Below, one piece after another: positions 1 to 64,000 of a stretch of DNA of 64,000 nt (position 1 is its first letter; every line of letters starts with the position of its first letter). The notes beneath the pieces were generated by a model that saw only the letters and a program-made list of their open reading frames with translations, was not told the origin of the DNA and did no database searches. The DNA is taken from assembly GCA_947454705.1 (NCBI GenBank), contig CANGKZ010000005.1, positions 62,001 through 126,000 of the forward strand, in the 5' to 3' direction. Position numbers and translations under genes: made by a program. Source of the DNA: Verrucomicrobiota bacterium. Lineage in GTDB: Bacteria > Verrucomicrobiota > Verrucomicrobiia > Limisphaerales > UBA9464.

Positions 1-2
1 AC

Positions 3-1331
3 GGAGGATACGAGGCATTGAAGAAGGCGCTGGCGACCACCCCACGGGATCTTCCGGACGGCAAGAAGCTGTCCCCTCGCGAGGTCGTACGCGAGGATGT
101 GAAGGCCTCCGGCCTCCGCGGCCGCGGCGGCGCGGGCTTCAGTGCGGGGCTCAAGTGGAGCTTCGTCGATCGCCGCAGCGGCAAGCCGATTTATCTCATC
201 TGCAACGCCGATGAGTCCGAACCCGGCACCTTCAAGGACCGCCAGATCCTTCATAAGGACCCGCATCAGCTGATCGAAGGCATGATCATCTCGTGCTGGG
301 CCAACGACGTGAAGCTGGCCTACATCTACATCCGCGGCGAAATGCCCAAGGCGGCACGGCTGCTGGAGCAGGCGCTGGCCGAAGCGCGGGCTGCGGGTTT
401 CGTCGGGAAAAATATTTTGGGATCCGGCCACGACATCGAGATCCATGTGCACCGCGGCGCGGGCGCGTACATCTGCGGTGAGGAAACCGGCCTGATCGAA
501 TCGCTCGAAGGCAAGCGCGCCTATCCGCGCATCAAGCCGCCCTATTTCCCCGCCGTGCTCGGGCTCTACATGTGCCCGACGATCGTGAACAACGTGGAGA
601 CGCTCTGCCACGTGAAGCACATCGTGAACATGGGCGCCGCGGAATACGCGAAGCTCGGAACGCCCAACAACACCGGCACACGCATCGTCAGCCTCAGTGG
701 CGATGTGAACCAGCCCGGCTACTACGAGATCCAGGTGGGTCGCGTGACGCTCGGCGAATTGATCTTCGACAAGAACTTCGGCGGCGGCCTCCGTCCTGGT
801 CGTTCCCTCAAGGCGGTCATTCCCGGTGGTTCCTCCTCCAAGGTCCTGAAGGCCGGCGAGGTGTTCAAACTCAACCGCAAGGGCGCCGATGGTCAGATGA
901 CCAAGGTGGATGTCGCCCTGCTGGACCTGCCGTACGATTTCGATTCGCTCCAAGGTGCCGGCACGATGTCTGGATCCAGCGCGATCATCGTGCTCGACGA
1001 TTCCCGCAGCATGGTCGAGACGCTGGCGAATCTTTCCGAGTTCTACGCCCACGAGAGCTGTGGTCAGTGCACCCCGTGCCGTGAAGGCGCGCTGTGGCTG
1101 GCCAAGGGCACGCATCGCCTGGCGAATGGCGAGGGACGCAAGCAGGACGCCGCCTACCTCAGCCATATCGCTCAGAACATCCAGGGCCGCACCATTTGCG
1201 CCTTCGGTGAGGCCGCGTCGTGGCCCGTGCTGAGTTTCGTGAAAAAGTTCAAGGACGAGTTCGAAGCCAAGGGCGCAGCCGACGAGGCCGCGAATGCTTC
1301 GAAGAGTCCGGCGGCATCCAAATCCCACTGA
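3..1331 (+). CDS. nuoF: NADH-quinone oxidoreductase subunit F, 5'-truncated by window edge
   Basis: This is the flavoprotein subunit of complex I, which oxidises NADH through FMN and passes electrons to the N3 [4Fe-4S] cluster in the peripheral arm. The reading frame is open to the first base of the window and begins GGYEALKKAL, an internal NuoF motif, so the TTG at 18 is an internal leucine codon and the true start lies upstream. Counting from codon 18, the glycine-rich GRGGAGFSAGLKW nucleotide-binding motif is at about 34-46. The N3 ligands ESCGQCTPC give C348, C351 and C354, with the fourth at C394 (TICAFGEAA). The C-terminus ends in an Ala/Ser/Lys-rich tail. nuoG follows 13 bp downstream; nuoE is presumably just outside the window. 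Confidence 0.97.
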   Translation, partial: GGYEALKKALATTPRDLPDGKKLSPREVVREDVKASGLRGRGGAGFSAGLKWSFVDRRSGKPIYLICNADESEPGTFKDRQILHKDPHQLIEGMIISCWANDVKLAYIYIRGEMPKAARLLEQALAEARAAGFVGKNILGSGHDIEIHVHRGAGAYICGEETGLIESLEGKRAYPRIKPPYFPAVLGLYMCPTIVNNVETLCHVKHIVNMGAAEYAKLGTPNNTGTRIVSLSGDVNQPGYYEIQVGRVTLGELIFDKNFGGGLRPGRSLKAVIPGGSSSKVLKAGEVFKLNRKGADGQMTKVDVALLDLPYDFDSLQGAGTMSGSSAIIVLDDSRSMVETLANLSEFYAHESCGQCTPCREGALWLAKGTHRLANGEGRKQDAAYLSHIAQNIQGRTICAFGEAASWPVLSFVKKFKDEFEAKGAADEAANASKSPAASKSH

Positions 1332-1344
1332 TTTTTATTTCGCA

Positions 1345-3066
1345 ATGTCCGCCCCAGTGACACCCCCCGCGACCGCAGCCACCCAGGCCGCTCCGCCCCC
1401 GCCGGAGACCGTGACCGTCAAGGTCAACGGCAAGACCGTGCAGGTGCCCAAGACCATGCCCAACTGGCAGGGCAAACCGGAGGCCACGACCATGCTCCAG
1501 GCCGCGCGCTGCGCGGGCGTGGACATTCCCCACTACTGCTATCACGACAAGCTGCCGGTTGCCGGCAATTGCCGTATGTGCTTGGTGGAATTCGGCACGC
1601 CGATGATCGGACCGGACCGCAAGCCGGTGCTGAACGAAGACGGCTCGCCCAAGATCGCCCGCTCGGTCCTGCCCTACGAACCGGGCACGCCCCGCGGCGC
1701 CATCGCCTGCGCCACGCCGATCTCCCCGGGCATGGAGATCTATGCCGATTCCCCCGCCACCAAGCAGATGCGCGAGGCGGTGCTCGAATCGCTCCTGATC
1801 AATCACCCGCTCGACTGCCCGATCTGCGACCAGGCCGGCGAATGCAAGCTGCAGGAATACTCCGTGCAGCACGGCCAGGCAGAGAGCCGCTTCGTCGAAG
1901 CCAAGGTTCACAAGCCCAAGGCCGTGGATCTCGGACCGCGCATCATCCTCGACGACGAGCGCTGCGTCCTCTGCACCCGCTGCATCCGATTCACCAAGGA
2001 CATCGTCAATGACGACGCCCTCGGCATCGTGAACCGCGGGTCGTACAACACCATTTCCGCCTTCCCGGGCAAGACCTTCGACAACAACTACACCCTCAAC
2101 ACCGTGGATCTCTGCCCGGTGGGTGCGCTGACTTCGAAGGATTTCCGTTTCAAGATGCGCGTGTGGTTCCTCAAGGAAACCGCCAGCGTCTGCACCACTT
2201 GTGGTACGGGTTGCAACACCACCATCGGTTCCCGCGAGGGCGTCGTGCACCGGCTCGAGCCGCGCGCCAATGATGCCGTCAACGGCCCGTGGATGTGCGA
2301 CACCGGCCGCTTGAATTACAAGTGGATCGCCCGTGCCGACCGTCTCAAGGAAGTGCGTGTCGGGGGCCGGAAGTCGACGTGGTCCACCGCCCTGCGCGAG
2401 ATCACCGCCAAGCTTTCCACCGCACCGGCGGGCAGCGTCGCCATCGTGGCGAGCGCGCGTCAGACCAACGAGGAGTTGTTCCTTCTCAAGCGTCTGGCCA
2501 CCAAGCTGGGTGCGATTACGGATTCGATCGCACGGGAAGGGGAGCCGGACCGGCTACTCGTCTCTGGGGATCGCAATCCCAACAGCACCGGAGCGCGCCT
2601 CACTGGCGTGTCCTTCACCGAGGCTGGCATCCAGTTGCCGAAGATCGCCGCGGGCATTGCCTCCGGCACGATCCGCTCGTTGATCGTGTTCGGTGAGGAC
2701 GTGACCCAGCACGGCATCGACGCCTCGCTGCTGGCGAAGCTCGACATGCTGGTGGTCAGCGACATTTTGCCCAACGCCACCACCGAAGCCGCCACGCACC
2801 TGCTGCCGGGCGCTGCGGCTCCGGAAAAGCGCGGCACGTTTGTGAACGTCAAGGGACGCCTGCAGAAGTTCCACAAGGCCGTCGAGGCCCCGGGCGATGC
2901 GCGTCCTGAAATCGAATTCCTCCAGGAGCTGGCCGATGCCGTGGCCGGCCCGACTGGCACCTCCACCATCGAGGGTCTCTTCAACCGCATGACCGCAGAC
3001 ATCCCGGCCTTCGGGGGCGTCCAGTGGTCCGCGGTGGGCGATACCGGTGTCACCCTTTCCCTCTGA
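1345..3066 (+). CDS. nuoG: NADH-quinone oxidoreductase subunit G (short form)
   Basis: This is the large iron-sulfur subunit of the complex I peripheral arm. I start it at the ATG at 1345 (MSAPVTPP), 13 bp after nuoF, rather than at 1294, which would overlap nuoF. An N-terminal [2Fe-2S] ferredoxin fold (CAGVDIPHYC, CRMC) is followed by the His-Cys cluster motif around DCPICDQAGEC, then CVLCTRC...CP ligands. Next is a CxxCxxxCx27C set (CTTCGTGC...WMC) matching the off-pathway N7 cluster. The remainder is a shortened molybdopterin-oxidoreductase-like domain. At 573 residues it is much shorter than the roughly 900-residue E. coli protein, so a large part of the C-terminal fold is missing. The leader TTTTTATTTCGCA has no Shine-Dalgarno sequence. 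Confidence 0.96.
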   Translation: MSAPVTPPATAATQAAPPPPETVTVKVNGKTVQVPKTMPNWQGKPEATTMLQAARCAGVDIPHYCYHDKLPVAGNCRMCLVEFGTPMIGPDRKPVLNEDGSPKIARSVLPYEPGTPRGAIACATPISPGMEIYADSPATKQMREAVLESLLINHPLDCPICDQAGECKLQEYSVQHGQAESRFVEAKVHKPKAVDLGPRIILDDERCVLCTRCIRFTKDIVNDDALGIVNRGSYNTISAFPGKTFDNNYTLNTVDLCPVGALTSKDFRFKMRVWFLKETASVCTTCGTGCNTTIGSREGVVHRLEPRANDAVNGPWMCDTGRLNYKWIARADRLKEVRVGGRKSTWSTALREITAKLSTAPAGSVAIVASARQTNEELFLLKRLATKLGAITDSIAREGEPDRLLVSGDRNPNSTGARLTGVSFTEAGIQLPKIAAGIASGTIRSLIVFGEDVTQHGIDASLLAKLDMLVVSDILPNATTEAATHLLPGAAAPEKRGTFVNVKGRLQKFHKAVEAPGDARPEIEFLQELADAVAGPTGTSTIEGLFNRMTADIPAFGGVQWSAVGDTGVTLSL

Positions 3067-3078
3067 TCCCGCGCCGCA

Positions 3079-4167
3079 ATGGACTTCTTTCAAAATCTCG
3101 ACCCCGCGGTTCAGTTCTTCATTTTCAGCGCCGTGAAGATCGGTGTGGTCTTCGGCGTGACGATGTCCTTCGTCGCGTACTCGGTGCTGGTGGAGCGCAA
3201 AGTCTCGGCCTGGATCCAGGACCGCGTCGGCCCCAACCGCACATCGCCGCCGATCGCGCAGTTCATTCCCATCCTCGGACCCTTCCTCACCCGCCTCGGC
3301 ATTTTCCAGCCGATGGCCGACGGTCTGAAGTTCCTGCTCAAGGAGGACTTCACGCCGAACTACGTGCGTCTCGCGTATTTCTGGCTCGCGCCGGCCATCG
3401 CGGTGATCCCGGCCTTCCTCACGCTGGCCGTGATTCCGTTCGGCTCCACGCTGGGCAATCCGGACAACAAGATGGTCATCGCCGACCTCGACGTCGGCAT
3501 CCTCTACACCTTCGGCATCGTGTCGCTTGGCGTGTACGGCATCGTCCTCGCGGGCTACGCGGCGAATTCCAAGTACCCGTTCCTCGGCGGCATCCGCTCC
3601 ACGGCCCAGATGATTTCGTACGAAATCGCGATGGGCATGAGCGTCGTGTCGGTGTTCCTCCTCGTGGGGGATCTGAACCTCTCCAAGGTGATTGAGTATC
3701 AGGCCCACGGGGGCTGGCTGGTGTTCAAGCAGCCGCTGGCATTCTTCATCTTCCTCGTGGCGGCCTTTGCCGAAACGAACCGTCTGCCGTTCGATCTTCC
3801 GGAGTCGGAATCCGAACTCGTGGGCGGGTACCACACCGAGTACAGCTCGATGAAGTTCGCGCTCTTCTTCCTCGGTGAGTACGCCAACATGATCGCGAGT
3901 TCCGCGATGATGGTGACGCTGTTCTTCGGCGGATGGACGCTTCCGTTCCTCGGCGAGCCCGCCTCGGGATTGCTCGGAGGATTGCTTCACATCGGCATCT
4001 TCGTCGCCAAGATGGCCGCCTTCATGATTCTTTTCATCTGGGTCCGCTGGATGTTCCCGCGGTTCCGCTATGACCAATTGATGGACCTGGGTTGGCGCCG
4101 GTTCATTCCGCTGGCCCTGGCCAACATTCTCGTGACCGCCCTCGTCGTCGCCTTCGTGAATCGCTAA
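3079..4167 (+). CDS. nuoH: NADH-quinone oxidoreductase subunit H
   Basis: This membrane subunit of complex I sits at the junction with the peripheral arm and helps form the quinone-binding chamber. The 362-residue protein has about eight hydrophobic segments. It carries the family signatures SAWIQDRVGPNR near residue 45 and the acidic loop TNRLPFDLPESESELV near residue 234, which in NuoH contacts the quinone channel. The length is normal for bacterial NuoH (about 325-360). It starts 12 bp after nuoG and is followed 5 bp later by nuoI, which argues for co-transcription and translational coupling. Confidence 0.97.
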   Translation: MDFFQNLDPAVQFFIFSAVKIGVVFGVTMSFVAYSVLVERKVSAWIQDRVGPNRTSPPIAQFIPILGPFLTRLGIFQPMADGLKFLLKEDFTPNYVRLAYFWLAPAIAVIPAFLTLAVIPFGSTLGNPDNKMVIADLDVGILYTFGIVSLGVYGIVLAGYAANSKYPFLGGIRSTAQMISYEIAMGMSVVSVFLLVGDLNLSKVIEYQAHGGWLVFKQPLAFFIFLVAAFAETNRLPFDLPESESELVGGYHTEYSSMKFALFFLGEYANMIASSAMMVTLFFGGWTLPFLGEPASGLLGGLLHIGIFVAKMAAFMILFIWVRWMFPRFRYDQLMDLGWRRFIPLALANILVTALVVAFVNR

Positions 4168-4172
4168 TCCCC

Positions 4173-4766
4173 ATGAGCACCAAGGTTGTTGAACGCAAGC
4201 CTCTGTCCGCCTGGGAGCGGTCGTACATCCCGTCCTTCCTCGGTGGATTGGGCGTGACGTGGAATCACTTCAAACGCACGGCCCCGTTCCTCGGGAACAA
4301 GCCCATCACGATGGAATACCCCGAGCAGAAGTGGGTCGTTCCCGAGGGCTACCGCGGAGCACCGTATCTGGTGAAGGACCAGGAGGGTGCCACCAAGTGC
4401 GTGAGCTGCCAGCTCTGCGAATTCGTGTGCCCGCCCAAGGCCATCCGCATCACCCCGCCGGGTGAGAACGGACAGCCGGCCGACCGCGCCAACGCGGAAA
4501 AGATGCCGCGCGAGTTCGAGATCAACATGCTCCGCTGCATTTTCTGCGGACTTTGCCAGGAGGTTTGCCCCGAAGAGGCGATCTTCCTTCAGAAGGATTA
4601 CTCGCTCACCGGCACCTCGCGCGAAGAGATGGTTTACAACAAGGAGAAGCTCCTGAAGCTGGGTGGAACGCACGCCGGCATCCAGAAGTGGAAGCACAAG
4701 CTGGAAGAGGCCGAAGCCCAGGAATCGTTCCCCGTCGCGACCGAGCCCCAGAAGCACTCCCACTAA
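4173..4766 (+). CDS. nuoI: NADH-quinone oxidoreductase subunit I
   Basis: This ferredoxin-like subunit carries the N6a and N6b [4Fe-4S] clusters that relay electrons towards N2. I chose the ATG at 4173 (MSTKVVERKPL), 5 bp after the nuoH stop; the longer frame reads back into nuoH. Two CxxCxxCxxxCP motifs are intact: C76, C79, C82, C86 (CVSCQLCEFVCPP) and C122, C125, C128, C132 (CIFCGLCQEVCP). At 197 residues it is slightly longer than most NuoI proteins, with an extra helical, Glu-rich C-terminus ending in QKHSH. The leader is TAATCCCC directly before the ATG, with no purine-rich ribosome-binding site. Confidence 0.97.
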   Translation: MSTKVVERKPLSAWERSYIPSFLGGLGVTWNHFKRTAPFLGNKPITMEYPEQKWVVPEGYRGAPYLVKDQEGATKCVSCQLCEFVCPPKAIRITPPGENGQPADRANAEKMPREFEINMLRCIFCGLCQEVCPEEAIFLQKDYSLTGTSREEMVYNKEKLLKLGGTHAGIQKWKHKLEEAEAQESFPVATEPQKHSH

Positions 4767-4781
4767 GACCCGGCCCATCCC

Positions 4782-5288
4782 ATGCCCGAGCTTACCGACA
4801 TTCTTTTCTACGCCTTCGCCGGATTGACGCTGCTGTGCGGCTTCCTCTGCGTGGCGAATCCGTTCAGCCGCAACCCGGTCACGAGCGCGATGTTCCTCGT
4901 CCTCACCATCATCTCGATGGCGGGACTCTACGTGCTGCTCCACGCCTTCTTCCTGGCCGCAATCCAGGTGCTGGTGTACGCGGGCGCTGTGATGGTGTTG
5001 TTCCTGTTTGTGATCATGCTCCTCGATATCCGTGAGGAGGAACGTCGCAAGCTAAACGGCGCCGCCGTCGGTGTCGGGGCCATCGCCGTGGGCACGCTTG
5101 CCGGCATTCTCACCCGCGCCCTCTGGCACGCCGAACCGTTGGCCAAGGTTGCGACTTCGGAAGGCGCCACCCGTCCGCTCGGCAAGATCCTCTTCACGCA
5201 ATACCTGCTGCCCTTCGAGGTGCTGTCCATCCTGCTGCTCGTGGCCATGGTCGGCGTCATCCTGCTCAGCCGAAAGGAACTGAAGTAA
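4782..5288 (+). CDS. nuoJ: NADH-quinone oxidoreductase subunit J
   Basis: This is a small membrane-arm subunit of complex I of 168 residues, with about five transmembrane helices. The conserved region around [20 protein letters not shown] (residues 65-84) corresponds to the NuoJ helix that contains a pi-bulge in solved structures. The cytoplasmic loop REEERRKL follows. It starts 15 bp after nuoI. The 49-bp gap before nuoK is the longest inside this operon. Confidence 0.96.
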
Positions 5289-5337
5289 CCCCGATGTCGC
5301 AACCGACTTCCGACCCACGATCCCCGATTTCCGCGTC

Positions 5338-5643
5338 ATGACTCCCGGCCTTCACCACTACCTGATCGTCAGCGGACTGCTGTTCAGCCTCGGGCTGTTC
5401 GGCGTGCTCGCCCGGCGAAACCTGCTGGTCATCTTCATGAGCCTCGAGCTCATGCTGAATGCCGCCAATCTGACCCTCGTGGCGTTCTCCCGCTTCAACA
5501 ACAACCTCAACGGCCAGGTCATGGTGTTCTTCATCATCACCGTCGCCGCCGCCGAGGTGGCCGTTGGCCTCGCCTTGATCGTCGCCCTCTACCGCAAACG
5601 TCAGTCCGCCCATGTCGAGGATCTGACCCGCCTGAAATACTGA
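5338..5643 (+). CDS. nuoK: NADH-quinone oxidoreductase subunit K
   Basis: This 101-residue membrane subunit of complex I has three helices and is related to MrpC of multi-subunit antiporters. The two buried glutamates needed for proton translocation in the family are present: E37 in [12 protein letters not shown] and E73 in [11 protein letters not shown]. The length is exactly typical. The start at 5338 is preceded by a C/T-rich leader (CCCCGATTTCCGCGTC) with no Shine-Dalgarno match. nuoL follows 17 bp later. Confidence 0.97.
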
Positions 5644-5660
5644 CCATTTTCCGACCTGCA

Positions 5661-7622
5661 ATGGACGCACACGCCGCCCAACACGCCATCGCCGCCACCC
5701 CGGCCTTCAGTTCCCAGCCGGAGGATCTGGCCTGGTTCATCCTGCTGCTGCCGCTCATCGCGGCCGCAAGCATCGCCTTTGGGGTGCGACGGAGTTCCTT
5801 CCTGTCGTCCACGCTGTCGATCAGCGCCACGGTCGTCGCCTTTTTCCTGAGCATCGCGCTGTTCCTCGCGTTCGGTGTCGGTGGCTACCCGGCCGTCACG
5901 TCTCCGTTCAACTGGATCCACGTCGGTGGCCTCCAGGTGGACCTCGGCGTCACCGTGGACCGCCTCTCCGTCCTCATGCTGCTCATCGTCACCGGGGTCT
6001 CCTCCCTGGTGCAGATTTACAGCACCGCCTACCTCAAGGGCGATCCCGGCCTGAGCCGCTACTTCGGCAGCATCAGCCTCTTCACCTTCTCGATGCTCGG
6101 CATCGTGCTCGCGGACAACTTGGTGATGATGTTCGTCTTCTGGGAATTGGTCGGTGTGTCCAGCTACCTCCTGATCGGATTCTGGTTCGATAAACCTTCT
6201 GCAGCCGATGCCGCCAAGAAGGCGTTTTTGACCAACCGCTTGGGCGACTTCGGATTCATGCTCGGCATCCTCGTGGTGTGGAGCGCGACCGGAAGTGTTC
6301 AATTCACCCAGATCGGCAATGTCCTCGGTGGGAATCCCGGCGCTCTCGGCGGACTCGCCTCGATCGCAGGTCTCCTGATCTTCTGCGGTGCCATGGGCAA
6401 GAGTGCGCAGTTCCCGCTGCACGTCTGGCTTCCGGACGCGATGGAAGGCCCCACCCCGGTTTCCGCGCTCATCCACGCCGCCACGATGGTCGCGGCCGGT
6501 GTGTACATGCTCTGCCGCGCGTTCGTTCTCTTCCAGGCCCCCGGTGCCTGGCCGGCGCATCTGTGGTTCCTCGGAAACATCTCGGCGCTCGACATCATCG
6601 CCCTCATCGGTGGATTCACCGCACTCCTCGCGGCGCTCATCGCGTTCCAGCAGGATGACATCAAGCGCATCCTCGCCTACTCCACGCTCTCGCAGTTGGG
6701 CTACATGGTGATGGCTGTCGGATGCGGCGGACCGGACGCGGCGATGTACCACCTCACCACGCACGCCGGATTCAAGGCGTTGTTGTTCCTCGGCGCCGGT
6801 GCGGTGATTCACGCCTGCCACCACGAGCAGAACATCTGGAAAATGGGCGGCCTGTGGAAGCGCCTCCCGATCACCTTCCGCACCTTCGTCATCGGTACGG
6901 CGGCTCTCGCGGGATTCCCGATTCTTACCAGCGGGTTCTACTCCAAGGACGCCATCCTGGTGGCCGCGCTCGACGGCGGACATCCGGTTCTCTTCGGCCT
7001 CGGGGTTCTCGTCGCCAGCTTCACCACCTTCTACATGCTGCGCTTGGTGATCGTGGCGTTCTTCGGACCGTACCGCAGCGAGGCGGCCTCGCACGCTCAC
7101 GAAGCTCCGATTGCCATGACCTGGCCGCTGATCACGCTGGCGATTCCCAGCATCGCGGTCGCCTGGTTCGGACTCGGTGATTACCTCTCCTCTCATTTCA
7201 ATCCCCACTTCCATGCCCACGAGGGCGGGGGATTGTTCGGTCCCTTCAACCACGCCCCGCTGGCGGCGGTGTTTGGCAGCGGAGCGTTGCTCTTCGGTGC
7301 GACGGCTGCCTTCGGTCTGTACTGGGGTGCGGACAGCGATCCGCTGCCTGCCCGATTGGGCCTGCTCGGTCGTGCGATGCGCAACCGGTTCTACTTCGAC
7401 GAAATCTACGAAGGCATCTTTGTTCCGATGCACGACATGCTCGGCCGCCTCTTCGGAGCGGTGGACCGCTGGGTCGTGTCCGGCCTCGGCATCCGTGGCA
7501 CCCACGGATCGGTCGAGCTCTTCGGCCGTGCCCTCCGATTGCTTCAGACCGGAAACCTCCAGACCTATACCTTTTTGTTCGCCGCGGGCGTTGCCGTGGT
7601 GGTGTTCGTTGCCACGAAGTAA
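5661..7622 (+). CDS. nuoL: NADH-quinone oxidoreductase subunit L
   Basis: This is the distal antiporter-like subunit of the complex I membrane arm. The 653-residue protein has more than a dozen hydrophobic segments. Visible signatures are the conserved Glu helix FVFWELVGVSSYLLIGFW (about residues 156-173), the broken-helix motif around PLHVWLPDAMEGPTPVSALI, and the long C-terminal extension typical of NuoL, which ends in the terminal helix near QTYTFLFAAGVAVVVFV. It lies 17 bp after nuoK and 21 bp before nuoM. A His-rich loop (HFNPHFHAHEGGG) occurs near residue 513. Confidence 0.97.
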   Translation: MDAHAAQHAIAATPAFSSQPEDLAWFILLLPLIAAASIAFGVRRSSFLSSTLSISATVVAFFLSIALFLAFGVGGYPAVTSPFNWIHVGGLQVDLGVTVDRLSVLMLLIVTGVSSLVQIYSTAYLKGDPGLSRYFGSISLFTFSMLGIVLADNLVMMFVFWELVGVSSYLLIGFWFDKPSAADAAKKAFLTNRLGDFGFMLGILVVWSATGSVQFTQIGNVLGGNPGALGGLASIAGLLIFCGAMGKSAQFPLHVWLPDAMEGPTPVSALIHAATMVAAGVYMLCRAFVLFQAPGAWPAHLWFLGNISALDIIALIGGFTALLAALIAFQQDDIKRILAYSTLSQLGYMVMAVGCGGPDAAMYHLTTHAGFKALLFLGAGAVIHACHHEQNIWKMGGLWKRLPITFRTFVIGTAALAGFPILTSGFYSKDAILVAALDGGHPVLFGLGVLVASFTTFYMLRLVIVAFFGPYRSEAASHAHEAPIAMTWPLITLAIPSIAVAWFGLGDYLSSHFNPHFHAHEGGGLFGPFNHAPLAAVFGSGALLFGATAAFGLYWGADSDPLPARLGLLGRAMRNRFYFDEIYEGIFVPMHDMLGRLFGAVDRWVVSGLGIRGTHGSVELFGRALRLLQTGNLQTYTFLFAAGVAVVVFVATK

Positions 7623-7643
7623 GTCCAGACGCCTTCCCCGACC

Positions 7644-9167
7644 ATGTCCCTCTCCCAACTCCTGCTGACTCCCTTCGCCGGGGCGTTGCTCGTCCTACTG
7701 GTGCCGGGCAACTACCGCGTCGTGCACCGCTTCATCGCCCTGGTGACCTCGGCGATCACCGCGATCGGCGCGATCTCGATCTTCGCCGGATTCAAAACCG
7801 GCGTTGCCGGAATGCAGTTCGAGGAATATGCCGCCTGGGTTCCCGCCGCCGGCTTCGGCTACCACCTCGGTGTGGACGGCATGAACATCGGTCTGGTCCT
7901 GATGGCCAGCCTCGTCGGGTTCGCCGCCACCTGCGTCTCGTGGGACATCGAACGCCAGCCGAAGCTGTTCTACATTTTGCTGCTCACCATGATCGGTGGA
8001 TCGCTCGGCGCGTTCCTCTCGCTCGACCTGTTCTTCCTCTACTTCTTCAACGAACTCGCACTGGTCCCGACCTTCATCATGATGGGCGTCTGGGGCCGTG
8101 GCGAGAATCGCAACTACGCCACCTTCCAGATCACGCTGTATCTTACGCTCGGCGCGCTGATCGGATTGAGCGGCCTCGCGCTCCTGTATTCTCAGTCCGG
8201 TGCGAACACGCTCGATTGGGTGACCCTCAAGGTCTGGCTCGCCGACAAGCCGCTCTCCAGCCACGCGCAGAACCTGATCCTCCCGCTGCTGCTCCTCGGA
8301 TTCGGAACGCTGGTCGGATTGTTCCCGTTCCATTCCTGGGCCGCACCGGGCTATGCCGCCGCTCCTTCGGCCACCGCCATGATGCATGCCGGCGTGCTGA
8401 AGAAGGTGGGGCTCTACGTGCTGCTGCGCGTCGCGATTCCGTTCTTCCCCGAATCGATGAACCACTGGGCCACGCCGCTCGCCGTGCTCGCCATGGGAAA
8501 CGTGCTGTACTGCGGATGGGTGGCGCTCCGTCAGCGGGATCTGTATCTGCTGCTCGGTAATTCCAGCCTCGCCCACATGGGCTTCTGCTTCCTCGGTCTT
8601 GCTGCCGCAGGCGTGATCGGAGTCACCGGCGTGGTGCTCATCATGGTCGCCCACGGGTTGCTCGCCGCGTTGAGCTTCGGACTCGTCGGTCACCTCACCA
8701 AGGCCACCGGATCTTCGGATCTGGACCGCCTCGGTGGACTCCTCAAGACCTTCCCCTTCGTGGGCGGCGCCCTGATCATGGCGTTCCTCGCGGGATGCGG
8801 CGTTCCGGGATTTGCCAACTTCACGGGTGAACTCACCGTGCTCTTCGGGGCCTGGAAATCGTTCCCCGTGTTCGTGATCGCAGCCGCCTGGGGCGGGTTG
8901 ATCATCGGCGGTGTTTACATGCTCCGCGCCATCCGCGACCTGCTTCACGGCCCGCTCCGCGAGGGATCGGTGAAGTCCGGCGATGCCGGCCCCTGGCGCC
9001 GTGTTCCATTTTTGGTGCTCCTCGCGGCCCTGATCTACTTCGGAGTCAATCCGGCTTCGCTGGTCGATCGGATCACCCCGACTGCCGAACGGATCGCCGG
9101 CACCCGCACCGCCACCGCCACCACGACCCACGCCACCGCCGCGGTGACGTCGCACGCAGCCCACTGA
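7644..9167 (+). CDS. nuoM: NADH-quinone oxidoreductase subunit M
   Basis: This is the second Mrp-antiporter-like proton-pumping subunit of complex I, 507 residues long and strongly hydrophobic throughout. The conserved glutamate helix appears as LYFFNELALVPTFIMMG (about residues 132-148), and the broken-helix segment as FPFHSWAAPGYAAAPSATAM (near residue 228). The C-terminus ends in a Thr/Ala/His-rich tail (TATATTTHATAAVTSHAAH). Both the position between nuoL and nuoN and the length are normal. The start at 7644 follows a C-rich leader. Confidence 0.97.
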   Translation: MSLSQLLLTPFAGALLVLLVPGNYRVVHRFIALVTSAITAIGAISIFAGFKTGVAGMQFEEYAAWVPAAGFGYHLGVDGMNIGLVLMASLVGFAATCVSWDIERQPKLFYILLLTMIGGSLGAFLSLDLFFLYFFNELALVPTFIMMGVWGRGENRNYATFQITLYLTLGALIGLSGLALLYSQSGANTLDWVTLKVWLADKPLSSHAQNLILPLLLLGFGTLVGLFPFHSWAAPGYAAAPSATAMMHAGVLKKVGLYVLLRVAIPFFPESMNHWATPLAVLAMGNVLYCGWVALRQRDLYLLLGNSSLAHMGFCFLGLAAAGVIGVTGVVLIMVAHGLLAALSFGLVGHLTKATGSSDLDRLGGLLKTFPFVGGALIMAFLAGCGVPGFANFTGELTVLFGAWKSFPVFVIAAAWGGLIIGGVYMLRAIRDLLHGPLREGSVKSGDAGPWRRVPFLVLLAALIYFGVNPASLVDRITPTAERIAGTRTATATTTHATAAVTSHAAH

Positions 9168-9192
9168 ACCTCCCCTCTTTTTCCGCACCGCG

Positions 9193-10680
9193 ATGAACTA
9201 CTCGCTGCTGAGCCTTGAAATCCTTCTCACCCTGCTCGGGGTGGGTGTCCTGTTGGGCGATCTGTGGATCCCTGCGTCCGCCCGCAAACTGATCGGCTAC
9301 GGCGCCGCCACCGGTGCCGGCATCCTGCTGACCTATGCCATCGGATCCGGCGCGCCGGCCGACGGCACCGCGTTCGGCGGATTGTTCGTCGTCGATGCGC
9401 TCTCCAACTATTTCAAGGGCTTCTTCCTGCTTGCGGCGCTGGTGGTGTTGCTCCTGACGGTGTCGCAATCGGACACGATCAAGGGCTATGCCGAGTATTG
9501 CGCGCTGATCCTGTTCGCGACGGTGGGCATGCTCTTCGCAGCCTCTGCGAATGACTTCGTGCTGATGTTTGTCGCGCTCGAGCTCATCACGGTGACCTTC
9601 TTCGTGCTGGTGAGCTACGACCGGAACCGCAGCGGTTCGCTCGAAGCCGGCGTGAAGTACCTGATCATGGGCGCGCTCGCCTCGGCCTTCATGGTGTTCG
9701 GAATCGCGCTAATCTTCGGTTCCGCCGGGACTACCAATTTCTACGAGATCGCCGCCCATCAATCCACCCTGGCCAAGTCGCCGGTGTTCCTTATTGGACT
9801 CCTGCTCACGCTGGTGGGACTCGGATTCAAGATCGCCGCCGTGCCGTTCCAAATGTGGGCGCCCGACGTGTACCAGGGCGCCCCTGCGATCACGACGGCG
9901 TTCCTCGCCACCGGTTCCAAGGCCGCAGGGTTCGCGCTGCTGCTCCGCGTGGCCTTCAGCGCCGTGCCTGAGATCACCGCCCACTGGAGCCGGTTGTTCC
10001 TGGTGATGGGAGTTCTCACTCTGCTCTACGGAAGCTTCTGCGCGATCGCCCAGCGCAGTGTGAAGCGCCTGATGGGCTACAGCTCCATTGCCAACGCCGG
10101 GTACCTCCTGCTGGGCATTGCGGCGGTCAGCCTGAACGGTTCCACCGCGGTCCTCACTTATCTCGGTGGCTACATCTTCACGGTGCTCGCCGGATTTGCG
10201 GTGATTTCTGCAATAGCGGCGCATACCGGTTCGGATGATGTCAGCGCGTTCGCCGGACTCGGTCAGCGTTCTCCGATTCTCGCCACCGGGTTGACGGTGT
10301 CGCTGGTCAGCCTCGCGGGTATTCCTCCGATGGCTGGTTTCTTCGGAAAGTTTCTCCTGCTGAAGGCCGTGGCCGCCCATGCCGGAACGGAACGGTTCTT
10401 CCTCGTGGCGTTGCTCGCCGCGTGTGTCGGCGTGGTGATCTCGCTTTACTACTATTTCGGCGTGATCCGCTCGATCTTCTGGCCCCGCTCGGTGGCGGAT
10501 CTCACGGTGATCCCCGTGGACGGCGCAACCCGCCTGGCGCTGATCCTCAGCATCGCCGGCGTGTTCTACATCGGCATCTTCCCGAACTCGCTCGTCGTCG
10601 GGGCCCGCCAGGCTGCGGCCGGGCTTGCTCCGCAGACCGCCGTGGCCGCGAAGGCTCCTGCGGCTCCCGCCCATCATTGA
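9193..10680 (+). CDS. nuoN: NADH-quinone oxidoreductase subunit N
   Basis: This is the third antiporter-like subunit of the complex I membrane arm, 495 residues with about 14 predicted helices. Recognisable segments are FVALELITVTFFVLVSYDR (about 125-143, with the conserved Glu), FQMWAPDVYQGAPAITTAFL (near 218) and LAGIPPMAGFFGKFLLLK (near 375). It ends in an Ala/Pro/His tail. It is the last nuo gene; the next gene downstream is not part of the complex. The leader CCTCCCCTCTTTTTCCGCACCGCG is almost free of purine runs. Confidence 0.97.
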   Translation: MNYSLLSLEILLTLLGVGVLLGDLWIPASARKLIGYGAATGAGILLTYAIGSGAPADGTAFGGLFVVDALSNYFKGFFLLAALVVLLLTVSQSDTIKGYAEYCALILFATVGMLFAASANDFVLMFVALELITVTFFVLVSYDRNRSGSLEAGVKYLIMGALASAFMVFGIALIFGSAGTTNFYEIAAHQSTLAKSPVFLIGLLLTLVGLGFKIAAVPFQMWAPDVYQGAPAITTAFLATGSKAAGFALLLRVAFSAVPEITAHWSRLFLVMGVLTLLYGSFCAIAQRSVKRLMGYSSIANAGYLLLGIAAVSLNGSTAVLTYLGGYIFTVLAGFAVISAIAAHTGSDDVSAFAGLGQRSPILATGLTVSLVSLAGIPPMAGFFGKFLLLKAVAAHAGTERFFLVALLAACVGVVISLYYYFGVIRSIFWPRSVADLTVIPVDGATRLALILSIAGVFYIGIFPNSLVVGARQAAAGLAPQTAVAAKAPAAPAHH

Positions 10681-10806
10681 TTGGGCGAGGCGCGGTTCTT
10701 CGCGTCTCCTCAATTTCGATTCGCATCCTTCGTCGGATTCGCGGCCCTTTGGGGGGCTCTGAATCGGTCGTGGAATGGAAACGAGTCGGAGTTTGAATCT
10801 CATCCT

Positions 10807-11286
10807 GTGAACAAGAAAACGCTCGTCCGCCGCATCGTGGAGACGCTCCAGGAGGAGCTGGAGGTTCACGCCCGCTCGGCGCGCAGCGCGCGCGCGGAGG
10901 CCACCGATGAACAGAGCCGCGCGGAGAACAAGTACGACACCCGCGGATTGGAGGCCTCGTACCTCGCCCGGGGACAATCGAAGGTTGTCGCCGACCTGCA
11001 GGCGGCGATGCAGCATTTCGAGAATCTCACGCTTCGCCAGCTTCCCGAGGGCAGTGCGGTGGAAGTGGGGGCGCTGGTTGCGGTGTCGGGACCCGATGGG
11101 GAATCGACCTACTTTCTTGGCCCTGCTGCGGGGGGAACCGAAGTGACCCTGGATCGCACCGAAGTTCTGGTTCTGACCGCGCATTCACCGCTGGGTCAGC
11201 AATTGATGGGCAAGCGTGCTGGAGACCGGATCCAGCTCCCCGGCGGACCCAAAAAAATCTTCGGAAAAGTGGTCCGCGTGAGCTGA
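10807..11286 (+). CDS. GreA/GreB-family transcription factor-like protein
   Basis: The C-terminal 75 residues resemble the GreA/GreB C-terminal domain, including SPLGQQLMGKRAGD and a closing IFGKVVRV strand. In GreA/B this domain binds the RNA polymerase secondary channel rim. The N-terminal half is charged and helical and could form a coiled coil, but I see no clear match to the acidic GreA finger tip, so cleavage-stimulating activity is doubtful. I start it at GTG 10807 (VNKKTLVRR); the open frame extends back to 10681, but that stretch looks non-coding. The product is 159 residues. It sits 126 bp after nuoN and could be read through from the nuo operon. Confidence 0.75.
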   Translation: MNKKTLVRRIVETLQEELEVHARSARSARAEATDEQSRAENKYDTRGLEASYLARGQSKVVADLQAAMQHFENLTLRQLPEGSAVEVGALVAVSGPDGESTYFLGPAAGGTEVTLDRTEVLVLTAHSPLGQQLMGKRAGDRIQLPGGPKKIFGKVVRVS

Positions 11287-11424
11287 GGCCCCGTTGTTGA
11301 CTCGGTAAGGGTGTTGCCGCCCGTTCCCCAAGGATCGGAATTCCGTCCAACAGGGCTTCGTATTTAAGCCAAGTTGATTTTGTGAAAGATTCCCCGAAGT
11401 CGATGCGAAGACTGGGAACACGAA

Positions 11425-12030
11425 ATGCATGACGATGCTGACTGGCTGCCGACCCGACGAAGTCTGCTCTCCCGACTTCGTGCCTGGGACGACCGCGAAA
11501 GCTGGAACGCTTTCTATGAGGCGTATGGTAGGCTGTTGTTTCGCTATGCCGTGAAGGCCGGACTCAACGCGTCGGAGGCTGAGGATGTCGTCCAGGACAC
11601 GATCGTGTCGGTGGCGAAGGAACTGCCCGAGTTTCGTTACGATCCGGAGCGGGGTTCCTTCAAGGGCTGGTTGCATCAGATCGTTCGACGCCGTGTGGTG
11701 GACCATCTGCGCCGTCGTCCCCGCGAGCGGCCACAGGAAATTCTGGATGTGCCGGGATTGCAGGAGGCCGATTCCCGGGATGACTGGGAATCCCTGTGGA
11801 ATGCGGAGTGGGCCCAACACCTGACGACCCGGGCCATCGAGCGGGTGAAGACCCAGGTGTCGGCCCGGCAGTTCCAGATCTTCAGCCTCGCCGTGCTTCA
11901 GGATCAGCCGGGTGCCGTGGTGTGTCGGACGCTCGGAGTGAATCCGGCGATGGTCTATCTCGCCCGGCATCGGGTGGGGAGGCTGTTCCGCCGGGAGGTC
12001 GACCGGCTCCGGCGTGAGGAAGAGCGCTGA
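11425..12030 (+). CDS. ECF-type RNA polymerase sigma factor (kinase-linked)
   Basis: This 201-residue alternative sigma factor has a region 2 core (FYEAYGRLLFRYAVKAGL, AEDVVQDTIVSVAK, then FKGWLHQIVRRRVVDHLRRR) at about 30-95. A region 4 helix-turn-helix lies at about 145-195 (FQIFSLAVLQ...TLGVNPAMVYLARHRVGRLF). No anti-sigma gene is adjacent. Instead a serine/threonine kinase gene follows immediately, an arrangement known from Planctomycetes/Verrucomicrobia and from EcfP/PknT in Vibrio, where the kinase activates the sigma factor. I infer the same control here. The 138 bp upstream of it contains the palindrome CGGAATTCCG but no promoter I can defend. Confidence 0.88.
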   Translation: MHDDADWLPTRRSLLSRLRAWDDRESWNAFYEAYGRLLFRYAVKAGLNASEAEDVVQDTIVSVAKELPEFRYDPERGSFKGWLHQIVRRRVVDHLRRRPRERPQEILDVPGLQEADSRDDWESLWNAEWAQHLTTRAIERVKTQVSARQFQIFSLAVLQDQPGAVVCRTLGVNPAMVYLARHRVGRLFRREVDRLRREEER

Positions 12031-12112
12031 ACCAAAATTGGTTCACTTGGATTGTCCCGGCACCGGTTTCTGCTTCGCGTTGGATTTCCGGTGGCGTTCA
12101 CTTCTGATTCAG

Positions 12113-15094
12113 GTGAAGCCCGCATCGAACATCCCTTCGATTGCCGACTATGTGCTGATCGAGCGCATTGGCGCCGGCAGTTACGGGGAGGTGTGGCGCG
12201 CGCGTGGGGTGACGGGGCGCGAACGCGCGGTGAAGGTGGTGTACCGCGGGTCCTTTGAGAGCGAGCGCCCGTATCAGCGTGAGTTCGATGGGATCCGCCG
12301 GTTCGAATCCGTGTCGCGCGGGCATCCGCATCTGGTGGCGGTGTTCCACGTCGGACGGCTGGAGGGGGACGCCGGATTCTACTACGTGATGGAGCTGGCG
12401 GATCCGGTGTCGGCGCGGGCGGCGGATTCCGGAGACGCAACCTCGGAGCGCTACCGACCGCGCACGCTGCGGGAGGATCTCGATGCGCGCCGGTTTCTCG
12501 GGGCCTCGGAACTGTTGTCCCTCGGGGCAGGATTGGCGGAGGCGTTGAAGCATCTGCACGACCACGGACTGATTCATCGCGACGTGAAGCCGTCGAACAT
12601 CATCGTGGTGGATGGGGTTCCGAAGCTCGCCGACATCGGACTCGTGGCCGAGGCGGGGGAATCGCGCAGTTTTGTTGGAACGGAGGGCTTCGTCCCGCCC
12701 GAGGGCCCGGGCTCGGTGCAGGGCGATGTGTACAGCCTGGGAAAGGTGTTGTTCGAGGCGATGACGGGGCGGGATCGAACGGAGTTCCCCGAGTTGCCGG
12801 CGGATTTTGGATCGCGCCCGGATCACGCCTCACTGCTGGAGCTGAACGAGGTGATCCTCCGCGCGTGCGATCGGGATCCGGCGCGTCGTCACGGCAGCAT
12901 GGAGGAGGTGCTCGCGGAGCTGCGGCTGCTGCAGGGCGGGCATTCCTTGAGACGGTTTCGACAGGTGGAGCGGCGGTTGATCCGGTTTCGCAGGTTCGGG
13001 GCGTTGGTTGGACTGGTGGCGGTGCTGGCGATGGGGGCGTGGTGGCTGGCGCGGATCGACGTGACTCGTCAGCGTACCAATTTTGAAATTGCCGAGCGGT
13101 TGCGTCGTCAGGCCGAGTCGGCCGATCAGCGGGCCCGCGAGCAGTTGCATGCGACGTCGGTGGCGCTCGCACGGGCGAGTCGGTTGACGGTTTCGGCGGG
13201 ACGGTTGGGGACCGCGATGGAAGCGATTCGCCAGGGGGTGGCGGTGCGGCCGAGTCGCGAGCTTGCGGATGAGCTCATCGGGATTCTGGCCGGGGATGAT
13301 CTTCGTCCCAGCCGCCGGATCACGAATCTCCCGAGTCTCCGCGCCGGGGCGTTCAATCCCGCAATGACCGAGATGGCTCTCCCGGGAAATGGGACGGTCC
13401 TCGTGCGTTCGGTGGACGAGGGGACGGTGCGCTTGACCCTGAAGTGCCGGGAAGCATCGGCTCCGTTCATCGCGTGGGGCCCGGATGGCCGCTGGCTTCT
13501 GGCGCGGCACGATTCGGGACGGGTGCGGGTGTGGGATGCGGCCTCGGGTGCGGTCGCGTTCGATGCCGACCGGGTGGGGTTCCTCCCAAGCGTGGGAGCC
13601 CGTCGCATCGTGCTTCCGTTTCAATCCGAGCGCCGGATCGAGGTGTGGGATCCGTTTCTGGCGCGTCGCGTTGCTTCGCTGCCGCTGACGTTTGATTTCG
13701 ACTATTCCGCGATTAGTCCCGACGACCGATTCCTGGCAATCAATCCGATCGGGGTGCCGGTGTTCCGGGTTCTCGATTTGAGCGACGGAAGTGTAAACGG
13801 AGAGTTTCCCCTGGAGTCTTCCACGGCCTCCCTGGCCTGGAGTTCCGACGGGCAATGGCTCGCCGTCGGTTCGGATGACAACGCGGTGTACCTGTGGTCG
13901 CGCCAGAGGGACGGGCTCCGTTTGCGTCTCACGGGTCACCAGAATTATGTCCACACCGTGGGGTTTCTTCCCGGGGATCGAATTCTGGCTTCGAGTTGTT
14001 GGGACGGGACAACGCGGCTTTGGGAGGTGCCGACGGGACGCGAGGTATTGCGTCTCGGAGTCTCGGGCCATCTGGCCTTGGGCACCCGGGGGCCGAGGCT
14101 GGCGGTGCAGTCGTATCATTCGACAGAGCTCGATGTGTTCGACGTGGTGCAGTCGTCCGTGGTGAAACTGTTTTCGCTTCCATCCACCAACCGATTGATC
14201 AGCCCGTTCGACGTCTCGTTCAGTCCGGATGGAACCAAGCTGGCGGTGGCGGCTTGGGACGGGGCTCATGTTCTGGATTCCAGCACCGGCGTCCACCTCC
14301 GCAGCCTCCCGGAGCGGTTCGCACGGAGCACCACCTTCCTGAGTTCGGGAGAATCCCTGCTGGTAAGCGGCCATACCGGATGTCGGATCTGGCCGTTGAA
14401 TGGCGGGGATACAGCGGATCCTCTCGTGCTGGCACCGGGGCACGGATGGAATGTGGCGTCAGTTTCGGCGGCAGGCGACGTGTTCGCGCTGGCGCGGGGA
14501 GAGGAAGTTTGGTGGTGGAAACGAGACGGTCCGAAACAGGTGCTGCGTCAATGGCCCCAGCAATTTCAGCGGGTCGCATTGAGTCCGGACGGACGCTGCC
14601 TTGCCGCATCGGGGCGGCTGGAATTGGGGTTTGCGGTCTGGGACCTGCAGACCGGCACCCAGCCCGCGTGGGCACCTCCCTCCAGCGCGCTGGGTGCGGA
14701 AGTGATGTTCAGTCCCGACGGAAGGCTTTTTCTCGTCGGGGATTCCGAGCGCTACGTCGCCTACTCCACGAAGGACGGCGCAATCCGCTGGAGGATTCCC
14801 AGATTTGATACAGCGGTCCTTCACGGGCTCGGGACGTTCACTTCGAACGGACGGTATTTTGCCTGCGCGCTGAGTCGCACGGTGGTTGGGCTTCATGACG
14901 CCGCGACAGGGGAGCGACTGGCCACACTTGAGCATCCGGATCCTCAGCAGGTACTGGCGCTGGCGTTCAGTCCCGATGGCAGTCGGCTCGCCGTGGCCAG
15001 TCCGACGCATCAGGTCCGACTCTGGGATCTGAAGCGCCTCGGCGCCGAGGTTCGTGCCATGGGACTGCCGTGGGGGTTGGATTCCGTGCGGTGA
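12113..15094 (+). CDS. Membrane serine/threonine protein kinase with WD40 beta-propeller
   Basis: This is a receptor-type Hanks kinase. With the GTG start at 12113 (VKPASNIPSIADYV) it has 993 residues; a GTG at 12014 would add 33 odd residues and overlap the sigma gene. The kinase domain is at about 12-285, with the P-loop IGAGSYGEVW, K41 in AVKVV, catalytic HRDVKPSN (H155, D157) and ADIGL where DFG is normal. One transmembrane helix lies at about 296-318 (LVGLVAVLAMGAWWLA). A coiled segment follows, and the rest is a series of degenerate WD40 blades, the clearest being GHQNYVHTVGFLP...WDGTTRLWEV and FSPDGSRLAVAS. The propeller is probably the sensing or docking part. The next gene starts 56 bp downstream. 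Confidence 0.88.
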   Translation: MKPASNIPSIADYVLIERIGAGSYGEVWRARGVTGRERAVKVVYRGSFESERPYQREFDGIRRFESVSRGHPHLVAVFHVGRLEGDAGFYYVMELADPVSARAADSGDATSERYRPRTLREDLDARRFLGASELLSLGAGLAEALKHLHDHGLIHRDVKPSNIIVVDGVPKLADIGLVAEAGESRSFVGTEGFVPPEGPGSVQGDVYSLGKVLFEAMTGRDRTEFPELPADFGSRPDHASLLELNEVILRACDRDPARRHGSMEEVLAELRLLQGGHSLRRFRQVERRLIRFRRFGALVGLVAVLAMGAWWLARIDVTRQRTNFEIAERLRRQAESADQRAREQLHATSVALARASRLTVSAGRLGTAMEAIRQGVAVRPSRELADELIGILAGDDLRPSRRITNLPSLRAGAFNPAMTEMALPGNGTVLVRSVDEGTVRLTLKCREASAPFIAWGPDGRWLLARHDSGRVRVWDAASGAVAFDADRVGFLPSVGARRIVLPFQSERRIEVWDPFLARRVASLPLTFDFDYSAISPDDRFLAINPIGVPVFRVLDLSDGSVNGEFPLESSTASLAWSSDGQWLAVGSDDNAVYLWSRQRDGLRLRLTGHQNYVHTVGFLPGDRILASSCWDGTTRLWEVPTGREVLRLGVSGHLALGTRGPRLAVQSYHSTELDVFDVVQSSVVKLFSLPSTNRLISPFDVSFSPDGTKLAVAAWDGAHVLDSSTGVHLRSLPERFARSTTFLSSGESLLVSGHTGCRIWPLNGGDTADPLVLAPGHGWNVASVSAAGDVFALARGEEVWWWKRDGPKQVLRQWPQQFQRVALSPDGRCLAASGRLELGFAVWDLQTGTQPAWAPPSSALGAEVMFSPDGRLFLVGDSERYVAYSTKDGAIRWRIPRFDTAVLHGLGTFTSNGRYFACALSRTVVGLHDAATGERLATLEHPDPQQVLALAFSPDGSRLAVASPTHQVRLWDLKRLGAEVRAMGLPWGLDSVR

Positions 15095-15150
15095 GCGGAT
15101 TTTTGTACTTTCTTTGATAGAATCCTCCGAGTGCCTGCGAAGGGCGGGAG

Positions 15151-18100
15151 ATGAACTCATTTTTGATCCCCTCTGCTGGCGTTCGACGGGCGGTGTGGCG
15201 CGTTCCTCGAGTGGCCCTCGCTGTGGTCTCGATGCTCACGTGGGGTTCGGTGTTGGATGCCGCCACGTGGCGGGCGGGGCAAACCACGGCGCCTTTGCCG
15301 ACGCAGGTCGATCCTCCGTGGATTCTAACCTCGCCGGCCGGGGTGGTGCCCGGAGTGGACGCGTCCCAGGGGCTCGTGGTGGATGCCGCCGCAGGGCAGC
15401 GCATTCGCTATGAACGACGGGGGGCGGATGTGTCGATGGGCTCCTCGTTCTGGATGTCCGCGGGCCTGAGCGTTCCCGTGCAGTCCGGTTCGCCGGCGAA
15501 TGCGGTGCCGGCGTCCCTGGGATTCATCCGGGCCGATGGAAAACGGGCGGTTCTGCACATTGCGCCGGGGCGCGTTTATGTGACGGCCGATGCGGAAGGG
15601 GACGGGACCGGGGCCCAGGCGGGACCAAGCTTCAGTCTCGATACATCCGTTCTTCGCGCCTACCGACTGGAGTTTGATGATCGAACTGCGCCTGGCGTGG
15701 TGGTGGTGAAAATCAGCGGTGCGGGAGGAACGACGATTCGGACCCCCATGTTCACGGGGGCGGCGGCGCAGGGACCGGCCCTGTTCTTCGGGGCATTGCA
15801 TGGCAGCGCGGGCCGGGCCGTTTGGAAATCGGTGGGGGACAACGCGGCGGGCACGCCCTTTAGCTATCAGGGGCGACTGAATTATCCCCGCGCGACCCCA
15901 GCAAACGGGACCTTCGACTTCGAGTTTCAACTTTGGGATTCGCCGGAAGGGGGAACCCAGCTTGGCACGACGCGATCGCTGACCGCCGTTCCCGTCAAAG
16001 CGGGGGTCTTCTCCGTGGATCTCAATTTTGGTACGGCGGTGCTCACCGATCTGGATCCCTGGATGGCGATCGCGGTGCGTCCCGCCGGACCTGCGACCGC
16101 GTTCACCGCGCTGATGCCAAGGGTTCCCATCCGTCCTGTTCCGCTCGCGCTCCAGATTTCGGAGCCGCCGGCACGGACCGCGGTCACCGGGATCAACGGG
16201 ATGCGAGGCGACCTGTTCCTGGAGGCGGGGCAGGGGCTCAATCTGGTGCAGGATCCGGTATCAAAATCGATTCGCCTCGACCTGGCCTCCACCGGTGGGA
16301 CGACGCCTCACACGCATTTTGGCGAGGCCTGGGAGGGAAGCAGTCTGGTGGCCGGGCTCTCGCTCAACAATCTCAACCAGAGTGGGGCGGCACTCCGGCT
16401 GCGGAGCACCGGAGAGTTGCTACAAGCCTTCGGCCCCACGGCCGGCCTCCCGCCGGTGGCGCGCATCTCGGGTGCGGGTGAGGTCGCGGCGCGCAGTTTT
16501 ATCGGGGATGGATCGCGGCTGACAAACCTCGCCTGGACCCAGCTCCCTGGAGTGATTCCGCTGGATCTCCTTCCGCAGATCCCGCGAAGCAAACTTCCGC
16601 CGGACCTTGGCGGCGGGGGCGGCACCGACGGGGCGCAGCACTTTGCCCAAAAGTGGAGCGGGTCGAGCACCAGTCCGGGACTGTGGATCGACAACACGGC
16701 CACCGAAGGCGTGGCGCTGTATGGATCGGCACTCGGGGTGGTGGGTACCGGCGTCCGGGGTAGCGGACAGCGTGCTGGCGTGGAGGGAAGCGGAACGGCC
16801 ATCGGCGTGGCAGGCAATTCGGCAGCAGGATCGGCGCTGTACGGATTGACAGAATCAGGAGCGGGGTTGGAGTTGATCGCGAGCGGGGGTGACTTCATTC
16901 GAGGCACTAAGCGATTCACCGGACAGACGTTCCGGGTTGCGGATACCGGGGATGTCTTTGCGCGCAGTTTCTCGGGCAGGGGCAGCGATCTGACCGGACT
17001 GTCGTGGGGGCAGCTCTCCGGCACGATTCCAGTCGAGAAACTTCCCTCCATTCCGCGCGACAAACTCCCGGCCGACCTCGGGGGTGGCTCAGGGGGAGCG
17101 GAGCACACCCATTTCGGACAGGTGTGGCGGGCAAGCGCCGCGACTGCATTAACACTTGTAAACACGAATGAGTCGGATTCGTCCTTGGTCCTGGGTTTGG
17201 ATTCACAGTTTGGGCGGGGGCTCTTTATCAGCAGTGCGCAGCGCGGAATTGCGGTTGCGAGTTCGAGGGGGGAGGCCATCCGGGCCACCGCGGGGGGCAA
17301 CAACGCGGGCATCGTGGTCTATGGTGCGGGAACTGGCGCGGGCCTGGACGCGAAGAGCACGGCCGGTGCCGCACTTTCAGGACAGAGCACAACCGGGAGC
17401 GCACTCGAGCTTTCCACGGATTCCGGTGATTTGATTTTGGGGCGCGTGGGGTTTGACCTTCGATTCCAGGTGGATTCCCGCGGTCGGGTCTCGGCCTCGG
17501 GCTTTAATGGAGACGGAAGCGGCTTGATCAATTTGAACTGGAACGCGCTCTCGGGGCAGATCGCCGAGTATCAAATCCCGGATGCGATTGCGCGGACGAA
17601 TCATAACCACGTCGGGGCGGAGTGGTCGGGAGCGGGCACCGTGCTCACGTTGCAGGGTGGAATTGTTCCCGATCAACCAACCCTCAAGGTCCAGGCCTCG
17701 GATGCCGCCGCGATCCGCGCGGAGTCGGTGTTGGGCACCGCTGTGCTGGCTCGCACCAGCACGCAAACTGGGAGCGCGGTGCAGGGAAGCGCCCAGGCTT
17801 CAGGCAAGGGAGTCTATGGCCAGTCCGTCGGTGGAATCGGGGTGTTGGGCGAATCGCGCAGCGGCGCCGGGGTGACGGCCCGATCCGAGCAGTCCAGCGC
17901 ACTTCGAATCGAGGCAGGGGCGGGATTGTTGATCGATGCGGTGAGCCTCGCCGCCGGGGGACCCGATCCGCGGTTCAGCGTGGCCAACAATGGCGATGTG
18001 CTCACCACTGGAGCGATGACGGCGACGGCGTTCAACACCACCAGCGATCGCAACGCGAAGACGGGTTTTACGCCGATTGATCCCCTCGATGTGTTGCGAA

Positions 18101-18384
18101 AGGTTTCGGAGCTGGCGATCACCCGCTGGACCTTCACCAATTCAACCAGCATTCCCCACATCGGTCCGGTGGCTCAGGACTTTCACAGGGCGTTCGGCGT
18201 GGGGTCGGACGACCGGCACATTGCGACGGTGGATGCCGACGGCGTGGCGCTTGCGGCGATCCAGGGTTTGAATGTGAAACTGGATGCGGCTCTGCGATCG
18301 CGCGAAGCGGAGGTGAAGGCGCTACGGTCCGAGGTGGAGGATCTCAAATCGATGATCCGGCATCTTGTGGAGGAGCGTCGATGA
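15151..18384 (+). CDS. Exported fibre-like protein with C-terminal S74 intramolecular chaperone
   Basis: This 1077-residue protein has an N-terminal export signal (about residues 1-37, ending VLDAA). A concanavalin-like N-terminal part is followed by three repeated modules, each containing GDGSxLTNLxWxQLxGxIP, a KLPxDLGGG linker and an HFGQxW-type block, at about 450-530, 610-690 and 785-850. The C-terminal domain of about 110 residues is a Peptidase_S74 chaperone of the endosialidase tail-spike type. SDRNAK gives S965 and K970, the Ser-Lys dyad spacing used for self-cleavage in this family. The end is a coiled coil (about 1045-1077). Phage tail spikes and many Verrucomicrobial surface proteins share this plan; a trimeric surface fibre is inferred. 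The start has a GGGAG ribosome-binding site. Confidence 0.85.
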   Translation: MNSFLIPSAGVRRAVWRVPRVALAVVSMLTWGSVLDAATWRAGQTTAPLPTQVDPPWILTSPAGVVPGVDASQGLVVDAAAGQRIRYERRGADVSMGSSFWMSAGLSVPVQSGSPANAVPASLGFIRADGKRAVLHIAPGRVYVTADAEGDGTGAQAGPSFSLDTSVLRAYRLEFDDRTAPGVVVVKISGAGGTTIRTPMFTGAAAQGPALFFGALHGSAGRAVWKSVGDNAAGTPFSYQGRLNYPRATPANGTFDFEFQLWDSPEGGTQLGTTRSLTAVPVKAGVFSVDLNFGTAVLTDLDPWMAIAVRPAGPATAFTALMPRVPIRPVPLALQISEPPARTAVTGINGMRGDLFLEAGQGLNLVQDPVSKSIRLDLASTGGTTPHTHFGEAWEGSSLVAGLSLNNLNQSGAALRLRSTGELLQAFGPTAGLPPVARISGAGEVAARSFIGDGSRLTNLAWTQLPGVIPLDLLPQIPRSKLPPDLGGGGGTDGAQHFAQKWSGSSTSPGLWIDNTATEGVALYGSALGVVGTGVRGSGQRAGVEGSGTAIGVAGNSAAGSALYGLTESGAGLELIASGGDFIRGTKRFTGQTFRVADTGDVFARSFSGRGSDLTGLSWGQLSGTIPVEKLPSIPRDKLPADLGGGSGGAEHTHFGQVWRASAATALTLVNTNESDSSLVLGLDSQFGRGLFISSAQRGIAVASSRGEAIRATAGGNNAGIVVYGAGTGAGLDAKSTAGAALSGQSTTGSALELSTDSGDLILGRVGFDLRFQVDSRGRVSASGFNGDGSGLINLNWNALSGQIAEYQIPDAIARTNHNHVGAEWSGAGTVLTLQGGIVPDQPTLKVQASDAAAIRAESVLGTAVLARTSTQTGSAVQGSAQASGKGVYGQSVGGIGVLGESRSGAGVTARSEQSSALRIEAGAGLLIDAVSLAAGGPDPRFSVANNGDVLTTGAMTATAFNTTSDRNAKTGFTPIDPLDVLRKVSELAITRWTFTNSTSIPHIGPVAQDFHRAFGVGSDDRHIATVDADGVALAAIQGLNVKLDAALRSREAEVKALRSEVEDLKSMIRHLVEERR

Positions 18385-18833
18385 ACCGGATTCGCTTCAA
18401 CCTGCCGGCCTTGCTTGCGGTGGCGGGAGCCTTGGCGCTGCAACTGGCGACCGTGCGGGCCGCGGACGAATTCGAACTGGTGGACTCCACGTTCTCGCCG
18501 GCGGTGTCGGCCGGGGGCGGTGAGTTCTCCGTGGCGCTTCAACCGGTCGAGTCTGTATCGATTTCGGAACCTCTGACTGGCGGGGAGTTTTCATCCGAGG
18601 GACCGGAGCTGGGGCCGCCGACGGTCGAGGAATCGGCGTTGCCGGCACTGGTGCTTGAACTCGGGATTGATGGAGCGCTGCGTCTGGAGTGGGGAAGCGA
18701 AGCAGTCGGCGCAGTTCTGGAGAGTTCTGACAACCTTGTGCTTTGGCGGGTTGAGGCGGCAACGCTGGGCGGGGCGGGATCGCGGCCGGTGCTTCCTTCG
18801 TCCGGTGCCCGGTTCTTTCGGCTCCGACGGTAG
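18381..18833 (+). CDS. Small exported protein of unknown function
   Basis: This 150-residue protein has a clear signal peptide (MNRIRFNLPALLAVAGALALQL..., cleavage probably after VRA at about 29). The mature part is acidic, Ser/Glu-rich and without cysteines. Its C-terminal 60 residues (VLESSDNLVLWRVEAATLG, ending ARFFRLRR) match a tail I know from many exported Verrucomicrobial proteins, with no assigned function. The start codon overlaps the stop of the fibre-protein gene (ATGA), so the two are translationally coupled and probably act together. I do not recognise a named family. Confidence 0.75.
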   Translation: MNRIRFNLPALLAVAGALALQLATVRAADEFELVDSTFSPAVSAGGGEFSVALQPVESVSISEPLTGGEFSSEGPELGPPTVEESALPALVLELGIDGALRLEWGSEAVGAVLESSDNLVLWRVEAATLGGAGSRPVLPSSGARFFRLRR

Positions 18834-18968
18834 CCGGGTTCCCCGCGCGGGATTCCCCGGTTTTCGGGCGTGAAGTTTTCCAAGGTTGTGGGATTCTGGA
18901 ATCACGCGGGAAGTCCGCATCCCGGGAAGCCTGCGCGGCTTTCCAGGTGCGGGTGCCCTCGGCTACGC

Positions 18969-19733
18969 ATGAATCGTCCCATCGCTTCGGCTCACGCTCC
19001 GACCATTGAAGAAGGGAAGGGCTCGCGGAATCCCGCCAGTGTCCTGCTATCGGGTGCGGGCCATGGGCTGTTGAACCGGCTGACCAGCATCAGTCTTGCA
19101 GCGGAAACCGCCGAACTGGCGTTGGAGAAGCAGCAGCCGGCGGTGGCCCTTCGGGGCATCCTGCGCCTGCAGGACAGCATCGGTTCGTTCCAACGGATGC
19201 TTGAGGATCTGCTGCTCGCGAACCGGCTTATCGATTCCCGTCAGGTGCTGGAAATCACAGCGTGGGAGTCCTCGTTTTTCCGGGAGTGGATGGTGCAGGC
19301 CCTGCGTTCCGTGCCTGAGGCGGACCAGGGTCGGGTAAAACTTGCGGTGGACGGAACCGCGGTTTCGCAAACGGATCCGGCGATCATCGATCCGCTGCTG
19401 TTTCACCTGCTGTCGAACGCCTTGAAGTTCTCCGATCCCACGTCCGAGGTGGAGCTCCGGTTCGATGCCACTGCGGACGGGCTCGGCATTACGGTCACCG
19501 ACTCCGGGATCGGCATTCCGCCGGCCGAATTGGCTCGAGTGGGCGAGCCGTTCTTTCGCGCCAGCAATGTCGGCGGCCGCGGCGGACTCGGGCTTGGGAC
19601 CTATATCGTGCGCGCCCTCGTCAACCTTCAGGGAGGACGTGTGACGTGGGAGCCGGGTACCGAATCTGGAACCCGGGTGAGCCTGTTTCTGGCTGCGCCG
19701 AAATCGACGGCAACCCCGACCGCGCTAAGCTGA
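18969..19733 (+). CDS. Soluble sensor-less histidine kinase
   Basis: This is a compact histidine kinase of 254 residues from the ATG at 18969. The longer frame from 18870 adds a Cys/Pro-rich stretch unlikely to be protein. The dimerisation/phosphoacceptor segment is near residue 32 (GAGHGLLNRLTSI, H32), a diverged H-box. The ATPase domain carries the N-box LLSNALKFSD, the G1 box DSGIGIPPAEL and the G2 box GGLGLGTYIV. No sensor domain, transmembrane helix or receiver is present, so input must come from a partner. Its 3' end overlaps the convergent hybrid kinase gene by 9 bp. Confidence 0.85.
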   Translation: MNRPIASAHAPTIEEGKGSRNPASVLLSGAGHGLLNRLTSISLAAETAELALEKQQPAVALRGILRLQDSIGSFQRMLEDLLLANRLIDSRQVLEITAWESSFFREWMVQALRSVPEADQGRVKLAVDGTAVSQTDPAIIDPLLFHLLSNALKFSDPTSEVELRFDATADGLGITVTDSGIGIPPAELARVGEPFFRASNVGGRGGLGLGTYIVRALVNLQGGRVTWEPGTESGTRVSLFLAAPKSTATPTALS

Positions 19734-22676
19734 TGCGGAAGGGGGCCGCGGGGTCGCGGTGACGAGGCGCGCGATGACCGATCCAAGTTCGCGCATCTGC
19801 AGCGGCTTGGTCATGTATTCCGTTGCGCCGGCTGCAAGGCAGCGTTCGCGGTCTCCCGGCATGGCGAGGGCGGTCACAGCGATGATGGGCACCGACTTCA
19901 TCCAGGGTTTGTTGAGGGTGCGGATTTTCGTCGTGGCTTCGAGTCCGTCCATGCGCGCCATCTGGATGTCCATGAGAATGAGATCGGGATCCCGCTTCTC
20001 CGCGATCATCAGGGCCTGTCGTCCATTCTCCGCAGTCAGCACGGTGGCATGATGCAGCTCGAGGAAGGATTTCAGGGTGAACAGATTCACCGGATTGTTC
20101 TCCGCCACGAGGATGACGAGATCTGCGGGCATGGAGACCTTCGCTGGCTCCGGAAGCTTGGAGGGCGCGATGGTTGAGGCGCTGGTCTCAATGGAACCTT
20201 CCCACGGCAGCACGACGATGAACCGGCTTCCCTCGCCCACGCGGCTTCGGACTTCCACGCGGCCTCCGTGCGCATCGGCGAGCTGACGGACGAGGGCCAG
20301 TCCCAGTCCTGAACCGGTATGTTCCCGCGAAAGCCGATCGTCGAGCTGAACGAACGGTTGGAACAGCCGTCCCATGAGCGCCTCGGGAATTCCCATGCCG
20401 GTGTCCCACACCTCGAAACGCATTTCGTGGGAATCGGCGGTGACGTCGATGCCGATCAGGCCGTCTCGACCGGTGAACTTCACCGCGTTGCTCAGCAGGT
20501 TGACCAGGATCTGCCGGGTGCGGCGGACATCGGCTCGGATTCGAACCCCGTGCGGAGGCAGGGTGACGGTGATCTTCTGATTTTTCTCCCGTGCGGAAGA
20601 TTCGATGATCCGCACTGCGGCCTCGCAGGTTTCGCGAACATCGCAGTCGCCAAGTTCAAGCGCGACTCCGGCGTCCTGAATGCGGGCGAGGTCGAGGATG
20701 TCGTTGATCAGTTCGAGCAGATGTGCGCCTGATTCCTGAATCCGGAGAAGGCTCTTTTCCTGCTTTTCACTGACGACTCCAAATGAGCGGTCGAGCAGCA
20801 TTTCCGTGAGACCGAGAATGCCGTGGAGCGGCGTGCGGAGTTCATGGCTCATCGCGGCCATGAAGCTGTCGCGCGAACGCAGGGCGCGTTCGAGGTGGGC
20901 GTTCATCTCCTGCAGTTTCCCACTCTGCTGACGCAGCGTCTCGGCGGCCTCGCGGCGTTCGGTCACATCGGCCTGAACCGAAATGAAGCTCACCAAATTG
21001 CCCGATGGATCAAACACCGGGCTGATGTCGCCCTCGATCCAGTAGGCGCGGCCGGACTTGGTGTAATTGAGGATGGTGAACTGAATCGATTTCTTAGCGA
21101 TCAACGCATTGTGAATCGCCTGGGCCACTTCCGGATCCGTTCCGGTGCCCTGAAGGAAATGCCCGGGTTTGCGACCCTTGATGTCGGCGAGCTTCCACTC
21201 CGAGGTGTCCTCAAAGCCCTGGTTCACCCATTCGATCCGGCCTTCGGAGTCGCAGATGATGACGCCGTTGCGGGTCTTGGAAGCCACCTGAGAGAGCCGT
21301 TCGAGATCCCGGCTGGCGAGTTCCAGCTGCTGGGTGCGTTCCTTCACCTTCACTTCCAGTTCCTGATTGAACTGGCGGATGCGTTCGGCGGCCTGCTCGC
21401 GTCGCGTGACATCGCGAAAACTCCAGACGCGGCCGCGAAGCTTGGCGTCGATCTGCTGGGGATTCGAGGCGACCTCGAAGATCCTGCCATCCTCAAAGCG
21501 GAGTGTGTCAAACGTCTCGGTCTCGCCCGACTGGCTCACGCGGTCGAGGGTGGTGCGGAATTCCGCCGCGTTGTGCAGACGTCCCAATAGGTAGCTGAAG
21601 AACGCCTCACCCGTGATGCGATCGGTGGTCGTGTTTCCGGGAGGGAGCAGGCCGAGCTGCTGTATCTTCTGGTTCTGGGCGGTGATGACGCCGCTTTCAT
21701 CCACCGCGACAATGCCGTCGGCCGTTGATTCCAGGGTCGCGTTGACGAGGGAGACCACGCGATTAAGCCGGAGCCGAATCCGGCGTTCGGTCACGTAGGC
21801 TCCTGAGGCGAGAAGCGCAACGCATAGAACCGGAATCAGGAACTTCAACGCCTGCTTCCAGTTGAATTCACGGGGCTCAAGGATTCCGAACCATTTTTCA
21901 TACAAGACATCGTAGGTGCCGTTGGCCTTGACCAGCGCGAGTCCTTCATTGATGCGCGCCAGCAACTCGGCGCTGCCCGGACGGTTCTGCATCACGGCGA
22001 AGGCGAACTTCTGCTGCGAATTGAGGCGCTCGCCCACCGGGTGGACGTTCTGAATGTTCTTTTCCCGAAGCGTGTTCAGACCCACGAGCTTGCCGATGAG
22101 CATGGCGTCGTGCTGGCCTGATGCGAGCAGCTGCAACCCGGCCGCGGCGTCATCGACCAGAATCAGATGGTTCGTCCAGCCTCGACTGATCGCGTAGTCG
22201 TGCGGCAGATCCCGGTTCAGGACGATGATGCTTTTGCCCGGAAGATCCGCCTCGGATTTGATCGAGGAATCGCCCCGACGAACGAAGATCGCTCCGTACA
22301 TGGTTACGTGAGGAACCGCAAAATTGCAAAACGAGGCGCGCTGTGCGGATTGCGCGAGGTTGATCATCACGTCCACATCGCCGGATTTGAATCCCTCGAG
22401 GATCGCGTGGAACGGACCCACGCGAATGACCGAGTTCAGCCCGGCTTCCTTCGCCACCGCCTTCCAAAGGTCCACGGTAAAGCCGTCGGCTTCATTGTTG
22501 CCCTTTACAAGTGCGAACGGAGGGAAGTCCAACTCACTTCCCACGACGAGCTGGGTCGGGTAGGGGCGGGGAGTGGAGTTGGTCTGTGCCAGACCGGTCC
22601 CGGGAATCAGAGCGACGGAAAATCCGCACCAAAGAAGAAAAGAGCTCAACAAGGATCTGAGAATGCGCGATGGCAT
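19725..22676 (-). CDS. Hybrid sensor histidine kinase with periplasmic solute-binding domain
   Basis: This BvgS-like hybrid kinase has 983 residues. Domains in order are a signal peptide (1-30); a family-3 amino-acid-binding-type domain (about 41-275, VVGSELDFPPFALVKG, GFTVDLWKAVA); a transmembrane helix (about 282-300); two PAS domains (about 310-430 and 470-590); a HisKA with H611 in MSHELRTPLHG; an ATPase domain (NLLSNAVKFTG, DTGMGIPE, GSGLGLALV); and a receiver with phosphoacceptor D903 (LILMDIQMARMDG) and Lys in MTKPLQ. The sensor probably reads a small polar ligand in the periplasm. No output protein is encoded beside it. Immediately before the start the leader is pyrimidine-rich (CCTTCGCCTCCT). 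Confidence 0.93.
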   Translation of the reverse strand: MPSRILRSLLSSFLLWCGFSVALIPGTGLAQTNSTPRPYPTQLVVGSELDFPPFALVKGNNEADGFTVDLWKAVAKEAGLNSVIRVGPFHAILEGFKSGDVDVMINLAQSAQRASFCNFAVPHVTMYGAIFVRRGDSSIKSEADLPGKSIIVLNRDLPHDYAISRGWTNHLILVDDAAAGLQLLASGQHDAMLIGKLVGLNTLREKNIQNVHPVGERLNSQQKFAFAVMQNRPGSAELLARINEGLALVKANGTYDVLYEKWFGILEPREFNWKQALKFLIPVLCVALLASGAYVTERRIRLRLNRVVSLVNATLESTADGIVAVDESGVITAQNQKIQQLGLLPPGNTTTDRITGEAFFSYLLGRLHNAAEFRTTLDRVSQSGETETFDTLRFEDGRIFEVASNPQQIDAKLRGRVWSFRDVTRREQAAERIRQFNQELEVKVKERTQQLELASRDLERLSQVASKTRNGVIICDSEGRIEWVNQGFEDTSEWKLADIKGRKPGHFLQGTGTDPEVAQAIHNALIAKKSIQFTILNYTKSGRAYWIEGDISPVFDPSGNLVSFISVQADVTERREAAETLRQQSGKLQEMNAHLERALRSRDSFMAAMSHELRTPLHGILGLTEMLLDRSFGVVSEKQEKSLLRIQESGAHLLELINDILDLARIQDAGVALELGDCDVRETCEAAVRIIESSAREKNQKITVTLPPHGVRIRADVRRTRQILVNLLSNAVKFTGRDGLIGIDVTADSHEMRFEVWDTGMGIPEALMGRLFQPFVQLDDRLSREHTGSGLGLALVRQLADAHGGRVEVRSRVGEGSRFIVVLPWEGSIETSASTIAPSKLPEPAKVSMPADLVILVAENNPVNLFTLKSFLELHHATVLTAENGRQALMIAEKRDPDLILMDIQMARMDGLEATTKIRTLNKPWMKSVPIIAVTALAMPGDRERCLAAGATEYMTKPLQMRELGSVIARLVTATPRPPSASA

Positions 22677-22917
22677 AGGAGGCGAAGGTAATAAAACGGC
22701 TGGTCATCAGCCAATGGGGATCGTGATAAAATGGGATAAAAATGCCCTCGATTGATCATTCGTTGAATGCGGGTCGATCGTCAGGGTTCTCACCATTCCG
22801 CCGTCAACGCTGCTTTTGTGAATCGATTCCTGAATGTATCGGCAGAATAATTGCCCGTGTTCAGTGAGAAAAAAGGGTCGAAGAATGGCGCGTTTATCAC
22901 CTGCGTAAACTGTTGAA

Positions 22918-24642
22918 ATGCAATTTGAAACAAATGCGGTAGATTCGTTGGGTTGGTTGGTTTCCTCACTGGCGCGCACGACTCACGGCATGCGTGTGGC
23001 CGTGCTCAGGGCGGTGAAGTGTGGCCTGCTGGTGAGTGTCGAAGCCACTTCCACACCGGATGAAAAGTGGCCGAGTGTTCTCGCGTTGGACTACACCTTC
23101 GGTGCTAAGAAAACTCTTATAAAAAAGGGTCTGGGAGTTCCGGTGACTTCCGATGCGTGGCTGGAGCTTCCGGCGGGAGTCCGGTCTGCGCTCGTCTCGG
23201 CGGGACTCACCTGGATTGCGGTGGTACCGATCGTGGAGTCAACGGAGGCCGACTATTCCGCAGTCGTCGCTGGATCCGGGCGCGTTCCGGAAGCGGCCGA
23301 ATTGAATCAGTTGGTGGCCCCGGCTGTGCATCTGATGGCATTGGTGCTTTTGGCGGGTGCGAGTCCGGGGGGGCGCGATGAATCCAGGGAGGCGCTGCGG
23401 GCGGAGTTGGATCGCGTCACGGCATCGAGGGACGAGCTTGTACGTGCTGGTCAGTCGCGCGATGGATTTCTCGCTCGCATTAGCCACGATTTGCGGACGC
23501 CCCTCACGTCGATTCTCGCACTGCTGGAACTCGATCGGGAATTAAACGGAGAAGCCTCGGGGACCGTTCGCCCAGGCTGGACGAAAGCGATTTCCGACAG
23601 TTGCCATTATCAGTTGGAGTTGATCAATGATCTGCTGGATCTCTCCAAGGCTGCGGCCGGGCAGCTGCGGTTCACCTGCATTCCGTGCGATGCGAATGAG
23701 ATCGGTGCGGAGTGCTATGGCTTGGTCGGTCCGCAGGCGGAGCGTCGCGGGCTGCAGATGCGCTGGGAGCCATCGGCGGAGAGGCTGTACGTGCGTGCGG
23801 ATCCCAAGAGGCTGAAGCAGATCCTCATGAATCTGCTCAGCAACGCGATCAAGTTCACGCCGATGGGCGGCGAGGTGCGATTGCGGGTGTCGATGACTCG
23901 CCGGGGCTTCGGCGAGTTCAGCGTCCGCGATACCGGGATCGGCATCGATGAGGCGCACCTCAGCGATCTGTTCAAACCTTACACGCAGGTGGAGGATTCG
24001 GCTTCGACTTCCGGTTCGGGACTCGGACTTGCCATCGTCAAGCAGTTCGCCGAAGCGCAGAACGGGCGGATCGTGGCGACCAGTCAGCCCGGGCAGGGCA
24101 GCGAGTTTGTGGTGGAGATCCCCGCGGTGCTGGAGTCGGCGGTCGAGGGGTCCGCAGGTACCCCCGTTCATGGCGCGGCGGAATCTGAGGCACAGTCCGC
24201 CGAGCCTGAGCCCAAGCCGGAGCCTCCCACGCCTTCGGTTCCTCGCGATGCGTCTGCACCGATCCGGGTGCTGGTCGTGGATGACCATGATCTCAACCGC
24301 GAGTTGGTGATGGACTATCTCACTGCAGCAGGATTTGAGGTTCAGGCGTGTGTCGATGGCATGAGCGCTCTCGATGTACTTCCCAAGTTGCTTCCCGATG
24401 TGGTCATCATGGACGTTCAGATGCCCGGACTCGACGGACTCGAGGTGACGCGACGCGTCCGTCAGTCCAAGGATCCCCGATTGGCGCACGTTCCCATTCT
24501 TGGTTTGACCGCGCTTGCCATGCCCGAGGACCGGGCGCGATGCCTGGAGGCGGGCATGAACGAATATCAGGGAAAGCCGTTTTCGCTGAAAACGCTTCCC
24601 GGAATTCTTCGCCGGCTGATCGAAGGTCAGGCGCAGCGTTGA
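22918..24642 (+). CDS. Cytoplasmic hybrid histidine kinase/response regulator
   Basis: This 574-residue hybrid kinase has no transmembrane helix. Residues 1-150 form a possible GAF-like sensor that I cannot assign firmly (QFETNAVDSLGWLVSSLART...). A short coiled coil leads to a HisKA domain with H190 in ISHDLRTPLTSI. The ATPase domain has LLSNAIKFTPMGG, RDTGIGIDE and GSGLGLAIVKQF. After a Pro/Glu-rich linker (about 405-440), a receiver domain carries D499 in VIMDVQMPGLDG and Lys in QGKPF. The end of the receiver closely resembles that of the divergent neighbour (LTALAMP.DR.RCL.AG), so the two genes probably share ancestry. The 241-bp divergent intergenic region upstream is AT-richer than its surroundings. 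Confidence 0.92.
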   Translation: MQFETNAVDSLGWLVSSLARTTHGMRVAVLRAVKCGLLVSVEATSTPDEKWPSVLALDYTFGAKKTLIKKGLGVPVTSDAWLELPAGVRSALVSAGLTWIAVVPIVESTEADYSAVVAGSGRVPEAAELNQLVAPAVHLMALVLLAGASPGGRDESREALRAELDRVTASRDELVRAGQSRDGFLARISHDLRTPLTSILALLELDRELNGEASGTVRPGWTKAISDSCHYQLELINDLLDLSKAAAGQLRFTCIPCDANEIGAECYGLVGPQAERRGLQMRWEPSAERLYVRADPKRLKQILMNLLSNAIKFTPMGGEVRLRVSMTRRGFGEFSVRDTGIGIDEAHLSDLFKPYTQVEDSASTSGSGLGLAIVKQFAEAQNGRIVATSQPGQGSEFVVEIPAVLESAVEGSAGTPVHGAAESEAQSAEPEPKPEPPTPSVPRDASAPIRVLVVDDHDLNRELVMDYLTAAGFEVQACVDGMSALDVLPKLLPDVVIMDVQMPGLDGLEVTRRVRQSKDPRLAHVPILGLTALAMPEDRARCLEAGMNEYQGKPFSLKTLPGILRRLIEGQAQR

Positions 24643-24674
24643 GTGCGGACCGGTGTAGACCGGCCGGGACTGTC

Positions 24675-25421
24675 TTAGATTGTGCCGTTCGGCGGTCCGT
24701 CCAGCGGGGAGGATTCGGGCTGGTCTGAATTCCCGACTGGGCGAGTCTCCTGGATTTCCTGGGACTCAGGCTGGGGCCCGCGGTGGAGGACTTTTAGCGC
24801 TTCGGGGATTTTGTAGAGGCGCTTGAGTCCGCGTTCGGCGAGGGCGGCGGCAGGAACGCGGGCGATGAATTCCGCGAAGCTTTTTTCCACCCGATCGCGC
24901 TGAAGCTTCAATCCGCCCTTGGATTCCCAGAAATCCCCTTCCGCCCGGGCCAGGCCCATGGCGGCCTCTTCGGGTCCGAGATCCTCGCGTCGGGCAAGAG
25001 CCCAGACGAGCTCGGGATCGGTCGGCAGCGAAACCGGGAAGGGTACCCAGGGGACCTTGGCAGCATCGTCTTCGACCGCACCCTCGGGTTGGACCCGGAT
25101 GCGATTGGTGACCTTGCCCTCGGGCAGGTTGATCTCGACCTGAACGGCGTCGCCGGCTTCGGTCGGAACCACGGTCACATTTTCCTTACCAAAATTGGTT
25201 TCCAACAGGCTCTGGTAGTTGGACACCGTTTCCGGTTCGAGGTCGGGCAGTGAGCCTTCGGAGCAGAATTTCTCAAACGTCTTCAGCGAATGCGCAAGAC
25301 GCAGCTCGCGGGCGACGTGGTCGTAGATGGCGGTGGAGAGATGGGGATCCCGCGTGGCGGCGGGGAGCACCTTCTGCAGAAGCGCGAGAAACTCGGCTTC
25401 GTTCATTCCTTTGGATTTCAT
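24675..25421 (-). CDS. Unknown cytoplasmic protein
   Basis: I do not recognise this 248-residue protein. I start it at the ATG at 25421 (MKSKGMNEAEF); a second ATG at 25406 is almost as good. The open frame continues to 25559, but its first 46 residues are Gly/Arg-rich and unlike the rest. The body is charged and mainly helical, with a segment predicted to alternate strands (VTVVPTEAGDAVQVEINLP). There is no signal peptide, transmembrane helix or cysteine cluster. The last 35 residues are a low-complexity Pro/Glu/Ser tail. Codon usage and composition match neighbouring genes. It is convergent with the hybrid kinase, 32 bp away. Confidence 0.6.
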   Translation of the reverse strand: MKSKGMNEAEFLALLQKVLPAATRDPHLSTAIYDHVARELRLAHSLKTFEKFCSEGSLPDLEPETVSNYQSLLETNFGKENVTVVPTEAGDAVQVEINLPEGKVTNRIRVQPEGAVEDDAAKVPWVPFPVSLPTDPELVWALARREDLGPEEAAMGLARAEGDFWESKGGLKLQRDRVEKSFAEFIARVPAAALAERGLKRLYKIPEALKVLHRGPQPESQEIQETRPVGNSDQPESSPLDGPPNGTI

Positions 25422-25718
25422 TCGGGACTTCGATCGGAAAACGGGGCGGGGTTGTCCCCCGCGACGGCGAAAACCGCAAGGCCTTAAAACCCCTCCATCA
25501 CCGCCGGCACCGAAATGGACCCGTCGAAATCCGGAATCCTCCCGCCCCCGAGGTTCCAATTTCCCCTGAATGTCGCCAGTGAAGCCCTTAGGTGGAATGC
25601 GCGAAAACCCTAGGGAGGGTGTGCGGTTGACTGTGCGCTGGTGCTCTTTCGTAGTGTTCCCTCTTGGTGAGTGATTGGGCCCCGGTGCGACTCGGGGCTG
25701 CGGCTTCCACGCGTGGCG

Positions 25719-26192
25719 ATGTGTTTTGAGTGCCCAAAACTGGTTTTGCGCCGACTGATCGCAGTGCTCCTGCCTTCATGGCTGTGGAGCGTTGTCTGGA
25801 TCGGATTGAAGGCGCAGACGATTCCCAATCCCAGTTTTGAAGCGAATTCGTTCACGACATTCCCTGGGTTGATCGGAGGAAACGGCGGCACCATCACGGG
25901 TTGGACGGCCACGGTTACGGGCGTGGGATTGAACCCTGCCGGCGGAAACCCCTTCGCGGACAACGGAGCGGTACCGAACGGCAACAACGTCGCGTTTCTT
26001 CAAGGAACCGCATCACTGGCGACCACCATCTCGGGACTGGTTTCAGGTCAGACCTACACCGTGACCTTTCGGGCCAATCGTCGGGCAATCAATTTTGATC
26101 CAGTGCCCGCGTGGTCCCTCAAACGGGGGGGGCGGATGTTTCCTTCACGGCGTCACCTGCTGTGGGTGGACAGAATCCCTATCGGACGGTGA
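25719..26192 (+). CDS. Exported choice-of-anchor-D protein, N-terminal fragment before frameshift
   Basis: This is the first piece of a long surface protein. The ATG at 25719 opens a signal peptide (MCFECPKLVLRRLIAVLLPS..., cleavage near LKAQ) followed by TIPNPSFEANSF, a beginning common in exported Verrucomicrobial proteins. A beta-rich domain (ITGWTATVTG...VSGQTYTVTFRANR) runs to about 26100. The frame then derails at the eight-G run 26125-26132 and stops at 26192. The true continuation (GGADVSFTASPAVGG) lies in another frame from about 26111 to 26295. A second shift at the C5 run 26296-26300 restores the first frame, giving the long C-terminal part. Either this is a decaying gene or two bases are misread. 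Confidence 0.7.
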   Translation: MCFECPKLVLRRLIAVLLPSWLWSVVWIGLKAQTIPNPSFEANSFTTFPGLIGGNGGTITGWTATVTGVGLNPAGGNPFADNGAVPNGNNVAFLQGTASLATTISGLVSGQTYTVTFRANRRAINFDPVPAWSLKRGGRMFPSRRHLLWVDRIPIGR

Positions 26193-26273
26193 CCGGCACC
26201 TTCAACGCCACCGGCACGACCGCGGCGATGGTGATCAAGAACAAGGCGACTGCCGATGCGACATTGCTGATCG

Positions 26274-28223
26274 ATGCGTTTTCGATCGCAATCGTCCCCC
26301 GCGCAAATCTCGGTTTTCAACGGCGCCAACACGCAGGCCGGCAACGCGAGAACGGACAACGTGGGCACGCAGACCTTCGCGGGCACCGCGGTCGGTAGCA
26401 GCAGTGCGTCGCAGACCTTCACCATTCAAAGCACCGGCACCGGCAATCTGGCGGCGCTGGCCTTGAGTGTCACCGGGGCGAATCCCGCGGATTTCACCGT
26501 CAGCACCCTCGCTTCCACTACGCTGACGCCGACCAGCTCGACCACGTTCACCGTGACCTTTTCGCCCAGCGCGGCGGGGACTCGCAGTGCCGTGATCAAC
26601 ATTGCCAGCAATGACTCCGCGAGGAATCCGTTCCGCATCAATGTCAGCGGAACGGGGCTCGTGCCCCAGATCAACCTCTTCGATGGCGCCAGCACCTCGC
26701 CGGCGGATGCCCTGTCGGACAACACGGGATCGGTTTCACTGGGCAGCGTCCTCTACGGAAACACCGGGACTCCTCATACCTTCACGATTCAAAATTCCGG
26801 CGCCGCACCCCTCACCGGGCTTTTGTTCAGCATCTCCGGTGCGGACCGATCCGATTTCACCATTGGCAACCTCGGCGCGACCACGCTTGCGCCGGGGGCG
26901 TCCACGACCTTCACCGTGTCGTTTGCACCCAGCGCAGGCGGCACGCGGAACGCGCTCGTGAACATTGCCAGCAATGATCCCAACACGAATCCGTTCCGCA
27001 TCAACGTGAGCGGCTCCGGCCTGATCCCCAAAATCGGAATCTTCAACGGCAGCAGCACCGCCCCCGTCGATGCCCGGGGAAACAATGTTGGAACGTTCAC
27101 ATTCGCAAACACTCCGTTGGCGGAGAGCAGCGCGGCACAAACGTTCACGATTCAGAACACCGGAACAGCGACGCTGAACGGTCTTGCGCTGAGCGTTTCA
27201 AGCGGGAATGCGGCGGACTTCTCGGCCGGTTCGCTGGGGGCCACCTCGCTGGCGCCGGGCGCTACCACCACCTTCACCGTGACCTTTTCCCCTTCGGCCC
27301 TGGGGGCAAGGAGCTCCGCACTCTTCATTGCCAGCAATGATCCAACGTCGAATCCGTTTCGCATCAACGTCGCAGGATCGGGCGCCTTTGCGCGCAATGC
27401 GGCTTTGTCCAATCTAACGGTCAGCAGTGGATCCCTTTCCCCGGCGTTCGACAGCGCCACGACGAGCTATGCGGTGAGTGTTCCATTTTTGACCACCTCG
27501 ATCGCGCTGACCGCGACCCGCTCCGATGCGAACGCCTCGGTCACGATTCAAGGCAGCCCCGGGGCAAGCCCCGTGGCGGTCTCGCTGAGTGTGGGTGCGA
27601 ACGCGGTGCCGGTGGTGGTTACGGCGCAGGATGGCGTCACCACGCGGACCTACACGGTGACCATCACGCGCGGCGCGAACCAGCCGCCGGTTCCCGGAAC
27701 CCATGTCGTCACACGCACCAACGACAACACAGTCATCAAGGTTCCCAAGGCGCAGCTGATCGCCGGGGATTCCGATCCGGAGGGCGACAGCCTGTCGATC
27801 CTCTCGGTTGGCAATGCGACTCCTGCGGGGGCGTCGGTGGTGATACTCGGAAACTTCATCGTGTATTCCGCCCCCGGCACGACGGCTGGGAACGGAAGCT
27901 TCACCTACAACTTGAGCGATGGCGCTGGCGGACATGTGGTCACGGCCTCGGTGACGGTCACCGAGATCGCGGCCGCGGCCGATGCGACGGTGCCGAACGC
28001 CGCGCGCATCACCTCCCAGGGAGGCAGCTTCACCATCACGTCGCAGGGCGTTCCGGGGAGTGTGTACCGATTTCAGTACACCACCAGCAGCTCGGCTCCC
28101 TACGTCTGGAATGAGTTTTCCCCGTCGGCCGTGTTCACCGCACCGAACAACGGAGTGTTTCAATACGTGGATGCCAACCCGCCGGGGCCGTTGCGGCTCT
28201 ACCGCGTGATCTCGAACCGCTGA
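26274..28223 (+). CDS. Choice-of-anchor-D / cadherin-like surface protein, main C-terminal part
   Basis: This is the continuation of the exported protein that begins at 25719; the ATG at 26274 is probably not a natural start. Three tandem modules of about 115-120 residues (QISVFNGANTQAG, QINLFDGASTSPA, KIGIFNGSSTAPV, each ending NPFRINVSGxG) are ASPM/SPD-2/Hydin-like choice-of-anchor-D repeats at about 26302-27390. A cadherin-like beta-sandwich follows (ALSNLTVSSGSLSPAF...TTRTYTVTITRG), then an Ig/cadherin-like domain (DSDPEGDSLSILSV...SFTYNLSDGAG). The C-terminal beta domain ends LRLYRVISNR. There is no anchor helix. Such proteins are usually adhesive or structural, which is an inference. 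The next gene starts 10 bp downstream. Confidence 0.75.
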   Translation: MRFRSQSSPAQISVFNGANTQAGNARTDNVGTQTFAGTAVGSSSASQTFTIQSTGTGNLAALALSVTGANPADFTVSTLASTTLTPTSSTTFTVTFSPSAAGTRSAVINIASNDSARNPFRINVSGTGLVPQINLFDGASTSPADALSDNTGSVSLGSVLYGNTGTPHTFTIQNSGAAPLTGLLFSISGADRSDFTIGNLGATTLAPGASTTFTVSFAPSAGGTRNALVNIASNDPNTNPFRINVSGSGLIPKIGIFNGSSTAPVDARGNNVGTFTFANTPLAESSAAQTFTIQNTGTATLNGLALSVSSGNAADFSAGSLGATSLAPGATTTFTVTFSPSALGARSSALFIASNDPTSNPFRINVAGSGAFARNAALSNLTVSSGSLSPAFDSATTSYAVSVPFLTTSIALTATRSDANASVTIQGSPGASPVAVSLSVGANAVPVVVTAQDGVTTRTYTVTITRGANQPPVPGTHVVTRTNDNTVIKVPKAQLIAGDSDPEGDSLSILSVGNATPAGASVVILGNFIVYSAPGTTAGNGSFTYNLSDGAGGHVVTASVTVTEIAAAADATVPNAARITSQGGSFTITSQGVPGSVYRFQYTTSSSAPYVWNEFSPSAVFTAPNNGVFQYVDANPPGPLRLYRVISNR

Positions 28224-28233
28224 ACGAATCTCC

Positions 28234-28968
28234 ATGTTGTTGCGTTCCGCCCAACTCCATCGCCTGCGCCTCCCGCTTCTGGGAATGGCCCTGGGGTCGG
28301 CGTGTCTGGCGGTTTCGGGTGCGGTGACGGAAACACGCAACTTCACGGTCAATACGGACATCGCGGATTTGCAGGATCCGCCGCTCTCGTTCCTGCAGAT
28401 CATCACCGATTCGTCGATTCAATCGCTGACCCGGGTCGAGGTGGGATTGTCGCTTGTGGGACGCGATTTCGGAGGATTTGCCGGGGAGATGTTCGTGTCG
28501 CTGAACAAGGATCTCAGCATCACCAGTGTGCTGATCAACCGCGTGGGATTCAGCAGCACCGATTCCATCGGACTTCCCTACAACGGCTGGAACGTCACGC
28601 TCAGCGATCTTGCCGCGAGCGATCTTCACACCGTGGCGCAGACGAGTGGCGTGCTCACCGGCACCTACCAGCCTGACGGACGCGTGGATCCCACCAGTTT
28701 GATTCGTCCCGAGATGCTCAACGTATTCTCGGGCGGGACCGGAAACGGCGAGTGGCGGCTCAACGTCGCTGACCTTGGATTGGGCGGGACGATGCGGTTG
28801 ACCGGATGGAGTCTCACGTTTACCGGAGAATTGATTCCGGAAACGGGAACCAGCGCTGCAGGGGTGTCGCTGGCGATGGCCGTCGGCGGAATCTGGTGGC
28901 AACGGCGCCGCCAACGCCAGGCCGTCCTTGCACGGGATCAATCTGCAGCGAGCACTTCGATGAGGTAG
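28234..28968 (+). CDS. Exported protein with PEP-CTERM-like (IPETG) C-terminal sorting tail
   Basis: This 244-residue protein has an N-terminal signal peptide (about 1-32, LGMALGSACLAVSG). The body resembles a P/Homo-B-type jelly roll: ...GEWRLNVADLGLGGTMRLTGWSLTFTG in its last strands. The C-terminus is a tripartite sorting tail: IPETG (residues 201-205), a hydrophobic helix (SAAGVSLAMAVGGIWW) and a basic cluster (QRRRQRQ), followed by about 15 more residues. This fits the PEP-CTERM/VPDSG-CTERM exosortase-substrate plan with a variant motif. It lies 10 bp after the long surface protein, probably in one transcript. Its 3' end overlaps the convergent sigma factor gene by 31 bp. Confidence 0.75.
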   Translation: MLLRSAQLHRLRLPLLGMALGSACLAVSGAVTETRNFTVNTDIADLQDPPLSFLQIITDSSIQSLTRVEVGLSLVGRDFGGFAGEMFVSLNKDLSITSVLINRVGFSSTDSIGLPYNGWNVTLSDLAASDLHTVAQTSGVLTGTYQPDGRVDPTSLIRPEMLNVFSGGTGNGEWRLNVADLGLGGTMRLTGWSLTFTGELIPETGTSAAGVSLAMAVGGIWWQRRRQRQAVLARDQSAASTSMR

Positions 28969-29750
28969 CGGAGTTCTGCATCGGTGTCGGCGGGATCGGG
29001 AACGGTCTGCGCGATTTCGGCGCGGATGAGTTCACGAAACCGTTTTCTCAACCGGTGAATGGCCACCTTCACCGCCCCCTCGGTGAGTCTCAATTTTCGC
29101 GCCGCTTTAGCCTGCGGCAACGAGGCGGTCTCCCCGACCAGCCAGGGTTTCAGGATCGCGTATTGATCTGACTTCCCACTGGCTTGCTGTTCCTCCGCCA
29201 GGCGTGCAAAGGCGCGTGACATCAGCGCGAAGGCCCACTGTCGATCAAAGTAAGTGTCCGGGACGTCGGCCCGAACGTCGGCGACTTGGATGCCGCTCCC
29301 AGATTCCGTGTCGGTCTCGGGCGATTCCTGCACCGACAACAGTTCGGCGGCCACGCCACCACCTCGTTTTGCCGCGCGCTCGCGATCCCGGACATCCGCC
29401 AGAAAATGACGCACCGCTCCCAGCAGGAAGGACCGGAAACGTCCACGCTCCGGATCCGCATGGGCAAAGCCGTCGCGCGAGAGGATGCGTCCAAAAAATT
29501 CCTGCGTGAGCTCCCGGGCGAGATCTTCGGTTTTTCCCTCGCGACGCAGAAAACGAAACACCGGGGTCCAATACGCTTCGCACAATTCGGAAAGCGCCTT
29601 TTGCGCTTCGGGCGAATCACCGCGTGCGGCCAGAACACACGTCCACCGGGTGGTCACGAACACGCGCTCGCTCGCAGACGGCTGCGGGGAACGTGTGGCA
29701 GTCCCGCCGGAGTCCGGGGGCGGAGTGGACGATGGCGCACGGTCGTTCAT
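28938..29750 (-). CDS. ECF-type sigma factor, second kinase-linked copy
   Basis: The ATG at 29750 (MNDRAPSST) gives 270 residues; the longer frame from 29822 reads into the kinase gene. After a disordered Ser/Pro-rich N-terminus, FVTTRWTCVLAARGDS starts region 2. ELCEAYWTPVFRFLRREG, LARELTQEFFGRIL and RFRSFLLGAVRHFLADVR follow (about 45-145), a layout typical of Planctomycete/Verrucomicrobial ECF factors. Region 4 is at about 200-245 (KAARKLRLTEGAVKVAIHRLRKRFRELI). The start overlaps the stop of the upstream kinase gene by 4 bp (ATGA), so the two are translationally coupled. I infer that the kinase controls this sigma factor. Confidence 0.88.
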   Translation of the reverse strand: MNDRAPSSTPPPDSGGTATRSPQPSASERVFVTTRWTCVLAARGDSPEAQKALSELCEAYWTPVFRFLRREGKTEDLARELTQEFFGRILSRDGFAHADPERGRFRSFLLGAVRHFLADVRDRERAAKRGGGVAAELLSVQESPETDTESGSGIQVADVRADVPDTYFDRQWAFALMSRAFARLAEEQQASGKSDQYAILKPWLVGETASLPQAKAARKLRLTEGAVKVAIHRLRKRFRELIRAEIAQTVPDPADTDAELRYLIEVLAAD

Positions 29751-32644
29751 GGAGAAGGCCGTGGACTGAGTTGCGGCCCGGCGCGCAGGGCCTCGGTGAG
29801 GGCGCGCTCCGCGTCCCGCCACGCGTTCGCGGCGTCGCGCACTTCCGCAGAGCTGGCCGCGCCGACCATCGCCTTGCGTTCGAGGATCGCGTGTACTGCG
29901 CGTGCGTATCGGGCGTTCGCCTGGGCTTTGTCGAGTTCACGTCCGCGGAACTCCGCTTCCGCCACTTCCAGCGTGCGCCTCGAGGCCAGCATTTCCACGC
30001 CTGCCGGAGCGATGACTCCGACGGCTGCTTTTTGCTGATCCTCGTTCCACTGAATCCAGGCCTGGTGCCATTTCTCGGCGGCTGGGGACGGCGTTCCGGC
30101 CGGCAGCGATTCGGGCAGGTTTCCGACCGGGCCATTTGGCGTGTCCATCGGAAGAAAGGTCAGCGTGATCTGCTCGGTTTCTCCGAAGGCGATCCAGACC
30201 GTGCTGCCGAATTGGCAGCAGAGCTGTGTGGCGAGCTGCTTCCCCGCTTCGTCGAGAATGGCACCTGCCGATGCGGCTCCACGGAGCGGCGCGGAGAAGG
30301 TTTTGTCGCCCAGATTCACGGTCAAAAGGACGGAGCGCTTGTCCGGATCCAGGGTGGTGTAGGTCACCGATACGGTTGCTGTGTACCGATTTTGAGGCAT
30401 GGCTCCGACGGCCTGTGGTTCCTGGAGGGCGAGCGGCCGGGTGATCGACTGGCCGCGAAAGGCAATGCGCGCCTCGGCCGGAAACGGAGAGCTCAGTTCC
30501 CATTCGGCAAACAGACGTGAACTTTCCTTCCTCGACTGGGTGCGAGTGACTAGGAGCTGGTCTGATGCGGGGGCACCAGGACTTGCCACGCTGATCGGAG
30601 ATGGAGGCGGAGGCGTTGCATCACGCAGTGCAAGAATTCCGGAAATCAGAAGCAATCCCATCGCCCCCGCGGTGCCTGTGCAGAGGATGCGGAATCGTCG
30701 CTGTTCCAATATTGAAACTGTTGAGTCGGCCGCGGAGTTGCGGGCCCGGGTTGGCCGGGTGCTGGCGTAACCCCAGAGCAGCCACCCGATGAGAATCCAA
30801 GGCAGGAGAATCACTCCCACTGCAGGGAAGTGTTGATGCGCATGAATCATTTTTGGAACAAGAAGTCCAACCCCAGCGAGGCACGAAACCAGCAGGATTC
30901 CGCCCGCGAGGAGCCAAAACGCGCGATGCGACCACACCTGTGAAGACTCCGGAGTCGGAGCCCCAGCGGCCCTTGGGCGTGTGTGCCAGAAGCCGAGGAA
31001 TCCCAAAAGTCCAGCCAGCGCAGGAACGAATCCCGCAAGAAGTCCCGCCGAGGTGGTGAAGCCCGCGCGGTGCAGAATCGGAATGAACAAAGCCGCAAGA
31101 GTGGCTGCGAACGGGAGAACAAAAAAACCGGTGATCAGCCAAAACACTCGATGCGGCCAGATCGAACCGTATGCGGCGGCGCCCGTTTGCGAAACGCTCT
31201 CCAACGCCGGGATCAGGTCGCGGCGGTTCAACAGCCGGAAGCAGGCAATCGGAGGAATGGTCGTGAGGATGCTGAAGATCCATCCCGAAAAAGTGAAACC
31301 GGAGCTGCCTCCGAGCATCGTGCTTCCACCGGAATTCTGGAGCAGGGAGGAAACCATCGATCCCACCTGACTCGCGAACAGGAGTGCAGCGGAGATGAGG
31401 GCGAGGTAACGCCATTCGATTCGACGCATTCGAATCGAGACCAACGTCGGAATCAGCAGCAGATCCACGGGCCACACGAGAGTGCGACCGAACGTGGTGG
31501 GGCCACTTGGAAACAAATGCGGCTGAATCAGACGCAGGAGGATGTATCCGGCGAGGATCCATCCGAAGCGAGTGACCCAGGCGGGAAGATCCGTTCGAGG
31601 GAAATCATCGATGACCGCCGTGGGTGACGACGAAGCCGGGGAAGAATGAGGAGAGGTTGGCGTGTTGGAAGCCTGACCTGCCGATGGAGGCGGCGTGGAG
31701 GTCACCCCTTCCACTTGGGTTTTCACCTCACCGGCCGATTGCTGGCGTAACTCGCGTTCCTTGGCCAGAGCGCGCAGGACGATGGCGTCGATCCGAGCGT
31801 CGAGGTTCGTTTTCTCGGAAGGCGCAGCGAATCGTCCCAGTGGAAGTTCGCCGGTGAGCAGTTCGTAAAAGACCACGCCGAGCGAATAGATGTCGGCCCG
31901 GTGATCCACTTCCGATGGTTTTTCAATCTGCTCCGGAGCCATGTAGTGCGGCGTGCCAAGTCGGGCGCCGCTTTGAGTGAGCGTGATATCCGCCCGTCCG
32001 GAGGCCGGGCCGGTCATCACTTTTGCGATTCCGAAATCGGCCAATTTCACGCGACCCTGGGCGTCGAGCAGGATGTTCTCCGGCTTTATGTCCCGGTGCA
32101 GCACGCCCTGTTCGTGCGCGTACTGGAGCGCGCTGCAGAGGCTCGGGACGATGATCAGCGCTTCCTTCGATGAGAACCTTCCGGCCTGCATGGCCTGACG
32201 CAGGTTCACGCCGTCCACGTATTCCATCAGCAGGTAGCAGAATCCGCCGGCCTCTCCGAAGTCGTACACTTGAACGATGTTCGGATGATTCAATCGCGCG
32301 AGGAAACGGGCCTCGCGATGGAACCGTTCCGCGAACGTTGGGTCGGCGCTCTGGGCCGATGGAAGAAGCTTCAGCGCCACCCAGCGATCGAGCCGCGTCT
32401 GACGCGCCTTGTACACCACTCCCATGCCACCGGTGCCCAGCCATTCGAGCTGTTCCAGCTGCGGAAATGCCGCAGCCACGGCATCGATCGGCGGGGCGGT
32501 GACCCGTTCGCCGGGTTTGAGTTCAGCGTCGGTGTGAAGGCTCGTCCCGATCAACACGCAGCGAGGACACAATCCCTCCGGGGCTTCGGGAGCGATGGTT
32601 TCGCCGCATTTCGGACACCGATCGGATGGAGGAGTCGTGCTCAT
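29747..32644 (-). CDS. Membrane serine/threonine protein kinase with zinc-ribbon N-terminus
   Basis: The ATG at 32644 (MSTTPPSDRCPKCG) gives 965 residues. A zinc ribbon (CPKCGETI...LCPRC) occupies about 9-32. The kinase domain, about 70-335, has LGTGGMGVVYKA, VALKLL, catalytic HRDIKPEN (H183, D185), DFGIAK and the APE motif in PHYMAPEQ, so it should be active. After a Ser/Pro linker come several transmembrane helices (about 360-690) including GWILAGYILLRLI and IPPIACFRLL. The 200-residue C-terminal part (QLLVTRTQSRKESSRLFAEW...) is soluble and unassigned, with a helical end. The downstream sigma gene overlaps by 4 bp. Confidence 0.9.
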   Translation of the reverse strand: MSTTPPSDRCPKCGETIAPEAPEGLCPRCVLIGTSLHTDAELKPGERVTAPPIDAVAAAFPQLEQLEWLGTGGMGVVYKARQTRLDRWVALKLLPSAQSADPTFAERFHREARFLARLNHPNIVQVYDFGEAGGFCYLLMEYVDGVNLRQAMQAGRFSSKEALIIVPSLCSALQYAHEQGVLHRDIKPENILLDAQGRVKLADFGIAKVMTGPASGRADITLTQSGARLGTPHYMAPEQIEKPSEVDHRADIYSLGVVFYELLTGELPLGRFAAPSEKTNLDARIDAIVLRALAKERELRQQSAGEVKTQVEGVTSTPPPSAGQASNTPTSPHSSPASSSPTAVIDDFPRTDLPAWVTRFGWILAGYILLRLIQPHLFPSGPTTFGRTLVWPVDLLLIPTLVSIRMRRIEWRYLALISAALLFASQVGSMVSSLLQNSGGSTMLGGSSGFTFSGWIFSILTTIPPIACFRLLNRRDLIPALESVSQTGAAAYGSIWPHRVFWLITGFFVLPFAATLAALFIPILHRAGFTTSAGLLAGFVPALAGLLGFLGFWHTRPRAAGAPTPESSQVWSHRAFWLLAGGILLVSCLAGVGLLVPKMIHAHQHFPAVGVILLPWILIGWLLWGYASTRPTRARNSAADSTVSILEQRRFRILCTGTAGAMGLLLISGILALRDATPPPPSPISVASPGAPASDQLLVTRTQSRKESSRLFAEWELSSPFPAEARIAFRGQSITRPLALQEPQAVGAMPQNRYTATVSVTYTTLDPDKRSVLLTVNLGDKTFSAPLRGAASAGAILDEAGKQLATQLCCQFGSTVWIAFGETEQITLTFLPMDTPNGPVGNLPESLPAGTPSPAAEKWHQAWIQWNEDQQKAAVGVIAPAGVEMLASRRTLEVAEAEFRGRELDKAQANARYARAVHAILERKAMVGAASSAEVRDAANAWRDAERALTEALRAGPQLSPRPSP

Positions 32645-32755
32645 ACACCCCGTTCTGAGGAAGTCCGGAGCCGGGGTTACACGCAAAGTGTGTCTCCGAT
32701 TCCCGCAGCGGGGAATGGGAATGCCATTCGCCCCGCCGAATCTTTCCGGGGGCCG

Positions 32756-34720
32756 TTACTGCCCGGGCACCACGAGAACCTTCAATGCCGAGGGCGAGGC
32801 GTGGGTTCGGTACACGCGCTGGGTCGCCTTTTGGAAATCTCCGGGCTGGGCGTGGTAGATGTCGCAGAACTTTTGCGGATTGCGGTCCATGAGCGGGAAC
32901 CACGAGCTCTGCACCTGGATCATGATCCGGTGCCCCGTGCGAAAGGTGTGGCAGATGTCGGGAAGGGTCCACTCCACCTTGGTGACCTGGCCCGGCTGGA
33001 ACGGCTTCGGGGAGGCCATGCCCTCGCGGTACTTGCCGCGCAAGGGTTCGCCCCGCACCAGCTGCTGGTAATGCCCAGCTTTCACCCGGGTGGGATTGGG
33101 AGAGGGATTCGGATGATCACTGGTGTACACGTCGATCAACTTCACCACCCAGTCGCTGTCCGTACCTGTGGTGGACACGTGGAGGCTGGCCGTCAGCGGG
33201 CCCGCGAGGGTGACATCCTCAGTCAACGGTTCAGTCTGAAACACCAACACATCCGGCCGCGTGGAGGCGAACCGCTGATCCTCGACCATGTACTCACGCG
33301 GCATGTCGGTGGTGATGATCTGGGTGAACGGCACAGGGTGCGCTGGATCGCTGACGTATTCGTCGAAGTCACCCGCGCCCGCGGAAGGGGCATCAAAACT
33401 GAGACGTCCCCCGGAATGGAAATACAGCGATTTGGCGACCGCATTGGTCGGGGGCCAAGCGGATTCCTTGCGCCACTCGTTCACGCCGGTCTCAAACACC
33501 CAGGCCTTCGGAAGGGCCGTCGCGTTGGTGTCGTTCTTCAGGTAACGGCGGAAGAACGGGATCTCGATCTCCTTTCGGAAATACTCCGCGGTCTTCACGT
33601 GGAAGTTCACCGGGCCGATCGAGGATCCGTCGCCCCCGTGCCATTGACCGTGCGACCACGGACCCATCACCAGTCCGTTGTAGATTCCTGGATTCTTCGC
33701 CCCGGTGGCGCGGAAGGTTTTTAGGGTTCCCGACAGATCCTCGCCATCGAACCAACCGCCGACCGAAAGCACCGCCGCGCGCACGTTGTGGAGATGCTTG
33801 GTGATGTCGCGGGCCTCGCACCAGGCGGCGTCGCTCGCGTGGGTGACGAGGTCGTTCCAGAACGGAATCTGCCCCTTGAAATAGCGATCGCCCAGGGCTG
33901 CAAGCGAGCCGCCTTCGAGGTAGAAGCGATATCCATCCGGAGTGCCGTAGTCGAAGTTGCGGGGCTCCTCGCGCGTGGGGGATTCGAGCTTCTGCTCAAA
34001 CCAGTTCATGAAGCCCCAATTGTGGCACAGCCAGAAGGCCCCGCCGTGCAGGGTGTCGTCGCCGTCCATCAGCGCGGCCACCGGAGCCTGCGGGGACACG
34101 GCCTTGAGCGCGGGATGCGAATCAATCATCCCCGCGGCGGCGTAGAATCCCAGGTACGAAATCCCGGTCATGCCCACATTGCCGTTGTTTCCACGGACGT
34201 GCTTCACCAGCCAGTCGATCGTGTCCCATGTGTCGGTGCTTTCATCGAACGATTTGGAATCGGGCTTGGTGTCGAGATGCGGACGGACATGGACAAAGGT
34301 CCCCTCCGAGGCGAAGCGACCCCGGACGTCCTGCAGAACGAAGATGAACTGCTCGTCCACGTACGAATCGGGCAGGTACCCCGGGCGTCCCGCTGCATCC
34401 ACTGTGTAGGGCTTTAAGTTGTAGGGCGTGCGCTGGAGCAGGATGGGATACTTCGCTCCGGTCCGGATGTCCTTCGGCGTGAACACCACGGTGTACAGCT
34501 TCACGCCGTCGCGCATTGGGATGCGGTACTCGTGTTTCGTGTAGCGCTCGGCAAAGGGATCGGACTTCGGCTCCGAATCGTCGGCCGCAATTCGCGATTC
34601 ACCCAGGGCGATCCCAAGGAGTACCAAAAATGAGACTGATACGAAGCGCCGGACCCGTGCTGGCAAAGTCTCCGACCGAGACGGGTTGAATGGGCTCCGC
34701 AGCGGGATGAGGCGCATCAT
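32756..34720 (-). CDS. Exported CocE/NonD-family hydrolase (X-Pro dipeptidyl-peptidase-like)
   Basis: This 654-residue alpha/beta-hydrolase has an N-terminal export signal (about 22-46, RRFVSVSFLVLLGIALGESRIAA). The catalytic domain has the nucleophile elbow GISYLG with S188 and the cap-domain sequence typical of CocE-like enzymes; MGPWSHGQW (near residue 353) contains the likely catalytic His. The C-terminal jelly-roll domain (VTLAGPLTASLHVSTTGTDSDW...HRIMIQVQSSWFP) is the family's usual C-terminal domain. It should hydrolyse an acyl, ester or peptide bond in a periplasmic substrate; the substrate is not predictable. It diverges from the sugar dehydrogenase gene, with the two ORFs starting close together. 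Confidence 0.9.
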   Translation of the reverse strand: MMRLIPLRSPFNPSRSETLPARVRRFVSVSFLVLLGIALGESRIAADDSEPKSDPFAERYTKHEYRIPMRDGVKLYTVVFTPKDIRTGAKYPILLQRTPYNLKPYTVDAAGRPGYLPDSYVDEQFIFVLQDVRGRFASEGTFVHVRPHLDTKPDSKSFDESTDTWDTIDWLVKHVRGNNGNVGMTGISYLGFYAAAGMIDSHPALKAVSPQAPVAALMDGDDTLHGGAFWLCHNWGFMNWFEQKLESPTREEPRNFDYGTPDGYRFYLEGGSLAALGDRYFKGQIPFWNDLVTHASDAAWCEARDITKHLHNVRAAVLSVGGWFDGEDLSGTLKTFRATGAKNPGIYNGLVMGPWSHGQWHGGDGSSIGPVNFHVKTAEYFRKEIEIPFFRRYLKNDTNATALPKAWVFETGVNEWRKESAWPPTNAVAKSLYFHSGGRLSFDAPSAGAGDFDEYVSDPAHPVPFTQIITTDMPREYMVEDQRFASTRPDVLVFQTEPLTEDVTLAGPLTASLHVSTTGTDSDWVVKLIDVYTSDHPNPSPNPTRVKAGHYQQLVRGEPLRGKYREGMASPKPFQPGQVTKVEWTLPDICHTFRTGHRIMIQVQSSWFPLMDRNPQKFCDIYHAQPGDFQKATQRVYRTHASPSALKVLVVPGQ

Positions 34721-34853
34721 GTCCCGAGCATGCGGTCGGAGAGCTTTGATTCCAGCCCGATTTCAGCAGAGGTTCATTGGATGGGTCGCCCCGAAATCGG
34801 GGAGACGCGGCTCGCTCCTTGCGTTCCGTCCTAGTGCCTTCACCTTACCCACT

Positions 34854-36116
34854 GTGTTGCCCAGCGCCCCAACCTCCTGGTTCCGTTCGCACCTGAAATC
34901 CGTGCTCCCGATGCTTGGGCTTGGGCTGGGGATTGGATTGTGTTGTCTCGCCGGTTCAGCGAGGGCCGAAGTGAAGCTTCCCGCCGGATTCGTCCGCGAG
35001 TCGGTCGCCGGACCCGAGGTTCGCGAGCCGATGGATCTTGTCTTCGCGCCCGATGGGGCTGCCTGGATCACCGGCCGCGGCGGAGAGCTTTGGCGCATCG
35101 ACACCAAGACCCTCCAGCGCCAGCTCGTGGGCACGATCGACACCGACGTCAACGGCGACCGCGGACTCCACGGAATCGCCTTTCACCCCGATTTTCCGAA
35201 GAAGAGCCAAGTGTACCTCTTCTCCCACGTGAAGGAACGCCCGGCGGGCAAATACCGCAGTCGCGTCAGCCGGTGGGACATCAAGGGCTCCGGGGCGGAA
35301 TCAAAATTGGTTCCCGGCAGCGACGTCACGATTGTGCAGTTTGATGGCGATGAAGCCGCGCAGCACGTGGGCGGCGGGCTGTTCATGCATCCGAAAGAGC
35401 GGCTGTTGTACGTCACGACCGGTGACAACAACATGATCTGGAAACTGAAGGAGTACTGCGACGATCCGGCGAACAACGCGCAGTCGCTCAATGACCTTCG
35501 CGGCAAGGTGCTCCGGGTGAATCTCGACGGGAGCGTTCCCGACAAGAACCCGTACGCCCACACCGCCGGGGCTCGGGGCGAGGTGTTCACGCGCGGACAC
35601 CGTCAGCCGTGGGCGATCAACTGGGATGCCAAGTCCGGCCTGCTCCTGCTCGCGGAGAACGGCGGCGATGAACTCGACGACCATGAGGAAATCAATCGCA
35701 TCGTCCCCGGAGGCAACATGGGATGGCCGCGCGTGTTTGCAGATGGCCTCTCGACCAAAACGCGCACCAACCACATCGATGGCTTCACCGCCCCTTGGTT
35801 CATGTACAAGCGCAACTCCGGCGGGTCCTGCACCGGAGCATTGATCTACCGGGCGCCGAAATCCGGTGTGTCTTATCCCGAGCGGTATCAGGGCGGATTG
35901 TTCTACTCGGACTACAACCGCAAGACCGTGCGCTTTGCCCCGGTGGATTCCAAAACGCTCAAACCTGGTACAGCGGAATCCTTCGCCCAGGGACTCCCCG
36001 GCGGCCCGGTGGCGCTCCGCGAGGGACCAGATGGAGCGTTGTATCTAGTGGAATACGGTGGCTGGTTCCAGGCCACAACGAACGACGTGATCAGCCGCAT
36101 CGTGTTCAAGCCATGA
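34854..36116 (+). CDS. Exported PQQ-dependent sugar dehydrogenase-like beta-propeller (GSDH family)
   Basis: This is a glucose/sorbosone dehydrogenase-fold protein. Family signatures are FAPDGAAWITGRGGELWRID, DRGLHGIAFHPDFPKK, LLAENGGDELDDHEEINRI and PGGNMGWPR. The start is uncertain: from GTG 34854 or the adjacent TTG the signal peptide has basic residues (RSHLK) before LGLGLGIGLCCLAGSARA, whereas ATG 34911 would give one with no positive charge. The frame stays open back to 34686 but overlaps the divergent hydrolase gene. The mature part is about 375 residues, a normal size for soluble members. PQQ dependence is a family inference; no PQQ biosynthesis gene is nearby. Confidence 0.85.
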   Translation: MLPSAPTSWFRSHLKSVLPMLGLGLGIGLCCLAGSARAEVKLPAGFVRESVAGPEVREPMDLVFAPDGAAWITGRGGELWRIDTKTLQRQLVGTIDTDVNGDRGLHGIAFHPDFPKKSQVYLFSHVKERPAGKYRSRVSRWDIKGSGAESKLVPGSDVTIVQFDGDEAAQHVGGGLFMHPKERLLYVTTGDNNMIWKLKEYCDDPANNAQSLNDLRGKVLRVNLDGSVPDKNPYAHTAGARGEVFTRGHRQPWAINWDAKSGLLLLAENGGDELDDHEEINRIVPGGNMGWPRVFADGLSTKTRTNHIDGFTAPWFMYKRNSGGSCTGALIYRAPKSGVSYPERYQGGLFYSDYNRKTVRFAPVDSKTLKPGTAESFAQGLPGGPVALREGPDGALYLVEYGGWFQATTNDVISRIVFKP

Positions 36117-36137
36117 CCCTTTGGGTGGGGGTGCAGG

Positions 36138-36266
36138 GTTGAAAAGTTGAAGTGTTGAAGGGGAATTCAGAGGCGGCTGTGCACCGTCGCCCCCCTCCCT
36201 TCATGGGGTAGGGAAGAGCTGCCGCTCTTTCCCCATCTACAAAACGACCAGCGTAGCGCCGTCGTT
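36138..36266 (+). repeat. Composite palindromic repeat, copy A
   Basis: This element has three parts. First come three 8-bp units, GTTGAAAA GTTGAAGT GTTGAAGG (36138-36161). Next, after a GGTAGGG box, comes a hairpin AAGAGC-TGCC-GCTCTT (36214-36229). Last is an inverted repeat AACGAC-N12-GTCGTT (36243-36266) whose loop reads CAGCGTAGCGCC. Copy B at 50019-50148 has the same three parts in the same order and almost the same total length (129 and 130 bp). Confidence 0.75.
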
Positions 36267-36368
36267 GCCGGGTTGTAAGCCTTGCGGAAGAACGACCACA
36301 CGCCTCCGGGTTGAGATCAAGAGGTTGTAGAAATCCGCCTTCGGCGTGCCCATTCCTCCGCTTCTTCA

Positions 36369-36440
36369 ATCCGTGTAAATCCGTGAAATCCGTGTCTCCC
36401 CCCGAGACCGCTTTCCATTCATCGCATTCCGTGTAATCCC
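36369..36440 (+). repeat. ATCCGTG-type short tandem repeat block
   Basis: Three imperfect units of about 9 bp, ATCCGTGTAA ATCCGTGAA ATCCGTG, occupy 36369-36394. A diverged relative, ATTCCGTGTAATCCC, lies at 36426-36440. This is the same class of low-complexity intergenic block as the TCTGCGT repeats at 50245-50272. It ends about 10 bp before the rmuC start. Confidence 0.65.
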
Positions 36441-36450
36441 AAGTGGGTCT

Positions 36451-37974
36451 ATGTCCGCTGTTGAACGCATTTTGGTTTGGGGAATTGGTCTGACGCTCGT
36501 GGGGTTGATCGTGTGGCTGATCCGCACGCTTCGCCGCGCGCCGTCGGCGGATCCCGGCCTGGAGGCGGAACTGCGCACGCAACTCGCGGAACGGGAATCG
36601 GCGCTGGCTCAGGCGCGACAGGAAGCGTTGTCCACGGCCTCGCGCGTCGCGGGTGCCGAAGCTGCACGGGCCGCTTCTGAATCCCTGGCCAACACCCGCT
36701 CGGCCGAGGCTGCCGAAGCCCGACGCGAAGCCTCGGCCACTCGCGATCGTCTCGCCGCCGTCGAAGCCGCCCTCGCCGGGGCGCGACAGGAAGTGGAAAT
36801 GGGACGCGCCCTGCTGGAGGAGCAAAAGCGGTTTCATGCCGACAACGAACGTGAACTCCGCGAGAAGCACGATGCCGCCCTGGTGGAGTTGCGCGCGATG
36901 AACGATCGAACCCTCCTGTCCCTGCGCGACCAGTTCAAGGTGCTCGCCTCGGAAGCCCTGAGCGCCAACACGCCCGATTTCCTGCGTCTCGCCAATGAGA
37001 CGTTTTCCAAATTCCAGGCCGCTGCCTCCGGGGATCTGGCCAAGCGGCAGGAAAGCGTCGCCGCCCTCGTAAAACCGCTCGAGGAACAGCTCAAGGCCTA
37101 TCAGCAACGGCTTCAGCAATCCGAAGCCCAGCAGGGCGACACCCTCGGCAAGGTGAAGCAACAACTCCAGGAGCTCGCCACCCAGAGTCAGACCCTCTCC
37201 AGCGAGACCCAGCGTTTGCGCATGGTGCTGTCGAGCAACCAGGCCCGCGGCCGATGGGGGGAGGAAACACTGCGCCGCGTGGTGGAAGCCGCTGGGCTCA
37301 GCGCCCATTGCGATTTCATCGAGCAGCTGAAGGAAGGCGAGAGCAAGCCCGACATGATTGTGCGCCTCCCCGGCAACCGAATGATCCTGGTCGATTCCAA
37401 GGTGCCGGACCTCGATTTTCTCAGTGCGCTGGGTGAGGCCGATGCGGTGCGCCGATCCGAAGCCCTCGCGCTGCACGCGCGCAAGATGCGCGACACGGTC
37501 AAGGCTCTCGCCGATCGCGATTATCCGCGCCAGTTTCCCGATGCCTTGGACCATGTCGTTCTCTTCCTTCCCGCTGAATCGCTCTTCAGCGCGGCGCTGG
37601 AAGGCGATTCCGAACTACTGATGTGGGCCGCCGAGCGTCACATCCTGCTGTCCACTCCCGCCTCATTGATTGCCCTGTTGCGGAGCGTGGCCGTGAGTTG
37701 GCAGCAGCACGAACAATCCCAAAACGCCCGGGAAATCGCGGCCGCCGCGCGCGAACTCTACGAACGGGTCGTAACCTTCAGCGGACACTTCGTCCACATC
37801 CGGGGCGGGCTCGAGCGGGCCGTAAAGTCCTACAACGATGCCGTTGGAAGCTTCGAAAGCCGGGTGCGTCCGGGCGGTGAAAAACTGCTCAAACTGGGCG
37901 GCGGTACAGAGTCCAAGGAACTGGGCGAAGCCTCGCCCCTCGACCTCACCCTTCGGCTTCCCCCGGGATCCTGA
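36451..37974 (+). CDS. rmuC: DNA recombination protein RmuC homologue
   Basis: This 507-residue protein has the RmuC layout: an N-terminal membrane helix (about 6-24), a long Ala/Glu/Arg-rich coiled coil (about 30-215), then the nuclease-like RmuC domain. The conserved core RGRWGEETLRRVVEAAGL (about 267-284), PDMIVRLPGNR and VDSKVP is present. In E. coli RmuC limits rearrangements at inverted repeats; its biochemical activity is not settled. The gene stands alone and converges on the glycosyltransferase cluster, with a 10-bp gap between stops. Confidence 0.93.
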   Translation: MSAVERILVWGIGLTLVGLIVWLIRTLRRAPSADPGLEAELRTQLAERESALAQARQEALSTASRVAGAEAARAASESLANTRSAEAAEARREASATRDRLAAVEAALAGARQEVEMGRALLEEQKRFHADNERELREKHDAALVELRAMNDRTLLSLRDQFKVLASEALSANTPDFLRLANETFSKFQAAASGDLAKRQESVAALVKPLEEQLKAYQQRLQQSEAQQGDTLGKVKQQLQELATQSQTLSSETQRLRMVLSSNQARGRWGEETLRRVVEAAGLSAHCDFIEQLKEGESKPDMIVRLPGNRMILVDSKVPDLDFLSALGEADAVRRSEALALHARKMRDTVKALADRDYPRQFPDALDHVVLFLPAESLFSAALEGDSELLMWAAERHILLSTPASLIALLRSVAVSWQQHEQSQNAREIAAAARELYERVVTFSGHFVHIRGGLERAVKSYNDAVGSFESRVRPGGEKLLKLGGGTESKELGEASPLDLTLRLPPGS

Positions 37975-37984
37975 TCGGACCCAA

Positions 37985-39184
37985 TCATCCCGCCCACTGG
38001 TAGGAGACAAAACGCCAGGCCAGGACGGCGTGCAGTGCTCCCAGAAAAACCAGAATTGGAACAATCATCCGTCGACCTCGTCGCCCGGGGCCACGCAGCT
38101 CGCAAGCGGCTACGATGAACAGGGGGAAGACGATTCCCTCGAAGCGGATGAAGGAAACAAAGAGCCCACTGAGAGCGGGAACCAGTCCGAGGATCACTAC
38201 CCAGCAGAACAAATCCTTGCCCCGTCTCCAAACCGACGGAAGCAGCAGCAGGAATAGGGCAAATCCGACTCGATCCAGCAGGGAACCTCGAAAGGAATGC
38301 CACGATGTGGGATTGAAAAACGCGGAGACCGCCCGTTCCGGATGAAGAAGATTTTCGATCGAATGAGCCTTCCAATGAGCCTGTGCCGCGAATCCTGAGA
38401 ATGCGTCGCCGGTCCACTCCTTCATCAACAGAAGATAGGTTCCCCATCCGGTAAGAATCACTCCTCCGAGAACCATCGGCCCCATTGCGCTTCTAAGACG
38501 GTTCTCCGGGGCCGCACCGCGCCAACGACGGATTACGTCCCACGCTGCGGGCAACAACGCCAGCAGCCCGACTGCACGAGTCATCGGAAGAAAGAATCCT
38601 GCGAGAGAGGCGATTCCAAATCGACCCTGTCGAATTCCCCGCCACACCCACATCAGCAAAAAGAAGAAGACCGATTCGGAATAGTTGAACTGCTGAAAGA
38701 GCGTTCCGGGAAACAACACCAACAGCATCAGCGCAAGATGGGCTACCTCCGGTCCCCAGCCATCCCGGGTGGTGCGGTAGAAGAGAATCCACGCTGCGAG
38801 TGAGAAACCGTTCGCGAGCAACAACCCGACCCATACCGCGTCGATCCCGGTGACCCGCGCTGCCATCGACATCAGCGTTGGCCAGAGCGGATACATGGCC
38901 GCCGACTTCAGGTCCGGGGTGTACCCAAACTGGGACAGGTAGAGAAAATGGGTCGCATCCCAGGTGGTGAAGTGCCGACGAAACCCCGACTGCTGTCCTT
39001 CGAGCCAGATCGCCCCTTCTTTCGGAAACCAATACTCCCGGATGTACCCGGCGGTGGAATCCTCGAAGCCCGGGTAAATCTGCAGGGCGAGAAGAAGGAT
39101 TCCTGCGTAGATGCCCTTGAAAAGCAGCAAACCCTTTGCGACATCCAGCCAGGGACGATCTGGGTTTGGGGTCCCTGGCTTCAT
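37985..39184 (-). CDS. PIG-V-like integral membrane glycosyltransferase, copy 1
   Basis: The ATG at 39184 (MKPGTPNPDRPWL) gives 399 residues; the longer frame is read antisense through GtrA. About ten hydrophobic helices are present. The first periplasmic loop contains WDATHFLYLSQFGY and then YPLWP, resembling the D-x-x-x-Y...P pattern of the PIG-V/GT-C mannosyltransferases. These enzymes transfer sugar from a polyprenyl-phosphate donor on the outer face of the membrane. The second gene at 40744-41958 is a paralogue: both have FLPMTRAVG/LLPLTRAVG and a GSxLDR motif followed by a similar helix. It is the last gene of the minus-strand cluster, 20 bp after gtrA. Confidence 0.7.
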   Translation of the reverse strand: MKPGTPNPDRPWLDVAKGLLLFKGIYAGILLLALQIYPGFEDSTAGYIREYWFPKEGAIWLEGQQSGFRRHFTTWDATHFLYLSQFGYTPDLKSAAMYPLWPTLMSMAARVTGIDAVWVGLLLANGFSLAAWILFYRTTRDGWGPEVAHLALMLLVLFPGTLFQQFNYSESVFFFLLMWVWRGIRQGRFGIASLAGFFLPMTRAVGLLALLPAAWDVIRRWRGAAPENRLRSAMGPMVLGGVILTGWGTYLLLMKEWTGDAFSGFAAQAHWKAHSIENLLHPERAVSAFFNPTSWHSFRGSLLDRVGFALFLLLLPSVWRRGKDLFCWVVILGLVPALSGLFVSFIRFEGIVFPLFIVAACELRGPGRRGRRMIVPILVFLGALHAVLAWRFVSYQWAG

Positions 39185-39204
39185 CGGTCCGGATTCTGTG
39201 CGAG

Positions 39205-39726
39205 CTATTCCACCGGCAGCTGGAATACCGAGTTGCGCAAACCAGGCATGTAATTCGCTGGCGCAGGCAGCGATTGGAGAGGTTCTGTCTCTTCGTTGGT
39301 TTTCCAGTTCCAACGCTTGCAGGCGTGGAAATTCCAGACGCAGGCGATGACAATCGCGAACAGGTTCGAAGGAACCAAAGGCGCGTGTCCCACGTGGACC
39401 AGGCCGTGCAACAACAGCGTGGAGATCGCGATCCCTCCCAGGCAAATCAGGCTGAATCGGGCGAATCGCAGGGCGACAAGCGATTGGGTTCCAGCGCGCG
39501 GGCTTTGGGATCGAAAGGTCCAGCAATCGTTCCAGATGAAATTATTGATCACCGCGATGCCGGCGGCGGCCAGCTTTCCGGAAGCCAACGGCCAGCCGAA
39601 CCATTGCGTGAGCACCCAGAGTCCACCGGTATCCACCACCACTCCGCTGGCCCCCACGAGCGCGAACCGGATAAACCGGACCGCATCCCCCTTGCGAAGT
39701 TGCCTCATCGAATCATTCAGATTCAT
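39205..39726 (-). CDS. GtrA-family membrane protein
   Basis: The ATG at 39726 (MNLNDSMRQLRKG) has a GAAGAGG-type ribosome-binding site upstream and gives a 173-residue protein. The four helices and the motifs RFALVGASGVVVDTGGLWVL, INNFIWNDCWTF and WNFHACKRWNW are characteristic of GtrA. GtrA proteins are thought to flip or deliver undecaprenyl-phosphate-linked sugars across the membrane. Here it lies between a pseudopilin gene and a PIG-V-like transferase, so it may supply the lipid-linked donor to the two transferases of this cluster (inference). Confidence 0.88.
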   Translation of the reverse strand: MNLNDSMRQLRKGDAVRFIRFALVGASGVVVDTGGLWVLTQWFGWPLASGKLAAAGIAVINNFIWNDCWTFRSQSPRAGTQSLVALRFARFSLICLGGIAISTLLLHGLVHVGHAPLVPSNLFAIVIACVWNFHACKRWNWKTNEETEPLQSLPAPANYMPGLRNSVFQLPVE

Positions 39727-39775
39727 ATGTCTTAAAACCTCTTCTTTTCCTTTGGTGCCGACTTGGTGGAAAAAC

Positions 39776-40702
39776 CTAACGCCTGTGTGAGAGCGCAAAC
39801 GGACTGGAATCCGCTTGCGGTGCCGGATTTCCCGCCACCGCCGTGGGGGCAGTGGATGCCTCCCTCCAAGTCGCGTGCTCCTGCATCCATGCGATGTCCC
39901 GGTTTCCCGGACTCAGCATGTCGTTCCGTTCGCGGCTCAACGTTGCCGGATTCATCCAGCGCTTGGTTTCGATATGACCATCGCCGAACGAAAGATTTGC
40001 TCCCGAATTATGATGAAGAGCCGGCTTGTCCCGAAGCATCCAGTTGGCTGGACGCCGGGCGTCGAAGTCCCACTGCATGGCAAAGCTGCCATCATTGATG
40101 GTGTCCACACGCTCTTCCATCACCGTCAACAGATCGGAAGGACCGGGTCGCAGGAAGTCGCCGCGCTTCCGGTAGGTGGTTGCCGATGGGGAGGTCACCG
40201 GAGCTCCGACAAAGCCGTTGATGGAGACGGTCCGCACCCGGATTTGCGGAGTGGGTCCGAGTTTTACCGGCCCGGTGGAAGGACAGCGCCAGAGGGTGAC
40301 ATCCGTAAGATAACGGCCGAGCAGACTCTGCCTCAGAAATGAAACATTGGTGCAGTCGGGGCCGGGAAGCCCCAGCCAGCCCTGCACCCACGTCTCCCCC
40401 AGCGGAATATCCTCTCCGTCCCGGTTGGGAGGCACCGTGTCCAGATGGTCATCCGCATACAGATGAAAGGCGAGGGACACCTGTCGGAGATTGGAACCGC
40501 ATTGAATCTGTCGGGCCTTACTCCGCGCTCGCGCGATGGACGGAAGAAGCATTCCAGCCAGGATGGCGACTACGGCAATCACGGTCAGAAGCTCGATCAG
40601 GGTAAAAGCGCCTCTGCTCCGTCGTTGAATCTGGGGCGATACGTTCCCGGGTTTGAATGCCGCTCGGATTCCCATTTCCTGAGCGTCTAGATCAGTGTTC
40701 AT
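39776..40702 (-). CDS. Type II secretion/type IV pilus-like pseudopilin (H-X9-DG type)
   Basis: The ATG at 40702 follows an AAGGAG ribosome-binding site and gives 308 residues. The leader has basic residues, then GAFTLIELLTVIAVVAILAG at 31-50: the prepilin peptidase site is just before F33, with the required Glu at mature position +5 (E37). The C-terminal part has H-NSGANLSFG-DG, the H-X9-DG signature of the abundant Planctomycete/Verrucomicrobial pseudopilins. These are membrane-anchored filament or secretion subunits, and individual roles are mostly unknown. It lies inside the glycosyltransferase cluster, 41 bp after one transferase and 49 bp before gtrA. Confidence 0.9.
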   Translation of the reverse strand: MNTDLDAQEMGIRAAFKPGNVSPQIQRRSRGAFTLIELLTVIAVVAILAGMLLPSIARARSKARQIQCGSNLRQVSLAFHLYADDHLDTVPPNRDGEDIPLGETWVQGWLGLPGPDCTNVSFLRQSLLGRYLTDVTLWRCPSTGPVKLGPTPQIRVRTVSINGFVGAPVTSPSATTYRKRGDFLRPGPSDLLTVMEERVDTINDGSFAMQWDFDARRPANWMLRDKPALHHNSGANLSFGDGHIETKRWMNPATLSRERNDMLSPGNRDIAWMQEHATWREASTAPTAVAGNPAPQADSSPFALSHRR

Positions 40703-40743
40703 GGTGGAATTCTCTCCTTGGATGCGTGGCTCCTGGCAGTAGC

Positions 40744-41958
40744 TTAGCTGGCCCAGTCGAAGCTGAAATATCGGCTCCAGAGCCAGCCCTGAATCAATAG
40801 AGCATCGACCGTGACGACCCATAGCCATGGACGAGGGAGTCGCGGTGCGATTGCGGCCGCAGCGAGGAGGAGCGGCAGGTTGGTGCTCGTGAATCGGGAG
40901 GTGCTGAGAAACCAATTGGTGAATGCAGGAATGAGCAGCATTGCTGCGGCCCACGGAACCCAATCTAGTCGAACTCTTGCGAGCGGAACCAAAAGCCCAA
41001 GGCCGGTCAGAAACATAAAGCGATCCAGAAAGGAACCGGTTGGGCTGTGGAGGTCATCGATATGAAAGAGCCGATGAACGAAGGTCGCGGGATCTGCGAG
41101 GTGCAGCAGGCTCGGCTGATTCGCGAATTTCGACTGCGCCTCGATTCCCTCGAATGGGTTTCCAGCAACGCGTTGAAATAGCATCAGGTAGATCGCGCAT
41201 CCGGTCAGTACGGCCGCAATATAAGTCGCTGCTTGTATCCGCGTTCCGTGGCGACCTGTGAAAAGCCACATCAGCGGCACCAGAATCACAAAGGATCCCA
41301 CCGCCCGGGTCAGAGGGAGCAACAGGCAGGCGAGGGCTGCGAGAGCGACATGGAATCGGTTTTCGGACTCACACGTGGTGAGGAACAACACTACGAGAAA
41401 CAGGAACAGCGACTCGGAAAAGCCCAACCAGTAGAAAATTGAGCTGGGATGAAGACAGAGGACGAGCAGCACGGCATGGGCTTGGGATGTTCCCCATTTT
41501 TGAGCGACCCACGAGTGCAGTCGAACTCCGGCGAGGCCCGAAAGAATCGCCGCGATGGCAGCGGCAAGTACAGGACTTGCTGCGCTGTGTGGGATTCTCA
41601 AAACCCCGAGTAGAAATGGCCAGGCCGGGTAAAAAGCGCAGGCGGGGTCACCTGCGTGGTAGCCGCCGGATGCCAGGCCAAGATACTGGCTGACATCCAT
41701 GCAGCCAAAGCGGAGAAGAAACTCCGGGACCTGCTCCGTGTTCCATGCCGGCGCGTAGGTGGTGTAGAGGCCTCGCTCCGTGGTTGGCGCCCAGAGCATG
41801 GCAATGAGCAGCAGCGCGAGTTTGACCCCAAGCACCGCAAAAAGCATGCGTCCTCGAATCCGAATCCTCGACCCACGGCGCGAATCGGCCTGGCCCAGAT
41901 CTGAAATCGCCGGAATTGGTAGCACTCCGGGAATCATGGGAGACACACGTTGTTCCAT
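40744..41958 (-). CDS. PIG-V-like integral membrane glycosyltransferase, copy 2
   Basis: This 404-residue polytopic protein is a paralogue of the 37985-39184 product. After a basic N-terminus (RIRIRGRMLF) there are about ten helices. The first loop contains GCMDVSQYLGLASGGYH and FYPAWPFLLG, in the position of the D-x-x-x-Y...P motif of PIG-V enzymes. Shared stretches with copy 1 are LLPLTRAVG, SPTGSFLDRFMF and the FSESLFLFLVVL helix. The start at 41958 is the longest plausible one; an internal ATG lies 7 codons in. The small Cys-rich protein gene is 46 bp upstream. Confidence 0.68.
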   Translation of the reverse strand: MEQRVSPMIPGVLPIPAISDLGQADSRRGSRIRIRGRMLFAVLGVKLALLLIAMLWAPTTERGLYTTYAPAWNTEQVPEFLLRFGCMDVSQYLGLASGGYHAGDPACAFYPAWPFLLGVLRIPHSAASPVLAAAIAAILSGLAGVRLHSWVAQKWGTSQAHAVLLVLCLHPSSIFYWLGFSESLFLFLVVLFLTTCESENRFHVALAALACLLLPLTRAVGSFVILVPLMWLFTGRHGTRIQAATYIAAVLTGCAIYLMLFQRVAGNPFEGIEAQSKFANQPSLLHLADPATFVHRLFHIDDLHSPTGSFLDRFMFLTGLGLLVPLARVRLDWVPWAAAMLLIPAFTNWFLSTSRFTSTNLPLLLAAAAIAPRLPRPWLWVVTVDALLIQGWLWSRYFSFDWAS

Positions 41959-42004
41959 GAGCGTAGCCGTCCCGCGAAGGGATGGATCAGCAGGGCGAAG
42001 CGAA

Positions 42005-42328
42005 TCAGCAATTTGCGATGCCTGGAATTCTCACCCCGACGCCGATGCAGATCCACGCGCCTGTGCTGTTTTGAACCACGACGCCTGAGTAAACAAAATA
42101 CTGCACCACGGTTCCCCCCTGAGAGCAGCCCCAGAGCGGTCCGCCTCCGCAGCGGCCCCGCGGATTGGTGATGGAACCGCACGTGTTTCCGGCGGTGCCT
42201 GCGCCCGGCGTGCTTCCCGTAGGTGTCTGGGTTTCGTAGCACCATTCGAAAATCCCCGCGTGACTCGGGAGGATTCCGAGGATGACAGGCAGGGCGCAGA
42301 GCAGATTTTTGACCGAGCGTGGGTTCAT
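42005..42328 (-). CDS. Small exported six-cysteine protein of unknown function
   Basis: This 107-residue protein has a signal peptide (MNPRSVKNLLCALPVILGILPSHA). The mature part of about 83 residues has six cysteines (C30, C50, C60, C68, C94, C107), the last at the very C-terminus, enough for three disulfides. It is rich in Gly, Thr and Val (TPGAGTAG, GRCGGGPLWGC). I recognise no family. Its start overlaps the stop of the MauE-like gene by 4 bp (ATGA), so it is translationally coupled to a predicted redox-associated membrane protein, which makes disulfide-dependent folding plausible. Confidence 0.72.
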   Translation of the reverse strand: MNPRSVKNLLCALPVILGILPSHAGIFEWCYETQTPTGSTPGAGTAGNTCGSITNPRGRCGGGPLWGCSQGGTVVQYFVYSGVVVQNSTGAWICIGVGVRIPGIANC

Positions 42329-44073
42329 GGATTAGGTGTGGATCGTGGATTCCTGCAAAGTGCGAATGGGTTGATTCCTCTGAAGTCGTTGCCGCCTGGA
42401 TTGCTTGAGCGCATAGCGCGTCTCACGAAGGAGAGGCCGGGGATGCTCACGAGGGATGCCAGCCCGAGAGAGACCACGATGAACATAATCTCGCGGCTCC
42501 GGCTTGAGGCTCTCTGCAGCTCCGCGGCGCGGAGCGGACCTCGAAAACGAGCGTCGTGCTCGCTTCGGATCCAACCATCGGGACCCAAGGTATAAAACGT
42601 GGAGTTGAGGTAAGTAGTCTGCGTGCGATGGCGGAGGCGGCTGTCCTCCACGTGAATCTTCCCCAAGATTTGAGGGAGCAGCTCCCGCGCGGCGGGCGAC
42701 GCGTTTACCTGATGGACCTTTCCGACCCAACGAACCACCGCCACATCGCCAAACCCGGTTCCCAGAGGACCGAGCCTTCGAGCGGTGAACTCGCGGGGAA
42801 GACTGAATCTGGCTTGGGCTTGGAGTTCGGTAAGACTGAACTCGCTTCGCAAACGCTCGTTGGAAGGGGTGTTTCGAAATTGGTTCAGCGATTTCAACGC
42901 AGCGGCGACCTCCTCGGCCTCCGAGGGTTCGTTGAATTCAGGAAAGGAATCCAGGTTGGCCGGGATGTGTTCGGGCGCGTTGAGTTCGAAACTTGCAGTG
43001 CGCAGGAGTGTGGAGTCCCCATTGGTTTGAAAGGAGAGACTCGGGTGCACCACCCAAGCCGCAGGATCGCGTCGCGGATCGCCCGCAATCAGATCCGGAA
43101 CGACTCCAGCCTTTGAATTGATATTGAGAGTCCCACCAAGGAACGCGAGCCAGACGAGGCAAGCGGGAGTTCCATTCTCAATGGGATAAGGTCCGTGAAA
43201 TGTTCGACCGGGATGTTCGTTTTTCTCCAGCGGCAGGTTCGGCTCTGGTTGAAGCGTTCGGTTCAGTCGCTTGTCGCCATAGAGAACGCTGAAGAGGTTG
43301 GTTCCATCGTACGCGATTTCCTCGCGCATGTGGGCGTCCCATTTCGCGACCTCGCTCACGATTGACATGGACCATCGTCCTCCTGCATCCACGGCGATGG
43401 AGAACGGATATCGATTGGTTGCCTCGGCGTTGCCTGGTCCCCGATAGACCATCTCGGCAATCTCACCGGTCGCCTCATAGAGCGGTTGAAAGGCTTCTGC
43501 TTGAGCCCGCTGGGGAGCTCCCAAGAAGAACCCGAGCATCCCTCCCAGAAGGGCCATCGAGTGAACGCTTTTCTTTGCGATCCAACGCGGGAGCCCCAGA
43601 AGAATGCCCGAGCCCAGAGAAAGGAAGCTCAACAACACGACGCTCCACAAGTCGGCCCGCCCCTCCATGATCCCGAGGAAGGATCCGACGCCGAAGCACT
43701 TACAGAGGTGAGCGTGATCCGGTGCCAGCGAAAAACCGGCCCGATACAAAGCAAACACTCCACAGAGCCACGCCACCCCCTTAAGGCCTGCAATGCAGTT
43801 ACTAAGAAGGTTCTTAAGAATCAAAACAGCCACAAAAAATTCGAGGAATGAAGTGAGGATCAGAAGCGAGCGGCTGCTGACGAAAATCAGGAAGGGATCC
43901 GGCCCCTGGAGTCGGGGATCGGCGAAGTTCGAGAAGAGCTTCGCGGTTGCCGTGAGGGCGAAAAGTCCTGCGCATCCGAGGAGAAAGCACCGTGTCGTGA
44001 AAGCATACCAAGGGGGCAGTGTAGGCTTGATGGATGTGTGCGATGCCCGGGGGCGAGTGTTCCAGTCGGGCAT
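42325..44073 (-). CDS. MauE/DoxX-like membrane protein fused to a secreted domain
   Basis: The ATG at 44073 (MPDWNTRPRAS) gives 582 residues; a further in-frame ATG at 44133 is possible. Residues 24-162 contain four or five helices with HLCKCFG (C124, C126) before a helix, the CxCFG signature of MauE-type redox-associated membrane proteins. Residues about 170-192 (VHSMALLGGMLGFFLGAPQRAQA) look like an intact signal peptide with a cleavage site, after which a soluble domain of about 340 residues follows (EAFQPLYEATGEIAE...). A final helix lies near 530-552 (EIMFIVVSLGLASLV). The structure suggests two once-separate proteins joined together. It is the first gene of the cluster. Confidence 0.72.
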   Translation of the reverse strand: MPDWNTRPRASHTSIKPTLPPWYAFTTRCFLLGCAGLFALTATAKLFSNFADPRLQGPDPFLIFVSSRSLLILTSFLEFFVAVLILKNLLSNCIAGLKGVAWLCGVFALYRAGFSLAPDHAHLCKCFGVGSFLGIMEGRADLWSVVLLSFLSLGSGILLGLPRWIAKKSVHSMALLGGMLGFFLGAPQRAQAEAFQPLYEATGEIAEMVYRGPGNAEATNRYPFSIAVDAGGRWSMSIVSEVAKWDAHMREEIAYDGTNLFSVLYGDKRLNRTLQPEPNLPLEKNEHPGRTFHGPYPIENGTPACLVWLAFLGGTLNINSKAGVVPDLIAGDPRRDPAAWVVHPSLSFQTNGDSTLLRTASFELNAPEHIPANLDSFPEFNEPSEAEEVAAALKSLNQFRNTPSNERLRSEFSLTELQAQARFSLPREFTARRLGPLGTGFGDVAVVRWVGKVHQVNASPAARELLPQILGKIHVEDSRLRHRTQTTYLNSTFYTLGPDGWIRSEHDARFRGPLRAAELQRASSRSREIMFIVVSLGLASLVSIPGLSFVRRAMRSSNPGGNDFRGINPFALCRNPRSTPNP

Positions 44074-44192
44074 TTCACGAAAGACGTTACCTTCATGCGT
44101 GCAGGTTGAGAAGGCCCCAAGTTTGGTACGCATGGTGGGGATCGGGGAAAATCGAGTAGATGGCCCGAGTCGCGGCCAGTACGGTCGAAGGC

Positions 44193-47100
44193 ATGATGCG
44201 AAGGCTCATGCTTGCGGGTGTGTTCGCGGCCAACACGTTCTTGGCGTCGGCGCAGGGAGTGTCGGGGTATTATCGATTCCCCGCGATTCACGGCGACACC
44301 GTCGTGTTCACGGCGGAGGGTGATTTGTGGCGTGCCGGATTGAACGGAGGAGTGGCCCAGCGATTGACCACGCATCCCGGGCGGGAATCTCGCGCGGCGA
44401 TTTCTCCCGATGGACGCACCATCGCTTTTTCGGGCACTTACGAAGGACCGACGGAGGTGTACACGATGCCGATCTCTGGCGGGCTACCGGTGCGACAGAC
44501 CTTCGATGGCGCTGCGGCGTGGGTGGTGGGTTGGACTCCAGATGGACGCGTGTTGTTTCGCACGCTCACTCATTCGACGCTGCCGGAAGCGCAGTTGGTT
44601 AGCCTCGATCCGAAGACTGGAGACCGACGTCTCCTGCCGCTCGCGCAGGCGGCCGAGGGTGCGTATGAGCCTACCGGAAAAACATTGTTCTTCACGCGGC
44701 TTCCCCATCAGGGCAGCAGCACCAAGCGATATGAGGGAGGATCGGTTGAAAACCTTTGGCGGTTCGGTGCCGGCGATGCGGAGGCAGTCCCGCTTGCGTC
44801 GGAGTACAAGGGAACCAGCCGCAATCCAATGTGGTGGCAGGGACGGGTCTATTTCGTCAGCGACCGTGACGGCGTGATGAATCTGTGGTCGATGAAGCCC
44901 GACGGATCGGATCTCAAGCAGCTCACCCGTCATGCGGATTGGGATGTGAAGACGGCTTCGCTCGACCAGGGGCGCATTGTGTATTCGCGCGGGGCGGATC
45001 TTCGACTGTATGAGATTGCCTCCAACCGCGACCGCGCGCTTTCGATTTCACTCGCGTCGGACCAGGACCAGGAGCGCGAACACTGGATCAAGAAACCGTC
45101 CGAGTTTCTGACCGCGGCGCATCTTTCGCCGACCGGTGATCGATTGGTGCTGACGGCGCGGGGACAGGTGTTTGTGGCACCCCAGGGGCAGGGCCGGTTC
45201 GTGGAAGTTCCGCGCAAGCCCGGGGTGCGGTATCGCGATGCTCAGTTTCTCAACGGCGGAAAAACGCTCGTCGCTCAATCGGACGAATCGGGCGAGGTTG
45301 AATTCTGGACCCTGCCTGCCAGCGGCGTTGGAGGCGCATTACAACAGACCACCAACGCGACGGTGTTTCGTCATCCGGCGGTTGTTTCCCCGGACGGGAA
45401 GCGGCTCGCCTGGGGGGACAAGAATTCCAAGTTCTGGGTTCACGACCTCGACAAGAAGGCGACGACGCTGATCGGCGACACCAAGTCCTCCAGTGTCACC
45501 GACATCACGTGGTCGCCCGACAGCCAGTGGATCGCGTACGTGGATGAAGGGGAGAGTTCCTATCGTCAGATTTATCTCTACAACGTGGCCACGGGGTCGC
45601 GGACCAGTGTCACCAGCGAGCGCGTGGACAGCTTCAGCCCGGCGTGGTCGCCCGACGGAAAGTGGCTCTATTTCCTGAGCGACCGCGAGTTGCGATCACT
45701 GGTGGGCAGCCCCTGGGGACCGCGTCAGCCGGAGCCGTTTTTTACCGAGACGACGAAGATTTACGCTGTCGCGCTCAAGCCGGACCAGGCCTGGCCTTTC
45801 GCCCCCAAGACGGAGCTGTTGGAGGACGACGCGGAGAAAAAGGAGGCCAAGCCGGACGCGGATCTTGCGAAGGGCAAGGAATTGGCCAAAACGAATCCCT
45901 CGGACAAGGAAAGTTCCAAATCGGGCGCAACGAACAAACCGGTCGGGGTGACCGTGGAGATTGAGCTCGGCGGACTTTCGAAACGTCTGTTTGAAGTGCC
46001 GACGCCCGCAGGCAACTACGATGACCTCAAGGCGACCGCAAAGCACCTGCTCTGGACCTCGCGCGAGGTTGGCTTCGCCGCGAAGACTCAACTCAAGCAG
46101 CTCGAAATCACGCGGAAGGATCCCAAGCCGAAGGTTCTGGTCGAGGAACTCGCGAGCTATGAAGTGTCGGGCGATGGGAAGAAACTTCTGATTCGCAAGG
46201 GGGATGCGTTCTATGTCATCGCCGCCGATGCTTCGGCGCCGGCGAAGCTGGAGGATTCCTTCGATCTCTCCGCGTGGACCTTCTCGATTCAACCCCGCGA
46301 GGAATGGCGGCAGATTTATACCGAGTCCTGGAGAATGCTGCGCGACTACTTCTATGACCGCGATCTGCACGGCCTCGATTGGAGGAAGATCCACGACAAA
46401 TACCTTCCGCCCGTGGACCGGGTGAGCGACCGCGCGGAGTTGAACGACGTGATTGCCGACATGGCCGGTGAATTGTCGGCGCTGCACATCTTTGTCCGCT
46501 TTGGCGATGAGCGGGAGGGACCCGACGCCATCAAGGCTGCGTCCCTGGGCGCGCGACTCGAACGCGATGCCGCGGCCGGAGGCTGGCGCGTGGAGCATAT
46601 TTATCGGACCGATCCGGACTATCCCGCATCCGAATCACCCTTGATACGCCCCGGGGTTGAAGTGAAGGAGGGAGACACTATCACTTCGATCAATGGCCGA
46701 TCCACGCTGGAGGTTTCGCATCCGGAAATGCTCCTGCGAAACCAGGCGGGTCGGCAGGTGCGGCTTGAGGTGAAATCGTCCGGGGCCACCACCAACCATC
46801 CGGTAATTGTCCAGCCCGTGACGATCGAACAAGCCGCGCTGATGCGGTACAGCGAGTGGGAGTACACGCGTCGGCTGGCGGTGGACTCCATGAGTTCGAA
46901 CCAAATTGGATACGTGCACCTGCGGGCCATGGGAACTGACAACATCGCGGAATGGGCCCGCGATTATTATCCGGTCTTCAAGCGGCAGGGGCTGATTCTC
47001 GACGTGCGCCACAACCGCGGTGGCAACATTGATTCGTGGATTCTAAGCCGGCTGCTGCGGAAGGCGTGGTTCTATTGGCAGCCGCGTACTGGGGATCCGA

Positions 47101-47510
47101 CGTGGAATATGCAGTACGCGTTCCGGGGGCATCTGGTCGTGCTGTGTGACCATGCAACGGCGAGCGATGGCGAGGCCTTCTCGGAGGGCTTCAAGCGACT
47201 GGGGCTCGGCAAGGTGATTGGCACGCGCACCTGGGGAGGGGAGATTTGGTTGAGTGCGCGTCGATGGCTGGTGGACAACGGCATGGCCAGCGCGGCGGAG
47301 ATTGGTGTTTACGGACCCGAGGGGGCGTGGCTGATCGAGGGACATGGAGTGGATCCCGACATCGTGGTGGACAACCTCCCGCACGCCACCGCGGGCGGCC
47401 GCGACGCGCAATTGGAAGCCGCCGTGAAACACCTGCAGGAACTCATCGCCAAAGATCCCCGCCCGGTTCCTCCCGCCCCGAAGTACCCCAACAAGCGATT
47501 TCCCAAGTAA
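44193..47510 (+). CDS. Tricorn protease homologue (S41 family), exported
   Basis: The ATG at 44193 (MMRRLMLAGVFAANTFLASAQ) has a GAAGG just upstream and gives a signal peptide; the product is 1105 residues, close to archaeal tricorn (about 1070). The N-terminal half is a TolB-like propeller (ISPDGRTIAFSGTYEGPTE, WSPDSQWIAYVDEG). A Lys/Glu/Ser-rich insert lies at about 543-588. A PDZ domain (PGVEVKEGDTITSINGRS) and the C-terminal S41 core follow. HNRGGNIDSWILSRL and ATASDGEAF give nucleophile S991 and D992, matching the tricorn Ser-Asp pair. It should degrade peptides in the periplasm. It diverges from the MauE-like gene. Confidence 0.92.
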   Translation: MMRRLMLAGVFAANTFLASAQGVSGYYRFPAIHGDTVVFTAEGDLWRAGLNGGVAQRLTTHPGRESRAAISPDGRTIAFSGTYEGPTEVYTMPISGGLPVRQTFDGAAAWVVGWTPDGRVLFRTLTHSTLPEAQLVSLDPKTGDRRLLPLAQAAEGAYEPTGKTLFFTRLPHQGSSTKRYEGGSVENLWRFGAGDAEAVPLASEYKGTSRNPMWWQGRVYFVSDRDGVMNLWSMKPDGSDLKQLTRHADWDVKTASLDQGRIVYSRGADLRLYEIASNRDRALSISLASDQDQEREHWIKKPSEFLTAAHLSPTGDRLVLTARGQVFVAPQGQGRFVEVPRKPGVRYRDAQFLNGGKTLVAQSDESGEVEFWTLPASGVGGALQQTTNATVFRHPAVVSPDGKRLAWGDKNSKFWVHDLDKKATTLIGDTKSSSVTDITWSPDSQWIAYVDEGESSYRQIYLYNVATGSRTSVTSERVDSFSPAWSPDGKWLYFLSDRELRSLVGSPWGPRQPEPFFTETTKIYAVALKPDQAWPFAPKTELLEDDAEKKEAKPDADLAKGKELAKTNPSDKESSKSGATNKPVGVTVEIELGGLSKRLFEVPTPAGNYDDLKATAKHLLWTSREVGFAAKTQLKQLEITRKDPKPKVLVEELASYEVSGDGKKLLIRKGDAFYVIAADASAPAKLEDSFDLSAWTFSIQPREEWRQIYTESWRMLRDYFYDRDLHGLDWRKIHDKYLPPVDRVSDRAELNDVIADMAGELSALHIFVRFGDEREGPDAIKAASLGARLERDAAAGGWRVEHIYRTDPDYPASESPLIRPGVEVKEGDTITSINGRSTLEVSHPEMLLRNQAGRQVRLEVKSSGATTNHPVIVQPVTIEQAALMRYSEWEYTRRLAVDSMSSNQIGYVHLRAMGTDNIAEWARDYYPVFKRQGLILDVRHNRGGNIDSWILSRLLRKAWFYWQPRTGDPTWNMQYAFRGHLVVLCDHATASDGEAFSEGFKRLGLGKVIGTRTWGGEIWLSARRWLVDNGMASAAEIGVYGPEGAWLIEGHGVDPDIVVDNLPHATAGGRDAQLEAAVKHLQELIAKDPRPVPPAPKYPNKRFPK

Positions 47511-47615
47511 GCCACACGTGCGAGTGCCCGCGGCGGTGGTTTCGACGGAGCTGAAATCCCTGCGGTCGTTCTTCCCACCGGGGCTTGGGCCGTGGCAGGG
47601 TTTTGGGAAATCACC

Positions 47616-49022
47616 ATGACCTCCGCCGACTGGAAACTCATTGTCCTGGCGCTGGCCGCGATCGGCACCCTTGTGCTGCTGATTACGCGGTACAAGATGA
47701 ACGCCTTCGTGGCCCTGCTCCTCGCCTCGCTCATCGTGGGCGGCGGCGCGGTCTCCATGGGGCGTTTGTTCAAAGACGCCTCAGGGAAGGAAGTGCCCTA
47801 TTCCATGCTCGCCGTGGCGAAGTCCTTCGCCGATGGCGTGGGGGCCACGCTGGGCGGCATCGCCGCCGTGATCGGCCTGGGGACCATGGTGGGACGCCTG
47901 CTCGCGGAATCGGGCGGGGCCGAGGTCCTGGCTCGACGGTTTGCCGCCTTTTTCGGGCCGAAACGCATCCAGTGGTGCATCATGGCCCTGGCGCTCGCTG
48001 TTGGCCTCACCACCTGGTTCGCCGTCGGTCTGGTGCTTCTCCTGCCGATTCTCCTCACGCTCACCCACGAGACCAAGCAGCCGTTCCTCCGCCTTTTCCT
48101 TCCGCTGCTGTCCTGCCTTTCAGTCATGCACGGGGTCATGCCTCCGCATCCGGGACCCGTCGTGGCGGTGGAGGCGCTCCATGCGAATATGGGATTGGTC
48201 CTCTTCTGGGGCTTCGCCATCGGCATCCCCACGGCGGCGATCGCAGGTCCGGTGTTCGCACGGTTTGCCATCCGTCGCGTGGAGGCGAATCCCCCACCCA
48301 TGCCCGCGCGCATCCGTTCCGCGCAGGCCGGGTTTCGTCCGCCCGGATTTTGGCTGACCTTGATTTCCATTCTCCTGCCGGTGGTGTTGATGCTCATCGC
48401 CACGCTGGCCGAGTTGACGCTTCCCAAGGGGCATGCTCTGCGGGAAGTTGCCACGTTCATTGGAAATCCCACGCTGGCGCTGCTGATCGCGGTGTTGGTG
48501 GCGTCGTGGTCGCTGGGCACGAATTGCGGTTACACCCGGGCGGAGGTTTGGAAGTTCACCGAGAGCTGCATCGCCACCGTGGGCATGACGCTGCTGGTGA
48601 TCGGAGGTGGCGGTGGCTTTGCCCGCGTGCTTCGCGATAGCGGGGTGGCGGATTCCATCGGCCGCGCCGGTTCCGAGGCGCACCTTCCGCCGTTGCTGTA
48701 CGGATGGTTGGTGTCGTCGTTCATCCGGGTCGCCACGGGGTCGGCCACGGTGGCGATCACCACCGCCTCGGCGCTGCTCGTGCCGGTGGTGCTCCAGCAT
48801 CCCGAGCTTACGCAGTCGCACGTAGCGCTGATCATCGTTGCCATCGGATGCGGTTCGCTGTTCCTGAGCCATCTCAACGATGCCGGATTCTGGATTGTGA
48901 AGGACTGCCTCGGGCTGAGCGTCGGTCAGACGCTCCGCACCTGGACCGTTTGCGAAACCATTGTGGGCGTCGCGGGGATGCTGCTGTCGCTGCTCGCGTA
49001 CAGCTTGATCCCAATGCACTGA
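47616..49022 (+). CDS. GntP-family gluconate/organic-acid permease
   Basis: The ATG at 47616 (MTSADWKLIVLAL) gives 468 residues; the GTG at 47592 is an alternative. There are 12 or more helices, with the family motifs LASLIVGGGAVSMGRLF, GGIAAVIGLGTMVGRLLAESGGAE, CLSVMHGVMPPHPGPVVA (about residues 166-183) and SFIRVATGSATVAITTASAL. The length and order match GntP/GntT, which import gluconate or related sugar acids with protons. The next gene encodes a sugar isomerase/epimerase-fold protein, so the two could handle the same sugar acid; this is an inference from proximity only. Confidence 0.92.
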   Translation: MTSADWKLIVLALAAIGTLVLLITRYKMNAFVALLLASLIVGGGAVSMGRLFKDASGKEVPYSMLAVAKSFADGVGATLGGIAAVIGLGTMVGRLLAESGGAEVLARRFAAFFGPKRIQWCIMALALAVGLTTWFAVGLVLLLPILLTLTHETKQPFLRLFLPLLSCLSVMHGVMPPHPGPVVAVEALHANMGLVLFWGFAIGIPTAAIAGPVFARFAIRRVEANPPPMPARIRSAQAGFRPPGFWLTLISILLPVVLMLIATLAELTLPKGHALREVATFIGNPTLALLIAVLVASWSLGTNCGYTRAEVWKFTESCIATVGMTLLVIGGGGGFARVLRDSGVADSIGRAGSEAHLPPLLYGWLVSSFIRVATGSATVAITTASALLVPVVLQHPELTQSHVALIIVAIGCGSLFLSHLNDAGFWIVKDCLGLSVGQTLRTWTVCETIVGVAGMLLSLLAYSLIPMH

Positions 49023-49111
49023 GTCCAATCCGCCGACGGGCGCATGCGGGCTCGATGCCGGGGCGGTTGGGCAGACTTTTTCTTTCCAGCCGGGACCGGT
49101 TGGAGCATTGG

Positions 49112-50005
49112 ATGGGCATGCAATCCACCCGTCGGGACTTCCTAGCCGCGCTCCCCCTTGCCGCCGCCATGCCGGTGGCGCTTTCCCTCGCGTCGTCGTC
49201 CGCCGTTGCCGCCGCCCCGCTTCAGGCCGGGAAATCTCCGATGAAGCTGGGATTGGTGACCTACAATCTGGCCAAGGATTGGGACATTGCGACGATCCTC
49301 AAGAACTGCACGGAATCGAAGTTCGATGGGGTGGAGCTCCGGACCAGTCATGCCCATAAGGTGGAAGTGAACCTCAGCGCCGCGGAACGCAGCGAGGTGA
49401 AGCGCCGGTTCGCGGATTCGCCGGTGCAGTTGATGGGCCTGGGGAGCGCGTTTGATTACCACACCCCCGATGCCGCGCGGCTTCGGGCCGACATTGCCGC
49501 GACCAAGGAGTACATCGTCCTGGCCCACGACGTCGGGGCGACCGGGGTGAAGGTGCGTCCCAACGGCCTGCCCAAGGAAGTGTCGGTGGAAAAAACGCTG
49601 GAGCAGATCGGCCGGTCGCTTCGGGAATTGGGGGAGTTTGCGTCGAACCACGGCCAGCAAATCCGCCTCGAGGTTCATGGCGCGGGAACCTCCCTGGTGC
49701 CGCACATCGACACCATCATGAAGGCGGCCAACCATCCGTCCGTGGGAGTGTGCTGGAACTCGAATCAGACCGACCTGGACGGCGAGGGCTTCGACGCCAA
49801 TTTCGACCGGCTCAAGGCAAAGATCTTCTCCGTCCACATGCGGGACCTTTATCTGGAGGAGTATCCCTTCGGCCGCCTGTTGCGCCGTTTGGTGGAGTCG
49901 GGTTTCCGCGGCTACACCATGGCCGAGATTCCCGAGAGCGCGGATGGCGTGCGGGTGATGAAATACTACCGCGGTCTCTGGCTTGCCTATCAGGGGTTGC
50001 TCTAA
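49112..50005 (+). CDS. Tat-exported sugar phosphate isomerase/epimerase-like TIM-barrel protein
   Basis: The ATG at 49112 (MGMQSTRRDF) is preceded by GGAG at a good distance. The product of 297 residues has a twin-arginine signal (STRRDFLAALPLAAAMPVAL, cleavage near AVAAA). The body is an AP-endonuclease-2/xylose-isomerase-like TIM barrel: MKLGLVTYNLAKDW, FDGVELRTSH, IRLEVHGAG, VGVCWNSNQTD and FSVHMRDLYLEEYPF carry the usual metal-ligand positions (Glu, His, Asp/Asn, His). Such exported isomerase-like proteins are common in Verrucomicrobia and Planctomycetes; their substrates are unknown. It follows the GntP permease gene by 89 bp. Confidence 0.9.
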   Translation: MGMQSTRRDFLAALPLAAAMPVALSLASSSAVAAAPLQAGKSPMKLGLVTYNLAKDWDIATILKNCTESKFDGVELRTSHAHKVEVNLSAAERSEVKRRFADSPVQLMGLGSAFDYHTPDAARLRADIAATKEYIVLAHDVGATGVKVRPNGLPKEVSVEKTLEQIGRSLRELGEFASNHGQQIRLEVHGAGTSLVPHIDTIMKAANHPSVGVCWNSNQTDLDGEGFDANFDRLKAKIFSVHMRDLYLEEYPFGRLLRRLVESGFRGYTMAEIPESADGVRVMKYYRGLWLAYQGLL

Positions 50006-50018
50006 GCCTGAAACGGCA

Positions 50019-50148
50019 GTTGAAAGGTTGAAGCGTTGAAGGGGAAATGGGCCCCGCGGTGTGGCAACGCCGCCGTTTCGTTTGTCGGTAGGGCGGCGCT
50101 GCGCGCCGCCGAAACTCCAAAAACGACCAGCGACAGCGCCGTCGTTTT
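50019..50148 (+). repeat. Composite palindromic repeat, copy B
   Basis: It has the same plan as copy A at 36138-36266. Three 8-bp units, GTTGAAAG GTTGAAGC GTTGAAGG, lie at 50019-50042. After a GGTAGG box comes a perfect hairpin GGCGGCGC-TGC-GCGCCGCC (50092-50110). The last part is an inverted repeat AAAACGAC-N13-GTCGTTTT (50120-50148) with loop CAGCGACAGCGCC. The middle hairpin differs in sequence from copy A but occupies the same place; the last inverted repeat is nearly identical. Confidence 0.75.
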
Positions 50149-50244
50149 CAGATTGGAAACCGGGCGCCAGAAGGTGGAGACCGATGGTCACTCACCCAGC
50201 AGCTGAAGGAATTGGAGGCGCATCATACGATTTATCTCCCTTTC

Positions 50245-50272
50245 CATCTGCGTTCATCTGCGTCCATTTGCG
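50245..50272 (+). repeat. TCTGCGT-type short tandem repeat block
   Basis: Three imperfect units, ATCTGCGTTC ATCTGCGTCC ATTTGCGG. Blocks of this form occur between genes in many unrelated bacterial genomes and give spurious peptides of the ICVHLR type; that is prior knowledge and was not searched here. Confidence 0.65.
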
Positions 50273-50359
50273 GTTCGAACCGCCGGTCTCGGGTTTGAGC
50301 GACAGTTTGAGTTATTTTCGCGGTTTCAGGCGCGATCCGGGGCCTTTTCCGTTTCCCAT

Positions 50360-50388
50360 TTGACACTGAGCGTTCACGCGCATAAACG
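50360..50388 (+). promoter_or_regulatory. Possible sigma-70-type promoter for the BlaI/M56 genes
   Basis: A perfect -35 box TTGACA (50360-50365) is followed after 17 bp by TAAACG (50383-50388); a better -10 match, CATAAA, starts 2 bp earlier with a 15-bp spacer. It lies about 40 bp before the BlaI-like start codon. The imperfect palindrome TGAGCGTTCA inside the spacer could be an operator for the BlaI-like repressor. The -10 box is weak. Confidence 0.35.
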
Positions 50389-50425
50389 TAATTGAACCTC
50401 ACCCCAACGTTCGCCTCTTCTTCTC

Positions 50426-50794
50426 ATGGCCTCGCTTCCAAGGATCTCCGAAACCGAGTGGGAAATCATGCGGGTGGTCTGGTCCCGATCCCCGGTGACC
50501 GCCGCCGACATCATCGACGATTTGTCGAAGAACGACCCCACCTGGCACCCCGTCACCGCCAAGACCCTGCTCAACCGCCTCGTTAAAAAGGGCGCGCTCG
50601 GTTACAGCCTCGACGGTCGTGCCTATGTCTACAAGGCCCTGGTTCGCGAACGCGATTGCGTCAATGCGGCCAGCTCGTCCTTCCTCGACCGGGTGTTTGG
50701 AGGTTCGCTCCACACCATGGTGGCTCACTTTGTGGAGAATCGAAAACTCTCGCCCAAGCAGGTGAAGGAACTCCGTAAGATGCTGGACGAGTAG
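50426..50794 (+). CDS. BlaI/MecI/CopY-family transcriptional repressor
   Basis: This 122-residue protein has a winged helix at about 5-75: SETEWEIMRVVWSRSPVTAADI, then TAKTLLNRLVKKGALGY as the recognition helix and DGRAYVYKAL as the wing. A C-terminal helical dimerisation part ends VKELRKMLDE. The family represses beta-lactamase or other operons and is inactivated by proteolysis. The following gene encodes an M56 metallopeptidase 49 bp downstream, the usual BlaR1-type partner. The leader is CCTCTTCTTCTC directly before the ATG, with no Shine-Dalgarno match. Confidence 0.93.
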   Translation: MASLPRISETEWEIMRVVWSRSPVTAADIIDDLSKNDPTWHPVTAKTLLNRLVKKGALGYSLDGRAYVYKALVRERDCVNAASSSFLDRVFGGSLHTMVAHFVENRKLSPKQVKELRKMLDE

Positions 50795-50843
50795 CGTCCC
50801 TTCGGCCCGGAACTTGCTTAGTGCGGTTCGATCTCCTGCCGCC

Positions 50844-51905
50844 ATGAACAGTTCGCCCCTTGCCGATTTTCTGGGCCAGTTGGCCGTTGCCTCCGGGCAG
50901 GCCTCGATTCTGGCGCTGGTAGTCTGGGGTGTGTGCCGTCTGCTCGGGGATCATTTGGCGGCGAGGTGGCGGTGTCAGTTGTGGTTGTTGGTCGTTGTCC
51001 GGCTGGCACTTCCCGTTTCCCTTCCGAGCCCGGTCAGTTTGTTTAACCTGATCGGCGCTCCCGTCCGGCTGGCGAGTCCGGACGCGGTTCCCTTCTGGCT
51101 GCCGGAGGAACTTGCCGGTCAGTTTTTTCGAGGATTGGAACTCCCGTGGGTGGGTTGGATTTGGACGACCGTCACCGGAGTGCTGTTGTTGCGGGTGGTG
51201 GCATCGTGGCTCATGACCGTGTGGATCCGCGCAACGGCGCGTCCGACGGATTCCTGGGAGGCATGGCTGCTCCTCCAAGAGTGCAAGGAGGTGTCGGGTT
51301 TGGACGTTCCGGTCGCGATCCTGGAATCGTCGCGTGTGAGGACTCCATGTCTCCTGGGTTTCCTTCGGCCCCGTTTGATTCTTCCGCTCGGACTCCGGGC
51401 GGAGCTTTCCAAGGATGAGCTGAGGTTGATCTTTCTCCATGAGCTTGCCCACCTGCGCCGGCGGGATCTGGCGATGAACTGGCTTCTCGCAGCGGTGGAG
51501 ATTGTTCACTGGTTCAATCCGCTGGCCTGGATGGTCACGCGCCGCATGCGCGAGGACCGGGAAGAGGCCTGCGATGCCTGCGCTCTGGATGTTCGCCCGG
51601 AAAGCAACCGTGAGTACGCCATGACCCTGCTTAAACTCATCGAACGGGGCAGCCCGGGAATTGATTCAGGAGCCTCTGCCGGGCCGACTCCCACGCTGGC
51701 GGTCGGCGTGCTTGGAACTGCGGAAGAGGACATCACGCCGTTGGTTCACCGGATCCGGGCGATCTCGCGTCATCGTCCCCACGGACGCACCTGGGTGGTA
51801 GGATTCTGCACCTGGCTTGCGTTGGTGTGTGTGGGCCTCACTGATGCCGAGCCGCGCCCGGTGTCGGAAGTCCCGGGCGTCGCCGCGGCGGAACATTCCT
51901 CCTGA
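50844..51905 (+). CDS. M56-family (BlaR1-like) membrane metallopeptidase without sensor domain
   Basis: The ATG at 50844 (MNSSPLADFLGQLAVAS) gives 353 residues; the open frame from TTG 50814 adds ten unlikely residues. Several helices lie in the N-terminal half (ILALVVWGVCRLLGD, LWLLVVVRLALPV, VLLLRVVASWLM). The zinc site HELAH (H199, E200, H203) is followed by REDREEACDACAL with the downstream glutamate ligand. A last helix (WVVGFCTWLALVCVGL) lies near the C-terminus. The penicillin-binding sensor domain of BlaR1 is absent, so the inducing signal must be something else. It presumably cleaves the BlaI-like repressor encoded upstream. Confidence 0.9.
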   Translation: MNSSPLADFLGQLAVASGQASILALVVWGVCRLLGDHLAARWRCQLWLLVVVRLALPVSLPSPVSLFNLIGAPVRLASPDAVPFWLPEELAGQFFRGLELPWVGWIWTTVTGVLLLRVVASWLMTVWIRATARPTDSWEAWLLLQECKEVSGLDVPVAILESSRVRTPCLLGFLRPRLILPLGLRAELSKDELRLIFLHELAHLRRRDLAMNWLLAAVEIVHWFNPLAWMVTRRMREDREEACDACALDVRPESNREYAMTLLKLIERGSPGIDSGASAGPTPTLAVGVLGTAEEDITPLVHRIRAISRHRPHGRTWVVGFCTWLALVCVGLTDAEPRPVSEVPGVAAAEHSS

Positions 51906-51941
51906 GTCCGGTAGTGGCGGTGGTCGGGCATCGCAGTTCGA

Positions 51942-52001
51942 AGATCGGAGATCGGAGATCGCAGTTGGATTTTTCGGCTTTGGACTTTGGACCTTGGACC
52001 T
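51942..52001 (+). repeat. GATCGGA and TTGGACT short tandem repeats
   Basis: Two adjacent low-complexity blocks lie between the M56 gene and mpl. AGATCGGAGATCGGAGATCG (from 51942) consists of GATCGGA-type units of 8 bp. CTTTGGACTTTGGACCTTGG (51979 on) consists of TTGGAC-type units of 7-8 bp. Blocks like these translate to SPISDL and SKVQ peptides that turn up as spurious ORFs in many genomes (prior knowledge). They end about 60 bp before mpl. Confidence 0.65.
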
Positions 52002-52062
52002 CGCGTGCCCATCGGGTTCGGGAAATTAGGATCTCCCCCAGAGTTTTGCTTTCCTTCACCGG

Positions 52063-53478
52063 TTGAATTCCCACGCTCGACGCGTGCTCAGCGATTTCAA
52101 AAGCGTTCATTTCATCGGCATCGGCGGCACCGCCATGGCCAGTGCCGCGGTGGCCATGCAGGAGCGGGGCTACACGGTCACGGGCTCCGACCAGCAGGTG
52201 ATTTATCCGCCGATGTCCACCTTCCTTGCCTCCCGGGGCATCGAGGTCCGGGCCGGCTACAGCGAGTCGAACCTCGCCCACAAGCCCGATCTGGTCGTCA
52301 TCGGCAATGCGATCTCCCGCGGCAACCCCGAGGCGGAGTTCGTGCTGGATCACAAGCTGCGCTACTGCTCGCTGCCGGAGCTGCTCAAGGAGTGCTTCAT
52401 CCGCGGGAAGAAGTCGCTCGTGGTCACCGGAACCCACGGCAAGACCACCACCACTTCGCTGCTGGCCTGGGTGTTCGAAACCGCCGGGCTCAATCCCTCG
52501 TTCCTCATCGGCGGCATCCCGTCCAATTTCGGTCAAGGGGCGCGCTTCACGGATTCCGACTGGTTTGTGCTGGAGGGCGACGAGTACGACACCGCGTTCT
52601 TCGACAAGCGCAGCAAGTTCGTCCACTACCTGCCGGAGGTGGGCATCATCAACAATCTGGAGATGGACCATGCCGACATCTTCGGCTCCCTCGCCGACAT
52701 CCAGCTGTCCTTCCAGCGCTTCATCCAGCTCATCCCGCGCAACGGCCTTCTGCTGGGCAACGGGGATGAACCGAATTTGGTCAAACTGCTGGGCGCGCGT
52801 CACTGCCCGGTGAAGCGGTTCGGACTCGGGGAGTCGAACGACATCCGGGGCAGCGGCCTCGTGCTGCGGCCGGACGGCTCGGAATTTCAGTTTGGCGACA
52901 CGCGGTTTTCGCTGCCGCTGTTCGGGGAGTTCAACGTCCGCAACGCCCTGGCCGTGGCCGCCTGCGCGCGTCATTGCGGAGTGACCGATGCCCACATCCA
53001 GCGGGCCTTTACGACGTTCCAAGGGATCCAGCGCCGCATGGAACTCCGCGGCGAGGTGCGCGGGATCGCGGTGGTCGATGACTTCGGACACCATCCCACG
53101 GCGATTCGCGAGACGATCCGTGCGCTGCGCGTTCGGTTTCCTTCACGACGCATCTGGGCCGTGTTTGAGCCGCGTTCGAACACTACCCGACGGAACCTCT
53201 TCCAGACCGAGCTCGTGGATGCGCTGGAGCGCGCGGACCGCATTGTGGTCGCCGAGGTGGCACGACTCGAACAGCTCCCGCCGCAGGACCGGCTCAACCC
53301 GGAAAAACTCATGCAGGATCTTCGACTCGCCGGACGTCCAGCGGCATACCTGCCCACGGTCGATGCCATCGTGGACCACGTGATCGCCGGCGCGGAATCG
53401 GGCGATGTGATCTGCGTGTTCAGCAACGGCGGATTCGGCGGAATCCACGACCGCCTGCTCAAGCAGCTCGCGGTTTGA
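52063..53478 (+). CDS. mpl: UDP-N-acetylmuramate:L-Ala-gamma-D-Glu-meso-DAP ligase
   Basis: Mpl re-attaches the tripeptide L-Ala-D-Glu-meso-DAP, recovered from peptidoglycan turnover, to UDP-MurNAc. The 471-residue protein has the three Mur-ligase domains. The N-terminal UDP-binding motif is FIGIGGTAMASAAVAM, the ATP P-loop VVTGTHGKTTTTSLLAW (about 122-138), the central site EGDEYDTAFFDKRSKF, and the C-terminal domain contains DDFGHHPTAI and VFEPRSNTTRR. The last motifs favour Mpl over MurC. The start is TTG 52063; GTG 52084 is equally possible, and neither has a ribosome-binding site. The 3' end overlaps the convergent glycosyltransferase gene by 20 bp. Confidence 0.92.
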   Translation: MNSHARRVLSDFKSVHFIGIGGTAMASAAVAMQERGYTVTGSDQQVIYPPMSTFLASRGIEVRAGYSESNLAHKPDLVVIGNAISRGNPEAEFVLDHKLRYCSLPELLKECFIRGKKSLVVTGTHGKTTTTSLLAWVFETAGLNPSFLIGGIPSNFGQGARFTDSDWFVLEGDEYDTAFFDKRSKFVHYLPEVGIINNLEMDHADIFGSLADIQLSFQRFIQLIPRNGLLLGNGDEPNLVKLLGARHCPVKRFGLGESNDIRGSGLVLRPDGSEFQFGDTRFSLPLFGEFNVRNALAVAACARHCGVTDAHIQRAFTTFQGIQRRMELRGEVRGIAVVDDFGHHPTAIRETIRALRVRFPSRRIWAVFEPRSNTTRRNLFQTELVDALERADRIVVAEVARLEQLPPQDRLNPEKLMQDLRLAGRPAAYLPTVDAIVDHVIAGAESGDVICVFSNGGFGGIHDRLLKQLAV

Positions 53479-54571
53479 ATCCAGGCCCGACCGGCGAGTA
53501 TTCGCCGAGGGCCGAGGCCACGGCGTCTACGGTCACGGAACTCATAATCGCGTGCAGCGATTCCGGAGTGCCGGCGATGGGGCGTCCGTCGTAGCGGTAA
53601 TAATCGAGGTTTCGTCCCGCCACCGCGGGGTTGGGAATCAGTGTCCAGGCCTCGCGCAGCGGGAGGATGGGAGGATTCACCGTCGGGGTTTCAATGACCC
53701 ACTGCCGCGGCACGCGCATGGCCGCAGCGAGGTGCATGAACAGGGTGTCCACGCTGAGGAATCCACCCACATGACCCAGCAGGGCCGCGGCGTGGCGGAC
53801 CGACGGCGTCGCGGGGAATAGGCACCGCTGCGCCTCCACTTCCGACGCGAGTTCCGATCGAAGCCGCGCATGAGGGGCGACCTCATCGGGTCCGCCGAAA
53901 TAGGCGAGTTTCAATCCTGGTACATCCGCCAGCAGCCGTCGTGCGAGGGCCAGATGAAGTTCGAGCGGCCAGCGGCGGAGGGCGAGGTTCTTGGTGCCGC
54001 CGGAGCCGACGTGAATGCCGAGGGTGGTGGCGCGGCTAAGCCCCAGCGAACGCGCCTGCGCGGCGGCCCAGTTGACTTCATCAGCTTCGAGGCGGAGTTC
54101 GTATCGCGGGGGCTCGAGAACGGGCGTCCCGCTCACCAGTTCCAACAGGCGCTGGTTGTTCACCGCACCATGGACCGAATAATCCTGGGGCAGGGAATGG
54201 GTGACCAGAAGGCGGTCCAGCCAGGATTGATTCTCATACGCGTGGCTGGCCCGGATGCGTGCGCCGATCAGCCAGGCGATGACGCGGTATTCGCGTCGGC
54301 CCTGGGTGTGGATGTTGACCGAAAGGTCGTAGCGGTGGCGTCGGAGGCCGGCGACAAATTGGAGGGCGTCCAATTTTGGTGCGGTGTGAAACGGAAACTG
54401 ATGCACCGCATCGAGGTTCGGATTGTTTCCCAGGAGCGATGCCGCCCCGGGCCATAGCACCAGGGCCTCGATGCGTGCGGCCGGGTAGCGGATCCGGAGC
54501 TGTCGAAGCAGCGGAGTGGCGATCAGCGAATCGCCGATGCCGGACAGCGCGATGACCAGAATGCGTTTCAC
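53459..54571 (-). CDS. GT9-family glycosyltransferase (ADP-heptose:LPS heptosyltransferase-like)
   Basis: This 370-residue protein starts with GTG at 54571. It has the GT9 N-terminal signature KRILVIALSGIGDSLIATPLL, the second-domain start LGIHVGSGGTKNLALRRWP, and the donor site HVGGFLSVDTLFMHLAAAM. GT9 enzymes add heptose to the LPS core in the cytoplasm. The exact donor and acceptor here are uncertain, because distantly related members use other sugars. The ACT-protein gene lies 17 bp upstream. The leader immediately before the start is pyrimidine-rich (CTCTTTTCCG). Confidence 0.88.
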   Translation of the reverse strand: MKRILVIALSGIGDSLIATPLLRQLRIRYPAARIEALVLWPGAASLLGNNPNLDAVHQFPFHTAPKLDALQFVAGLRRHRYDLSVNIHTQGRREYRVIAWLIGARIRASHAYENQSWLDRLLVTHSLPQDYSVHGAVNNQRLLELVSGTPVLEPPRYELRLEADEVNWAAAQARSLGLSRATTLGIHVGSGGTKNLALRRWPLELHLALARRLLADVPGLKLAYFGGPDEVAPHARLRSELASEVEAQRCLFPATPSVRHAAALLGHVGGFLSVDTLFMHLAAAMRVPRQWVIETPTVNPPILPLREAWTLIPNPAVAGRNLDYYRYDGRPIAGTPESLHAIMSSVTVDAVASALGEYSPVGPGFKPRAA

Positions 54572-54588
54572 CGGAAAAGAGCCGGGAA

Positions 54589-55065
54589 TCAGCGGGAAAG
54601 GTCGGCCTGAAAAAGGACCCGGAACTGATTTCGGCGCAGCGCGTCTTCAGCCACCTCCGGATGCTCCAAACTGATGGCGAGGGCTGACTTTCCGCCCGGG
54701 CGGGTGAGGAAGGGGTAGGTGTAGTGGATGTTGAGTTCGGCTTCGAGCAGGGAGCCGAGTACATCCTGCAGCTGGCGTTCCCCTTCGATTTCCACCGCCA
54801 CGATGGTGGTCTCGGTGTAGGGAAATTCGTATTCGCCGAGCAGCGTGCGGGCGCGGTCCGGATCGTCCACGATCAATCGGATGATGGTGCTGTCGGTGGT
54901 GTCGAGGAGAGTGAGGGCGAGCACGTGCACCTCGTGCTGAGCGAGGCGGCGGACCACCTCGTGCATGCGGCCGAGTTTGTTCGGGATGAACACGCTGAAC
55001 TGGTCCACGCGGTCCGGGGTTCTTCCAACGGCGGTGCGGGGCGCTTCTATGCGAGTGGACGGCAT
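54589..55065 (-). CDS. Tandem ACT-domain protein
   Basis: The ATG at 55065 ([14 protein letters not shown]) gives 158 residues; the longer frame from 55164 adds a Cys/Pro-rich stretch that looks non-coding. Two ACT-like domains follow one another: [20 protein letters not shown] (about 21-90) and [20 protein letters not shown] (about 93-155). There is no catalytic domain. Free-standing ACT proteins usually bind amino acids and regulate enzymes; the ligand cannot be read from the sequence. It diverges from the ferredoxin-like gene and precedes the GT9 gene by 17 bp. Confidence 0.82.
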
Positions 55066-55202
55066 GGCGGGAGTATCGTTGCACGCTCCGGCGCAGCAAG
55101 CTTGGGAACCGTCACGATTCGGGACATGCGGTGGGAGCGCGTCGTGCGGGAATCGCCGATGCACCGTGGACAGCGGGGCCGGATTCAGGGTCTGATTTCC
55201 CG

Positions 55203-55595
55203 ATGTCCGTACCCGCTCCCATGGATTCAGATCTTGCCCAGGCCGTGTCGGCGCTGGGGCTGGATTCCGTGCGGCGGCATCTGATTTTGTGCGCCGAGCC
55301 CTCCAAGCCGAAGTGCTGTGCGCCCGAGGTGAGCCTGGCTTCGTGGGAGTTTCTCAAGCGACGATTGAAGGAGCTCGGGCTCGTGGGGCCGTCGGCCTCG
55401 GTGGCCCGGACCAAGGCCAACTGCCTTCAGGTTTGCCTCCGCGGTCCCGTCGCCGTGGTGTATCCCGAGGGAGTCTGGTACCATTCCTGTACTCCCGAGG
55501 TGCTGGAGCGCATCATTCAGGAACATTTGATCCATGGCCGTCCCGTTGCCGAATTCTCGTTTGCCCGGAACCCGCTCGACCGAAGTGGTCCGTGA
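55203..55595 (+). CDS. Thioredoxin-like [2Fe-2S] ferredoxin family protein
   Basis: The ATG at 55203 ([12 protein letters not shown]) gives 130 residues. The cysteine pattern [17 protein letters not shown]...[19 protein letters not shown]...[14 protein letters not shown] is that of the thioredoxin-fold [2Fe-2S] ferredoxins, with two N-terminal and two C-terminal ligands plus extra Cys. The C-terminal [14 protein letters not shown] is a family hallmark. It probably carries electrons in the cytoplasm; no partner is adjacent. The end of this gene overlaps the next one in another frame. Confidence 0.88.
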
Positions 55596-56484
55596 CGCCG
55601 GCCAGCTCGATTTCTTCCGCTCGTTGTGGTCGAAGCTGACGCAGCCGTCGGCTCCGACGTCCCCGGCTTCGTCAAAGCCCGCGCCCGTTCCCGTGCCGCC
55701 ATCGGTGCCCACACCCTCGCGGACGACCGCAGCGGCCGGGGAGGTTTTGTCGCTTCCCGCCGGTGAGATCACCCTCGTGTACGTGCGGCATCCGCGCGCG
55801 CGCCGGTTCCGATTGGTACTGCGACGCGATGGAACGGCGCGATGCACGATCCCGCGTCGAGGCACGCTGGCCGAGGCCCGTCGATTCGTGTCGGAGAACG
55901 AGACGTGGCTGAACGATACCCTCAAGCGCCATCGGCAATCCCCTCGCGGCCCCGGCGCGTTGAAGGAAGGCGGACAGGTTCCCTTCGCCGGGCAGGGGCT
56001 TCCGCTCGAGCGCATGGAAATTGTCCCCACGGCGGCGCTGGCCGAGGGGGAGGATGAAGACGAGGACGCCGCCGGAGCGCGGGTGTGGTTCCACGTCGGA
56101 CCGGTGCAGTTTCGCGCGGCTGCTGCGGCCGAGGATTTTCGTCCGGCGGTGGAGGTCGCCCTGCGCGGATTCGCCGAACGCACGTTGCCCGGCCGTCTGG
56201 TGGAGCTGGCCACAAAGCACGGGCTGCGGGAAAAGGTCCGCCGCGTGAGCGTTCGAAACCAGCGAACCCGCTGGGGCAGCTGCTCGCGTCGCGGGGTGAT
56301 CTCGCTCAACTGGCGCCTGGTCCAGGTACCAGATTCGGTACGCGATTATGTCCTGCTCCATGAGCTCGCGCATCTGGTTCACATGAACCACAGCGTGCGC
56401 TTCTGGAAGGAAGTGGAGCGGCTGTGTCCGGACTACAAGGCTTCGGAAGCGTGGCTGCGCGAGCACGGCCGGCTGTTTCTTTGA
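55534..56484 (+). CDS. YgjP/WSS1-like zinc metallopeptidase (DUF45)
   Basis: The product has 316 residues from the ATG at 55534. This start overlaps the ferredoxin gene by 62 bp; GTG 55585 would cut the overlap to 11 bp and lose 17 residues. The N-terminal 60 residues are Ser/Pro-rich. A strand-rich part with [20 protein letters not shown] follows, then an acidic insert ([10 protein letters not shown], about 170). The signature [13 protein letters not shown] and the zinc site HELAH (H276, E277, H280), followed by [12 protein letters not shown], are complete. YgjP-type proteins are SprT-like proteases of poorly known role. Confidence 0.9.
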
Positions 56485-56543
56485 CCGGCGGAAGTGGATT
56501 GCAGGGTTGCGCCACGCTGCATGGATCCCCGATAAACCCGGGC

Positions 56544-57611
56544 ATGCGGATCCATTCCCGGCTGCGAACCGGAGTTTTCTCGTTGGTTTCCTCGATGTGT
56601 GTGTTCGGCACTGCCTGGTGCGGGCTGGGCGCCGTCGAGGCTCCGCCGTTGAACGAGGTGCTCGAATTGCTGAAGACGCATCAGCACACCTATTCGGCCG
56701 AGGAACTGAACAAACTCGCCGTCGAGGGATTGCTCCAGCGGCTTGGGGGATTGGCTCGTTTCGCCGATATGCCGGAGACCAATTCCGCGACGGCTTCTGC
56801 GACCGTTGGCGTGACCAACCGCCTCTTCGACGGAAAATTTGGATACGTCCGCATCTCGTCCATCGCCCCGGGCACCCGGGCCGAGGTGGAACGAATCCTG
56901 GCCGGGGCGGGAACGAATCAGACGGTCAAGGGTTGGGTGCTGGATCTTCGTTTTTTGAGCGGACGCGACTTCGGTGCAGCAGCCCAGATTGCCGATGCCT
57001 TCATCCCGGCGGGAAAGCCACTGATGGATTGGGGGCAGGGGTTGTTTGTGTCGTCGGAGAAACCGTCCGACAAGGAGAAGCTCCTGCCGCTCACCGTGCT
57101 GGTGAATCGGCAAACGCGTGGTGCCGCCGAGGCGATTGCCGCGGTGTTGCGGGGGGCCGGTTCTGCGTTGGTGATTGGCGGAGCGACGGCGGGCGAGGTG
57201 GCCCGATACGAGGAGTTCGCGCTTTCGAACGGTCGGAAATTGCGTCTCGCGGTCGCACCGGTGAAAGGGGCGGATGGATCCTTTTTGGCACCCACCGGGG
57301 TGCAGCCGGACATCGGCGTGTCGGTGCCCGAGGCTGAGGAGCAGGGTTGGATGGAAGATCCGTTTGGTGCGAGCGGGGTAGTGGCGTCGGCTGGTGGAGC
57401 ATCCGGCACCAATTCAGTGGCCAAGCCGCGTCGGCGTTTGACCGAGGCGGATCTGGTGCGGGCGCGTCGTGAGGGAAAATCCGGGACCCAGGGAACCAAC
57501 GCGGTTTCCACGCCGGCGCCCGTCACGCCTCCGGTTCGGGTGGTTCGCGATCCGTCACTGGCCCGCGCCCTGGACCTGCTGAAGGGCCTCAGTGTGATCC
57601 GGACCCAGTAG
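56544..57611 (+). CDS. Exported S41-like protein lacking the catalytic Ser and Lys
   Basis: The ATG at 56544 (MRIHSRLRTGVFS) gives 355 residues with a signal peptide ending near GAVEA. The fold resembles the C-terminal processing protease core: FGYVRISSIAPGTRAEVERI, GWVLDLRFLSGRDFGAA, VLVNRQTRGAAEAIAAVLRG and VIGGATAGEVA. In active S41 enzymes the last two segments carry Ser and Lys 25 residues apart. Here the same positions are G193 and E218, also 25 apart, so it should be proteolytically inactive. No PDZ domain is visible. The C-terminal 100 residues are Ala/Gly/Pro-rich and unassigned. It may be a scaffold or inhibitor; its 3' end overlaps the convergent receiver gene by 23 bp. Confidence 0.82.
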   Translation: MRIHSRLRTGVFSLVSSMCVFGTAWCGLGAVEAPPLNEVLELLKTHQHTYSAEELNKLAVEGLLQRLGGLARFADMPETNSATASATVGVTNRLFDGKFGYVRISSIAPGTRAEVERILAGAGTNQTVKGWVLDLRFLSGRDFGAAAQIADAFIPAGKPLMDWGQGLFVSSEKPSDKEKLLPLTVLVNRQTRGAAEAIAAVLRGAGSALVIGGATAGEVARYEEFALSNGRKLRLAVAPVKGADGSFLAPTGVQPDIGVSVPEAEEQGWMEDPFGASGVVASAGGASGTNSVAKPRRRLTEADLVRARREGKSGTQGTNAVSTPAPVTPPVRVVRDPSLARALDLLKGLSVIRTQ

Positions 57612-58032
57612 TCGCTGGTGCGGACGAGGACCGGGAGGGAGAACTTTTCCCGACCGTATCAGAATTGGGGCTGGTCAGGGTTCGGACCGTTTCCCGGAGA
57701 TCCTCGGTGGAGAACGGTTTCATCAGCACGCGGTTGGCGCCGATTTGCTGTGCGATGTGGAGGTAATCGTAGGCGGATCCGCGTCCGCCGCCGGACATGG
57801 CGATGATCCGGATGTCCGGGCTTTGCTTGCGGAGTTTGACGATGGTTTCGATGCCTTCGACCTCGGGCATGACGAGGTCGGTGAGGACCAGGTCGAACGT
57901 TCCGCTGGCGAAGGTCTTTAATCCCACGCCGCCGTTTTCCGCTTCGGTGACTTCGTGCCCGACCCGGGTCAGGGCTTCGCGCAGCATGCCGCGGAAGAGG
58001 GAATCGTCTTCAATGAGGAGAATGCGGGCCAT
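57589..58032 (-). CDS. Single-domain response regulator (CheY-like)
   Basis: The 147-residue protein is one receiver domain: ARILLIEDDSLFRGMLREAL at the N-terminus with the acidic pair, phosphoacceptor D52 in LVLTDLVMPEVEG, the switch Ser in AMSGGGRGS and Lys in VLMKPFSTEDL. A disordered Ser/Thr tail of about 25 residues follows, and there is no output domain. The gene overlaps the 3' end of the hybrid kinase gene by 23 bp on the same strand, so it is likely translated after it and may be its phosphotransfer partner. Confidence 0.92.
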   Translation of the reverse strand: MARILLIEDDSLFRGMLREALTRVGHEVTEAENGGVGLKTFASGTFDLVLTDLVMPEVEGIETIVKLRKQSPDIRIIAMSGGGRGSAYDYLHIAQQIGANRVLMKPFSTEDLRETVRTLTSPNSDTVGKSSPSRSSSAPATTGSGSH

Positions 58033-61000
58033 GTTCGGAATCAGCGGGTGGCTCCCTGAGACACTCCCGAACCGTGTGCGCGAGGGACGTCATAGTAAAT
58101 GGTTTTCCGAGCACCTTGCGGATGCCGTGACGGGTCAACTCCTCCGTCTGAAGTTCCCCGAGGAAACCGGTGGTAAGCAGGATGGGGAGGTGCGGCCGAA
58201 TTTGATTAACCTGGAGGGCCAGATCGATCCCACTCATGGCGGGCATGCTCATGTCGGTGATCAGCAGATGAAAAGGCGCGGGGTTGGTGGAGAGTTCGGC
58301 AAGAATCGCGGCCGGATCGGTGTGGGCGATGGCTTGGTAGCCCAACGATTCGAGCAGCTGTTGACCGAGCCGGGCCAGCGGGGCTTCGTCATCGAGAAGG
58401 AGGATGCGTTCCCCATTGCCGCGGTGATTGGGTATGACCTCACCCGGTGTGGGTTTGGGCGTTGGCTCGATGCTCGGAAAATACAGATGAAAGGTTGTGC
58501 CAAGTCCGGGCTCGCTGGACACGGTAATGGTGCCCTCATGGGATTTCATGATTCCGTGAACCACGGAAAGGCCCAGCCCGGTCCCTTCGCCTGCCGGCTT
58601 GGTGGTGAAGAAGGGTTCGAAGATCCGGTCCATCGTGCCACGGTCCATGCCGCAGCCGGTGTCGGTGATGCTGAGATGCACGTACGGTCCGCTTTTGAAT
58701 CCAGCGATGGCGACCGCTGAAAACGGATCCGCCATTCCGGCGTCTGCACTCACGGTGATTCGCCCGTTGCGGTTTCCGATCGACTGAAAGGCATTCGTAC
58801 CGAGGTTCATGATCACCTGATGAACCTGGTTCGGGTCGGCGAGAATGTGCGGGAGCCCGGGCGGCAGGCGCACCTCGAACTGGATGCCCGCAGGCAGGGT
58901 GGCCCGGAGCAGTCGAAACGATTCGGCGGCCACCTCGCAGAGCTGGACCGGCATCCGCCGTGGTTCGTGTCGCCGGGAGAATGCGAGGATCTGTCCCACC
59001 AGCCCCGCGGCCCGGCGCGAACCTTCCAGCACGCCGTTCAGCTCCGAACGGACGATGTCGTTTTCCCCGAGCCGGAATTGGGCAAGCTCGGCGAATCCAA
59101 TGATGGCGCTGAGGATGTTGTTAAAGTCATGCGCGATGCCGCCGGCCAGCGTGCCGATGGCTTCCATCTTCTGCGCCTGTCGGACCTGGGCTTCGAGATG
59201 GCGTTGCTCGGTGATGTCGGCCGCGACCCCGACGATCCGGGTTACCACTCCTGATCCATCCCGCACCGGATACGCCTTGTCCTGAATCCAGCGAACGGAC
59301 TTGTCGGGGCGGACGATGCGGTAGATCTCGTTGTAATTCCCGGAGGCCTGGGACTCCGAAGCCTTTTTCACAACGCGCTCCCGATCTTCGGGATGAATGG
59401 TGTCGCTCCAGGATTCGAGCGAGCGGTACAAGTCCTGCCCAGAACGTCCCCAGATGCGTTGGTATCCGGGACTGATGTACAGCACGCGGTTCTTGGCGAC
59501 GTCGGTCATCCAGAACACCTCCTCGATGTTCTCCACCACCTGGCGGAATCGTTCCTCGCTTTCCCGAATGGCCGCCTCGGCCTCGCTGCGCTCGGTGATG
59601 TCGCGAACCTGCGCGATGATCAGATCGCGTGAATCAAATTGGATACCACCAATTCGCGCCTCGACCGGGAAGGTTGTGCCGTCCTTGCGCCGATGCGTGG
59701 TGGTGATGGTCAGCAGGCCATGCGTCGGAATCTCGGCCCACTTGGCCTGGGCTTTTTGGAGGTCGAATCCGACCACAAATGCGGAAAGATCCAGTTCGAG
59801 CAATTCGGATCGCAGGTATCCGAGATACTCGCAGGCGCGGCGGTTGCAATCGACCATCCTTCCGAAGTGGTCGTACACCATCATCGCGTCCGCCGCCTGA
59901 TCGATGAGGTTCTGAAACCGTTCGTTGCTGGCGCGCAGCTCGGCGAGAAGACGGTCCCGTTCGAGCGCGGCGGCCACCTGATCGCCGACCGCCTTCATGA
60001 CCTTCACATCCTCGGGATCGAACTGGTCGAAGCGCATGGATCCGAAGGAAATGGTTCCCACGAGTCGATTCGATGCGAGCAGCGGAAAACCCGCGTAGGC
60101 GCGAATTCCGAGGTTCCTGAGTCGATCGGCCTCCGGGCGGAGGGCGGACTGCAGATGCTCGATTACGATGGGCGCGCGCTGTTCCGCCACACGGCCGCAG
60201 ACCGCCTCCCCGAACTTCAGCATCGCAAATGCCGCCTGCGACTCGTCCGAGAGTCCGCGGGAAATTTCCAGAATCAGCCGATCCTGGCTGGCGGCGGCCG
60301 CGTAATTCAAAAACACATCCACCTCCAGCCACTCCGCGAGCTCGTTGAAAATGCCCCCGACCAGTTCACGGGAGGAATGTCCGACGACCAATCGCCTGGA
60401 GACCTCGGCGAGCAGTGCGGTGCGGCGTTGCTGACGTTCCCGGGTTCGTTCCGCAGCGGTGCTCGCCGAAACGTCGGTGATGGAAAGGAACGCAATCGGA
60501 TCATCGCCCGCGTTGCGCACGACGTTGCCGTTGTATCGGAAGACGGACTCCCAGCCTTCCGTGGGACATTGAATCCGGAGCTGCAACCCGCGAATCACAT
60601 CCCCGCGCAGCACGCGGCCCAGCGGACTTTCACCGATGGAAATCCCTTCGCCCTCCAGCGTGGTCCAGAGGAAGTGATCTGACGAAAGATCGAAGGCCGA
60701 GCGCGCCTCGGCGGGAGACTTGATCCGGTGCAGCTCCATGGCCGCGCGGTTCCAGTGGATGGGCCTTCCGGTCAGGTCGCACAGGAGCAATCCCTCGGCG
60801 AGGTTCTCCGTCACCGCCTCCAGCCGTTCCTCATGCTCGCGCATCAGGCGGAGCACCCGGCGCTTGGCGGTGATGTCGCGCGCGATGCTGGAGGCACCGA
60901 CGATGGCACCCCCGGAGTCGCGGATCGGCGAAATGCTCACTGACACCTCGATGCGATTGCCGTTTCTGTGGATCCGCTCCGTCTCGAAATGTTCCACCCG

Positions 61001-62026
61001 TTCGCCCCGACGGATGCGTTCCAAAATGGAGGCCTCCTCATCCCGTCGATCCCCGGGAAAGAGAATAAGCATTTGTTTGCCCAGCACCTCCGACTCCGGG
61101 TAGCCGAAGAGGCCTTCAGCACCCTGATTCCAACTGGTGATCACGCCGTCGAGAGTCTTGGCAATGATGGCGTCCTCGCTGGTGGCGACGATGGTGGCGA
61201 GCCGTTCTCGCACCTCCTCCTGTTGTTTTCGGGCGGTGATTTCCTCGCTGAAAATCAGAATGCCTGAGACCTCCTGATTGGATTCGCGGATCGGACGCAC
61301 CTCCCATCGCAACCACTGAACCGAACCGTCCTGGTGCACGTAGCGGTCGGATTCGGAACGACACACCTCACCCGCCAGGGCGCGCTGGTGGATCGCGCGC
61401 CATTCCGTGGGGAGGTCGGGAAACAGGTCGTAGTGCGCACGGCCGATCAACTTCGAATCATCGAGCGAGTGGTCGGCGATCCACTTCCGGCTCGCGGTGC
61501 GATAGCAGAGATTGCGATCCAGCACGGCGACGGCGACGGGAAGATTCTCGATGAACTGTCGAAGGCGGTTCTCGCTTTCCCCGAGCGATGCGTTGGCACG
61601 GGTGAACTGGTGCTCCCGTTGCCGATGTATCCGGTGGCTCGCAATGATCCAGGTGCCGCCAACCAGAAAAAGCAGCGGTGCCGAAAGCGGGTGCAGGGAA
61701 TTGGCGACGTTGCCGCTTCCGGGCCGCGAGAAAATCGGGAGCAGCCACAACCCTGTGGATGCGGAGAAGGTGGCGACGATTCCCGGGAGCCATCCACCGA
61801 GGGCCTCTGATGCGAGAATCGGAATCACCAGCGCGAGCAGGAGCAGGGAATCGGGGAACGAATTGGGAATCTGGCGCCAGACCAGAATTGGAACCAGCGC
61901 CCCTCCAGCGGCGGCGAGGCAGGCAAAGGCACCGACCGATCCGGCTCGCTGCGACCGCGCTGGGGAAACCTCCTGATTTCTGGGTGGCACTGCCGAAGTA
62001 AATCGGCCGTGCAGCGGCCCCGCCAT
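58010..62026 (-). CDS. Multi-PAS/GAF hybrid histidine kinase/response regulator
   Basis: This membrane hybrid kinase has 1338 residues. Two or three N-terminal helices (about 28-125, LLLLALVIPILASEALGGWL) lead to three PAS domains (about 150-510), a GAF domain (about 535-690), two more PAS domains (about 695-940), HisKA with H966 in GGIAHDFNNILSAI, an ATPase domain (MNLGTNAFQSIG, TDTGCGMDRG, GTGLGLSVVHG) and a receiver with D1258 (LLITDMSMPAMSG) and Lys in VLGKPF. The H-box with HDFNN is of the NtrB-like type. The ligand or cofactor of the five PAS domains cannot be told from sequence. A receiver-only gene overlaps its 3' end. Confidence 0.94.
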   Translation of the reverse strand: MAGPLHGRFTSAVPPRNQEVSPARSQRAGSVGAFACLAAAGGALVPILVWRQIPNSFPDSLLLLALVIPILASEALGGWLPGIVATFSASTGLWLLPIFSRPGSGNVANSLHPLSAPLLFLVGGTWIIASHRIHRQREHQFTRANASLGESENRLRQFIENLPVAVAVLDRNLCYRTASRKWIADHSLDDSKLIGRAHYDLFPDLPTEWRAIHQRALAGEVCRSESDRYVHQDGSVQWLRWEVRPIRESNQEVSGILIFSEEITARKQQEEVRERLATIVATSEDAIIAKTLDGVITSWNQGAEGLFGYPESEVLGKQMLILFPGDRRDEEASILERIRRGERVEHFETERIHRNGNRIEVSVSISPIRDSGGAIVGASSIARDITAKRRVLRLMREHEERLEAVTENLAEGLLLCDLTGRPIHWNRAAMELHRIKSPAEARSAFDLSSDHFLWTTLEGEGISIGESPLGRVLRGDVIRGLQLRIQCPTEGWESVFRYNGNVVRNAGDDPIAFLSITDVSASTAAERTRERQQRRTALLAEVSRRLVVGHSSRELVGGIFNELAEWLEVDVFLNYAAAASQDRLILEISRGLSDESQAAFAMLKFGEAVCGRVAEQRAPIVIEHLQSALRPEADRLRNLGIRAYAGFPLLASNRLVGTISFGSMRFDQFDPEDVKVMKAVGDQVAAALERDRLLAELRASNERFQNLIDQAADAMMVYDHFGRMVDCNRRACEYLGYLRSELLELDLSAFVVGFDLQKAQAKWAEIPTHGLLTITTTHRRKDGTTFPVEARIGGIQFDSRDLIIAQVRDITERSEAEAAIRESEERFRQVVENIEEVFWMTDVAKNRVLYISPGYQRIWGRSGQDLYRSLESWSDTIHPEDRERVVKKASESQASGNYNEIYRIVRPDKSVRWIQDKAYPVRDGSGVVTRIVGVAADITEQRHLEAQVRQAQKMEAIGTLAGGIAHDFNNILSAIIGFAELAQFRLGENDIVRSELNGVLEGSRRAAGLVGQILAFSRRHEPRRMPVQLCEVAAESFRLLRATLPAGIQFEVRLPPGLPHILADPNQVHQVIMNLGTNAFQSIGNRNGRITVSADAGMADPFSAVAIAGFKSGPYVHLSITDTGCGMDRGTMDRIFEPFFTTKPAGEGTGLGLSVVHGIMKSHEGTITVSSEPGLGTTFHLYFPSIEPTPKPTPGEVIPNHRGNGERILLLDDEAPLARLGQQLLESLGYQAIAHTDPAAILAELSTNPAPFHLLITDMSMPAMSGIDLALQVNQIRPHLPILLTTGFLGELQTEELTRHGIRKVLGKPFTMTSLAHTVRECLREPPADSEHGPHSPH

Positions 62027-62081
62027 TGGGCAATCCCCTAATGGCCCTGGGGTGAACTGGGGGGCGAACCGCCTGTAAAAC

Positions 62082-62750
62082 CTAAACGGAGTGCGCGGTA
62101 ATCAGCCCCGCGCGAATGGAGAAACGGACCAACCCGGCGATGTCGTAAATGCCCAAGCGCTCCATGAGCTGCGCCCGATGCGCCTCGACGGTCTTGGCGG
62201 AGATGTTCAAGAGGAACGCGATTTCCTTGGTGCTGCGGCTCTCGGAAATCAGTTGGAGAATTTGGCGCTGCCGCTCGGTGAGCGACGAGAGATCCGGTTC
62301 CCTGGATCCTCCGGACGGTTGTTCGAGATCCACCGGACCCGATTGGAGATTCTCGTTGAAATACGGCCGTCCCTCCGCGATGGATCGGATGGCAGACTCA
62401 AGCTCGATGGCAGAGGAATCTTTGGTGAGATACCCGCGGGCGCCCCGGTTCATGGCGCGGAGCATGTACTCCGGATTGGCGTGGGCACTTAGGATCAGGA
62501 TCTCCGTGGACGGATGCTGCCTTCGCACCAACGGAAGCAATTCGAGCCCGGACAAACCTGGCATGGAAATGTCGAGAATAACCAGATCGGGCTTCGCAGA
62601 CTGCATCACCTCGAGCAATTCGCGACCGTTGGATGCCTCACCGACCATGAGGATTCCCGGCATCCGTTCGATCAGCCGTTTGAGACCGGATCGGATCAAC
62701 GTGTGATCGTCGGCAAGGACGACACGGGTGGAGCGAAGAGTGGCGGCCAC
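62082..62750 (-). CDS. NarL/LuxR-family response regulator
   Basis: The 222-residue protein has an N-terminal receiver (VVLADDHTLIRSGLKRLI, phosphoacceptor D60 in LVILDISMPGLSG, Lys110 in GYLTKDSS) and a C-terminal LuxR-type helix-turn-helix (LTERQRQILQLISESRSTKE, then NISAKTVEAHRAQLMERLGI). It binds DNA when phosphorylated. The HisKA_3 kinase gene ends only 3 bp upstream, so the two form a normal NarX/NarL-like pair. It lies 55 bp upstream of the hybrid kinase gene. Confidence 0.95.
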   Translation of the reverse strand: MAATLRSTRVVLADDHTLIRSGLKRLIERMPGILMVGEASNGRELLEVMQSAKPDLVILDISMPGLSGLELLPLVRRQHPSTEILILSAHANPEYMLRAMNRGARGYLTKDSSAIELESAIRSIAEGRPYFNENLQSGPVDLEQPSGGSREPDLSSLTERQRQILQLISESRSTKEIAFLLNISAKTVEAHRAQLMERLGIYDIAGLVRFSIRAGLITAHSV

Positions 62751-62753
62751 GTT

Positions 62754-63974
62754 TTAACCGGGTTGCTGTGAAGTAACGACACTCTCTCGGACGAATGTCA
62801 CCAGAATTTCCGTGCCCTGTCCCGGAATGGACCGAATTTGGAACGTTCCGTTGGCGATGCGCGCCCGTTCCTCCATGCCGGTCAAACCCAGATGCTCCGA
62901 TCGCGCGGCGGTGACGGTGGCCGGATGAAAGCCGAGGCCGTTGTCCGAGATGGAAAGCCGCAGCGCGCCCTGACTTGCATCGAGCCGAAGGATGACCCGC
63001 GAGGCGGCGGCATGTCGCGCGATGTTGGTCAGAGCCTCCTGCACGATGCGGAAGCACGCATCGGCCTGATCCGGCGGGATCGAATAATCGTCCGGGAGAT
63101 TCGAATGAAACTCGGTGGCGAACCCGACCCGTGTGCCGCTTCGGGTGAGGGTGCTGCGAAGCGCGGCGATCAGCCCGAGGTCGTCCAATTCCGAAGGGCG
63201 CAACCGGAAGGCAACCGAGCGAACCTTCTCCAGCAAACGGTCCAGCAGTTCAAGCGACTCCTGACGCATCTGCTGCGAGGTGGAATCCGGGGCGGGCAGC
63301 GTCAGCAAATTGAGCCGTACTGCCGTGATGTCCTGTCCGACTTCGTCATGAAGCTCGCGCGAGATCTTGCGCCGTTCCGTTTCCTGGATCTGCACGAGCC
63401 GTCGCGAGAGTTCGAGAAGGTTCGCGTGCGCTTTTCGCAGGGCCAGCTCGGCGTCGCGTCGCACCGTGATGTCACGATTGATTTCGATGACCCACGCTCC
63501 GGATTCCTCGGTTCCGGGGTTCAGGGCCCAACGGGATTCAACGAGGATTTTCCGCCCGTCGTGGCAGGTGTGGGTCAACTCGCCGTCCCATCTCCCCTTG
63601 CGATACAGCTCCGACTCGATGTCCTTCAACGGACACGGGAACTCGGTGTGCAGCAGCTCCTGTTTCCTGCGTCCCACCGCATCGGTCGGCTGGTGTCCGT
63701 ATTGCTCCGCAGCCCCGCGACTCCAGAACAGAACCGTCCCTTCGAGGCTTCGGACGATGATGGCATCGTGCGCCAGATCGAGGAGTTCGCGGGCTTCGCG
63801 CGTCAAGGGAGTCGCCGCGGGGCGGCGGGCGTCCTGTGGCTGAATCACTCCAGATTTCGCGGTCGGATCAGACACCGTGCTCGGAAGATTCGTGGGTTTT
63901 AAACAGGCTCCAGATGGACGGTTGATCCGTCGATTCGCAGCCGCCGCAGAAAAAATATTGCGGAAGAAGTGCAT
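62754..63974 (-). CDS. PAS-containing HisKA_3 sensor histidine kinase
   Basis: The ATG at 63974 (MHFFRNIFSAAAA) gives 406 residues; a TTG one codon earlier is the other choice. After a disordered N-terminus, a PAS domain lies at about 60-172 (LLDLAHDAIIVRSLEGTVLF...GAWVIEINRDIT). The HisKA_3 segment follows (ETERRKISRELHDEVGQDIT, H209), then a C-terminal ATPase domain (EALTNIARHAAASRVIL, ISDNGLGFHPA, LGLTGMEERARIANG). No transmembrane helix is visible, so the sensor is probably cytoplasmic. It is encoded 3 bp upstream of its cognate NarL-type regulator and close to the window end, so upstream context is missing. Confidence 0.93.
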   Translation of the reverse strand: MHFFRNIFSAAAANRRINRPSGACLKPTNLPSTVSDPTAKSGVIQPQDARRPAATPLTREARELLDLAHDAIIVRSLEGTVLFWSRGAAEQYGHQPTDAVGRRKQELLHTEFPCPLKDIESELYRKGRWDGELTHTCHDGRKILVESRWALNPGTEESGAWVIEINRDITVRRDAELALRKAHANLLELSRRLVQIQETERRKISRELHDEVGQDITAVRLNLLTLPAPDSTSQQMRQESLELLDRLLEKVRSVAFRLRPSELDDLGLIAALRSTLTRSGTRVGFATEFHSNLPDDYSIPPDQADACFRIVQEALTNIARHAAASRVILRLDASQGALRLSISDNGLGFHPATVTAARSEHLGLTGMEERARIANGTFQIRSIPGQGTEILVTFVRESVVTSQQPG

Positions 63975-64000
63975 CAATTTTGATGCGCCTCGTGGCGACG

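What the first reader, a model, noticed from the sequence alone, without database searches (positions are those of the whole stretch)
37985..44073. Six-gene minus-strand cluster combining redox membrane fusion, Cys-rich exported protein, pseudopilin, GtrA and two PIG-V-like transferases
Seen: six consecutive minus-strand genes with gaps of 20-49 bp and one ATGA overlap, in the order MauE-like fusion, six-Cys exported protein, PIG-V-like transferase, pseudopilin, GtrA, second PIG-V-like transferase. Established: MauE-type proteins are redox-associated, GtrA handles lipid-linked sugars, and PIG-V/GT-C enzymes glycosylate substrates outside the membrane. Inference: this could be a dedicated pathway that oxidatively folds and glycosylates a small exported protein or a pseudopilin. 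I know of no described system with this gene set.
Basis: partly seen in the sequence, partly recalled or inferred. Interest (0 to 1): 0.75.

Follow-up and report, generated by a model that had tools for sequence, protein, structure and literature searches.

The report
Export cassette with hypervariable cysteine-rich protein

Summary
The six genes are real and lie as described, in one tight minus-strand run between a divergent and a convergent gene. In the same bacterial order, MauE-like proteins, an exported domain, small Cys-rich exported proteins, PIG-V-like transferases, GtrA and one pseudopilin subfamily recur together; L105, from another family, has the window's order minus the second transferase. 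The unknown half of the 'MauE fusion' is predicted to have a LolA-type fold plus a C-terminal membrane helix. Directly downstream of such domains there is often a small secreted protein with at least six cysteines (24 of 74 anchors; 0 of 98 control genes). In a four-module tandem array the three cargos found are 22-44% identical, the transferases 77-97%. The window looks composite: a MauE-LolA-cargo-transferase cassette beside a pseudopilin-GtrA-transferase unit that also occurs without it. Best reading: MauE promotes disulfides in the cargo, the LolA-fold anchor holds it, GT-C enzymes plus GtrA glycosylate it outside the membrane, and the pseudopilin is a partner or second substrate. Linkage is shown; chemistry and purpose are inferred. 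Against: 35 of 74 anchors have neither MauE nor cargo nearby. Ten open-access searches gave no paper describing the set.

The parts
42325..44073 (-). P0001: MauE-like domain (about aa 24-165, CxC at 124-126) fused to a LolA-fold exported domain (about aa 193-510) with a C-terminal membrane helix (about 526-544)
   Evidence: PF07291 E 7e-4 for the domain, below cut-off; 40 of 44 aligned domains match; LolA, Z 11.1; hydrophobic stretches, CxC
42005..42328 (-). P0002: small exported Cys-rich cargo, signal-like start then six Cys
   Evidence: aligned with 24 other cargos picked by eye; test set
40744..41958 (-). P0003: first PIG-V-like GT-C transferase (start may be 41847)
   Evidence: (closest relative 43% identical)
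39776..40702 (-). P0004: pseudopilin of a dedicated DUF1559/H-X9-DG subfamily
   Evidence: 26 of 28 subfamily hits, the window's own included, lie within 10 kb of a PIG-V-like or MauE gene; 0 of the next 60
39205..39726 (-). P0005: GtrA-family membrane protein (predicted lipid-linked sugar translocator)
   Evidence: (PF04138 E 1e-25)
37985..39184 (-). P0006: second PIG-V-like GT-C transferase
   Evidence: (PF04188 E 7e-4, below cut-off)

Best explanation
The locus is one copy of a multi-copy export-maturation system of this bacterial order. A small protein with a signal peptide and many cysteines (P0002) is the cargo. The MauE domain of P0001 is a membrane redox protein that helps form the cargo's disulfides at the outer face of the inner membrane. 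The LolA-fold domain of P0001, anchored by a C-terminal helix, holds the cargo or its lipid or glycan partner. GtrA moves a lipid-linked sugar across the membrane and the PIG-V-like GT-C enzymes transfer it, most likely onto the cargo and perhaps onto the pseudopilin, which helps display or release the product or is itself a substrate. Shown: gene linkage, predicted fold, cargo family and its variability. Inferred: disulfide chemistry, sugar acceptor, role of the pseudopilin, order of steps. What the finished cargo does is not known.
For: Regions picked by the LolA-fold profile (60 fetched): 24 of 74 anchors have a >=6-Cys exported protein starting within 500 nt downstream, against 0 of 98 control genes; MauE within 3 kb on the same strand in 35 of 74, against 6 of 98. 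Loci picked by the transferase (48, at least 12 of them contigs already used): MauE within 5 kb in 26, LolA-fold 16, pseudopilin 34, GtrA 28. 35 of 67 transferase places in 145 genomes have MauE within 5 kb; crude chance about 0.004 per hit. L105 has fusion, cargo, transferase, pseudopilin, GtrA in the window's order. LolA fold. A GT2 sugar synthase is fused to a PIG-V-like enzyme in L142. Protein-mannosyltransferase-type (PMT_2) enzymes follow the cargo in another module of the window's genome (L116) and stand in L128. 26 of 39 anchors with MauE or cargo have a gene of the transferase clusters within 5 kb, against 7 of 35 without. Cargos diverge far more than transferases in a tandem array.
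Against: 35 of 74 LolA-fold anchors in the test set have neither MauE nor cargo nearby, and 22 of the 50 with enough flank. PIG-V-like genes lie within 5 kb of only 9 of 74, pseudopilin 15, GtrA 5. One genus (g3) has MauE-pseudopilin-GtrA-transferase loci with no LolA-fold gene or cargo called. The cargo does not match the methylamine dehydrogenase light chain; MauD was not searched for. The cargo structure prediction is poor (pLDDT 61). P0002 finds no convincing relative by sequence (best E 0.0017 in another genome), and a cargo profile detects only 5 of 24 test cargos. Foldseek TM-scores to LolA are low (0.2-0.3 by the query, about 0.4-0.5 by the target). The transferase clusters were defined on the same loci; two have no Pfam match and the largest mixes GT2, PIG-V-like and unnamed membrane proteins. 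A weak terminator-like site ends the pseudopilin gene. No assay exists.
Confidence: 0.5

Rival explanations
1. Two separate units that only happen to abut: a MauE-LolA-cargo-transferase cassette, and an independent pseudopilin-GtrA-transferase unit that modifies the pseudopilin or another envelope component.
For: Each half occurs without the other: MauE-pseudopilin-GtrA-PIG-V with no cargo called in genus g3; pseudopilin near only 15 of 74 and GtrA near 5 of 74 LolA-fold anchors. Across loci, cargo, LolA-fold and MauE genes have lower third-position GC than their loci (medians -0.28, -0.18, -0.15), while transferase, GtrA and pseudopilin genes do not. A weak terminator-like site lies at the end of the window's pseudopilin gene.
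Against: Loci with all part types together recur: L105 (window order), L127, L145, L103. MauE occurs in both halves. In the window itself all six genes have similar third-position GC (0.64-0.72), below the three neighbours measured (0.74-0.82), so no split shows there. Gaps in the window are short throughout.
Confidence: 0.3
2. GtrA and the GT-C enzymes decorate a lipid or polysaccharide, as in O-antigen glucosylation; the cargo and MauE are a separate redox pair next door.
For: GtrA, a lipid-sugar synthase (GtrB) and a GT-C enzyme modify O-antigen in the known three-component systems (PMC11127046, passages read). An O-antigen-ligase-like (Wzy_C) protein stands in some modules.
Against: None of the six window genes matches an O-antigen or capsule family in Pfam (genes beyond the two immediate neighbours were not classified). 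PMT-type protein transferases stand in two other modules. The linked exported products are cargo and pseudopilin.
Confidence: 0.2
3. The cargo is a modified peptide of the bacteriocin or RiPP kind; the cassette is a biosynthetic gene cluster.
For: decRiPPter reported three Streptomyces candidate families with MauE homologues, each with a predicted precursor of at least 8 Cys (PMC7794033, passages read). The cargos are small, variable and multi-copy. In genus g3 an ABC exporter, HlyD-type and outer-membrane efflux trio follows the unit (L118), and ABC-type genes of this cluster lie in 10 of the loci.
Against: Cargos begin with an ordinary-looking signal peptide. The g3 loci with the exporter trio have no cargo called. 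No known RiPP enzyme was noticed among neighbour clusters, but only ten neighbour representatives and a few further genes were given to Pfam.
Confidence: 0.15

Closest known systems
mau cluster (MauE and MauD maturing the methylamine dehydrogenase light chain)
   Same: MauE-type membrane protein next to a small exported Cys-rich protein; MauE has been speculated to act in disulfide formation (PMC7794033, passages)
   Different: None of the six window genes matches a dehydrogenase subunit or MauD in Pfam (the genome was not searched for MauD); the cargos do not match the light chain; LolA-fold and GT-C partners instead
MauE-containing candidate RiPP families in Streptomyces (decRiPPter, PMC7794033)
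   Same: MauE gene beside a short gene rich in Cys
   Different: Actinobacteria; the passages read name no LolA-fold, GT-C, GtrA or pseudopilin partner
Three-component extracytoplasmic glycosylation (GtrA, GtrB, Gtr; PMC11127046)
   Same: GtrA plus GT-C enzyme; GT2 enzymes near some related loci and one GT2-PIG-V fusion
   Different: No GT2 gene in the window run; linked to an exported Cys-rich protein rather than O-antigen
LolA/LolB/RseB-type periplasmic proteins
   Same: Predicted fold (Z 11.1 to LolA)
   Different: About 8% identity, C-terminal membrane helix, fused to MauE in the window
DUF1559/H-X9-DG pseudopilins
   Same: N-methylation motif and DUF1559 region
   Different: A separate subfamily, 49-58% identical to P0004, 26 of 28 hits near a PIG-V-like or MauE gene

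Membership tests
MauE (PF07291) | Pfam match above gathering score | tested here: not met
   Window domain 20.3 bits against cut-off 27
MauE (PF07291) | Family-level similarity and conserved Cys pair | tested here: met
   40 of 44 aligned domains match PF07291 at E<=0.1, best 1.7e-8; CxC invariant in the alignment of 44
Methylamine dehydrogenase maturation (mau) | Cargo is the dehydrogenase light chain | tested here: not met
   No light-chain match among 25 cargos in Pfam at E<=1; no PDB match by profile at E<=5
Methylamine dehydrogenase maturation (mau) | MauD partner | not tested
   None of the six window genes is one by Pfam; genome and relatives not searched
LolA/LolB superfamily | LolA-type fold | tested here: met
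   AlphaFold pLDDT 82, pTM 0.78; Foldseek E 6.6e-5 but TM-score 0.27/0.40; Z 11.1, 160-164 residues, rmsd 3.8-4.2
LolA lipoprotein carrier proper | Soluble periplasmic carrier with recognisable sequence | tested here: not met
   Predicted C-terminal membrane helix; no Pfam or PDB sequence match
PIG-V mannosyltransferase (PF04188) | Pfam match above gathering score | tested here: not met
   P0006 19.6 bits against 22.4; P0003 none; 13 of 38 aligned relatives match at E<=0.1
Three-component glycosylation | Lipid-sugar synthase, flippase and GT-C enzyme together | tested here: inconclusive
   GtrA and GT-C present; no GT2 in the window run; GT2 genes near several related loci and one GT2-PIG-V fusion
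H-X9-DG / DUF1559 pseudopilin | N-methylation motif and DUF1559 region | tested here: met
   PF07963 and PF07596 above cut-off; H-X9-DG 16.8 against 19, below cut-off
RiPP/bacteriocin cluster | Post-translationally modified bioactive peptide | not testable with these tools
   No product data

The most novel reading that the evidence does not exclude
A polymorphic export system: a low-GC3 cassette of MauE, LolA-fold anchor and hypervariable disulfide-rich cargo shuffles between loci and plugs into resident GT-C glycosylation machinery (PIG-V, PMT-like or O-antigen-ligase-like), giving each strain several different disulfide-bonded glycoproteins, perhaps for antagonism or for surface variation.
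Probability: 0.3. Interest if true: 0.87.

Novelty: new variant of a known kind. Interest (0 to 1): 0.7.

Why it matters
If true, this is a dedicated bacterial route that couples oxidative folding with extracytoplasmic glycosylation for a family of hypervariable exported proteins, in bacteria that most records here know only from metagenomes. It gives MauE, a domain of uncertain function, a testable client; adds a membrane-anchored LolA-fold protein with a new partner; and makes 'what acceptor do bacterial PIG-V-like enzymes use' a direct experiment.

Tried and rejected
Methylamine dehydrogenase light chain as the cargo's relative: no Pfam or PDB support. Anti-phage defence: no PADLOC match for the six proteins. 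Direct sequence search with P0002: weak matches in five other genomes (best E 0.0017), so the family was found by position. A cargo profile finds 5 of 24 test cargos (E 4e-5 or better in a set of 24), 19 not at all, and 0 shuffled copies: distant homology is supported for some cargos only. The four invariant Cys columns come from an alignment that such Cys-rich proteins tend to force. Cargo structure prediction: poor, not searched. The LolA-fold profile found only the window's own genome among 387 of the phylum, against 86 of 320 in the order; both score only a few candidates per genome, so counts are lower bounds. Promoter scan: no sigma-70-like site; 14 terminator-like sites against 7.3 in shuffles (sd 2.9), most inside genes, one weak one at the end of the pseudopilin gene: co-transcription is undecided.

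Limits: the 25 cargos were picked by eye, where I count a cargo of six or more Cys behind 23 of 39 LolA-fold frames. The test set holds 60 regions chosen from listed hits at about E<=4e-21 and not fetched before; weaker hits were left out, and a few anchors are two pieces of one frame. The 67 transferase places were merged by me. Related genomes are not independent, so the Fisher value overstates. The control pseudopilins are the next 60 rows, not all rows.
Full report
OBSERVATION. The six minus-strand genes lie as described: P0001 42325-44073, P0002 42005-42328 (ATGA overlap), P0003 40744-41958, P0004 39776-40702, P0005 39205-39726, P0006 37985-39184, with gaps of 46, 41, 49 and 20 nt, between a divergent tricorn-type protease gene at 44160 and a convergent RmuC gene ending at 37974. 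Pfam names only the pseudopilin, GtrA and, weakly, PIG-V for P0006; NCBIfam adds only pilin-type matches to the pseudopilin.

WHAT P0001 IS. Its first part aligns with 43 related domains; three columns are invariant, a glutamate and a CxC pair. 40 of the 44 match Pfam MauE at E<=0.1, the window copy below cut-off. The second part is a separate family with no Pfam or PDB sequence match. In other genomes it is often a separate gene next to MauE. The AlphaFold model of the window domain (pLDDT 82, pTM 0.78) resembles LolA: Foldseek E 6.6e-5 to a P. gingivalis LolA-type protein, though with low TM-scores (0.27 by query, 0.40 by target), and Z 11.1 over 160-164 residues to P. aeruginosa and E. coli LolA. 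By the tool's own note best Z values of 7-8 are common for models without a clear match, so 11 is a fair but not overwhelming fold match. A membrane helix follows the domain.

THE CARGO FAMILY. Downstream of the LolA-fold frames in the first loci, 23 of 39 are followed by a small exported protein with six or more Cys, by my eye. The 25 proteins aligned share four Cys columns and little else. I then tested this on other regions picked by the LolA-fold profile. Of 74 anchors, 24 have a 60-170 aa protein with a signal-like start and at least six Cys starting within 500 nt downstream; 0 of 98 control genes in the same loci do. MauE lies within 3 kb on the same strand in 35 of 74 (control 6 of 98). 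Of the 50 anchors with enough flank, 26 have MauE, 18 the cargo, 16 both and 22 neither. In the transferase-anchored set 11 of 20 LolA-fold frames have a cargo. The 49 cargos are about twice as rich in Thr and 2.4 times in Tyr as 173 other exported proteins, and poor in Leu; Cys was part of the selection.

LINKAGE OF THE OTHER GENES. Of 48 loci found in named records by the transferase (34 titled Verrucomicrobia or a member, 13 only 'bacterium', 1 'Proteobacteria'), MauE lies within 5 kb in 26, the LolA-fold in 16, a pseudopilin in 34 and GtrA in 28. In 145 relatives, 35 of 67 transferase places have MauE within 5 kb. P0004 defines a pseudopilin subfamily: 28 hits at 4e-70 or better including its own, of which 26 have a transferase or MauE gene within 10 kb; of the next 60 pseudopilins in the list, 0 do. 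L105, from another family of the order, carries MauE-LolA fusion, cargo, transferase, pseudopilin and GtrA in the window's order, with no second transferase and with a small frame and an extra GtrA-like frame before the last gene. L145, L127 and L103 hold all part types in other orders. The window's genome holds further copies: C11 has cargo, MauE and transferase; C49 has MauE, LolA-fold and cargo, followed by a PMT_2-type transferase above Pfam's cut-off; C23 has MauE and transferase. A third LolA-fold gene (C5, about 75 kb away) has none of the others called near it.

TWO UNITS. Loci of one genus (g3) have MauE-pseudopilin-GtrA-transferase with no LolA-fold gene or cargo called; in L118 an ABC exporter, HlyD-type and outer-membrane efflux trio follows. 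Most LolA-fold anchors have no pseudopilin (15 of 74 do) or GtrA (5 of 74 do) within 5 kb. Across loci, cargo, MauE-LolA, LolA-fold and MauE genes have lower third-position GC than their loci (median -0.28, -0.26, -0.18, -0.15), while transferase, GtrA and pseudopilin genes do not (-0.03, -0.02, +0.01). In the window this split does not show: all six genes lie at 0.64-0.72, the three neighbours measured at 0.74-0.82. In genome G144 four modules stand in tandem: transferases 77-97% identical, GtrA 69-76%, the one MauE-LolA pair compared 51%, and the three cargos found 22-44%. That is what shuffled or fast-evolving cargo beside a duplicated transferase would leave.

SUGAR CHEMISTRY. Where PIG-V-like genes are absent, other membrane proteins stand in modules: a cluster whose representative matches O-antigen ligase (Wzy_C), one matching PMT_2 weakly, and two whose representatives have no Pfam match at E<=0.01; PMT_2 matches above cut-off occur in L116 and L128. 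GT2 synthases occur nearby, and in L142 one is fused to a PIG-V-like enzyme, pointing to a lipid-linked sugar donor. 26 of 39 LolA-fold anchors with MauE or cargo have a gene of these clusters within 5 kb, against 7 of 35 without; the clusters were defined on the same loci, so this is descriptive. Known three-component systems use GtrA, a lipid-sugar synthase and a GT-C enzyme (PMC11127046, passages read).

DISTRIBUTION AND LITERATURE. The LolA-fold profile matches 86 of 320 genomes of the window's order at E<=1e-5 and, of 387 drawn across the phylum, only the window's own. Ten open-access full-text searches (listings read) gave no description of this gene set; subscription journals and preprints are not covered. 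The nearest is decRiPPter, which reports three Streptomyces candidate families with MauE homologues, each with a predicted precursor of at least 8 Cys, and says that MauE has been speculated to form disulfides in the methylamine dehydrogenase beta-subunit (PMC7794033, passages read).

VERDICT. The linkage is strong for parts, though not for all six genes as one block; the mechanism is inference. I file it as a new variant of a known kind (MauE-linked maturation of a small Cys-rich exported product), with two families, LolA-fold anchor and cargo, that Pfam does not name.

Noticed in passing
L106 and L107 (G144:C1, about 2276-2294 kb): Four module copies in tandem with similar transferases (77-97%) and very different cargos (three found): a natural experiment on cargo diversification.
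   Followed up: partly
L288:2006-5068(-), cluster of 14 genes in 12 loci: A 1021-aa protein with O-antigen ligase, dienelactone-hydrolase and transglutaminase-like matches stands in modules that lack PIG-V-like genes.
   Followed up: partly
L142:7062-8921(-): GT2 sugar synthase fused to a PIG-V-like transferase.
   Followed up: partly
L118:8096-12671(+): ABC exporter, HlyD-type protein and outer-membrane efflux protein directly follow the MauE-pseudopilin-GtrA-transferase unit in genus g3; similar-looking genes follow it in L121.
   Followed up: partly
L211:5920-7074(-) (window genome C5, about 75 kb from the window run): A stand-alone LolA-fold gene without MauE, cargo or transferase called nearby.
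   Followed up: no
window 44160-47510(+): Large divergent gene next to the run: tricorn-type protease by Pfam.
   Followed up: partly
L128 (G061:C10): Three MauE-pseudopilin repeats within about 12 kb, two cargos called between them, plus a PMT_2-type transferase gene.
   Followed up: partly
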